Below, piece by piece: positions 1-39,958 of a stretch of DNA of 39,958 bases. Under the pieces are notes generated by a model that saw nothing but the letters and a program-made list of their open reading frames with translations, made no database searches and had not been told where the DNA came from. Within the stretch, counting starts at the first letter, position 1, and every line of letters starts with the position of its first letter. The position numbers and the translations under genes are program-made. Origin of the DNA: Candidatus Planktophila sp. (GTDB lineage: Bacteria > Actinomycetota > Actinomycetes > Nanopelagicales > Nanopelagicaceae); NCBI GenBank assembly GCA_021741905.1, contig JAIOWZ010000010.1, positions 1 through 39,958 on the forward strand. The letters run 5' to 3'.

Positions 1-719
1 CGAACTCCTTCTATCCATCCAGCAATAATCGCTCGACGATTTTCCGTGCCTTCACCTGCTAATGAAAAATCCTTTTCATCAATAATCGTTGCGTAGTCCT
101 TATCAAAGCCTGGCTCAGTAGAAAGCGTTGTGTTGAGTACCTCCTGAGCGATTTCTACAGTTGGGGCAAGCTTTGCAGCCGCTAACGCTCGGTGAATAAC
201 CAGGGCAACATTACGACCTGATTCACTGAGTTGAAGATTGCGTGAAGACATCGCTAAACCATCAAATTCGCGAACAGTTGGAACCCCGATGATTTCAACC
301 TTGCTCTTCATCGCCTTAATAATTGTTAGCTGCTGAAAATCCTTTTCGCCAAATACTGCCTTGTCTGGTTTTGCTATTGCAAAGAGGCGATTGACCACTG
401 TTACAACGCCATCAAAGTGCCCAGGACGTGATGCACCTTCAAAGAGATCTCCAAGCGGACCGGCGCTCACCGTAGTAAATCCCTCTGGATACAAATCTTC
501 AAACTCCGGAAACCACACCTCGTTAGCGCCAGCAATTGTTGCAATCTCAATATCGCGTTCTGGCGATCGTGGATATTTTTCTAAATCTTCTTTATTTTCA
601 AACTGCAATGGATTTACAAAGATACTAACAATTACATCTTTATCTAAGGTGCGCGCACGTTTAATCAACGCTTGGTGGCCTTTATGCAAGGCACCCATAG
701 TTGGGACTAAGACGGTCAT
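1..719 (-). CDS. panC: Pantothenate synthetase, 3' part missing at window edge
   Basis: PanC joins pantoate and beta-alanine using ATP to make pantothenate, the precursor of coenzyme A, in the cytoplasm. The reading frame starts at the ATG at 719 and stays open for 239 codons to the left edge, so about 40 residues of the usual 280 or so are missing. The N-terminal PTMGALHKGH (nucleotide-binding HIGH-like motif) and the later FVNPLQF, GEKDFQQL and SSRNLQLS stretches are diagnostic of the family. A GGAG-like ribosome-binding site precedes the start. The gene is 56 bp downstream of folK on the same strand; a TAAACT box at 767-772 could give it its own promoter, but read-through from the folate genes is just as likely. 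Identification is firm from the translated motifs. Confidence 0.96.
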   Translation of the reverse strand, partial: MTVLVPTMGALHKGHQALIKRARTLDKDVIVSIFVNPLQFENKEDLEKYPRSPERDIEIATIAGANEVWFPEFEDLYPEGFTTVSAGPLGDLFEGASRPGHFDGVVTVVNRLFAIAKPDKAVFGEKDFQQLTIIKAMKSKVEIIGVPTVREFDGLAMSSRNLQLSESGRNVALVIHRALAAAKLAPTVEIAQEVLNTTLSTEPGFDKDYATIIDEKDFSLAGEGTENRRAIIAGWIEGV

Positions 720-775
720 TTCAGTGGCTCCAGTCCTTTCGTGGGGTACCGGGCGAGATGTAGGAAAGTTTACCT

Positions 776-1225
776 CTATGCGGGCAATTGCTCCAAAAGA
801 TCTTTTATAGATCCATGCGTAAGCAGGATTGCATCAGGCTCAATTTCAAACCAAGGCTGCAAAACAAAGCGACGCTCGTGTGCTCGAGGATGTGGCAACT
901 GCAATTCATCAGCTTTACTTAACAATCCGCCATATTGAATGAGGTCTAAATCAATTGTTCGTGGACCCCAGTGCTCAATTCTTTCCCGGCCCAGACTCTT
1001 TTCAATGCCATGTAATAGTGACAATAGATCCATGCCGGGTAATTCGCTGTCAATAATGCACACCGCATTTATGTAATCAGGTTGCTCTGGTCCACCAACG
1101 GGTGAGGTTGTGTAATAGCTAGATACCAACAGCACATCTGTCGCTTCTCGCAATAGGGCAATTGCTAGATCCAGATTTTCTTGTGGGTTACCAATATTTG
1201 CACCCAGTGCGATTACAGCTTTCAT
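776..1225 (-). CDS. folK: 6-hydroxymethyl-7,8-dihydropterin pyrophosphokinase (HPPK)
   Basis: Transfers pyrophosphate from ATP to 6-hydroxymethyl-dihydropterin, making the substrate for dihydropteroate synthase in folate synthesis. The 149-residue product has normal HPPK length. It opens with the ALGANIGNP strand and loop and carries the signature WGPRTIDLDLI at about residues 86-96, whose two aspartates bind the magnesium ions. The ATG overlaps the folB stop by 4 bp (ATGA), so the two are likely translationally coupled. It is the last of the contiguous folE-folP-folB-folK run. Confidence 0.97.
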   Translation of the reverse strand: MKAVIALGANIGNPQENLDLAIALLREATDVLLVSSYYTTSPVGGPEQPDYINAVCIIDSELPGMDLLSLLHGIEKSLGRERIEHWGPRTIDLDLIQYGGLLSKADELQLPHPRAHERRFVLQPWFEIEPDAILLTHGSIKDLLEQLPA

Positions 1226-1584
1226 CGAGATCTGGTTAATACAACTGCAATATCTTTTAATTGTGCGGCAACGGGTGCTTGAGGCTTGTGCACGGTGACA
1301 GTTACAGAGCTGACCTTCACATGTTGATTTAATACCCGCTCTGCAATCCGTGCCGCTAATTTTTCAATCAAGTTAACTGGATTACTTGTTATTTCTTCAA
1401 CAACCAGATCTGTAATCTCGGCATAGTTGACAGTGTCTGCGATCGAATCTGAATGTGATGCTGCCTTTAAATCGACTGAAAGTGTTAAGTCAACAAAGAA
1501 ATCTTGACCCTCTTTGCGCTCTTGTTCAAACAAGCCGTGATAACCAAATCCATGGATACCTGTCAGGACAATCTGATCACTCAT
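1222..1584 (-). CDS. folB: Dihydroneopterin aldolase
   Basis: Cleaves 7,8-dihydroneopterin to 6-hydroxymethyl-dihydropterin and glycolaldehyde, the step before FolK. The 120-residue protein is the normal size for the octameric aldolase. Visible family marks are the GYHGLFEQERKEGQ segment (about residues 14-27) with the conserved acidic pair, and the catalytic lysine in VTVHKPQAP (K100). It overlaps folP by 4 bp upstream and folK by 4 bp downstream, so the three genes form one coupled unit. Confidence 0.97.
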   Translation of the reverse strand: MSDQIVLTGIHGFGYHGLFEQERKEGQDFFVDLTLSVDLKAASHSDSIADTVNYAEITDLVVEEITSNPVNLIEKLAARIAERVLNQHVKVSSVTVTVHKPQAPVAAQLKDIAVVLTRSR

Positions 1585-2336
1585 TGTGCCAACACCTCCT
1601 TATGTGGTTTCACGCTATGAACTCTAACCGCCCACACACCTGTGGTGGCAAGCCGCTTGGTTAAGTCAATTGTTGCTTGTTCGCGTTCATCTGGAGTATC
1701 CCCACCTAGAAAACGCTTGCGTGATGCGCCAATTAATACGGGATAACCCATCTCAACAAATGATTCGACTGAATCGATGATCGCCCAGTTATGTTCAGCA
1801 TCCTTTGCAAAGCCCAGCCCTGGATCAATTATTAAATTGTTGGGTTTGATTCCCGCATCTTGAGCGGCGGTAATACGCTCCCGTAACTCTGAAATGACAT
1901 CATTAACCACATTGTTATAAATAGCCTTTGAATTCATATCTTTTGACTGCCCACGCCAGTGCATTGCAATATAGGGAACCTGCAACCGTGCAGCGGTTTG
2001 CAGCATGTCTGGGTCTGCTAAACCACCACTGACATCATTGATAATCGATGCACCAGCCTCAATTGCAGCCTCTGCGGTGCTTGCACGCATTGTGTCGATG
2101 CTAATTTTTACGCCATGCTTTGAAAGTTCTGTGATAACTGGAATGGTGCGCTCTAACTCTTCTACTTCACTTACACGATCTGCACCAGGTCTAGTTGATT
2201 CACCACCGATGTCAATAATGTCAACGCCTTCTGCCATCATTTCTAACCCTCGTGAAACTGCGGCATCAAAGTCATTATGTCTTCCACCATCGGCAAAGGA
2301 ATCAGGGGTTACATTCAAGATGCCCATGATCAACAT
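1581..2336 (-). CDS. folP: Dihydropteroate synthase
   Basis: Condenses hydroxymethyl-dihydropterin pyrophosphate with p-aminobenzoate; this enzyme is the sulfonamide target. The product of 251 residues starts directly with the first TIM-barrel strand, MGILNVTPDSF, followed by DIGGESTRPGA (about 42-51), IIDPGLGFAKD, and GASRKRFLG near the C-terminus with the pterin-contacting lysine/arginine residues. The C-terminal VRVHSVKPHKE matches the last strand. The start lies 5 bp after the folE stop. The length is slightly short of the 270-280 typical of the family because there is almost no N-terminal extension. Confidence 0.97.
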   Translation of the reverse strand: MLIMGILNVTPDSFADGGRHNDFDAAVSRGLEMMAEGVDIIDIGGESTRPGADRVSEVEELERTIPVITELSKHGVKISIDTMRASTAEAAIEAGASIINDVSGGLADPDMLQTAARLQVPYIAMHWRGQSKDMNSKAIYNNVVNDVISELRERITAAQDAGIKPNNLIIDPGLGFAKDAEHNWAIIDSVESFVEMGYPVLIGASRKRFLGGDTPDEREQATIDLTKRLATTGVWAVRVHSVKPHKEVLAQ

Positions 2337-2341
2337 GAGAA

Positions 2342-2944
2342 CTACGCCTTAGTAATTAACGAAATTGCTTCAGCGCGCGTTGCAGGATTTAGAAGTGCTC
2401 CGCGAACAGCAGATGTAGTTGTGCGCGCGTGAGACTTCTTAACTCCGCGCATCGACATACACAGATGTTCGCAATCAATAATTACGATCACGCCAAGCGG
2501 GTCCAAAATTTTCACCATTGCATCAGCAATCTGAGTTGTTAATCGTTCCTGCACCTGCGGGCGCTTTGCATACAGATCGACTAAGCGTGCAAGCTTTGAA
2601 AGACCAGTGATCTTTCCGCGCGGGATATATCCGATATGGGCAACGCCATGGAACGGAGTTAGGTGATGTTCGCAATGCGAGAAGACTTCGATGTCACGAA
2701 CGATCACTAACTCTTCATGTCCGATATCAAAGGTAGTTGTTAAAACATCCTCTGGTGATTGCCACAAGCCCTCAAAGTTTTCCTTCATTGCGCGAGCAAC
2801 TCGTGCGGGAGTTTCCTTTAAGCCATCACGATCAGGATCTTCACCAAGGGCTAAAAGTAGCTCGCGAACAGCCTTTTCAGCACGTTCCTGGTCATAGGGA
2901 CCAGAAGCGCGACCATCAGTCACGGTCACTTTATTTACCGTCAC
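2342..2944 (-). CDS. folE: GTP cyclohydrolase I
   Basis: Converts GTP to 7,8-dihydroneopterin triphosphate, the first committed folate step. Zinc ligands are visible in SHCEHH (Cys91 and His94 in my numbering) and HLCMSMRG (Cys162), with the PxxVARAM and [14 protein letters not shown] segments also typical. I chose the GTG at 2944 because an AGAAGG ribosome-binding site sits 6 bases upstream; this gives 200 residues and an overlap of 14 bases with the end of ftsH. The frame is open further upstream to an ATG at 2986, but that would bury 56 bp in ftsH and add residues that do not look conserved. GTG codons at 2929 and 2923 are further alternatives. Confidence 0.94.
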
Positions 2945-4979
2945 TTGCAGCCTTCTTGCGACGAGTTGGTTTTTTTGGTTCTTCAACTACTACAACAATG
3001 CGTTCTGGAACCTCCACTGGTGGTTGCTCAGATGGAATGCGAGTAGCAGAACCAGTCCATGCTGGGCGCTTTGTAACTAGCTTTACCTTTTTAAAGATTG
3101 CCGCGATTTCATCCTTATTCAACGTTTCCTTTTCAAGAAGTTCAATCACCATTTCGTCAAGGATCTTTCGGTTTGCAACCAAAATATCGAAAGCTTCTTG
3201 ATGTGCATTCTCAATGAGTCGTCGAATTTCGCGGTCTACAACTCCTGCGATATTTTCGCTGTAATCACGTTGATGTCCATAATCGCGACCCAAGAATGGC
3301 TCAGATGCTCCGCCGCCCAATTTGATAGCACCTATAGCTTCTGTCATTCCATATTGAGTAACCATGGCACGAGCAAGCTCTGTGGCTTTTTCAATGTCAT
3401 TAGAGGCACCTGTCGATGGATCATGGAAAATCAATTCTTCAGCGGCGCGTCCACCTAATGAATACGCCAACTGATCAAGTAATTGATTGCGAGTTGTTGA
3501 GTACTTATCTTCATCAGGAAGGACCATTGTGTAACCAAGTGCCCGGCCACGAGGCATGATTGTTACCTTGTGGACTGGATCTGTATGAGGCATTGCATGT
3601 GCAACAAGAGCGTGACCTGCTTCGTGATAAGCAGTGACTCGACGTTCATCATCACTCATTAAACGAGATTTACGTTGCGGTCCAGCCATAACGCGATCAA
3701 TCGCTTCATCTAGCTCTGGATTTCCGATAGCAGCTTTGTTTTCACGGGCAGACAAAAGCGCCGCTTCATTAAGAACATTGGCAAGATCGGCGCCTGTAAA
3801 ACCAGGTGTGCGACGTGCGTAATTAACTAGCTTTACCTCATCGCTTAGTGGCTTGCCCTTGGCGTGTACCTGCAAGATCGCTTCGCGACCCTTGAGATCT
3901 GGGCGATCAACTGCGATTTGTCGATCAAAGCGACCTGGACGAAGCAAGGCAGGATCTAAAACATCTGGACGGTTTGTTGCAGCGATCAAAATGACCTGTG
4001 AGTTTTCTTCAAAGCCATCCATTTCAACTAATAATTGATTAAGTGTTTGTTCACGTTCATCGTGGCCACCACCCATTCCCGCACCGCGCTGGCGACCGAC
4101 AGCATCAATTTCGTCGATGAAAACTATTGCAGGAGCATTTGCCTTAGCTTGATTAAACAAATCACGCACACGAGCTGCACCAACACCAACAAACATTTCA
4201 ACAAAGTCAGAGCCTGAAATGGAATAGAAAGGGACTCCAGCTTCACCAGCCACTGCGCGAGCTAGAAGTGTCTTACCTGTTCCTGGAGGGCCAAACAACA
4301 AAACACCCTTAGGGATCTTTGCGCCAAGTGGTGCGTACTTTTCTGGCTTTGCAAGGAAGTCTTTTATTTCATCTAATTCGGCAAGTGCCTCATCTGCTCC
4401 TGCAACATCTTTAAAAGTTGTCTTTGGTACATCGTTGTCTTGCAATTTCGCTTTAGATTTTCCAAATTGGAAAACTTTGTTTCCGCCTTGGGTTTGGCTC
4501 ATAAACCAGAAAAACAAAAGTCCAATAAGCAGAAATGGAACGATGGAGAAGAGGAATGAAACCAAGAGTGATTGCGACGGAACCTTTACGTTCCAACCCT
4601 TTGAAGGTGGGTTAGCCGTCAATGCATCAATCAAGGTGGGCTCTTGGCGCGCAACATAGAATGCCTCAACCTTTGAATCGCCCTTAATTGTGTTACCAGG
4701 AGTAAGGATTAGGCGAATCTTTTGATCTCTATCAACTAGTTCGGCTGATAAGACTTTTGATTGAGTAATCGCATCAATTGCCTGTGACGTTTCGATTTGC
4801 GTGTATTTATTGCCCGCAGATGAGATCTGACCAAAAACCGTGACAGCAAAGATTGCAGCAACAATCCAAAATAAAGGACCGCGAAAGATTTTTCCGCCAG
4901 TGGTGGTAGGTTTTTTTGGCGTGCTCTTGCCAGAAAAACTCTTCTTTGCTTGCTTCTTAGGCTTTTGTGCTTGTGACAT
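2931..4979 (-). CDS. ftsH: ATP-dependent membrane zinc protease FtsH
   Basis: Membrane-anchored hexameric AAA+ protease that removes misassembled membrane proteins and some regulators. Of 682 residues, a basic N-terminus is followed by a membrane helix at about 33-53, a periplasmic-type domain, a second helix at about 138-160, and the AAA domain with Walker A GPPGTGKT (230-237), Walker B VFIDEID (286-292) and the second region of homology with arginine fingers (NRPDVLDP...RPGRFDR, 337-353). The zinc-protease HEAGH is at 452-456. The C-terminal tail is basic and proline-rich ([10 protein letters not shown]), as in other actinobacteria. It sits between hpt and folE, the common actinobacterial order. 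Confidence 0.98.
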
Positions 4980-5004
4980 ATTTGGGGATTCTCGTTTCTA
5001 GTTC

Positions 5005-5556
5005 TTATTCGTACATGTGCTTTGCAAGCACACCAATGAAAGGAAGGTTGCGGTATTTTTCATCGAAATCGAGTCCATACCCAATTACGAAATCTTTTGG
5101 AATATCAAAGCCGACATACTTAACATTGACTTCAACCTTTGCGGCTTCTGGCTTACGTAAAATTGAAAGAATTTCTACTGAACCAACGCCTCGTGATTCT
5201 AGGTTTGCCTTGAGCCAAGAAAGAGTTAAACCAGAGTCAACTATGTCTTCAACGATTAAGACATTGCGACCTGTTATGTCACGATCTAAATCTTTCAAAA
5301 TGCGAACAACTCCGCTGGACTTTGTTCCAGATCCATATGAAGAAACCGCCATCCAGTCCATATCTATGTGACGTTGCAGCGCGCGCGAAAGATCGGCAAC
5401 TGCCATGACTGCACCTTTTAATACACCAACAAGCAGAAGGTCTTTACCTTCGTAATCTCTATCAACCTCCGCTGCTAGCTCTTTGATACGTGCTTGCAAC
5501 TGTTCTTCGGTCACGATTACGCGTTCGATATCGCCCTTGACTGCTTCTAAATCCAC
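5005..5556 (-). CDS. hpt: Hypoxanthine (guanine) phosphoribosyltransferase
   Basis: Salvages hypoxanthine and guanine to IMP and GMP using PRPP. The product is 183 residues, normal for the bacterial enzyme. The PRPP-binding motif VLIVEDIVDSGLTL is at about 99-112, and the LLVGVLKGAV segment near residue 41 matches the pyrophosphate-binding loop. An AGGGAG ribosome-binding site precedes the ATG, and only 8 bp separate it from the tilS stop, so it is co-transcribed with tilS, as in many Gram-positive bacteria. Confidence 0.96.
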   Translation of the reverse strand: MDLEAVKGDIERVIVTEEQLQARIKELAAEVDRDYEGKDLLLVGVLKGAVMAVADLSRALQRHIDMDWMAVSSYGSGTKSSGVVRILKDLDRDITGRNVLIVEDIVDSGLTLSWLKANLESRGVGSVEILSILRKPEAAKVEVNVKYVGFDIPKDFVIGYGLDFDEKYRNLPFIGVLAKHMYE

Positions 5557-5564
5557 GGTTCTCC

Positions 5565-6527
5565 CTATGGTCGGTGCGGTGAGAGCGAAAGTCTGCCCGA
5601 AATTCGCTCAACCTTCACACCGCCCGGTAAATTGAGCGCACCTTGGCCGCTCCACGCTGAGATTAGGGCCTCAACAGCACTTACATGCTCTGCCGAGACC
5701 GATCCTGCAGGAGCACCTGCGGCATAGATTGCAGCTCGCAGAATTCGGGTGCGAATTGCTCTGGGCAGGGTTTCTAGATGGGCGCAATCCAGATCATGAA
5801 GATCTAATTGAATCTCTTCGCGCTTTGCCCAATGATCGAGCGCATCAGCATCATCGCGTAACAGATGAGCACTTCTGGCTAATGCATCTGAGATTCCAGG
5901 TCCAATTGTTTTTTCTAAAATCGGAAGTGCTTCGGTGCGAACACGTACACGTGCGAACTGAGTGTCTTGGTTGTGCGGATCATTCCAATAATCCAAACCA
6001 ACTTCTTTGCAAAACTCTTCACTCTGATTGCGAGTAATTTCTAGAAGTGGTCGAACATAAATTCCGCTGTGATGTGCCATTCCAGAAAGTGAACGAGTAC
6101 CAGATCCACGGGCAAGTCCTAATAGAACTGTTTCTGCTTGATCATCTTTTGTATGCCCAAGAAAAACTGCTACCGCACTTTCATCTTCTGCAACTTCATT
6201 GATCGCTTTGTACCGCGCGTTTCGAGCAGAAGCTTCTAATCCTTCTTTGATATCAACGGTAACTTTTTTAATTACACATTTGATCCCAAACTTTGAAAGT
6301 TGCTCTACAACTTTTTCTGCTTGCGCCGTTGAAGCAGCTTGCAGTTGATGATCAACTGTGACCCCAATAACCTTAATCGCAACTTTCTCTGCTTCAACCG
6401 ACAGCGCGTAAGCAAGTGCTAATGAATCTGCGCCTCCAGAAACTGCAACAAGAACTGTGTCTCCAGCTTCATATTTTTCCAGCCATGTTCGAACCGCATT
6501 GCGAACTGCAGGAACCGCTGTTGTCAT
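5565..6527 (-). CDS. tilS: tRNA(Ile)-lysidine synthetase
   Basis: Attaches lysine to cytidine 34 of the CAU-anticodon isoleucine tRNA, an essential step for reading AUA codons. The 320-residue product has the N-type ATP pyrophosphatase P-loop SGGADSLALA starting at residue 30, followed by LGHTKDDQAETVLL and RPLLEITRNQ typical of TilS. There is little of the long C-terminal extension seen in E. coli, which is normal in actinobacteria. The first gene of its operon, it seems to be leaderless: a TACTCT -10 box lies 6 bases before the ATG and no ribosome-binding site is present. Confidence 0.95.
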   Translation of the reverse strand: MTTAVPAVRNAVRTWLEKYEAGDTVLVAVSGGADSLALAYALSVEAEKVAIKVIGVTVDHQLQAASTAQAEKVVEQLSKFGIKCVIKKVTVDIKEGLEASARNARYKAINEVAEDESAVAVFLGHTKDDQAETVLLGLARGSGTRSLSGMAHHSGIYVRPLLEITRNQSEEFCKEVGLDYWNDPHNQDTQFARVRVRTEALPILEKTIGPGISDALARSAHLLRDDADALDHWAKREEIQLDLHDLDCAHLETLPRAIRTRILRAAIYAAGAPAGSVSAEHVSAVEALISAWSGQGALNLPGGVKVERISGRLSLSPHRP

Positions 6528-6533
6528 AGGACA

Positions 6534-6539
6534 AGAGTA
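6534..6539 (-). promoter_or_regulatory. -10 box of tilS, leaderless arrangement
   Basis: TACTCT read on the minus strand, separated from the tilS ATG (6527) by 6 bases (6528-6533), which puts the transcription start at or next to the start codon. It lies in the 20-bp gap after the NlpC/P60 gene. No clear -35 box. Confidence 0.6.
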
Positions 6540-6547
6540 GTGCTGGT

Positions 6548-7747
6548 TTAGACGCGACCACCAAATGGCATTAGACCCTTAACGCTGTAGATGCTTGAAT
6601 AGAGCAAACCACGGTCCTTAGAGTTAGCTTCCCACATCATGCCGTTACCAGCATAAATTGAAATGTGGTGAATTGTTGAGATTGTTCCCTTATATGAATA
6701 GAACAAGAGATCGCCAGGTACTAACTCTTTGAGAGAAACATGCTGGGTATAGCCAGAATACAAAGCCGAGTTAAGGCGATCCCAGTTGGGCCAACCTAGC
6801 CCTGCTGATTTATAGGCCGCATAAACAAGTCCAGAGCAGTCAAATGAACTTGGCCCTTCGGATCCCCAAATATAAGGCTTGCGTGCAAGAACTTGTGTCT
6901 TTGCAAATGCAACCGCTTTGTCACGTTGTGCCTGAGTGGTTCTAGATGATGAGCGGCCTTTGAATCCAGTATCTGGCCAAATATTTTTTTGTCCACCAGT
7001 TTGTGCAGCGGTATTTGCTTGGCTTTCTTCGAGTAATGCAAGTTGACGTTGCTGCTCAAGGGTTGTGCGAACTTTGCGAGCATTCATTAAATCTTTCATC
7101 AATTTATCTTGAACCGCTTGTAACTTGGCAACTTCTTCTGCTTGTTCTGCTTTCGCATCATCTGCAACTTGCTTCGCAGCCGCTACCTTGTTTGTTGCAA
7201 CTTGTTGAACAACCTTGGCAGCATCAGCTTCAGCCTTGGCTTTTTTCGCTGCTGCTTCAGCTTCTTTAAATCGGTCTAGTGCGACAGAGTTCTGTGCACC
7301 CAATGTGCTGAGCGTTGTTAGTTGATCAATTAAATCCTGGGGACCATTTGCGCTAAGCAAAGGTGCAATATCGCTCATGCTGCCGCCCAAGATGTATGCA
7401 TTTGCTGCAAGACGGCCAATTGTTCTGTGTGCTTGTGAAACCGCCGCCGCGGTTTCCTCTGCGTGCTTTGCCGCTGCGACAGCTAGAGAAGTTGCTACGG
7501 CTAATTCACCTTGAGCTTTCTTATATAAGGCTGTGGCCGCATTTGCCTTTGCGGTCAGAGTGCGAAGGCTTTGATTTGCTGCGGCCAATTTTTTGGCTTG
7601 CGCATCAGCAATCTTTTTCTTTGCAGCTTCCACTTTCTTTGCAGCTTCGATTTCAGCCACAGTTGGTTTAGGGACTGCAAGCGCAGGCACTGACGAAATC
7701 GACAGCCCCAGAATTACAGCAAGCGATATCGCCCTGAACTTTTTCAC
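6548..7747 (-). CDS. Secreted NlpC/P60 peptidoglycan endopeptidase with coiled-coil N-terminus
   Basis: Probable cell-wall hydrolase that cuts peptide stems, acting outside the membrane, of the RipA/RipC/CwlO type. The 399-residue product has a signal peptide ending near PALA (residue 24), then about 200 residues of Ala/Lys/Glu-rich sequence predicted as coiled coil (about 30-240), a short linker, and a C-terminal NlpC/P60 domain (about 273-399). The catalytic cysteine is C304 in FDCSGLVY and the histidine is H361 in HHISIYAG. The third polar residue of the triad falls in WEANSKD and is not obvious. The start codon is GTG (7747) with GAAAGG 6 bases upstream, and a TATTCT -10 box at 7776-7781 would give a short leader. 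Such proteins are often controlled by their coiled coil and an FtsX-like partner, which is not in this window. Confidence 0.9.
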   Translation of the reverse strand: MKKFRAISLAVILGLSISSVPALAVPKPTVAEIEAAKKVEAAKKKIADAQAKKLAAANQSLRTLTAKANAATALYKKAQGELAVATSLAVAAAKHAEETAAAVSQAHRTIGRLAANAYILGGSMSDIAPLLSANGPQDLIDQLTTLSTLGAQNSVALDRFKEAEAAAKKAKAEADAAKVVQQVATNKVAAAKQVADDAKAEQAEEVAKLQAVQDKLMKDLMNARKVRTTLEQQRQLALLEESQANTAAQTGGQKNIWPDTGFKGRSSSRTTQAQRDKAVAFAKTQVLARKPYIWGSEGPSSFDCSGLVYAAYKSAGLGWPNWDRLNSALYSGYTQHVSLKELVPGDLLFYSYKGTISTIHHISIYAGNGMMWEANSKDRGLLYSSIYSVKGLMPFGGRV

Positions 7748-7775
7748 GTAAAACCTTTCGGAAGGGAAGGCCTAA

Positions 7776-7781
7776 AGAATA
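7776..7781 (-). promoter_or_regulatory. Candidate -10 box of the NlpC/P60 gene
   Basis: TATTCT on the minus strand. The expected start near 7769 leaves a leader of about 20 bases containing the GAAAGG ribosome-binding site, unlike the leaderless genes nearby. The 77-bp gap upstream is too short for a c-di-AMP riboswitch. Confidence 0.45.
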
Positions 7782-7824
7782 AATGCCGAACCTGAGAAAA
7801 GCGGGGTTTTACCTGCGAGTGTCT

Positions 7825-8616
7825 TTAATTGGCTACATCACGACGAACAAAAAGTATTGATGCCACTAGTGAGCCAAGTATGACGTAGGCACCACCTGTA
7901 GCAAGAGCGTGCAAATAGGTGACATCAGCACTTCCACCTGAAGCGATAATCGTGAGCTGGGATCCTGGCAACCATGATTGTGTTGAACTCTTTACCGCTA
8001 CCAGCAGATTCTCAACAATTAATAACCAAAGAACACCGAATGAGATTGCACTAATTGGTGAGCGTAGAAGCAGCCCTAGAACCATTCCAATGACTCCAAA
8101 GCCAACTACTGAAATCGTGACGTTAACAAATGTTGTGTAGATGAACTCAATTCCAGCGGTTGAAAACCACAAATCTGTTGAGACATCCACAGTAGGTGCC
8201 AAAATGACAGAAGATCCAATGCTTACGATTGCGGATAAAACAATCATGACAAGTGCAAATATCATCATCGAAATTAGTTTTCCAGCCAAGATTTTCATTC
8301 GGCTTGGTTGACGAACTAACAAGTTGCGAAGCGTTCCGTATGTGTATTCCTGTGCGGTCTGCGCAGCAAAAACGCACAGAGCAATAATTCCTAAAAAGCC
8401 ACCCACGCTTGCAAAGCCTTGAACGCCACCACTTGCCAAGGACAGTACTTCGCGACTTATTACCTGCCCGCGGTCAGCATTTCCCTGTGGTGAATCAATT
8501 AGCAGATAAAGCAACGATGAGAAGAGTCCACTGAAAAATACAACCGCGCCCATTGTGCCAAGAAATAGTGTGGGGCGACGAAGCTTGCGTAGCTCTGCTG
8601 TAACAACATTTAACAT
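7825..8616 (-). CDS. ABC-2 type transporter permease
   Basis: Membrane half of an ABC exporter. The 263-residue protein has about six hydrophobic segments, with a first helix near 18-40, a second after the VGGFLGIIALCVFAA stretch, and the cytoplasmic EYTYGTLRNLLVRQPSR loop that is typical of ABC-2 permeases (the coupling segment). It starts with ATG overlapping the stop of the ATPase gene by one base (TAATG), so the two are translationally coupled. The substrate cannot be told from sequence; relatives export lipids, antibiotics or peptides. Confidence 0.88.
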   Translation of the reverse strand: MLNVVTAELRKLRRPTLFLGTMGAVVFFSGLFSSLLYLLIDSPQGNADRGQVISREVLSLASGGVQGFASVGGFLGIIALCVFAAQTAQEYTYGTLRNLLVRQPSRMKILAGKLISMMIFALVMIVLSAIVSIGSSVILAPTVDVSTDLWFSTAGIEFIYTTFVNVTISVVGFGVIGMVLGLLLRSPISAISFGVLWLLIVENLLVAVKSSTQSWLPGSQLTIIASGGSADVTYLHALATGGAYVILGSLVASILFVRRDVAN

Positions 8617-9521
8617 TACTTATCCCCCGTCATTTCAAAGAATGTTTCTTCTAGGTTAGGCAGCTGCGGAGCAAGTTGTGCCAATGTGATTCCAGCGTCA
8701 AAAGCAGCCTCATTAAGTACGGCAGCCCATTTCATATCAGCCAAAATATGAACTGATTCATCCCGAATTACAGCGTGATGCCCTGCTTCCTTTGCAATTT
8801 TAACTATGCGCTTTAGGTCAGATTTCTTCAGGGATTTAGCAATAATCGTTGGTTGCTGCTGAGCCATCAATTCACCGATTGGGCCTGCAAAGACAATTTC
8901 TCCTTTTCGCAACATAACAATGTAATCGCTGATAATTTCTAATTCAGAGAGCAAATGGGAAGAAACAAACACCGTTGTTCCTCCATTTGCCAGATCGCGC
9001 AATAGAGCGCGAACTTCTTGAATGCCTTCAGGATCTAAACCATTTGTTGGTTCATCCAGCATCAAAAGCTGTGGCTCAGGCAACAGTGCGGCTGCAATTC
9101 CTAACCGCTGCTTCATCCCGAGTGAGTAGGTTTTAAACTTTGATTTGCCGCGATCTTCGAGCCCAACTTTGTCCAATAACTGTTGCACTCGCTCGATTGG
9201 GAATCCACCAAGTTTTGCTAGAACCATCAAGTTCTCATAACCCGACAGTGCTGGATAAAAAGCAGGCCCTTCGATCATTGCTCCTACGCGACTTAAGTAT
9301 TTTTCTGGATGCTCAATGGGCTCACCCAAGATGTGGCCTTGCCCGGTTGTGGGAGTTATGAGACCCAGCAGCATCCGCATAGTGGTCGTCTTGCCCGATC
9401 CATTTGGACCAACAAAGCCGCACACCGTGCCTAGCGGCACTTCAAAGTTGATATGTGAGACTGCTAAGCGATCTTCATATTTCTTGGACAAATCTGAGAC
9501 TGAAATTGCAGTATTAGTCAT
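8616..9521 (-). CDS. ABC transporter ATP-binding protein (DrrA/CcmA-like)
   Basis: Nucleotide-binding subunit paired with the permease that follows. I place the start at the ATG at 9521, giving 301 residues; the open frame extends to 9668, but that would run into the divergent metZ gene and adds no conserved sequence. Walker A GPNGSGKT is at 38-45, the signature is the variant YSLGMKQRLG usual in this subfamily, and Walker B is LLMLDEPTNGLDP. A C-terminal domain of about 80 residues ending in LEETFFEMTGDK is also typical. A weak CAGAGT box lies 7 bases before the ATG. Confidence 0.9.
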   Translation of the reverse strand: MTNTAISVSDLSKKYEDRLAVSHINFEVPLGTVCGFVGPNGSGKTTTMRMLLGLITPTTGQGHILGEPIEHPEKYLSRVGAMIEGPAFYPALSGYENLMVLAKLGGFPIERVQQLLDKVGLEDRGKSKFKTYSLGMKQRLGIAAALLPEPQLLMLDEPTNGLDPEGIQEVRALLRDLANGGTTVFVSSHLLSELEIISDYIVMLRKGEIVFAGPIGELMAQQQPTIIAKSLKKSDLKRIVKIAKEAGHHAVIRDESVHILADMKWAAVLNEAAFDAGITLAQLAPQLPNLEETFFEMTGDK

Positions 9522-9528
9522 GGCGCTA

Positions 9529-9541
9529 ACTCTGCCACAAT
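9529..9541. promoter_or_regulatory. Paired weak -10 boxes in the 26-bp divergent region between the ABC ATPase gene and metZ
   Basis: CACAAT at 9536-9541 (+) lies 6 bases before the metZ ATG, and CAGAGT at 9529-9534 (-) lies 7 bases before the ATPase ATG. Both differ from TANNNT only at the first base. With 26 bp between the two start codons, both genes can only be leaderless or start from promoters inside the opposite gene. Confidence 0.4.
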
Positions 9542-9547
9542 TAGGCC

Positions 9548-10774
9548 ATGAGTAAACGACCTTGGGGTTATCGACCTCGTAAGGATTCACTGGGACCTGA
9601 CTGGGAATTGCACCCACAGACACACTCAGTGCGCACTGGTTTGGCTCGATCTGGTTTTGGTGAAACATCTGAAGCGTTGTATCTCACAAGTGGTTTCACA
9701 TATTCATCTGCTGAAGAGGCTTTTGACTCCTTTGCGGAAGAAACTGATCACTATTTATATGGCCGTTTTCATAACCCAACAATTGCGATGTTTGAAAAGC
9801 GACTTGCCGCAATTGAAGGTGCCGAGATGTGCGTTGCGACAGGTTCTGGAATGTCTGCAATGTTTGCATCCCTTGCCTGTTTAGTTGAGCAGGGCGACCA
9901 CGTAGTGGCATCTGCTGCAATGTTTTCTTCTTGCCATGTTGTCATTACAGAATTCTTGCCAAAGTGGGGCGTCACATACGAATTAGTAAAGGGAAATGAT
10001 CCTGCAGACTGGGCCAAGGCTCTTAGCAAGCCAACTAAGGCTGTGTTTATTGAAACACCAAGTAACCCATTGTTAGAAATTGTTGACATCAAAATGGTGA
10101 GCGAGCTTGCACACAAGGTTGGTGCAACTGTAATTGTTGATAACGTCATGGCTTCACCTGTATTGCAAAAGCCATTACAACTTGGCGCAGATGTGGTTAT
10201 GTATTCAGCAACTAAACACATCGATGGTCAAGGTCGCGTATTAGCTGGTGCACTACTTGGCTCTGCAGATTACATCGTTGGAAAACTTCTACCTTTTGTT
10301 CGTCACTCAGGTCCTGCCCTAAGCCCTTTTAATGCATGGGTGCTTGTTAAGTCATTAGAAACAATGCATATGCGTGTTGAGGCTATGGTCTCTAATGCTC
10401 AGGCTGTTGCAGAATTTCTGGAAAAGCAACCTGCTATCAAATCTGTCCGCTACCCAGGATTAAAGTCCCACCCTGGTCACGAATTAGCTATGAAACAGAT
10501 GAATAACGGTGGTGGAAGCACAATTGGCATTGAATTCAAAGGTTCACAGCAAGAAGTCTTTGCCTTCATGAACAAGCTGTGTGTCATCGATATTTCAAAC
10601 AACTTGGGCGATAGCAAATCTCTTATTACTCACCCTGCCTCTACAACGCACCGACGTTTAGCACCAGAAGTTCAGGCAGAGATGGGCATTACCGCTTCAG
10701 TGCTTCGATTGTCTGTTGGATTAGAACATTCATCAGACCTGATTAAGGATCTAGAGCAGGCTTTAGCTAAGTAG
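9548..10774 (+). CDS. metZ: O-succinylhomoserine sulfhydrylase (PLP-dependent)
   Basis: Makes homocysteine directly from O-succinyl- (or O-acetyl-) homoserine and sulfide, bypassing cystathionine in methionine synthesis. The 408-residue product is a Cys/Met-metabolism PLP enzyme: YGRFHNPT near 71, the GSGMSAM loop near 100, VDNVMASPVLQKP before the cofactor lysine, and SATKHIDGQGRVLAG with the Schiff-base lysine at K223. The HIDGQGR version of that motif separates MetZ from MetB and MetY. No ribosome-binding site is seen, consistent with a leaderless message. The 3' end overlaps the convergent ctaB by 12 bp. Confidence 0.93.
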   Translation: MSKRPWGYRPRKDSLGPDWELHPQTHSVRTGLARSGFGETSEALYLTSGFTYSSAEEAFDSFAEETDHYLYGRFHNPTIAMFEKRLAAIEGAEMCVATGSGMSAMFASLACLVEQGDHVVASAAMFSSCHVVITEFLPKWGVTYELVKGNDPADWAKALSKPTKAVFIETPSNPLLEIVDIKMVSELAHKVGATVIVDNVMASPVLQKPLQLGADVVMYSATKHIDGQGRVLAGALLGSADYIVGKLLPFVRHSGPALSPFNAWVLVKSLETMHMRVEAMVSNAQAVAEFLEKQPAIKSVRYPGLKSHPGHELAMKQMNNGGGSTIGIEFKGSQQEVFAFMNKLCVIDISNNLGDSKSLITHPASTTHRRLAPEVQAEMGITASVLRLSVGLEHSSDLIKDLEQALAK

Positions 10775-11632
10775 TTGCGCCGCAACAAGTACAACTGAAA
10801 GCAAGCTTAAGTAAGTAATAGACCACTGGAAAATCTTTCCAGCGACCTTGGCATAATTTGGTGAACCTTCTTTAAGGGCAATCAATTGCACTGCAAAAAC
10901 TAGCCCAAGCCCGATTGTCACAAGCATTGACCATGTTGGAAGATTTGCAGCACTGATTAACCAAATTGATGATGCGATCATCAGGGTTGTGTGAAACCAC
11001 ATTTCGCCAAGGACACGACCCTTTGTTGCAACAACTGGAAGCATTGGTGTGCCTGCTGCTGCATAATCGTCTTTGAACTTAATTGCAAGCGCCCAGAAAT
11101 GTGGTGGCGTCCAAAAGAAAATTACAAAGAAAAATGCCCACGGAGTTATTGATAGAGAGTTTTCTACTGCGGCCCAGCCAATGAGTACTGGCATACAACC
11201 TGCTGCACCACCCCAGACTATATTTTGTGAGGTGCGTTGTTTGAGCGCCATTGTGTACACAACAACATAATAGGCAATTGCAATTAGTGCTAATAGGGTG
11301 GCAAGTGGGGTTGTGAAAACCCAGAACAAGACAAGTGAAAGTGATCCAATTACCGTTGCAAAAATCGTTGCATTTGTTTTAGAGATTAAACCGGTAACAA
11401 TCGGGCGCTTAGATGTTCGCGCCATTAATTTGTCTAAATCACTTTCAATCACCATGTTGAAGGCATTTGCACTACCCGCAGCTAAAGTGCCTGCAAATAT
11501 TGTTGCGGCCACAAGGCCAAAGTCTGGCAAACCTTTTGCCGCCAGAACCATTGCAGGCAGAGTTGAAACGAGCAGTAGTTCAACGACCCGTAACTTCATA
11601 AGGTCTAGGTATCCCCGCATAGCAACGCTCAC
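10763..11632 (-). CDS. ctaB: Protoheme IX farnesyltransferase (heme O synthase)
   Basis: Attaches a farnesyl chain to heme b to give heme O, on the way to the heme of aa3-type cytochrome oxidase; an integral membrane prenyltransferase of the UbiA family. The 289-residue protein has about nine hydrophobic helices. The prenyl-diphosphate/metal site is NMVIESDLDKLMARTSKRP at 59-77, an aspartate-rich motif with the typical MARTxxRP end, and DDYAAAGTPMLPVV in the second loop is specific for CyoE/CtaB. The start codon is GTG at 11632, 6 bases after a TAATCT box, without a ribosome-binding site. The symbol cyoE is also used for this family. Confidence 0.93.
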   Translation of the reverse strand: MSVAMRGYLDLMKLRVVELLLVSTLPAMVLAAKGLPDFGLVAATIFAGTLAAGSANAFNMVIESDLDKLMARTSKRPIVTGLISKTNATIFATVIGSLSLVLFWVFTTPLATLLALIAIAYYVVVYTMALKQRTSQNIVWGGAAGCMPVLIGWAAVENSLSITPWAFFFVIFFWTPPHFWALAIKFKDDYAAAGTPMLPVVATKGRVLGEMWFHTTLMIASSIWLISAANLPTWSMLVTIGLGLVFAVQLIALKEGSPNYAKVAGKIFQWSITYLSLLSVVLVAAQLLS

Positions 11633-11638
11633 TAGCCA

Positions 11639-11644
11639 AGATTA
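11639..11644 (-). promoter_or_regulatory. -10 box of ctaB, leaderless arrangement
   Basis: TAATCT on the minus strand, six bases (11633-11638) before the GTG start codon at 11632. No ribosome-binding site lies between. Confidence 0.6.
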
Positions 11645-11720
11645 CTCAGCGAATTAAACTGCGCATCACAGCCGCCTCACAGGGATAATAGTTACCTTGC
11701 TCTCAACGAAGGGATTTACC

Positions 11721-12122
11721 ATGACTGAGAACGACAAGCCCGAATGGTTTGAGATCGCTGAAAATGATGGGCCAACTGCGCCACTCAAGGCATCTAAAAC
11801 TCTGCCTGTTCTAGCGGTCTTTGCTACCGCTCTGATTCTTGGCATCGGTGCAGTCGTTGCACAAGTTCAAGATAATTCCCCTGCTTCTGCAGTTGATGCA
11901 GCAAATGTGCAGACTGAGGCGACTAACAACACGACATCTGCAACATCACAATCTCCAATGACCGATCCTTCAGCTGGTTCGACAGCCTCTTCCACATCTG
12001 GTTTGAAAAACCCATCCATCGCGCAGTTGCCAACTAAGGGTGACGACGAAGACGATGATGATGACGAAGACGACGATGATGATGAGGACGATGAAGAGGA
12101 CGATGAAGAGGACGATGACTAA
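11721..12122 (+). CDS. Small single-pass membrane protein with poly-Asp/Glu tail
   Basis: I do not recognise a family. The start is the ATG at 11721, preceded by GAAGGG at a good distance, giving 133 residues; a TTG at 11697 in frame is less likely. A short acidic N-terminus (MTENDKPEW) is followed by a basic patch (PLKASK) and one hydrophobic helix at about 28-48, then a Ser/Thr/Ala/Gln-rich linker and a tail of 26 consecutive Asp/Glu residues. The basic patch on the N-terminal side suggests that the tail is outside the cell. It precedes, by 16 bp, the gene for a secreted beta-propeller. The tail might bind calcium or other cations; that is a guess from composition. Confidence 0.75.
   Translation: MTENDKPEWFEIAENDGPTAPLKASKTLPVLAVFATALILGIGAVVAQVQDNSPASAVDAANVQTEATNNTTSATSQSPMTDPSAGSTASSTSGLKNPSIAQLPTKGDDEDDDDDEDDDDDEDDEEDDEEDDD
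12042..12119 (+). repeat. Low-complexity GAY/GAR codon tract encoding 26 Asp/Glu residues
   Basis: Twenty-six codons in a row, all GAC, GAT, GAA or GAG, at the 3' end of the small membrane protein gene. Codons are mixed, which limits strand slippage but still makes copy-number change by multiples of three possible. Confidence 0.9.
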
Positions 12123-12126
12123 CTAG

Positions 12127-12132
12127 TACAAT
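12127..12132 (+). promoter_or_regulatory. -10 box of the YVTN propeller gene, leaderless arrangement
   Basis: TACAAT, five matches to TATAAT, six bases before the ATG at 12139. It lies in the 16-bp gap after the acidic-tail gene, so the propeller gene can be transcribed by itself. Confidence 0.6.
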
Positions 12133-12138
12133 TTAGGA

Positions 12139-13218
12139 ATGCACAAGCGCTTCCTATCTATATTTGTTATAGCTTCGCTCTGTGCCATATCAGTACCGGC
12201 ACAGGGCGAAGTTGTTTTAACTGAACCCAAAATGAAGTTAATTAAAACAATTAATGGTTCAATCTCACCAAAATCAGTGAAATCATCAGGTGATGGCGTG
12301 GTGAGCGCACACAATATGATGTATCGACATTCGATAACCGTCTATGACGCAAAGACTTTTGAACTATTAAAAACAATTCCTGATTCTGTATCTTTGCAAA
12401 AATATGGATTCTCCAAAAGCGCTTCAATTTTTAGAGGCTCACCTGTAGAAGGAACATTTTCTCCAGATGGTAAGTATCTCTACGTCAGCAATTATGCAAT
12501 GTATGGCCCCGGATACAACAAAGAGGGGCATGACACTTGTTCACCTGCATCTGGCTATGACAGTAGCTTTGTCTATCGAATCAATAGAAGCACTTATGAA
12601 ATTGATGCGATCTATCCAGTTGGATCTGTCCCCAAAGTAGTAGAAGCTACTCCTGACAATAAATATGTACTGGTTGCTAATTGGTGTTCCTATACAGTCT
12701 CAGTAATTTCAGTAGATGCTCAAAAGGTTGTTAAAACAATCAAAATTGGCCGATATCCACGAGGAATCGCAATCTCCAATGACTCAAAGCAAGCCTACGT
12801 GGCTGAAATGGGTGGCAATAGAGTTCACGTAATTAACTTAGAAGATTTCACCGTCACTCACATACCAATTGGCAGTAACCCTCGCGCGATTGTGTTGTCT
12901 CCAGACAACACAAGGATGTATGTGACGATGAACCTTTCGGGCAAAGTTACATCGTGGGATTTGGTGGCAAACAAAGCCGGCAGATCTGTTAAGACTGGCG
13001 AAGCTGCCCGTAGTTTGGCGATTTCAGCAGATGGCTCAACAATGTTCGTAGTTAACTTTAAGAGCAACACAATGTCTAAGGTGCGAACAAGTGATATGAA
13101 AGTCCTAGAAACTATCAAAGCCTGTAATGAACCAATCGGTGTCACATACGATGCACCGACAGGCAATACTTGGGTTGCATGTTACAAAGGACAGATAAAG
13201 ATTTATTCCAATAATTAA
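12139..13218 (+). CDS. Secreted YVTN-repeat beta-propeller protein
   Basis: A probable surface or periplasmic-side protein of unknown role. The 359 residues begin with a signal peptide (hydrophobic stretch about 5-20, cleavage near PAQG). The rest is built from repeats of about 42 residues of the type LSPDNTRMYVTMNLSGKVTSWD and ISNDSKQAYVAEMGGNRVHVIN, which form the blades of a YVTN/lactonase-like seven-bladed propeller. Cysteines are few but paired in position (for example HDTCSP, NWCSY, KACNE, VACYK), compatible with disulfides. No catalytic lactonase site is evident, so binding or scaffolding is more likely than catalysis. The 3' end overlaps the convergent carboxypeptidase gene by 4 bp. 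Confidence 0.85.
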   Translation: MHKRFLSIFVIASLCAISVPAQGEVVLTEPKMKLIKTINGSISPKSVKSSGDGVVSAHNMMYRHSITVYDAKTFELLKTIPDSVSLQKYGFSKSASIFRGSPVEGTFSPDGKYLYVSNYAMYGPGYNKEGHDTCSPASGYDSSFVYRINRSTYEIDAIYPVGSVPKVVEATPDNKYVLVANWCSYTVSVISVDAQKVVKTIKIGRYPRGIAISNDSKQAYVAEMGGNRVHVINLEDFTVTHIPIGSNPRAIVLSPDNTRMYVTMNLSGKVTSWDLVANKAGRSVKTGEAARSLAISADGSTMFVVNFKSNTMSKVRTSDMKVLETIKACNEPIGVTYDAPTGNTWVACYKGQIKIYSNN

Positions 13219-14381
13219 GGTGCGGGAGAAATTTCAGCTGGAATATTAGGTGCTGCAATTCTTCCAAGCACGCGATCGATCGCCGCTCGCGCTTTATCCA
13301 ATGCTCTATTGCCCAATGCAATGTCATCGGCTAGAGCAACAAAAATATATTCGCGATCAGTTGATTCGACATAGCCCGCAAGAGTCGCGGTTCCGTTAAG
13401 GGTTCCTGTCTTTGCGCGGACTAAGCCCACAGCAGCAGGGGCGGTTGTCGTAAATCTGTTCTGTAGTGTTCCTGATACTCCACTTATTGGTAGGGAGTCA
13501 TACAAAAGTGCATACTTCTCATCTTTACGAATCTTATATAAGAATTCACCCATTAATCTTGCAGTGATCCTATTTTTCTTGGATAACCCGCTTGCATCTA
13601 CAACGACTAACTTACTGTCATCGATTTCTAGTTGAGTTAGAAGGGCGCGAAAAATTGTCTCAACGCCTTTAATGTCTAGCGAATACCCAGCGGCTCGTGC
13701 AGATAATCGAGCCAGGCGCTCTGACAATAGATTATCGCTCCACAACATCATCCACTTAAGGATTTCTGCAACGGTAGGTGAGTTTTCCGAAGCTATTAGA
13801 TCACCTTGGGCGAGAAGGGTTTCATCATCTGAAACCGCCTTGAAAGTCGGTTTGAATCCACGTTTCAACCAAAATGCTTTGAGGTTTGCGACATCTTGGG
13901 AATAGAGGTTGCTATAGATAACTTTGTAATTCTTTAACGATCCACTATTTGCTTTCTTAACTGCAGATAATGTGTTAAACCCCATATAGGGTAAAGAAGC
14001 TCTGTTCATTTTACGAGCGGCATTGTGATCCGAACTAATCCAAGGATCGAGTGACCCGCGAATAATGATTGTTTTATTCTCAGGTGAAATACTCACAGTC
14101 GTGTTGAATACAGATTGTGGATCTAAATAATCAAGAGTTACCGCTGCAGCCAAAACTTTCATCACCGAAGCTGGCTTGCGCTGGGAATAGATATTTTTCT
14201 CGTAAATGACCTGACCTGTTGTTCCATCGATAATTATCATCGCTGGATTCGAGAGAGAAGAAACTTTAAGCAGCTCATCAAATGCCGCAGGAATTGATTC
14301 GGGGCCTAATGCCGCCCTTGCCGGCGTAATGGAAAGAATGAGCGCAAGGCTGAGGACAAATATTCTTTTGAACAAAAGCAT
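13215..14381 (-). CDS. dacB: D-alanyl-D-alanine carboxypeptidase / endopeptidase, PBP4 (S13) family
   Basis: Trims or cleaves peptidoglycan cross-links outside the membrane. The 388-residue product has a signal peptide ending around residue 23 and the three penicillin-binding motifs in order: SVMK with the nucleophile S72, SDN at 215-217, and KTG at 324-326. The distance between the first two motifs (about 140 residues) fits the S13 family with its inserted domains, although it is shorter than the E. coli enzyme (477 residues). The start at 14381 lies 11 bp after the small membrane protein gene, with only a weak ribosome-binding site. The symbol is by family, not certain orthology. Confidence 0.9.
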   Translation of the reverse strand: MLLFKRIFVLSLALILSITPARAALGPESIPAAFDELLKVSSLSNPAMIIIDGTTGQVIYEKNIYSQRKPASVMKVLAAAVTLDYLDPQSVFNTTVSISPENKTIIIRGSLDPWISSDHNAARKMNRASLPYMGFNTLSAVKKANSGSLKNYKVIYSNLYSQDVANLKAFWLKRGFKPTFKAVSDDETLLAQGDLIASENSPTVAEILKWMMLWSDNLLSERLARLSARAAGYSLDIKGVETIFRALLTQLEIDDSKLVVVDASGLSKKNRITARLMGEFLYKIRKDEKYALLYDSLPISGVSGTLQNRFTTTAPAAVGLVRAKTGTLNGTATLAGYVESTDREYIFVALADDIALGNRALDKARAAIDRVLGRIAAPNIPAEISPAP

Positions 14382-14392
14382 GAGCTCGTTAG

Positions 14393-14740
14393 CTACCGGG
14401 CAGATGCGATAATTATGTTAAGAGTGGTCAATCCGATCATAGATAGCCAAACACTCTTTGGCAGCTCAGGCTTCTTAACATTCTTATAACCAAGCGCAAG
14501 AATTACGATTATAACTAATAATTTGATTCCAACCTTTGTGTGGTTTAGATCCTCGTCAGGCTTAACTGTGTCATGTAATCCAACCAATATGAGACCTGCA
14601 AGAAGCGCCGTCAACCCTGCATGCAAGACACCTGGGTTTAATGTGCGGGGGCTCTTGTTCCACTGATGTAGTAGGAGAGCAAGGATTCCAATTACTGCAA
14701 GGATGTGGATTGCATATACGACCATGTTGATAGCTGACAT
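14393..14740 (-). CDS. Small integral membrane protein, unknown function
   Basis: I do not recognise a named family. The 115-residue protein has four hydrophobic helices (about 5-26, 38-57, 70-87 and 97-112) joined by short loops, with a conserved-looking GLHDTVKPDEDLNHTKVGIK segment between helices 2 and 3 that contains several charged residues. It is transcribed ahead of the PBP4-type carboxypeptidase with an 11-bp gap, so the two probably form an operon. It is leaderless by the spacing of its -10 box and divergent from the methyltransferase gene. Confidence 0.8.
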   Translation of the reverse strand: MSAINMVVYAIHILAVIGILALLLHQWNKSPRTLNPGVLHAGLTALLAGLILVGLHDTVKPDEDLNHTKVGIKLLVIIVILALGYKNVKKPELPKSVWLSMIGLTTLNIIIASAR

Positions 14741-14746
14741 GTGTTC

Positions 14747-14752
14747 AGTTTA
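14747..14752 (-). promoter_or_regulatory. -10 box of the small membrane protein gene, overlapping the opposing promoter
   Basis: TAAACT on the minus strand, 6 bases before the ATG at 14740. It shares positions 14751-14752 with the TAGAGT box of the divergent methyltransferase gene. Confidence 0.6.
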
Positions 14753-14756
14753 GAGT
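14751..14756 (+). promoter_or_regulatory. -10 box of the SpoU methyltransferase gene, overlapping the opposing promoter
   Basis: TAGAGT, 6 bases before the ATG at 14763, overlapping by two bases the -10 box on the other strand. Confidence 0.6.
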
Positions 14757-14762
14757 GCCTAT

Positions 14763-15410
14763 ATGTCTTCGCCAACCACCCCCGCCAGCATTGGCCCAGG
14801 TGAATTTTTCCCTGTTGTGGGTGTTGGGCCGCACGAAAAACCCTGGCCAGAAGGTGATCACTACGATCCTGAATTGTTGCTGAATGGAGATCGTCGCAAC
14901 GTCTTAGATCATTATCGCTATTGGACTGTTGAAGCGATCGTGAAAGATTTAAATACCAAACGTCATAAACTTCAGATTGCTATTGAAAATTGGCAACATG
15001 ATTTAAATATTGGATCAATAGTTCGAACTGCAAATGCATTCAACGTTTCTGGTGTTCATATTGTCGGAAAGCGCGATTGGAATAAGCGTGGTGCGATGGT
15101 GACTGATAGATATTTAACAGTGATGCATCATCCAACGATTGAAGATTTTGCTACTTACTGCAAAGAGCAAAACTTGCCGATTATTGGAATTGATAATGTT
15201 CCTGGTTCAAAACAACTAGAGCCAGCTGCTTTGCCAGAAAGTTGTGTTCTTTTGTTTGGTCAAGAAGGTGCCGGTATGTCAGATGAGGGTATTGCGGTTT
15301 GCGAAGTTTTGTACGAGATTAATCAATACGGCTCGACTAGATCAATGAACGCTTCTGCTGCAGGTGCGATTGCTATGTACCATTGGGCACTGCAGCATTT
15401 ACCGCGCTAG
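14763..15410 (+). CDS. SpoU/TrmH-family RNA 2'-O-methyltransferase
   Basis: Methylates a ribose 2'-OH in tRNA or rRNA using S-adenosylmethionine through a knotted (SPOUT) fold. All three SpoU motifs are visible in the 215-residue product: NIGSIVRTANAF (motif 1), LLFGQEGAGMSDE (motif 2) and GSTRSMNASAAGAIAMYHW (motif 3, in the position of the usual SLNVSVAAGI). The N-terminal 50 residues, rich in Gly and Pro, resemble those of actinobacterial members. Target nucleotide cannot be told from sequence. The 3' end overlaps the convergent phosphatase gene by 12 bp. Confidence 0.92.
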   Translation: MSSPTTPASIGPGEFFPVVGVGPHEKPWPEGDHYDPELLLNGDRRNVLDHYRYWTVEAIVKDLNTKRHKLQIAIENWQHDLNIGSIVRTANAFNVSGVHIVGKRDWNKRGAMVTDRYLTVMHHPTIEDFATYCKEQNLPIIGIDNVPGSKQLEPAALPESCVLLFGQEGAGMSDEGIAVCEVLYEINQYGSTRSMNASAAGAIAMYHWALQHLPR

Positions 15411-15929
15411 CTCTAACAACAATCCGTTCACAGCACGTTCGACCATAGCCAAAGTAGTCTCATAGGCTTCATCAGATTGATTGTAAGGATCTGGAACTTC
15501 TAATTTAAAGTATTCGGCAGAAGTTGGGTCGATGCTTTTTAAATCTGGATCAAAATTACGTAAATAGAAAACCTTGCTTCGATGTTCTTCACTCTCTGCC
15601 AAAGACAGGACGTTGTGATAATTGCTTGAATCCATAACCAAAATCAGATCATGGATAAAGAAATCATTAACTTTGAACTGCTGAGCGATGTGCGAATGTT
15701 TATAACCTGCAGCTTCCCAAATCTTTTGTGATGAGGGGTGGGGGCCTTGTCCAATATGCCAAGAGCCAGTCCCTGAACTGTGGACTTGGATGCTTGGTAC
15801 TTTCCAATCAGCGGTTTTACCCGCTAAAACCGCTGCAGCCATTGGTGAGCGACAAATATTGCCAAGGCACACCATTGTGATACTGAGTTGGTCTCTGCCC
15901 TTAAGTGAGGAGATCAAGATCTGGTTCAT
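15399..15929 (-). CDS. Low-molecular-weight protein tyrosine phosphatase
   Basis: Cytoplasmic phosphatase of the LMW-PTP/Wzb/arsenate-reductase fold. The phosphate-binding loop CLGNICRS (nucleophile Cys21, Arg27 with the start used here) is complete, and the general-acid DPYN is in VPDPYNQSDE near the C-terminus. The ATG at 15929 gives 176 residues and overlaps the end of the TPR gene by 29 bp; a TTG at 15935 and an internal ATG at 15875 (158 residues, losing the first beta strand) are alternatives. The strong overlap with the TPR gene suggests coupled translation. Substrate is unknown; tyrosine-kinase or exopolysaccharide partners are not in the window. Confidence 0.9.
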   Translation of the reverse strand: MNQILISSLKGRDQLSITMVCLGNICRSPMAAAVLAGKTADWKVPSIQVHSSGTGSWHIGQGPHPSSQKIWEAAGYKHSHIAQQFKVNDFFIHDLILVMDSSNYHNVLSLAESEEHRSKVFYLRNFDPDLKSIDPTSAEYFKLEVPDPYNQSDEAYETTLAMVERAVNGLLLELAR

Positions 15930-16851
15930 CTTCAAGTGCTTCTTGCACAGTCTTTAGACGGCGTTCAATTTCATCTGCATCTTCCCCGCGACCTTGCATG
16001 CGCAAGATCTTGGCGATGCGGGACTCAATATCAACAATGAATTCGAAGTCTTTTGGTTCATCTTCACTAACAATTGCCAGGACAATTTCAAGAGTTGCTA
16101 ATCCTTCATCATACTTTTCAAGCAAGATTTGTGCTTTTCCAAATTCAAAGGATGCAAATGTTTCACGACGATGATCATGCCCTGTTTCAAAAACATCAAC
16201 TGCTTTGCGAGCCGTTTCTAGTGCAAGTTCGCCTTCACCAAGTTCGATTAAGCATGACGCCATTTTTTGGTCACAACGGGCGACATGTATGACTTCTTTA
16301 TTGCGCTTGAAAAGAGTCCTGGCCTCTTTAAAGGCTTCGAGTGCTTTTTCATAATTTTTCAATTCACGTTCGGCGCAACCAATTAAATGCAGATCATTTG
16401 CTGCACCAATTTCGTTTCCGTCAACTAAATGTTCTTGGGCGCACTCATTCATTGTTTCAACAACTTTGTCGTATTGCTTAGATGAATACCACCATTCACC
16501 GAGTGTGCAAGCAAGCTCTAGTGCTATGGGTGATTTATTCTCGCGTAGTAGTTCAACGGCTTTGCTCATTGCCAGTGCTGCTTCATCCATGCGTTTTAAT
16601 TGATTTAAGTTATAACCAATTGCTGAATACGCCTGAGCTAAACCTTCAGATGGTGCGGAATCACCAAGTTGTGAATAAATATCGCGTGCAGTCTCAGCTA
16701 AGGCCAGAGCTTCGTCATATTGGCCACGCGCATAAATGCGAGCGCTTAATTCGTAATAAGTGCTGGCGCGTTCTTCGCCTTCGACTTCAGGGATGCGATC
16801 CCACAACATCTCTTCGCTGATGAGTTCTTCTAAGCCGTCATCGTCGCTCAT
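15901..16851 (-). CDS. Tetratricopeptide-repeat protein
   Basis: Cytoplasmic scaffold of 316 residues made of TPR-type helical pairs: segments such as ARIYARGQYDEALALAETAR, YNLNQLKRMDEAALAMSKAV, LKNYEKALEAFKEARTLF and LIELGEGELALETARKAVDV have the W/L-G-Y-A-F-A-P spacing of the repeat. It has no signal peptide and is acidic overall. Similar proteins are usually annotated only as TPR proteins in actinobacteria. It is translated leaderless (TAAGTT 6 bases before the ATG) and its end overlaps the tyrosine phosphatase gene, hinting that the pair work together. Confidence 0.82.
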   Translation of the reverse strand: MSDDDGLEELISEEMLWDRIPEVEGEERASTYYELSARIYARGQYDEALALAETARDIYSQLGDSAPSEGLAQAYSAIGYNLNQLKRMDEAALAMSKAVELLRENKSPIALELACTLGEWWYSSKQYDKVVETMNECAQEHLVDGNEIGAANDLHLIGCAERELKNYEKALEAFKEARTLFKRNKEVIHVARCDQKMASCLIELGEGELALETARKAVDVFETGHDHRRETFASFEFGKAQILLEKYDEGLATLEIVLAIVSEDEPKDFEFIVDIESRIAKILRMQGRGEDADEIERRLKTVQEALEDEPDLDLLT

Positions 16852-16857
16852 GCAAGA

Positions 16858-16863
16858 AACTTA
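16858..16863 (-). promoter_or_regulatory. -10 box of the TPR gene, leaderless arrangement
   Basis: TAAGTT on the minus strand, six bases (16852-16857) before the ATG at 16851. Confidence 0.6.
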
Positions 16864-16892
16864 TACGCAGAACTACCTAAAATGCTTTCAAA

Positions 16893-16921
16893 TGGACAGC
16901 CTCGGGAGCGTGGTTTACCCT
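16893..16921 (+). promoter_or_regulatory. Promoter of the nickel/cobalt transporter gene
   Basis: TGGACA at 16893-16898 (five of six to TTGACA), a 17-base spacer, and TACCCT at 16916-16921 (TANNNT). The expected start near 16928 gives a leader of about 34 bases with AGGAG at 16953-16957. This is the best -35/-10 pair in the window. Confidence 0.6.
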
Positions 16922-16927
16922 TTTACC

Positions 16928-16942
16928 TGCAAACGATTCGCA
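16928..16942 (+). promoter_or_regulatory. Dyad operator candidate (TGCNAA-N3-TTNGCA) at the expected start site
   Basis: TGCAAACGATTCGCA has matching half-sites TGCNAA and TTNGCA around a CGA centre. It coincides with the transcription start inferred from the promoter, a typical repressor position. Fur-family metal regulators (for example Nur, which recognises TTGCAA-like half-sites in Streptomyces) use sites of this kind; which protein binds here is inference. Confidence 0.4.
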
Positions 16943-16961
16943 TTTAGCCCCCAGGAGAGCC

Positions 16962-18149
16962 GTGAACCAGATAGTCCAGGAGCAAGCCAAGGTCCCCTTC
17001 CGCGACCGCCTAACTCGGGATGAGTGGCGCCGCATGGCGGCCATGTTCGGATTCATTCTCTTCTTACACGTTGCCGGCGCAGGTTTGATGTGGAAAGCAA
17101 CTACCGGAAATTATGTCTTGGCAGATGGAACTTTGTTTGGTTGGGGCACCGCCGCTCTTGCCTATATTTTGGGCATGCGCCATGCATTCGATGCCGATCA
17201 CATCAGTGCAATTGATAACACAACTAGAAAATTAATGTCTGAAGGCCAACGTCCACTAGGAGTTGGTTTCTTCTTCTCGCTCGGTCACTCATCAGTAGTT
17301 TTCCTACTCACCATTTTGCTCGGCTTCGGAATCAAGACTCTTGGCTCACAGCTAAACGATGATGATTCGGCATTGCAGCACTACACGGGGCTGATTGGAA
17401 TTACAGTCAGCGGCACTTTCTTGATGATAATCGGAATCTTAAATTTAATAGTCCTAGTTTCCATCGTTGGTGTCTTTATTAAGATGCGACAAGGTGCATA
17501 CAACGAAGAAGAGTTAGAGAAGCACCTTGATTCTCGTGGTTTACTAATGCGTTTCTTTGGGCCTATTGCTCGTCGCATTGATAAGTCTTGGAAAATGTAT
17601 CCACTAGGCATTTTGTTTGGTCTTGGTTTTGACACTGCAACTGAAGTAGGGCTGCTAATTCTTGCGGGATCATCAACTATTGCAGGGTTGCCTTGGTGGG
17701 CGATGATTTCATTGCCATTTTTCTTTGCCGCTGGAATGAGTTTGCTGGACACTATTGATGGATCCTTCATGAACTTTGCATATGGTTGGGCATTTTCAAA
17801 ACCTGTTCGTAAGGTGTACTACAACATTATTATTACTGGACTCTCTGTAGCGGTTGCACTATTCGTTGGCGGGCTTCAGATTCTCCAAATTTTTGCGCAA
17901 CAGTTGAATCTAACTGGTGGTCTTTGGAATTCCGCACTTGCTTTTAATTTAAATAGTGCCGGTTACTTCATTGTTGGCTCTTTTGTAGTTGTATGGACAG
18001 TTGCATTGTTGCTATGGAAGTACGGCAATATTGAGGAACGTTGGCACAACAAGGCACATGAAGCTCAGCTATCACGCGGAGAAGAATCAGATCACACCGC
18101 TGCAGGAATTGGACTAGGTCCTATCAAAGACGGCTTTAAAATCGATTAA
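16962..18149 (+). CDS. NiCoT-family nickel/cobalt permease
   Basis: Secondary transporter that takes up Ni2+ and/or Co2+ with high affinity. The 395-residue product has about eight membrane helices and the family signature RHAFDADHISAIDN in helix 2 (H74, D78, H80), as well as LGFDTATE and LFAAGMSLLDT-like segments later (FFFAAGMSLLDTIDG). The start is GTG at 16962, four bases after an AGGAG site. In a streamlined genome a dedicated metal permease implies at least one Ni enzyme (such as Ni superoxide dismutase or urease) or cobalamin synthesis, none of which is in the window. Metal preference cannot be read from sequence alone. Confidence 0.93.
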   Translation: MNQIVQEQAKVPFRDRLTRDEWRRMAAMFGFILFLHVAGAGLMWKATTGNYVLADGTLFGWGTAALAYILGMRHAFDADHISAIDNTTRKLMSEGQRPLGVGFFFSLGHSSVVFLLTILLGFGIKTLGSQLNDDDSALQHYTGLIGITVSGTFLMIIGILNLIVLVSIVGVFIKMRQGAYNEEELEKHLDSRGLLMRFFGPIARRIDKSWKMYPLGILFGLGFDTATEVGLLILAGSSTIAGLPWWAMISLPFFFAAGMSLLDTIDGSFMNFAYGWAFSKPVRKVYYNIIITGLSVAVALFVGGLQILQIFAQQLNLTGGLWNSALAFNLNSAGYFIVGSFVVVWTVALLLWKYGNIEERWHNKAHEAQLSRGEESDHTAAGIGLGPIKDGFKID

Positions 18150-18181
18150 ATCCGGTGGTAATCAGTACAAATAATCCACGG

Positions 18182-18187
18182 TAGACT
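18182..18187 (+). promoter_or_regulatory. Candidate -10 box of the DEAD-box helicase gene
   Basis: TAGACT, placing transcription start near 18194, exactly at the first hairpin of the leader. The same hexamer serves the DUF5302 gene. No clear -35 box. Confidence 0.45.
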
Positions 18188-18194
18188 TAAGCCA

Positions 18195-18334
18195 TTGGTG
18201 CGACCGCACCAAAGTACTTCCCCCCAAGTGCTGATTTAGTTCAGCACTACATGCGAGTCTTATTTTCGCCCTAGCCGCCAAAAGTGCGAGCTATACCCGA
18301 GACGCGCTTGTCGTCTCGATTGGTATGCATTTCT
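18195..18334 (+). promoter_or_regulatory. Structured mRNA leader with three hairpins upstream of the helicase gene
   Basis: Hairpin 1 at 18195-18212 (TTGGTGC paired with GCACCAA), hairpin 2 at 18227-18248 (AGTGCTGA and TCAGCACT, perfect 8 bp, 6-base loop) and hairpin 3 at 18298-18318 (CGAGACG and CGTCTCG, perfect 7 bp, 7-base loop). A run of six C lies between 1 and 2. The gap after the NiCoT gene is 185 bp to the helicase ATG, long for this window. None of the hairpins is followed by a T-run, so a regulatory leader is more likely than a terminator. Confidence 0.55.
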
Positions 18335-20473
18335 ATGTCTCTACAACCACGCACTAGCGCGCCCGGAAAAGCTCGTCGCGCAGCATCAGCAGGTAAGCCT
18401 AAGCGCACGAAGAAGGCTGCCACTTTTAAAGAATCAGCTCCTAAAGCGCGTCACACAACTGCGCAAAAGGCGGCACGTAAAGGTGCAGCAGCAAAGCCAT
18501 CAACTGGAAAGCCTGCATCAACTCGTCGTTATTCAGATGTTGATACAACTGCAACATCAAAGAAGGAAACGCGTTTAGTCGAGCGTTCAAAGCTACGTGC
18601 AAAGCGTTACCAAGAACAAACAGCATCAAAGCCACGTCCAACTGAAGAACCAGCAGAGCGTTCAGCACGTATTGAACGATCACAGCGTCCAGATTCACGT
18701 GCCAAGAAGTTTGTGAAAGAACGCGAAGTCCGCGAATCAGCACCACGCCCAGCTCGTCCAGAACGTACTGAGCGAACAGAACGTCCAGCAGCTCGTCCAG
18801 AATTCAAGAAAACATACAAGAAGGCAGAGCGTCCAGCATTCAAGCGCGAAGATTCACGTCCTGCGTTTAAGAAGGATTCTGATACCCGTCCAACAAATCG
18901 CCGTGACGCGGTAAAGGCAAAGATTGCTCGCACAGATGATGGTCGTCCAAACTTTGAACCACGTAAGCGCGAAAAGTTTGATCCAACTCGTCCAAAGAAG
19001 AGCAGCGTTGCACCAGATACTCGCGCAGCTAACTTCCGCGCAGAGCGTCCAGTACGCGATCGCCGCAATGATTCACCCGCTTACGCTCGTGATGACTTTA
19101 AGAAGCAAGCAAAGTCTCATTCAAATGCAGCGGTCGATTTCGGCGCAGATGACAACTACATTTCAGCAAATCTTGCAGATGCAAACCTTGTTGATGCAAC
19201 TCCTCTAACTGAGATCACAACAACATTTGCTGATCTTGGTATTGCAGCACCACTTGTTAATGCACTGAGCAAGCAAGGAATCTTGCATCCATTCCCAATT
19301 CAGATTGCAACATTGCCAGATGCTCTTGCAGGACATGACATTTTGGGTCGTGGGCAAACTGGATCAGGAAAGACTCTTGCATTCGGTTTAGCACTTCTAA
19401 ACAACCTCAATGGCAAGGTTGCAAAGCCTCATAAGCCATTGGCGCTTGTTTTGACTCCAACCCGTGAGCTTGCACAACAGATCGATGAAGTTTTGATGCC
19501 ACTTGCTCGTTCAATTGGACATGAATCAGTTGTCGTTGCTGGCGGAATGTCGTACTCAAAGCAGATCACTGCAATGCGTCGCGGAACAGCAATCTTGGTT
19601 GCAACACCTGGTCGTTTAATCGATCTACTTAACAAGGGTGAAGTTCAGCTAGATCAACTTCAAATTACAGTTCTTGATGAAGCAGATCAGATGGCAGATA
19701 TGGGCTTCTTGCCTGTTGTTAAGGAAATCCTTGATCAGGCAAAACTTGATGGTCAGCGACTTCTATTCTCTGCAACGCTAGATCGTGGTGTTGATTCATT
19801 GGTTCGTCAGTACTTGAAGAATCCAAAGACTCACTCACTACAAAACGATCGTGCATCAGTTTCAACTATGGAGCACTACGTATTGGTTATGAACCCAACT
19901 GATAAAGATGACATCACAAATCAGGTTGCGGCTCGTAACGGAAAAACTATTTTGTTTGTTAAGACTCAGCGTGGCGCAGATCGCTTGGCTGACAAACTTG
20001 CTCACGCGGGTGTTCCAGTTGGTGCATTGCACGGTGGAAAGTCACAAGCTGTTCGCACGCGTACTTTGGCTCTCTTCAAGGAGACTGCAAATGCTGCGCT
20101 AGTTGCAACAGATGTTGCAGCACGTGGTATTCACGTTGATGGAATTTCACTTGTTGTGCACGTAGATGCTCCAACAGATCACAAGGATTACTTGCACCGC
20201 GCTGGTCGTACAGCACGCGCTGGTGAGGCTGGAACTGTTGTAACACTTGCGACAACTCGTCAGCAAAAATCAATCGGTGGACTAACACAACGTGCGGGTG
20301 TAACCCCTAAGTTTGTTGGAGTTACACCACTGAGTACTGAATTAATGAAGATTACGGGTGCACAGGAGCCAACAGGTATTCCATACATCGTGCCAATCGT
20401 TGAAAAGTCTGTACGTAGTGGTGGAAAGCGCCCTCGTCCAAACTCAAGTCAACGTCGTCGTCGCCCTCACTAA
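18335..20473 (+). CDS. DEAD-box ATP-dependent RNA helicase with long basic N-terminal extension
   Basis: Unwinds short RNA duplexes in ribosome assembly or RNA decay, often needed in the cold. With the ATG at 18335 it has 712 residues; a GTG at 18284 in frame is possible but would put hairpin 3 inside the coding region. The first 290 or so residues are disordered and rich in Arg, Lys, Pro and Ala with repeated RPxFK and ERPA patches. Then the helicase core follows: Q motif (HPFPIQ), GQTGSGKT at 340-347, PTRELAQQ, TPGRLID, DEAD at 448-451, FSAT, ARGIHVDGISLVVH and HRAGRTARAG. A basic RPRPNSSQRRRR tail ends the protein. The N-terminus is unusually long compared with most RhlE/DeaD proteins. Confidence 0.93.
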   Translation: MSLQPRTSAPGKARRAASAGKPKRTKKAATFKESAPKARHTTAQKAARKGAAAKPSTGKPASTRRYSDVDTTATSKKETRLVERSKLRAKRYQEQTASKPRPTEEPAERSARIERSQRPDSRAKKFVKEREVRESAPRPARPERTERTERPAARPEFKKTYKKAERPAFKREDSRPAFKKDSDTRPTNRRDAVKAKIARTDDGRPNFEPRKREKFDPTRPKKSSVAPDTRAANFRAERPVRDRRNDSPAYARDDFKKQAKSHSNAAVDFGADDNYISANLADANLVDATPLTEITTTFADLGIAAPLVNALSKQGILHPFPIQIATLPDALAGHDILGRGQTGSGKTLAFGLALLNNLNGKVAKPHKPLALVLTPTRELAQQIDEVLMPLARSIGHESVVVAGGMSYSKQITAMRRGTAILVATPGRLIDLLNKGEVQLDQLQITVLDEADQMADMGFLPVVKEILDQAKLDGQRLLFSATLDRGVDSLVRQYLKNPKTHSLQNDRASVSTMEHYVLVMNPTDKDDITNQVAARNGKTILFVKTQRGADRLADKLAHAGVPVGALHGGKSQAVRTRTLALFKETANAALVATDVAARGIHVDGISLVVHVDAPTDHKDYLHRAGRTARAGEAGTVVTLATTRQQKSIGGLTQRAGVTPKFVGVTPLSTELMKITGAQEPTGIPYIVPIVEKSVRSGGKRPRPNSSQRRRRPH

Positions 20474-20502
20474 TTCACTCTTTCTAAATATCGCTAAATA
20501 GG

Positions 20503-20508
20503 TAGTAT
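20503..20508 (+). promoter_or_regulatory. -10 box of the M3 peptidase gene, leaderless arrangement
   Basis: TAGTAT, seven bases before the ATG at 20516, in a 42-bp gap with no ribosome-binding site. Confidence 0.6.
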
Positions 20509-20515
20509 TCGCGTT

Positions 20516-22549
20516 ATGACAAACGCGAACCCATTTGCCCAACGAAGCACCCTTGAATACGAGCTGCCTCCATTTGCCCAAATCAAAGAGGAGCACTACC
20601 TACCTGCCTTCTATGAAGGATGCGCAGAGCATCTAGTTGAAGTTCAGGCGATTCTGGATACGCCAGGTGCTGCCACATTTGAAAACACAATTGTTGCCCT
20701 CGAAAGAAGCGGACAGTATTTGGGTCGAATGATGCGCGTTTTCTACAACAAGTCCTCAAGTGATACCAATAATGCACTCGATGCTATTGAAGAAGAAATT
20801 GCCCCGAAACTAGCAGCCCACCAAGATGCAATTAGTCTAAATCCGGTGCTCTTTAAGCGAATCAGGGATCTCTACGATGCTCGCGAGTCTCTTGGTCTAA
20901 ACAGTGAAGATGCCTGGTTACTTGAGCGTTACTACAAAGATTTGATTCATGAAGGTGCACATCTCACAGAGGCACAACGTGAACGCTTGAAAGAATTAAA
21001 CGAAGAGCTCTCGAGCCTTGAAACTCTATTCTCAAAAAATGTTTTGGCAGATACCAATGATTTAGCAGTTTTAGTTGATACCGCTGAAGAGCTAGATGGT
21101 CTTAGCGAGAATCAAATTGCTGCAGCTAAAGCTGCTGCAAAAGACCGCGGGCACGACGATAAGTGGCTTATTGGAATGGTGAACTTCACCGGAAATCCAG
21201 TCCTTGATGCACTGACTAATCGTGAACTGCGCAAGAAGATCATGGAGGATTCAAAGCTAAAAGCTAATCGTCCCAATGAAAACGACAATAAGCCTGTATT
21301 GCTAAAGATGGTCAAGCTACGCGCAGAGCGTGCAAAACTGTTTGGTAAGGAAACTCATGCCGAACACGTTATTGCAGTGCAAACTGCAGAGCACCCAGAC
21401 AATGTGCATGCAATGCTTCGAAAGATCGCACCTGCTGCTGTCCGTAACGCAAAGGCAGAAGCTGACGATTTGAAGAAATCTGCTGGCACCGACATTGAGA
21501 GCTGGGACTGGGGTTTCTACACTGAGAAAGTTCGTCTTGAAAAGTACAACATCGATACCACGAAGATGCGTCCTTACTTTGAGTTAGAGCGTGTTCTACA
21601 TGATGGTGTTTTCTTTGCAGCTAACAAGTTGTTTGGAATTACTTTTAAAGAGCGTCCAGATTTAGTCACCTATCACCCAGAAGCCCGTGCATTTGAAGTC
21701 AATAATGAAGATGGCACAAAGGTTGGCCTCTTCATCGGAGATTTCTACACCCGCGATTCAAAGCGTGGTGGAGCATGGATGAACAGCCTTGTAAACCAAA
21801 ACTTCCTTTTTGATCAACTTCCAGTTGTTGTAAACAACTTAAATATTCCAAAGCCACCTGCTGGGAAGCCAACGCTCCTAACATTTGCAGAAACAACAAC
21901 TTTGTTCCACGAGTTCGGGCATGCAATCCACGGCTTTCTCTCGCAAGTGAAGTACCCAAGAGTCTCTGGAACAAGTGTTCAACGTGACTTTGTTGAGTTC
22001 CCATCACAAGTAAATGAGATGTGGATCCTGTGGCCAGAGGTAGTTGAAAACTATGCACGCCATCATGAGACTGGAGAAAAACTGCCACAGGAATGGATCG
22101 ACAGCCTTGATGCAGCAAGTACCTTCAATGAAGGTCATGCGACAACAAGTTACTTAGCAGCGGCAACTCTTGATTTAGCATGGCACTCACTTAATGTTGA
22201 AGAGGCGGCAAAGGTCACTGATGTTGAAGCGTTCGAAGCTCAAGCAATTAAGGATTACGGATTAGATTTTGCCCCGGTCCCCACCCGTTACCGTTCTACA
22301 TACTTCAGCCATATCTTTGCTGGAGGTTATTCATCTGGGTATTACGGTTATATATGGTCAGAAGTGCTAGATGCTGACACTGTTGACTGGTTTAAGGAAA
22401 ATGGTGGTTTGCTTCGAGCAAATGGGGAACACTTCAAGAATACGCTTCTTGGACGCGGCGGATCTATTGATTCCATGCAGATGTTCCGTAATTTCCGAGG
22501 GCGTGATTCAAAAATTGAGCCTCTCCTGAAGCGACGCGGACTCTTATAA
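20516..22549 (+). CDS. dcp: M3-family zinc metallopeptidase (peptidyl-dipeptidase / oligopeptidase A type)
   Basis: Cytoplasmic thimet-type oligopeptidase that finishes the breakdown of peptides. The 677-residue protein has the zinc motif HEFGH at 465-469 and the flanking FVEFPSQVNEMW segment that supplies the third ligand region. FAETTTLFHEFGHAIHG and the downstream FSHIFAGGYSSGYYGYIWSEVLDAD are strongly typical of Dcp. There is no signal peptide. I favour Dcp (dipeptide-releasing) over PrlC, but the substrate class is not certain from sequence. Confidence 0.93.
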   Translation: MTNANPFAQRSTLEYELPPFAQIKEEHYLPAFYEGCAEHLVEVQAILDTPGAATFENTIVALERSGQYLGRMMRVFYNKSSSDTNNALDAIEEEIAPKLAAHQDAISLNPVLFKRIRDLYDARESLGLNSEDAWLLERYYKDLIHEGAHLTEAQRERLKELNEELSSLETLFSKNVLADTNDLAVLVDTAEELDGLSENQIAAAKAAAKDRGHDDKWLIGMVNFTGNPVLDALTNRELRKKIMEDSKLKANRPNENDNKPVLLKMVKLRAERAKLFGKETHAEHVIAVQTAEHPDNVHAMLRKIAPAAVRNAKAEADDLKKSAGTDIESWDWGFYTEKVRLEKYNIDTTKMRPYFELERVLHDGVFFAANKLFGITFKERPDLVTYHPEARAFEVNNEDGTKVGLFIGDFYTRDSKRGGAWMNSLVNQNFLFDQLPVVVNNLNIPKPPAGKPTLLTFAETTTLFHEFGHAIHGFLSQVKYPRVSGTSVQRDFVEFPSQVNEMWILWPEVVENYARHHETGEKLPQEWIDSLDAASTFNEGHATTSYLAAATLDLAWHSLNVEEAAKVTDVEAFEAQAIKDYGLDFAPVPTRYRSTYFSHIFAGGYSSGYYGYIWSEVLDADTVDWFKENGGLLRANGEHFKNTLLGRGGSIDSMQMFRNFRGRDSKIEPLLKRRGLL

Positions 22550-22575
22550 CTATTTATTTATAGGTTTTCTAGGGG

Positions 22576-22581
22576 TAAGTT
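22576..22581 (+). promoter_or_regulatory. -10 box of the pullulanase gene, leaderless arrangement
   Basis: TAAGTT, six bases before the ATG at 22588. An AGGGG at 22571-22575 is 12 bases from the ATG, too far to be a good ribosome-binding site. Confidence 0.55.
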
Positions 22582-22587
22582 GCGGTC

Positions 22588-24957
22588 ATGAGAACTCAAA
22601 CCGTATCTAAGAGAATTCAAGTGCTGGTGGCTTTGATCGCAGTATTTACTTGTGGTTTGCCTGCAATCGCATCAGCTATCCCTGCGACAATTAACTTAAC
22701 AGTCCACTATCAGCGTCCCGGTGGTGACTATCAAGGCTGGAATTTATGGATATGGAAGAACCTGACTTCTGGCGCAGATGTTGACGTTGACTCAAATGGA
22801 GTTACCTTCACTTCAGATGATGATTTTGGGAAAATTGCAAAGGTCAAAATAGATGGAATGGATAAGTTTGAGAATATCGGCATAATCGTTAGAAAAGGTG
22901 CTTGGGATTCAAAAGACATGGGTGATGATCGATTTATTTCCAATATTCCAGAGAATGGAAATGTTGAGATTTGGTTACGACAAGGAGACCCAACAATTCA
23001 CTACTCAATTCCTACAACACCTATTCCTGCAAATCCTGCCATTGAATTTGCAAAACTCTACGATTCTGCAGAGTTTGCTGCTAAGTACACCTACACAGGC
23101 AATGACTTGGGTGTTACATACACAAAGGCTTCAACAAAATTACGTGTTTGGGCACCAACTGCAAAAGCTGTGAGTGTAGTTACCTACAAAGAAGCCGATG
23201 CTCCTTCATCATCTGGTGCTCTAATTAAAATGACATACGACACTAAGGGAACATGGGTTGCCACCCTTAAAGGTGACCAAAATGGCACTGTCTTTAATTA
23301 CCGAGTTAGCGTAAATAACACAGTTAATGAAGCGGTAGATCCATATGTGCGAGCCACAACCGTAAACGGATTGCGTGGAGTCATCGTAAATCTGGATGCA
23401 ACAGATCCAAAGGGTTGGAGTACTTCAAAGCCAAAATTTAGCGGAAAACCAACTGATGCAGTTATTTATGAACTTCACGTCCGAGATCTTTCAATGGATG
23501 CTTCTAGTGGTATTCCAGCGAAAAATAAAGGTAAGTTCTTAGCTCTCACAGATTTGAGCACAAGCAATAATGGGCAAAAAACAGGTGTTGCTGCGATCAA
23601 GGATCTCGGTGTAACTCACGTTGAATTGTTGCCGATTTTTGATTTTGCAACTGTTAATGAAAACATCCCAACATTTAACTGGGGTTATGATCCTCAAAAT
23701 TACAACGTCCCTGAGGGTTCTTACAGCTCTGATCCAAAGAAGCCAACTGTGCGTATCACTGAGCTTAAGAGTGCAATCATGAGCTTGCATAAAGCTGGCC
23801 TTCGCGTGAATATGGATGTTGTTTATAACCATGTTTCAAACGCAAACACATTTAGTCAAAACTTAATTGTTCCAGGCTATTTCTTTCGCAGAGATGACAA
23901 CGGAAACTTAACTAGTGGAAGTGGTTGTGGTAATGATGTTGCATCTGAGCGACCAATGGTTCGTAAATTCATTGTGGATTCAGTTAAGTACTGGGCAACT
24001 GAATACAACTTGGATGGATTCCGTTTTGACTTAATGGGATTAATGGACATTGAAACAATCAATGAAATTACAGCCGCATTAAAGAAAATAGATCCCACCA
24101 TTCTCGTCATTGGAGAAGGTTGGAACATGGGAACTCTTCCAGCAGATAAGAGAGCAAACCAGCTCAATATTTCTAAACTGCCAGGTGTGGCGCACTTTAA
24201 TGACCAAATTCGAGATGGCATTAAGGGATCTGTTTTTGATGCAACAGACAATGGTTTTGCAACTGGAAAGTTCACTGCAAAGATGAACGTTATGGCCGGT
24301 ATTGTCGGTAACACCGATTACTCCACTGAAATAATGACAAAGTGGACCACTACCGCGCCTGGTCAATCGGTTAACTATGTTGAATCACATGACAATATGA
24401 CTTTGGTGGACAAAATTACCGCCAGCGTTAAGGATGCAAATCCAGCTGATATCGCACAATTGAGTCAACTGGCAGCTTCCATCGCCTTGTTATCTCAAGG
24501 AATGCCGTTTATCCAGGCGGGTCAAGAATTCCTACGATCAAAGGGTGGAGATACAAACAGTTATAAATCTAGCGATCTTGTGAATTCACTCAAGTGGGGA
24601 ACCCAATCAGCCAATGCTGCAACGGTGAAGTATTACAAGGGGCTAATCGCATTACGTAAGGCACATCCGGCCTTCCGTATGGCAACTACAGACCTTGTTA
24701 AAAAGAATCTGAAGTTCCTAACTTCTCCGGAAGGAACAATTGCTTACTCAATCAATGGAAGCGATGTAAAAGACTCTGCCTCGACCATAGTTGTTGTTCA
24801 CAATGCAAACACCACTGCCCAAACAATTACCTTGCCGAAATCTGGAAGTTGGTCGGTACTTGTTGAATCTGGACGTGCAGGAACAACTGTTTTGCGAAAG
24901 ATTACCGGTGGTTCGGTCTCAGTTGAAGCACGATCAACACTTGTAATAACTCAGTAA
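22588..24957 (+). CDS. pulA: Secreted type I pullulanase (GH13)
   Basis: Cleaves alpha-1,6 branches of pullulan, glycogen or starch fragments outside the cell. The 789-residue product has a signal peptide (about 1-31), an N-terminal CBM41-like domain (about 33-145, starting with LTVHYQRPGGDYQGWNLWIW), a CBM48-like domain (about 175-275), and the GH13 barrel. The pullulanase loop NWGYDPQNYNVPEGSY is present. The four conserved regions are DVVYNH (410-415), DGFRFDLMG with nucleophile D481, VIGEGWN with acid/base E510, and ESHDN with D602. A C-terminal beta domain follows, with no anchor signal. A debranching enzyme alone without neighbouring maltose transport genes suggests that other loci do the uptake. 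Confidence 0.93.
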   Translation: MRTQTVSKRIQVLVALIAVFTCGLPAIASAIPATINLTVHYQRPGGDYQGWNLWIWKNLTSGADVDVDSNGVTFTSDDDFGKIAKVKIDGMDKFENIGIIVRKGAWDSKDMGDDRFISNIPENGNVEIWLRQGDPTIHYSIPTTPIPANPAIEFAKLYDSAEFAAKYTYTGNDLGVTYTKASTKLRVWAPTAKAVSVVTYKEADAPSSSGALIKMTYDTKGTWVATLKGDQNGTVFNYRVSVNNTVNEAVDPYVRATTVNGLRGVIVNLDATDPKGWSTSKPKFSGKPTDAVIYELHVRDLSMDASSGIPAKNKGKFLALTDLSTSNNGQKTGVAAIKDLGVTHVELLPIFDFATVNENIPTFNWGYDPQNYNVPEGSYSSDPKKPTVRITELKSAIMSLHKAGLRVNMDVVYNHVSNANTFSQNLIVPGYFFRRDDNGNLTSGSGCGNDVASERPMVRKFIVDSVKYWATEYNLDGFRFDLMGLMDIETINEITAALKKIDPTILVIGEGWNMGTLPADKRANQLNISKLPGVAHFNDQIRDGIKGSVFDATDNGFATGKFTAKMNVMAGIVGNTDYSTEIMTKWTTTAPGQSVNYVESHDNMTLVDKITASVKDANPADIAQLSQLAASIALLSQGMPFIQAGQEFLRSKGGDTNSYKSSDLVNSLKWGTQSANAATVKYYKGLIALRKAHPAFRMATTDLVKKNLKFLTSPEGTIAYSINGSDVKDSASTIVVVHNANTTAQTITLPKSGSWSVLVESGRAGTTVLRKITGGSVSVEARSTLVITQ

Positions 24958-24968
24958 AGCACTTACGC

Positions 24969-25010
24969 AAACCCATTAGCTCTTTTACTCAAGAGCTGGT
25001 GGGTTTTGTG
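24969..25010. terminator. Intrinsic terminator between pulA and the DUF5302 gene
   Basis: A 15-bp stem (24970-24984 with 24991-25005, two G-U pairs on the plus strand) with a six-base loop, followed by TTGTGTT. It ends pulA transcription and lies just 10 bases beyond the end of the convergent DUF5302 gene, so it may also serve that side, although the U-tract on the minus strand is poor. Confidence 0.85.
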
Positions 25011-25019
25011 TTCTAGAAA

Positions 25020-25211
25020 TTAACCAGCTGAACCTGAACCTGAAGGTCCGGCCTTGCGTTGAACCTGAGGGGCTCCGCCACTGCGTTGTCCTCCGCGGAT
25101 CTTTGATCCTGACTCAGAATGAGTTTGAGTACCCGGTGCACCTGGCTTGTTCTTCTTGGCTTCAAGGGCAGCAAGCATTCTTGCCTTCATATCATCATTT
25201 TTATCGGCCAT
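25020..25211 (-). CDS. DUF5302-like small basic protein
   Basis: A 63-residue protein of the actinobacterial DUF5302 type, with an N-terminal helix (MADKNDDMKARMLAALEAKK) and a Gly/Ser/Pro-rich, basic, probably disordered remainder that includes KIRGGQRSGG. Function unknown; the assignment is by resemblance of the opening helix and overall layout. It is leaderless (TAGACT 6 bases before the ATG) and follows bldC. Confidence 0.75.
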   Translation of the reverse strand: MADKNDDMKARMLAALEAKKNKPGAPGTQTHSESGSKIRGGQRSGGAPQVQRKAGPSGSGSAG

Positions 25212-25217
25212 ACGTTA

Positions 25218-25223
25218 AGTCTA
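25218..25223 (-). promoter_or_regulatory. -10 box of the DUF5302 gene, leaderless arrangement
   Basis: TAGACT on the minus strand, six bases (25212-25217) before the ATG at 25211, in the 24-bp gap after bldC. Confidence 0.6.
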
Positions 25224-25235
25224 CCGCCTTATTAA

Positions 25236-25436
25236 CTAAGTACTTGACTCTTTGTATTCGCGCAAACGCTCTAAGACTTCGGATTCGCGATAACGACGAT
25301 GACCACCTAAGGTGCGAATTGCTGTCAGCTTTCCAGCCTTTGCCCAGCGAGTAACCGTCTTTGGATTTACATGGAACCGTTGTGCGACCTCTTTAGGGGT
25401 CATGAGAACTTCTGCATCAGGGATGCCGTTGCTCAT
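25236..25436 (-). CDS. bldC: BldC-type MerR-like transcription regulator
   Basis: Small DNA-binding protein that in Streptomyces controls entry into development; in unicellular actinobacteria its role is not established. The 66-residue protein is a single winged-helix domain: LMTPKEVAQRFHVNPKTVTRWAKAGKL (helix-turn-helix) followed by the wing TLGGHRRYRESEV. There is no effector domain, unlike classic MerR. The ATG at 25436 has AAGGAG five bases upstream. Synteny with purM/purF, DUF3073 and the 271-residue unknown matches what I recall for the Streptomyces bldC locus. Confidence 0.93.
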   Translation of the reverse strand: MSNGIPDAEVLMTPKEVAQRFHVNPKTVTRWAKAGKLTAIRTLGGHRRYRESEVLERLREYKESST

Positions 25437-25518
25437 GGTGACTCCTTTAGATTTCGCTATGTCCGAATTGGTATGTATTAGGGTGAAGTATTACCCGTAA
25501 TTGAGCGTGAGGCAATAC
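25437..25518 (-). promoter_or_regulatory. bldC upstream region with direct TAATAC repeats
   Basis: Eighty-two bases separate bldC from the unknown gene. On the minus strand two TAATAC copies (25493-25488 and 25480-25475) are spaced 13 bp apart, and a GGGT/ACCC inverted repeat encloses the upstream one. A TTGCCT with AATACT 17 bases downstream could be the promoter. Whether BldC, which binds AT-rich direct repeats, acts here is inference. Confidence 0.35.
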
Positions 25519-26334
25519 CTAGGAGGCTTGTTCAAAGGCCTGGACTAAGCGCCAACGAGACATCAAACGTTGATATCCAACGCCGGCAGCCATGCCATCA
25601 GCTGTTGCAAGTCCTGCAACTGAACTCGTTACATCTTCAATTGATGTGTCGGCATCTAGCCCATCTTCGCCTGAATCACGTAACGCTTTATCCATGTAAT
25701 TAGCTAAACCGCCATAGTCAAGTTCTACTAGTGATTGTGGATGAAACATTTCTAACCACGCCAAGAGATTTTCAAGATCTTGTTCCACTGGACCATCTCC
25801 AAAAGCACTAAGCACTGCATCATGCGCGTCATCGCATCGCTGTTTTGCATTAGCAATTGTTGTTTGTGAAATACAAAACTTTCCATACTGATTATTACCA
25901 CGCGTGCGTTCATCGGGTGAAAATAAAATAAACCAGCGGGGCGGAATTATCCAGGTTTCATTCAAAATATGCGGAACTTTATCATCGAGTAAATCTACTC
26001 CTGCAGTGATTACCTCTTCCATCGCAGATGAAATAAAGTATGGAACAACAGTGCTTGGTAAAGATTCTTTGAAATTATCTAGCGCTGCCCAGCAACGTGT
26101 TGCAGTTGCCCAAGGTGAGATATAACGGATTCCATCACGATCTAAAACGTGCACGCCATCTGGACGTCCGGCGGGTGGTTCAGGTTGGACAACACGATGA
26201 AGGGCTAACTCTTCTTCGCGATTAAAACTTGTTGCATCACTTTCTAGATTTTGCCAACGCAAACGATCTGCTGGATCAAATGCAGAAAGTGGTTCGTAGA
26301 TACGAAGTGAAGCTAAATACGGTGTTGCTCTCAC
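25519..26334 (-). CDS. Conserved actinobacterial protein of unknown function linked to bldC
   Basis: I do not recognise a domain. The 271-residue protein lacks a signal peptide and membrane helices. It starts MRATPYLASLRIYEPLSAFD and contains several aromatic-rich conserved-looking stretches such as YISPWATATRCWAAL, ETWIIPPRWFILFSP and SRWRLVQAFEQ, which suggest a compact globular fold. The start is GTG at 26334, overlapping the DUF3073 stop by four bases (GTGA), so it is translated from the purM-DUF3073 transcript. A gene in the same place is, to my recollection, present beside bldC in Streptomyces. Confidence 0.8.
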   Translation of the reverse strand: MRATPYLASLRIYEPLSAFDPADRLRWQNLESDATSFNREEELALHRVVQPEPPAGRPDGVHVLDRDGIRYISPWATATRCWAALDNFKESLPSTVVPYFISSAMEEVITAGVDLLDDKVPHILNETWIIPPRWFILFSPDERTRGNNQYGKFCISQTTIANAKQRCDDAHDAVLSAFGDGPVEQDLENLLAWLEMFHPQSLVELDYGGLANYMDKALRDSGEDGLDADTSIEDVTSSVAGLATADGMAAGVGYQRLMSRWRLVQAFEQAS

Positions 26335-26507
26335 GCACGTGGAATGTAATTGCCCTCAGCATAAGGATCGTCATCATCCTTGCGTGAAGTGTTATCGACT
26401 TCTCCGTGAAGTTCTTTGGCAAGACGATCAAGATCCATATCTTGCGCGTTATATTTCAAATCACGTGCAACTTTGGTTTGCTTTGCTTTTGCGCGGCCGC
26501 GACCCAT
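26331..26507 (-). CDS. DUF3073 family small protein
   Basis: A 58-residue, highly charged protein, too short for most gene-length filters. It begins MGRGRAKAKQTKVARDLKY, the hallmark of actinobacterial DUF3073, and continues with a helix (DLDRLAKELHGE) and an acidic DDDDPYAEGNY end. A near-perfect AAGGAGG ribosome-binding site lies six bases before the ATG at 26507. The last bases overlap the unknown gene (GTGA). Function unknown; its basic start and acidic end and its constant place beside purM suggest a role tied to ribosomes or nucleic acid, which is speculative. Confidence 0.92.
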   Translation of the reverse strand: MGRGRAKAKQTKVARDLKYNAQDMDLDRLAKELHGEVDNTSRKDDDDPYAEGNYIPRA

Positions 26508-26549
26508 GGGCGACCTCCTTCACTAATTGCTATGCGTCAGGAGCGTAGG

Positions 26550-27608
26550 TTATCGCGGTTGGTAGGAACCTTCCAAAGTTGAGCGTGGATCTGAGCCTTT
26601 GCGCTCAGAAACAACCCCCGCAACCCACGCCTTCATCCCCCGGGCTGCCAAAGATCGGAGCGTCAGATCGGCAACAGATGGGTCAACAAATGCGCTCATT
26701 CCGATGCCACAGTTCCAGGTGCGCTCCATATCGACTTGTGGAACTCCGCCCATCTTTGCCATGAACTCCATTTCAATAGGCAAAGACCATGTTGAACGAT
26801 CATAAGCAGCTGTTAAATGATCAGGAATAACTCGCGCAGTATTTTCTGCAATTCCGCCACCTGTGATGTGTGAAAAGGCGTGCAAATGTTCTGGCATCGA
26901 CTTAATCAACGCCAAACAATCGAGTGTGTAAATCTCGGTGGGTGTTAAAAAGACCTCACCTGATGTTTTTCCATATTCACTGACATGTGCATCCAAACTC
27001 AACTTGGCTGTTTTGATTATATGACGCACAAGAGAATACCCATTTGCGTGAAAACCACTTGATGGCATACCAATAATCACATCTCCTGCTTTAACTCGAT
27101 GTGCACCTAACTGACGATCTGCGTCAACCACACCTGTTGCAGCTCCTGCAACATCAAATTCGTCATCATCTAACAATCCGGGATGCTCTGCTGTTTCGCC
27201 ACCAATCAATGCTGTGTTTGCTTTTGCGCATCCTCGTGCAATTCCAGCCACAATGTCAGCGATATGTTCTGGGACTACTTTTCCGACTGCAATGTAGTCA
27301 GTCATAAATAGAGGCTCAGCACCACACACAACTAAATCATCAACAACCATAGCAACAAGATCCTCGCCAATAGTGTCGTACTTACCAAGTGCTCGAGCTA
27401 TCTCGGTTTTTGTGCCAACGCCATCAGTTGACGTCGCCAGCAATGGCTGTTTCATATCTTTTAGCTTGCTTGCATCAAATAAACCAGCAAAGCCACCGAT
27501 ACTGCCCATAACTTCAGGGCGAGATGCCTTAGCAATAGAGGCCTTCATTAACTCAACCGCGCGATCTCCTGCATCGATATCGACGCCTGCATCTTTATAT
27601 GTAGACAT
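26550..27608 (-). CDS. purM: Phosphoribosylformylglycinamidine cyclo-ligase (AIR synthetase)
   Basis: Closes the imidazole ring to give AIR using ATP, the fifth step of purine synthesis. The 352-residue protein has TDGVGTKTEIA near residue 65, VVDDLVVCGAEPLFMTDY, GLIGGETAEHPG-type motif (TALIGGETAEHPG), GMPSSGFHANGYSLVR and HITGGGIAENTARV, all typical of PurM. The ATG overlaps the purF stop by one base (TGATG). Confidence 0.97.
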   Translation of the reverse strand: MSTYKDAGVDIDAGDRAVELMKASIAKASRPEVMGSIGGFAGLFDASKLKDMKQPLLATSTDGVGTKTEIARALGKYDTIGEDLVAMVVDDLVVCGAEPLFMTDYIAVGKVVPEHIADIVAGIARGCAKANTALIGGETAEHPGLLDDDEFDVAGAATGVVDADRQLGAHRVKAGDVIIGMPSSGFHANGYSLVRHIIKTAKLSLDAHVSEYGKTSGEVFLTPTEIYTLDCLALIKSMPEHLHAFSHITGGGIAENTARVIPDHLTAAYDRSTWSLPIEMEFMAKMGGVPQVDMERTWNCGIGMSAFVDPSVADLTLRSLAARGMKAWVAGVVSERKGSDPRSTLEGSYQPR

Positions 27609-29077
27609 CAGTGACCCTGCACTTCTGTGATCTCCAGGCGCAATTTTCCTTCAGACATGTCTTCTGGGATGCGAATTGGGTATTGACCAGTAAAGCAGGC
27701 TGAACAAAGGCGATCAGAAGCCACCTGAGTCGCTGAAATAAGGCCATCTAGTGAGACATAGCCCAGCGAATCAGCACCAATTGAGCGACGGATTTCTTCG
27801 ACCTCTAATCCGTTGGCAATTAACTCAGCTTTAGTAGCAAAATCGATTCCGTAATAGCAAGGCCACTTTACTGGAGGCGATGAAATGCGCACATGAATCT
27901 CGCGTGCTCCCGCCTCACGTAACATGCGCACAATTGCGCGTTGGGTGTTTCCTCGCACGATTGAGTCATCGACAACAACAATGCGCTTGCCTTCTATAAT
28001 TTCGCGTAATGGATTTAGTTTAAGTCGAATACCAAGCTGGCGAATAGTCTGTGAGGGTTGAATAAATGTGCGACCCACATAAGAGTTCTTTACAAGACCT
28101 AATCCAAATGGAATCCCAGACTCTTTTGCATAACCAATAGCAGCTGGTGTTCCAGATTCAGGTACAGGAATTACAAGATCTGCCTCTGCTGGAGCTTCCT
28201 TTGCGAGCTGCGCACCAATTGCAACACGTGTTTTATGAATTCCGCTACCAGCAATTGTTGTATCAGGTCGAGCAAGATAGACATATTCAAACAAGCAACC
28301 TTTTGGTTGTGCCTCTGCCCAACGTTGTGAGCGGACACCATTTTTATCAATTGCAATAAACTCGCCAGGCTCGATTTCACGAACAAATGCTGCACCGACA
28401 ATATCTAAAGCAGCACTTTCGGAAGCAACTACCCAACCAGTTTCCAGCTTTCCAAGCACCAAGGGGCGGACACCATGTCGATCACGAGCTGCATATAAGG
28501 TGTGTTCATCCATAAAGACTAGTGAAAATGCACCTTCTAATTGTGGCAATACCGCTAATGCACTTGCTTCAACATTCTTCTCATCCTGCAATGCAATCAG
28601 TGCGGTCATGATTTCAGTATCTGTCGTAATTCCACTCATGCTTGTTGAAGAACTTTCAAGTTTTTGAACTAGTTCGGCCAAATCACCTGTATTTGTCAGA
28701 TTGCCGTTGTGGGCTAAAGCCACTGTTCCGTACTTAGTTGGACGCAATGTTGGTTGGGCGTTTACCCAGGTGCTAGATCCAGTGGTGCTATAGCGGCAGT
28801 GACCAATTGCAAGGTTGCCCTTTAACGTTGCAAGATCGCCTTCAGTAAAGACCTGTGAAACAAGGCCCATGTCTTTAAAGATAAGAATTCTTTCGCCATC
28901 ACTCGTTGCAATTCCGGCGGATTCTGTACCGCGGTGTTGTAATGCATACAAACCATAGAAACTTAACTTTGCGACCTCTTCACCAGGTGCCCATACGCCA
29001 AACACGCCACAAGCATCTTGAGGGCCTTTGTCCTCACCTAAGAGATTGTGATTAAGTAATCCATCAGGGCGTCTCAT
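27608..29077 (-). CDS. purF: Amidophosphoribosyltransferase
   Basis: First committed step of purine synthesis: PRPP plus glutamine gives phosphoribosylamine. The 489-residue precursor has a 22-residue propeptide ending DKGPQDA, with Cys23 (CGVFGVWA) becoming the N-terminal glutaminase nucleophile. QHRGTESAGI follows, and VVVDDSIVRGNTQR is the PRPP loop. The C-terminal LCSACFTGQYPI supplies two cysteines of the iron-sulfur cluster, so this is the Fe-S class like the Bacillus enzyme. It overlaps the SCP2-like gene by 4 bp. Confidence 0.97.
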   Translation of the reverse strand: MRRPDGLLNHNLLGEDKGPQDACGVFGVWAPGEEVAKLSFYGLYALQHRGTESAGIATSDGERILIFKDMGLVSQVFTEGDLATLKGNLAIGHCRYSTTGSSTWVNAQPTLRPTKYGTVALAHNGNLTNTGDLAELVQKLESSSTSMSGITTDTEIMTALIALQDEKNVEASALAVLPQLEGAFSLVFMDEHTLYAARDRHGVRPLVLGKLETGWVVASESAALDIVGAAFVREIEPGEFIAIDKNGVRSQRWAEAQPKGCLFEYVYLARPDTTIAGSGIHKTRVAIGAQLAKEAPAEADLVIPVPESGTPAAIGYAKESGIPFGLGLVKNSYVGRTFIQPSQTIRQLGIRLKLNPLREIIEGKRIVVVDDSIVRGNTQRAIVRMLREAGAREIHVRISSPPVKWPCYYGIDFATKAELIANGLEVEEIRRSIGADSLGYVSLDGLISATQVASDRLCSACFTGQYPIRIPEDMSEGKLRLEITEVQGH

Positions 29078-29379
29078 GCATCTGATCCTAACGGTAGATA
29101 CTGGGTTAAATCAGCCCGGACACCAGATGCTGCAATTGCACCGCTTTTCATGGCATCAGACCAACTTAATTTTCCGGAAGCTAGCGCTAACCAGGTATCG
29201 GCATTCATTTCTATTGTGTTGGGTGGAGTTCCACGGGTATGCGTAGGACCATCGCCACATTGCACAGCTGCATACGGAGGAACACGAACTTCAATTGCAC
29301 GACCAGGAGCCTTGGCAGTCAAGAGCGCAAGAGTGCTCTTAACTTCTTCAAGTATTTTTTGGTCACGCATATCCATCAC
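29074..29379 (-). CDS. Sterol-carrier-like (SCP2-fold) small protein
   Basis: A 101-residue protein resembling the actinobacterial sterol carrier family: [18 protein letters not shown], then [47 protein letters not shown], which has the SCP2 pattern of a final helix with a ligand-tunnel GxIxxSGxRADL segment. The start may be GTG at 29379 (GTGA overlap with the purL stop) or the next codon, ATG at 29376; the two differ by one residue. It lies inside the purine operon with 4-bp overlaps on both sides. Related proteins occur at this locus in other actinobacteria as I recall; ligand unknown. Confidence 0.8.
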
Positions 29380-31601
29380 CCAAACAACTTTGGAAATGTT
29401 GAAGTATGAGCAATTGAAAGTTCAGTCAAGGGGATAACTGCATCATTAATAGTCAATGAGTCTCCCCCTGTTATGCCTAGCTTTGTAATTGCTATTGCAT
29501 TCTTAATAGCTAATCCCGCAAGACGAGCAGTATCAGATGGATCGATAGCAACAAGGACTCGTCCAGGTGTTTCGCTGATCAGGCTAACTCCTGCGTTAGC
29601 TAGTGAAATTGTTGCGCCAACTTTATGTCGCAAAACCATTTCTGTTAAACCAGCAGATAAACCACCTTGGCTTAGATCATGGGCTGCGGCAAAGAAGGAA
29701 TTACCTTCAAGAAGAAGCTCAATAAGGCGCATTTCACGCTGTAAATCAGCATCGGGTGATTGACCAACGCGCTGGTTATGCAAGAAAGCCCATTCACTTC
29801 CCGCTAGATCTTCGTGGGTTTGACCGACGAGATAGAGATCTAGACCGGCTTTTGTATAACTCATGGGCGTTCGTGTGCGCACATCTTGAATCACACCCAG
29901 CACACCGATAACTGGCGTTGGCAAGATGGCAACTGAACCAGTCTGGTTATAGAAGGACACATTTCCGCCAGTTACTGGAAGTCCCATTTCCAAACATCCA
30001 TCTGCTAATCCACGAACAGATTCAGCAAACTGCCACATGACACCTGGATCTTCAGGAGAGCCAAAGTTAAGGCAGTTAGTAACGGCCAGTGGCCTTGCAC
30101 CAGCTGTTGCGATATTTCGCGCGGCCTCAGCCAAAGCCAACTTGGCACCTTGATACGGATTTAAATATGACCAGTTTGCGTTTGCATCTGTTGAGATTGC
30201 AACACCAAGATGCGTTGTCTCATCGATTCGGACCATTCCTGAATCATCAGGTTGAGATTGAATTGTGTTGCCTTGAACATATTTGTCGTACTGGGATGTA
30301 ACCCATGATTTATCTGCAAGGTTTGGAGCTGCAGCTAATTTCAAAACAGCAGCTTTGATTTCTGCAGCAGTTACTGGAATTGGAACATTAACTTTTTGGC
30401 AATTTACCTGATCAATATATGCAGGTTGAGCTAATGGTCGGTTATATACGGGGCCATCATGGGCCACGGTGCGTGGTGGAACATCAACTATTAACTCGCC
30501 ATTCCAAGTAATTTCAAGATGTTTTCCATCAGTTACTTCGCCAATCACCGTGACTGTTACATCCCACTTCTTACAGATTTCTAAGAAACGATCAATTTTG
30601 CTTGGTTCCACAATTGCACACATACGCTCTTGTGATTCAGACATCAAGATCTCTTCCGGAGAAAGTGATGGATCACGCAGTGGAACCTTGTCTAATTGCA
30701 CCTTCATGCCACCAGAACCACCTGATGCCAGCTCGCTAGTTGCACAAGATAAGCCTGCTCCGCCAAGGTCTTGGATGCCAACAACTAAGTCTTCAGCAAA
30801 GATTTCTAGGGAACACTCAATCAAAACCTTCTCAACAAAAGGATCTCCCACCTGAACACTTGGACGCTTTGTAGATCCACCGGCACCAAATGTTTCTGAG
30901 GCAAGTACTGATACTCCACCAATTCCATCGCCACCTGTTTTTGCTCCATACAGCACAACTAAATTGCCGGCACCTGCTGCCTTCGCCAACTTAATATCGC
31001 TGTGCTTCATTACACCAACACATAACGCGTTAACAAGTGGATTACCAGCATAGGTTTCATCAAATGTAACTTCGCCACCTATATTTGGAAGACCTAAACA
31101 ATTTCCATATCCACCAACACCTGCGATGATTCCTGGCAACACACGACGAGTATCTGGTGCATCTGCCGGACCGAAGCGAAGTGGATCCATCACTGCAATT
31201 GGACGAGCACCCATAGTCAAGATGTCACGGACAATTCCACCAATACCTGTTGCAGCTCCTTGATATGGCTCAACAAATGATGGGTGATTATGAGATTCAA
31301 TTTTAAAAGTAACGGCATATCCCTGGCCAACATCAACAACGCCAGCATTTTCACCAATACCAACTAAGAGCGCATCTGACTTTGGAGCTTTTTCGCCAAA
31401 CTGCTTTAAGTGAACCTTTGAAGATTTGTAAGAACAATGCTCAGACCACATCACTGAATACATTGCTAATTCAGATGAAGTTGGGCGGCGGCCAAGAATT
31501 TCCTTGATGCGCGCATATTCATCAGGCTTTAGGCCAAGTTCAGTAAATGGTTGAGAAGTATCAGGAGTTACTTGTGCAATTGCGACAGTATCTAACGCCA
31601 T
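29376..31601 (-). CDS. purL: Phosphoribosylformylglycinamidine synthase, large subunit
   Basis: Converts FGAR to FGAM with ATP and ammonia supplied by PurQ, in a complex with PurS. The 741-residue length fits the small PurL that needs separate PurQ and PurS. Visible are [48 protein letters not shown] and the second-half [14 protein letters not shown] and [12 protein letters not shown] motifs of the duplicated AIRS-like fold. The ATG shares one base with the purQ stop. Confidence 0.97.
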
Positions 31602-32269
31602 TACTTCACCATTGCATTCAAGATTGATGTAAAGAAGCCAAGGCCTTGGGCCGATGGTCCTGTTAACTCATTAATTGCGTGCTCTGGGTGTGGCATAAGA
31701 CCCACGACATTGCCCTTGGCATTAGTGATTCCAGCGATCAAATTGCGTGATCCATTGGGGTTTTCACCCACATAACGGGCAATTACGCGGCCCTCGCCTT
31801 CCAGCATGGCAAGGGTTTGATCATCACACTGAAATGAACCTTCACCATTTTTTAATGGAATAACAATTTGCTCGCCTAGTTCAAATGAACCAGTCCATGC
31901 GGTCTGATTGTTAGTAATTTCAATCTCTTGATCACGACACAAGAAGTGAAGATCAGAGTTACGTGTTAAAGCACCTGGTAATAAATGTGATTCGCAGAGA
32001 ACCTGAAAGCCATTACAAATACCAAGAACTGGCATTCCTTTATTAGCTGCTTCAATGACCAGTTGCATCACTGGCGCAAATCGTGAAATCGCCCCACAAC
32101 GTAAGTAATCGCCATATGAAAATCCACCAGGCAAGATAACTGCATCAACGTTTTTTAGATCCGCGTCGCCATGCCACAGCGAAACCGCCTCTGCTCCACC
32201 AACTACTACTGCCCGTGCAGCATCGCGATCATCCAGTGTGCCTGGAAAGGTAATAACTCCAACGCGCAT
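31601..32269 (-). CDS. purQ: Phosphoribosylformylglycinamidine synthase, glutaminase subunit
   Basis: Class I glutamine amidotransferase that feeds ammonia to PurL. The 222-residue protein begins [12 protein letters not shown], has the nucleophile in [12 protein letters not shown] (Cys85), and ends with [12 protein letters not shown] containing the catalytic His and Glu. The start overlaps the purS stop by one base, and its own stop overlaps purL. Confidence 0.97.
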
Positions 32270-32514
32270 TACTTCTCAACTCTCACGACATAGTTTTCAA
32301 TGACTGGGTTTGATAGCAAAACTTCAGCAGCTTTTTCTACTTCAGCAAGTTGTGCAGGTGTTGGCTCACCATCAATTTCAATTTCAAAGCGTTTCCCCTG
32401 ACGAACTGATTTAGCAAAGGAGAATCCAAGTCGTGGCAGCGCAGATGCAACCGCATTTCCCTGAGGATCAAGAATCTCAGGCTTTAACATCACATCAACC
32501 ACGATCTTTGCCAT
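32269..32514 (-). CDS. purS: Phosphoribosylformylglycinamidine synthase, PurS subunit
   Basis: Small bridging subunit of 81 residues for the PurL-PurQ complex. The opening [21 protein letters not shown] and the later FEIEIDGEP are family landmarks. An AGGGAG ribosome-binding site lies before the ATG, and 15 bp separate it from purC. Confidence 0.96.
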
Positions 32515-32529
32515 TTGTGTTTCTCCCTG

Positions 32530-33411
32530 TTAGAACTTGCTACCGGTAATTCGAAAAAATGCTTCTTCATAACGTTGTGCTGTTTTCTCTACGATCTCAA
32601 CTGGTAGTTCAGGGGGTGGGCTATTTCTATCCCATCCACTTGAAACAAGGTAGTCACGTAGAAATTGCTTGTCATACGATGGCTGAGCCCCGCCTGGCTT
32701 CCAGGTTGAAGCCTCCCAAAACCGTGAAGAATCCGGGGTTAAAGCCTCATCGCCCAAGAGAATCTGACCTTTTTCGTTTCGGCCAAATTCAAACTTTGTA
32801 TCTGCCAGGATGATTCCGCGGCTAGCTGCAAACTCTGCTGCCGTTTCATATAACTTAATTGTTAGATCCCGAAGTTCAGCAGCATCAACTTGGCCAACAA
32901 TTGAAACTGCACCTTCAAAATCAATATTGATGTCGTGATCGCCTATTTCAGCTTTAGTCGCTGGAGTGAAAATGCTATGTGGAAGTTGTGATCCATCAAG
33001 TAAACCATCAGGCAAAGCATTTCCACACACTGATTTGTTGTTTTGGTACTCGCTCCAACCGCTACCAGTTAAGTAACCACGGGCAACACATTCAATATCA
33101 AACATTGTTAGTGGTTGCACGATAATCGCACGATCTTCAACTGCTTTAGGAACGTCGCTAGAAACAACATGGTTGCCAATAAGGTCTTCTAATAGTTCAA
33201 ACCAAAACAGTGAAAGCTGAGTGAGCACAGCGCCTTTACCAGGGATTGCAGTTGGCATCACCCAGTCATAAGCAGAAACTCGATCTGATGCAACGAGCAA
33301 TATTTCTTGCTTATCATTTATGTATAAGTCACGAACTTTTCCGGTGCGCAGATGTTTCCACCCAGTTATTTCAGGCGCTGGCGGTGGGCCAGCTAGGCCA
33401 AAGCCGCTCAC
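32530..33411 (-). CDS. purC: SAICAR synthetase
   Basis: Ligates aspartate to CAIR to give SAICAR. The 293-residue protein has the LRTGKVRDLY start, IPGKGAVLTQLSLFWF, FDIECVARGYLTGSGWSEY, and LADTKFEFGRN with DEALTPDSSRFW, all conserved in PurC of the single-domain type. It overlaps the purB end by 4 bp. Confidence 0.97.
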   Translation of the reverse strand: MSGFGLAGPPPAPEITGWKHLRTGKVRDLYINDKQEILLVASDRVSAYDWVMPTAIPGKGAVLTQLSLFWFELLEDLIGNHVVSSDVPKAVEDRAIIVQPLTMFDIECVARGYLTGSGWSEYQNNKSVCGNALPDGLLDGSQLPHSIFTPATKAEIGDHDINIDFEGAVSIVGQVDAAELRDLTIKLYETAAEFAASRGIILADTKFEFGRNEKGQILLGDEALTPDSSRFWEASTWKPGGAQPSYDKQFLRDYLVSSGWDRNSPPPELPVEIVEKTAQRYEEAFFRITGSKF

Positions 33412-34829
33412 CGAATAGAGCCGGGCTTGTACTGCGCTGCGGCAGGATGCGCGGAAGTAATCGCATCGATGCGACTAACAACTCGAGCTACTTGTTGGCG
33501 AGCTTCGCCAGTAAATTCAATGGGATCACTAATCAACGCATCAAGGGCCGCGCGATCTAGTGGTAGGCGATCATCTGCTGCTAGATCTTCTAGAAGTGTG
33601 TTCTTCTTTCCTTCGCGCATTCCAAGTGCTGCCTTTACGGCATGCTCCTTAATTACTTCATGTGCAACTTCGCGACCTACGCCTGCTTTAACAGCGGCCA
33701 TAAGAATCTTTGTTGTGGCCAAGAATGATAAATAACGCTCTAATTCAGCACTTATTACCGCTGGGAACGCCCCGAACTCATCAAGGACTGTAAGCATGGT
33801 TTCAAGCAGTCCATCGATTGCATAAAAAGCATCAGGTAGTGCAACACGGCGAACAACGCTGCATGAGACATCGCCTTCATTCCATTGATCACCAGAGAGT
33901 TCACTAACCATTGATGCATAGCCACGAAGCACAACGGAAAGACCATTTACTCGCTCACATGAACGGGTATTCATTTTGTGAGGCATTGCGCTGCTGCCAA
34001 CCTGTCCAGCTTTAAACCCTTCAGTAACTAATTCGGCACCTGCCATCAATCTAATTGAAGTTGCAAGAGATGAAGGCGAGGCAGCAATCTGAACAAGTGT
34101 CGTAACAACATCATAATCAAATGAGCGTGGATAAATCTGCCCAGTGGAATCTAATACATTGTTAAACCTAAGTTCCTTTGCAATTGCTCCTTCTAATTTA
34201 AAGTGTGCGTCCGTTGATCCAAGAAGGTCAATTGAATCTTGTGCGGTGCCTACTGGACCCTTAATTCCACGCATTGGATAGCGATCTTGTAATGCAGTTA
34301 AACGTTCGTAGGCAAACAATAACTCTTCTGCAGCTGATGCAAAACGCTTTCCTAAAGTTGTAACTTGTGCAGGAACATTATGTGAACGCCCAGCAATTGG
34401 TTGGTCTGCATACTGTGCAGCGCGTTCTGCAAGGCGAGCAAGAAGTGTCACAACCTTGTCATGAACTATCTCTAAACCATTTCTGATCTGTAGCGCTTCA
34501 ATATTTTCAGTCAGATCGCGGCTAGTCATACCCGCATGAATCGCTTCGTGACCTGCAAGTGCGTTGAACTCTTCAATACGTGCTTTAACATCGTGACGGG
34601 TCTGCTTTTCGCGCGCATCAATTGATGCTAGATCAACCCGTGTAATTACATTTTCGTAATCTGTAATTACATCCTTGGAAATTGCATGGCCAAGCGTTGA
34701 TTGAGCGCACATGACCGCGATCCACAGCTTGCGCTCGGCGATGATTTTGGCCTCTGGCGCAAAGATTTCGCGCATCACAGCTGATGCATATCGGCTCGCA
34801 AGCAGGCTCATTGGTGAATTATCCGTCAT
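33408..34829 (-). CDS. purB: Adenylosuccinate lyase
   Basis: Removes fumarate from SAICAR and from adenylosuccinate. The 473-residue protein carries the superfamily signature GSSAMPHKMNTRSCE, the catalytic histidine region in THDVKARIEEF-like sequence (TRHDVKARIEEFN), and SRDLTENIE. The start codon follows directly on the purD stop (no gap). The N-terminus MTDNSPMSLLASRYAS agrees with actinobacterial relatives. Confidence 0.97.
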   Translation of the reverse strand: MTDNSPMSLLASRYASAVMREIFAPEAKIIAERKLWIAVMCAQSTLGHAISKDVITDYENVITRVDLASIDAREKQTRHDVKARIEEFNALAGHEAIHAGMTSRDLTENIEALQIRNGLEIVHDKVVTLLARLAERAAQYADQPIAGRSHNVPAQVTTLGKRFASAAEELLFAYERLTALQDRYPMRGIKGPVGTAQDSIDLLGSTDAHFKLEGAIAKELRFNNVLDSTGQIYPRSFDYDVVTTLVQIAASPSSLATSIRLMAGAELVTEGFKAGQVGSSAMPHKMNTRSCERVNGLSVVLRGYASMVSELSGDQWNEGDVSCSVVRRVALPDAFYAIDGLLETMLTVLDEFGAFPAVISAELERYLSFLATTKILMAAVKAGVGREVAHEVIKEHAVKAALGMREGKKNTLLEDLAADDRLPLDRAALDALISDPIEFTGEARQQVARVVSRIDAITSAHPAAAQYKPGSIR

Positions 34830-36074
34830 TTAATTGCCCTTCTCTGCCACCGACGCATTAAGCGCGATGTCTGTGCGATAGAAAGATCCAGGAAGTGAAA
34901 TTTGGCTTATTGCACGGTAGGCACGGTTACGGGCTTCAGTTAGATCCTCACCAATTCCCGTAATTGTCAGAACCCGACCACCTGATGCGACAACGCCTTG
35001 CTCTGTGGAAGATGTACCTGCGTGATAAATCTGAACATTCTCGATTGCAGAAAATCCTGTAACTACCCCGCCGCTCTTAGGAGCCGATGGATAACCTTCA
35101 GCAGCCAAAACAACTGTTACCGCTGACTCATCCTTCCACTCCAAAGTCGTTCCTTTTAGATTTCCAGTTGCAGCGTTGTATAACAAATTCGCAAGCGGGG
35201 TCTTAAGCAATGGAATTAACACTTGCGTTTCAGGATCACCAAAGCGCACATTAAACTCAATTACACGAGTTCCGTGATCAGTTAAAGCAAGACCTGCGTA
35301 TAGCAAACCAACAAATGGAGTTCCGCGAGCAGCCATTTCGGCAATCATCGGTGCCAGTACTTGTTTGTATGTGCCTTCAATAATGTCTGACGGTGCCCAT
35401 GGCAATGGAGAGTAAGCACCCATTCCACCAGTATTTGGCCCTTTATCCCCATCATGTACTCGCTTAAAATCTTGAGCAGGCTGCATCGGCACAATTGTTG
35501 TTCCATCGCTGATGCCAAATAGTGAAACCTCTGGACCATTTAAATACTCTTCGATTACAACTCTCTTGCACGCTAAGGCATGATCTAAAGCTTCTTGGCG
35601 GTCATTAGTAACTACAACACCTTTGCCTGCTGCTAGTCCATCATCTTTAACAACATATGGCGCATCAAATGCATCTAAAGCAATCTCAATTTCTTCTTTA
35701 GTTCCGCAGGTAAAACTATGCGCAGTCGGAACACCAGCATCTCGCATAACCTCTTTAGCAAAGTTCTTAGAACCTTCTAATTGCGCAGCAGCCTTTGAAG
35801 GGCCAAAAACAGCAATTCCGGCTGCTCGCAGGAGATCTGCAACACCATTTACGAGAGGAACTTCAGGCCCAACAACAACCAGATCTATTTCTAGTCGCTG
35901 AGCTAATTCAAGGATTGCTTGGTTATCAGTAACTATTAGTGGATGGCATTGTGCAAATTGTGCGATGCCTGGATTGCCAGGTGCAACATGTAGTTCTGAA
36001 CATGCTGGATCTGCTTGCAGTCCTACTCCTAGTGCGTGTTCGCGTCCGCCGCTTCCGACTAGGAGGATTTTCAT
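34830..36074 (-). CDS. purD: Phosphoribosylamine-glycine ligase (GAR synthetase)
   Basis: Second step of the pathway, joining glycine to phosphoribosylamine with ATP. The 414-residue ATP-grasp enzyme begins KILLVGSGGREHALG, and contains VVGPEVPLVNGVAD, DDGLAAGKGVVV and the signature HDGDKGPNTGGMGAYSP followed by RFGDPETQV. The gap to purA is 2 bp. Confidence 0.97.
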   Translation of the reverse strand: MKILLVGSGGREHALGVGLQADPACSELHVAPGNPGIAQFAQCHPLIVTDNQAILELAQRLEIDLVVVGPEVPLVNGVADLLRAAGIAVFGPSKAAAQLEGSKNFAKEVMRDAGVPTAHSFTCGTKEEIEIALDAFDAPYVVKDDGLAAGKGVVVTNDRQEALDHALACKRVVIEEYLNGPEVSLFGISDGTTIVPMQPAQDFKRVHDGDKGPNTGGMGAYSPLPWAPSDIIEGTYKQVLAPMIAEMAARGTPFVGLLYAGLALTDHGTRVIEFNVRFGDPETQVLIPLLKTPLANLLYNAATGNLKGTTLEWKDESAVTVVLAAEGYPSAPKSGGVVTGFSAIENVQIYHAGTSSTEQGVVASGGRVLTITGIGEDLTEARNRAYRAISQISLPGSFYRTDIALNASVAEKGN

Positions 36075-36076
36075 TC

Positions 36077-37384
<1,308 letters not shown>

Positions 37385-37388
37385 TTAA

Positions 37389-38423
37389 TTATTTAAGTGA
37401 TGAAGTACCGGTTGAGCGCAAATCTTCACAACCACGAACAACGCGAGCAGCCATGCCTGCTTCTGCAGCCTTGCCCCATGCGCGTGGATCATAAGCCTTC
37501 TTGTTTCCAACTTCGCCATCAATCTTTAGCACGCCATCGTAGTTCTTAAGCATGTGCTCAACAACTGGACGAGTAAATGCATACTGAGTATCTGTATCGA
37601 TATTCATCTTGATTACACCGTAGTCAAGTGATTCGCGGATCTCTGAAAGTAGTGAGCCAGAGCCACCATGGAAGACCAAGTCCATTGGCTTGCTTCCAGC
37701 AGGCAAACCAAGCTTTACAGAAACTGCTTCTTGCAAAGTTGCAAGGATCTTTGGCTGCAACACAACGTTTCCTGGCTTGTATACGCCGTGAACATTTCCG
37801 AATGTTGCTGCCACCATGTAGCGAGCATTCACATCTGTTCCAAGGGTTTCAACTGTCATTAATGCATCTTCAGGTGTTGAGTAAAGCTTTGCATCATGCT
37901 TTGCTTCGATGCCATCTTCTTCTCCGCCAACAACACCAATTTCAATTTCAAGAATAGTTCTTGCAGCAACAGACATCGCTAGCATTTCCTTAGCGATCTT
38001 CATGTTTTCATTCATGTCAACAGCTGATCCATCCCACATGTGTGAGGTAAACAATGGTGCTTTGCCTGACTTAACACGGTCTGCGCCAATTACAAGTAGT
38101 GGACGAAGGAATCCATCTAGCTTTTCTACTGGGCAGTGATCTGTATTGATACCAATATTTACTTTGTAATTCTTTGCGACAACATGTGCAAACTCTGCGA
38201 GCGCAACTGCGCCGTCAACCATGTTCTTAACTGTTGAGCCAGATGCGTATTCAGCACCGCCCCATGAAAATTGGATGATTCCATCTGACTCTGCTTCGGC
38301 GAAACCACGAATGGCAGCTGTGATGGTCTGTGATGATGAAACATTGATTGCTGGGTAAGCGAATGCGCCCTTTTTAGCGCGATCTAACATGTCGGCAAAT
38401 ATTTCAGGGGTTGCAATTGGCAT
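37389..38423 (-). CDS. fbaA: Class II fructose-bisphosphate aldolase
   Basis: Zinc-dependent aldolase that splits fructose 1,6-bisphosphate in glycolysis and works in reverse in gluconeogenesis. The 344-residue protein has INTDHCPVEKLDGF with the zinc ligand His96, EIEIGVVGGEEDG, FGNVHGVYKPGNV and VFHGGSGS with further His ligands, and NIDTDTQYAFTRPV. The length fits class IIA. An AGGAG site is 6 bases before the ATG. The upstream 100 bases hold the leader, but I could not settle on a promoter there. Confidence 0.96.
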   Translation of the reverse strand: MPIATPEIFADMLDRAKKGAFAYPAINVSSSQTITAAIRGFAEAESDGIIQFSWGGAEYASGSTVKNMVDGAVALAEFAHVVAKNYKVNIGINTDHCPVEKLDGFLRPLLVIGADRVKSGKAPLFTSHMWDGSAVDMNENMKIAKEMLAMSVAARTILEIEIGVVGGEEDGIEAKHDAKLYSTPEDALMTVETLGTDVNARYMVAATFGNVHGVYKPGNVVLQPKILATLQEAVSVKLGLPAGSKPMDLVFHGGSGSLLSEIRESLDYGVIKMNIDTDTQYAFTRPVVEHMLKNYDGVLKIDGEVGNKKAYDPRAWGKAAEAGMAARVVRGCEDLRSTGTSSLK

Positions 38424-38522
38424 TCTGACTCCTAAGAACTCGTTGTAATTCTTTAGACTGAGCGCTTCATTGAGTCGTCTAGAGGCTTACGGCCAATCCT
38501 CTCACCTTCGCCCACATGGCAC

Positions 38523-38560
38523 AAAAAGACCCTCCGCAGGGGGTTAGCGGAGGGTCTTTT
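38523..38560. terminator. Perfect 14-bp hairpin terminator
   Basis: Arms 38524-38537 (AAAAGACCCTCCGC) and 38547-38560 with a nine-base loop. On the minus strand the arm runs into TTTTT, six bases after the stop of the 34-codon gene. It insulates the fbaA-purine operon from upstream transcription; A/T flanks on both sides make it bidirectional. Confidence 0.93.
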
Positions 38561-38566
38561 CCCTTA

Positions 38567-38671
38567 TCAGCTCAGTGTTTTGAGTGCGTTTGCCAGGAAT
38601 CTAGCCAAGGCGGCAACCAGGACTGGGCTACTGAGTAGTTTGATCAGCATCAATATGAAGGATGTAAGCAT
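38567..38671 (-). CDS. 34-residue hydrophobic, cationic peptide, unrecognised
   Basis: A very short gene that I read directly. The ATG at 38671 is preceded by AAAGGAG five bases upstream (38677-38683), one of the best ribosome-binding sites in the window. The frame of 34 codons ends with tandem TGA TAA, and a perfect terminator begins six bases later. The peptide starts [15 protein letters not shown] and continues [19 protein letters not shown]: one likely membrane or amphipathic helix pair around Pro16, with three basic residues and no acidic ones. It lies between divergent acs and fbaA. I know no named family; membrane-active peptide, type I toxin-like peptide or small regulator are all open possibilities. 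Confidence 0.72.
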
Positions 38672-38775
38672 TATTTCTCCTTTCTTTGGGGGCATCTTCA
38701 AGCCTTATGGACCCTCAAAAATCAATTACCGCTTTGGCTGTTGATAACAATGCTCAAGAGGTAACCTCTATCGTT
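38672..38775. other. Divergent region between the small peptide gene and acs
   Basis: About 100 bases. On the minus side it holds the AAAGGAG site of the peptide gene. On the plus side a TAACCT box (38762-38767) is eight bases from the acs ATG. I see no clear -35 box or operator. An upstream in-frame ATG for acs at 38707 also falls here. Confidence 0.4.
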
Positions 38776-39958
38776 ATGAGCCAAGAAAACGAATCCCTGG
38801 AAAACCTGCTCAGCGAGGATCGCTTGTTTCCTCCAACTTCAGAGTTTGCAGCACAGGCAAATGCAAAACCTGAACTGTATGACCAAGCCGAAAAAGATCG
38901 TTTGGGATTCTGGGATGTCCAAGCAAAACATCTGTCATGGAACACGCCGTGGAGTAAAACTCTTGAATGGGATTCACCGTTTGCCAAATGGTTTGTGGGC
39001 GGAAAGATCAACGCATCTGTAAATGCATTGGATCGTCACGTGCTTGAAGGTCGAGGAGAGCGCGTTGCATTTCATTTTGAAGGTGAACCTGGCGATACTC
39101 GAACAATTACTTATGCGCAGCTACTAACCGAAGTTAAGAAAACTGCAAATGCGTTAATTGAACTAGGCGTAGTTGCCGGCGATCGAGTTGCAATTTACAT
39201 GCCAATGATTCCTGAAGCTGCGATTGCAATGCTTGCGTGTGCTCGAATTGGCGCTCCCCATTCAGTTGTCTTTGGTGGATTTTCTGCAGAGGCGCTACTG
39301 TCTCGAATTCAAGATGCAGATGCAAAAATAGTTATCACTGCAGATGGTGGATTTAGAAAAGGCGCAGCCTTTGCCTTAAAGCCCGCAGTCGATGAAGCGC
39401 TCAAAGGTAAGCACAACGTTGAAAAAGTTTTAGTTGTTCAACGCACCAAGCAGGAGACTGCTTGGAATTCGGCAACTGATGTGTGGTGGCATGAGATTGT
39501 TAGTCGTCAATCAGCAGATCACACTGCAGAGTTCTTTGATTCTGAGCATCCACTATTTATTTTGTACACATCAGGCACAACGGCTAAGCCAAAGGGGATT
39601 TTTCACACAACTGGTGGCTATTTAACCCAGGCTGCTTATACCCACCGTGTTGTCTTTGATATTAAGCCGGAAACAGATGTTTATTGGTGCACTGCAGATG
39701 TGGGCTGGATTACCGGACATAGCTACATTGTGTATGGGCCACTGATGAATGGTGCAACACAGGTTATGTATGAAGGAACCCCCGATACGCCTCATAAGGG
39801 TCGGATATTTGAATTAATCGAAAAGTATGGCGTAACTATTTTGTATACCGCACCTACATTGATTCGCACCTGGATGAAGTGGGGCGATGAGTTCCCTAAT
39901 AAGTTCAACTTAAAGTCACTTCGCTTATTGGGATCAGTTGGAGAGCCAATTAATCCTG
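38776..39958 (+). CDS. acs: Acetyl-CoA synthetase, 5' part, cut by window edge
   Basis: Activates acetate to acetyl-CoA through acetyl-AMP. The first 394 or so codons of about 650 are present. The start chosen is the ATG at 38776 ([16 protein letters not shown]), because relatives begin here; an in-frame ATG at 38707 would add 23 residues. Landmarks are [47 protein letters not shown], the AMP-binding loop [13 protein letters not shown] and [16 protein letters not shown], which together identify Acs rather than a general acyl-CoA ligase. It would let the cell use free acetate. Confidence 0.95.

Follow-up and report, generated by a model that had tools for sequence, protein, structure and literature searches.

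The locus between acs and fbaA

The DNA analysed here, called the window, is a stretch of 39,958 nucleotides of Candidatus Planktophila sp. (contig JAIOWZ010000010.1), taken from a genome assembly of 1.25 Mb that is 88% complete. Near its end lie two genes, fbaA and acs, which point away from each other. Between them there is a small gene of 34 codons, directed towards fbaA and away from acs (Table 1). The frame is preceded by a well-spaced ribosome-binding site, closed by two stop codons in tandem and followed by an intrinsic terminator, whose hairpin begins six bases past the TGA and was also recovered by folding. A preliminary description of this DNA had proposed a hidden gene with exactly these elements, encoding a peptide with three basic residues and no acidic one. 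The elements are all found as described, and the product contains K11, R24 and K31 and no Asp or Glu. The same description spoke of a complete transcription unit. The ribosome-binding site and the terminator are indeed conserved, but a sigma-70 scan gave no match to a promoter for the small gene, and a motif search for such a promoter mainly recovered the -35 region of acs instead.

Table 1. Features of the acs-fbaA region of the window.
Feature	Position	Strand	Remarks
34-residue peptide, coding sequence	38570..38671	(-)	ATG 38671-38669; 34 codons, ends 38570; conserved in 120 loci
Tandem stops of the small gene	TGA 38569-38567, TAA 38566-38564	(-)	read in the sequence
Ribosome-binding site GAAAGGAG	38677..38684	(-)	5 bases 5' of the ATG; SD-like motif in 109/120 loci
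Intrinsic terminator	38523..38560	(-)	perfect 14-bp stem AAAAGACCCTCCGC / GCGGAGGGTCTTTT plus T-run
fbaA, class II fructose-bisphosphate aldolase	37389..38423	(-)	PF01116; downstream neighbour of the small gene in 117/117 loci where neighbours are readable
acs, divergent neighbour	38776..39958	(+)	start codon 38776; truncated by the window end; divergent, on the opposite strand, in 119/119 loci where it could be sought
Predicted acs promoter	38741..38767	(+)	TTGATA 38741-38746, TAACCT 38762-38767, 8 nt before the ATG

A hairpin with a T-run is located 3' of the small gene in 74 of 120 loci, compared with 4 in shuffled sequence. The stems differ widely in sequence from one locus to another, which indicates that the terminator is maintained while its letters turn over. 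The terminator of the window is bordered by an A-run and, at its other end, by a T-run, and might stop transcription in both directions. If this is true, it would keep antisense transcription that arrives from the direction of fbaA out of the small gene.

Conservation of the small gene

Does such a short frame encode a protein? Gene finders usually overlook genes this tiny, and the answer has to come from comparison. Within the window's own genus (g1, 135 congeneric genomes), a tblastn search gave matches in 30 relatives, none of them with internal stops. A profile search of 296 genomes of the family Nanopelagicaceae found a clear homologue with an intact frame in 113 of the 135 g1 genomes and strong homologues in 18 of the 21 genomes of genus g35; in G300 the match is weak, but its genomic position confirms it. 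The 120 loci that were extracted contain 112 distinct coding sequences and 101 distinct peptides, with lengths of 32-37 residues. Loss of the frame, the ATG or the ribosome-binding site in relatives had been named in the preliminary description as the sign of a spurious gene; the frame is kept in the 120 loci, the ATG in every one of them and the SD motif in 109.

The pattern of substitution is that of a protein-coding sequence. In 51 non-overlapping and independent sister pairs there are 521 synonymous differences at 1297 sites and 279 non-synonymous differences at 3770 sites, giving a dN/dS of 0.136. The differences follow codon phase, with 210, 88 and 502 at codon positions 1, 2 and 3, respectively. 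The conserved frame, the synonymous excess, the start codon and the ribosome-binding site all speak for translation, and the small gene is almost certainly a genuine protein-coding gene. A chance open reading frame has nothing in its favour except its short length and is contradicted by conservation, codon phase, start codon, SD and synteny; with a dN/dS of 0.14 across 51 pairs it can be regarded as refuted.

Judged from the comparison of loci, the gene is long retained at one fixed chromosomal position and inherited vertically. An identical peptide is encoded in the MAG isolate RE-20apr16-158. Planktophila-type loci are also present in public MAG records titled Bifidobacterium breve, Streptomyces griseus and Streptomycetaceae (L219, L228, L231, L222, L235), and the organism names of these records therefore look wrong.

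The small gene has been lost in a few congeneric genomes that keep fbaA, namely G014 (complete), G028, G203 and G216. In these genomes acs is present as well wherever the contig permits a check, and in G014 and G216 the gap between acs and fbaA contracts to about 137 bp. Among the single-contig g1 genomes, the gene is found in 12 and missing in one (G014). Several other genomes that gave no match have neither fbaA nor acs in the assembly and are uninformative on loss. Clean losses in a few lineages mean that the gene can be dispensed with; from its distribution, it is useful yet dispensable.

Control regions of the neighbouring genes

The sequence upstream of acs has the layout TTGATA, 15 nt, TAACCT, 8 nt, ATG (38741-38778, plus strand). 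Of 119 loci, 117 have a TANNNT motif 6-9 nt upstream of the acs start codon, whereas its frequency at random positions is 5.6%. This constant spacing suggests that the acs mRNA is probably leaderless, in which case the longer upstream frames of acs (TTG 38686 and ATG 38707) are probably not used. Only a short gap separates the acs -35 region from the SD of the small gene; this speaks against the small gene having a long structured leader. When the frame is divided into four blocks, synonymous change is about the same in each (0.28-0.31), and it drops only over the first few codons. There is thus no hint of an RNA element that overlaps the frame.

A further block, GGATTnGCCGTAAGCCTC ... CCCAATG ... 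TTTACAC, lies 5' of fbaA (38482-38499, minus strand, and on to fbaA) and is conserved across genera; its CGTAAGC is present in 114 of the 120 loci. The block has one exact occurrence in the window's genome and no convincing RNA structure, and is probably the control region of fbaA.

The encoded peptide

The 101 distinct peptides share a small set of constrained positions. Lys11 is invariant in all of them. A polar residue occupies positions 15 (N/S/T) and 28 (K/N/S/R) in 99% of the peptides and position 31 in 92%. Position 16 is proline in 82 peptides, forming a Ser/Asn-Pro hinge at 15-16, and basic or polar residues are found at 24, 28 and 31 across the family. Positions 2, 5, 6, 8-10, 12, 13, 18, 19, 22, 23, 25, 26, 30 and 33 are nearly always hydrophobic. 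Acidic residues are absent from 97 of the 101 peptides, and neither cysteine nor tryptophan occurs in any.

How are these positions arranged in space? In each half of the peptide, the tolerance of polar residues is periodic at 101 degrees per residue (p 0.018 and 0.005 when columns are shuffled), and the hydrophobic moments of the two halves are 0.47 and 0.45 (shuffle p about 0.01). AlphaFold predicts helices at residues 2-13 and 16-33, with a mean pLDDT of 86 for the peptide alone and 89 with 24 sequences; the pTM is low at 0.42, and the model is silent on partners. The best 19-residue octanol sum (-9.1) falls in the N-terminal stretch, and this hydrophobicity makes a transmembrane position possible. 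No cleavable signal sequence is apparent by inspection. The peptide is thus predicted to consist of two short amphipathic helices, and it looks suited to lying on or within the cell membrane. The suggestion of a membrane-active peptide in the preliminary description fits this predicted pattern.

Relatives in databases

No convincing family match was obtained in Pfam, NCBIfam, PHROGs or PADLOC. Pfam gave no hit for 26 family members, and weak matches such as DUF5326 (E 0.012) were rejected as being at chance level. There was no match in the PDB and no relevant one in Rfam, and no homologues were found in viral contigs, phages or plasmids. The TisB family model (PF13939) matched nothing in the window's genome with E <= 10; the control for this search was weak, since the E. 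coli match itself appeared only below the cut-off. Class-wide profile searches detected no member outside the Nanopelagicaceae among 395 genomes drawn from the class. The peptides form a genuine small-protein family that is unlabelled in the libraries searched and, as far as searched, restricted to the Nanopelagicaceae. The GMSC catalogue contains small proteins predicted from 63,410 metagenomes, and just 6.1% of its small-protein families have a conserved-domain assignment; members of the present family may already stand there as anonymous entries (PMC11364881).

The same position in other genera

In other genera of the Nanopelagicaceae, the slot divergent from acs holds short frames preceded by an SD motif, selected here by position and SD and not by E-value. 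Their products are hydrophobic, amphipathic and mostly cationic, with some (g31) having a net charge of 0. They are 36 residues long in g39, 34 in g40 and 39-54 in g27, g31, g32, g36 and g38. A separate type of 48-52 residues with an SNxG motif, typically HSNFGLLGLDRLL, occupies the slot in g25, g26 and g34. No slot frame was recognised in g28, g29, g30, g33 and g37.

Are these peptides related to the one in the window? The main profile scores them above their shuffled versions in g39 (p 0.0005) and g32 (p 0.0025) and weakly so in g36 (p 0.016, one of two sequences), while those of g27, g31 and g38 are aligned to the window type by eye only. The window peptide reaches p 0.001 against a profile built from the distant slot peptides. 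Purifying selection also acts on the 48-52-residue type (pN/pS 0.09-0.45). Profile comparison and shuffle tests show no detectable homology between this type and the 34-residue type, and the two are therefore not treated as one family.

The gene on the far side of the slot also varies. In g27, g31 and g32 the slot is followed by purA and not by fbaA, so acs is the more lasting neighbour. The preliminary description also suggested a small regulator of a neighbour; for fbaA this possibility is weakened, since the slot holds small genes where fbaA does not follow. Several g27, g31, g32 and g36 genomes (L087 (G125), L090 (G127), L091 (G090) and L093 (G306)) gave no class II fbaA, and in G306 a frame near acs resembles a class I aldolase by eye; loss or replacement of the aldolase may have taken place in these genomes. 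In part of g34 (L089, G155), a gene for an acetate transporter of the GPR1/FUN34/YaaH type (PF01184) lies between acs and the small gene. The spacing between acs and fbaA in L187, L188 and L197 is similar to that in L089.

It is possible, if doubtful, that the slot next to acs is a conserved membrane-peptide locus of the Nanopelagicaceae. It would hold a short amphipathic peptide in many genera, of the 34-residue helix-hinge-helix type in g1, g35, g39 and g40 and of the 48-52-residue type in g25, g26 and g34, and at least once this peptide would have been replaced, or have changed so far that it can no longer be recognised. In that case, what selection maintains would be a biophysical function at the membrane that is connected with the use of acetate.

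Possible functions

What does the peptide do? We favour, with a probability of about one half, a lineage-specific small protein that is associated with the membrane and acts in its own cell. The lack of a signal sequence and of an adjacent export gene suggests that the peptide would remain within the producing cell. There it would bind to the anionic inner membrane, its narrow polar face turned outward, and would alter a property of this membrane or of a membrane complex. The small gene and acs might be switched together, for example during acetate scavenging under carbon limitation; co-control is suggested by a single feature, the lasting divergent arrangement of the two genes. Both the membrane effect and the co-regulation with acs are put forward as hypotheses.

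Precedents for such a protein can be found outside the toxins. The E. coli protein YohP (27 aa), which is not part of a toxin-antitoxin setting, lowers the membrane potential and quiets metabolism on starvation without killing the cell (PMC12719787). Likened by description, YohP is also a very short hydrophobic protein encoded at a conserved position on the chromosome (PMC12719787), but it is a single transmembrane segment, whereas the Planktophila peptide has two predicted amphipathic helices with a hinge. A role in starvation like that of YohP would be in keeping with a peptide connected to acetate scavenging. Membrane-surface peptides of the SpoVM type are again similar by description, being very short, amphipathic and passed on vertically in one place. 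Their role is tied to sporulation, a process not known from these bacteria.

The closest functional resemblance, by analogy, is to TisB, a type I toxin of 29 aa from E. coli. TisB, too, is short, hydrophobic, amphipathic and cysteine-free. Its central lysine is essential and its C-terminal part has basic residues; K12 and at least one of K26 and K29 are required (PMC11449926). The counterparts in the Planktophila peptide would be the invariant K11 and the mostly basic or polar positions 28 and 31. By contrast, two aspartates occur in TisB, which is predicted to form a single transmembrane helix and has the istR-1 antitoxin and an enterobacterial range.

In membrane type I systems, an antisense RNA antitoxin pairs with the toxin mRNA, and overexpression of the toxin halts growth or depolarises the membrane. 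The Planktophila peptide might be a pore-forming, self-acting toxin of the TisB kind that is made under stress, enters the inner membrane and reduces the proton motive force so that the cell becomes dormant, with an antisense RNA restraining it. Membrane type I toxins have fewer than 60 residues, are hydrophobic and helical and are usually cationic toward the C-terminus (PMC8309996); the peptide shares this anatomy, including the C-terminal basic residues, and has the invariant central lysine in addition. However, nothing points to an antisense RNA, given the even synonymous change, the lack of an Rfam family and the little room for a long structured leader, and the TisB family is not matched. 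The single-copy locus is fixed and has no homologue on mobile elements, unlike many toxin loci, and membrane type I toxins have been described in Proteobacteria and Firmicutes only (PMC8309996). A toxin of this type is possible but unlikely. The likeness noted in the preliminary description is no more than a likeness: no evidence of an antitoxin was found, and since the TisB model is not matched either, the gene is not filed as a type I toxin.

Small accessory subunits of about 34 residues occur in bacteria, and the peptide could be one that belongs to a protein complex in the membrane, perhaps a transporter or one of the respiratory complexes, with its gene lying apart from those of its partners. 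Strong purifying selection and specific invariant residues (K11 and the S/N-P hinge) would agree with this. Rapid change between genera, including the unrelated-looking 48-52-residue type, and clean losses in a few species would be unusual for a core subunit, and we regard this explanation as improbable to a similar degree as the toxin.

The remaining explanations fare worse. A secreted amphipathic peptide directed at other cells, of the leaderless-bacteriocin or surfactant type, would also be cationic and amphipathic without acidic residues; it is quite improbable, since no export or immunity gene adjoins the small gene, whose neighbours are acs, fbaA and purA throughout, and inheritance is vertical and in a single place. 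The small gene is co-directional with fbaA, with the terminator between them, and might encode a leader peptide that controls read-through into fbaA by attenuation. This is very improbable because selection acts on the amino acids, a regulatory codon run is absent, small genes persist where purA and not fbaA follows, and fbaA has its own conserved upstream block.

Significance

The acI Actinobacteria, to which 'Ca. Planktophila' belongs, rank with the most abundant bacteria of fresh water, and their genomes are strongly reduced; this makes a long-kept gene of this kind informative. No protein-family library searched names the family, and the case illustrates that a gene of 34 codons can be established through comparative data alone. 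If a membrane role of the favoured kind is true, these streamlined cells would possess a membrane-acting peptide linked to acetate metabolism. If the reading of the slot as a conserved locus is true as well, a membrane function tied to acetate use would be present in very abundant freshwater bacteria.
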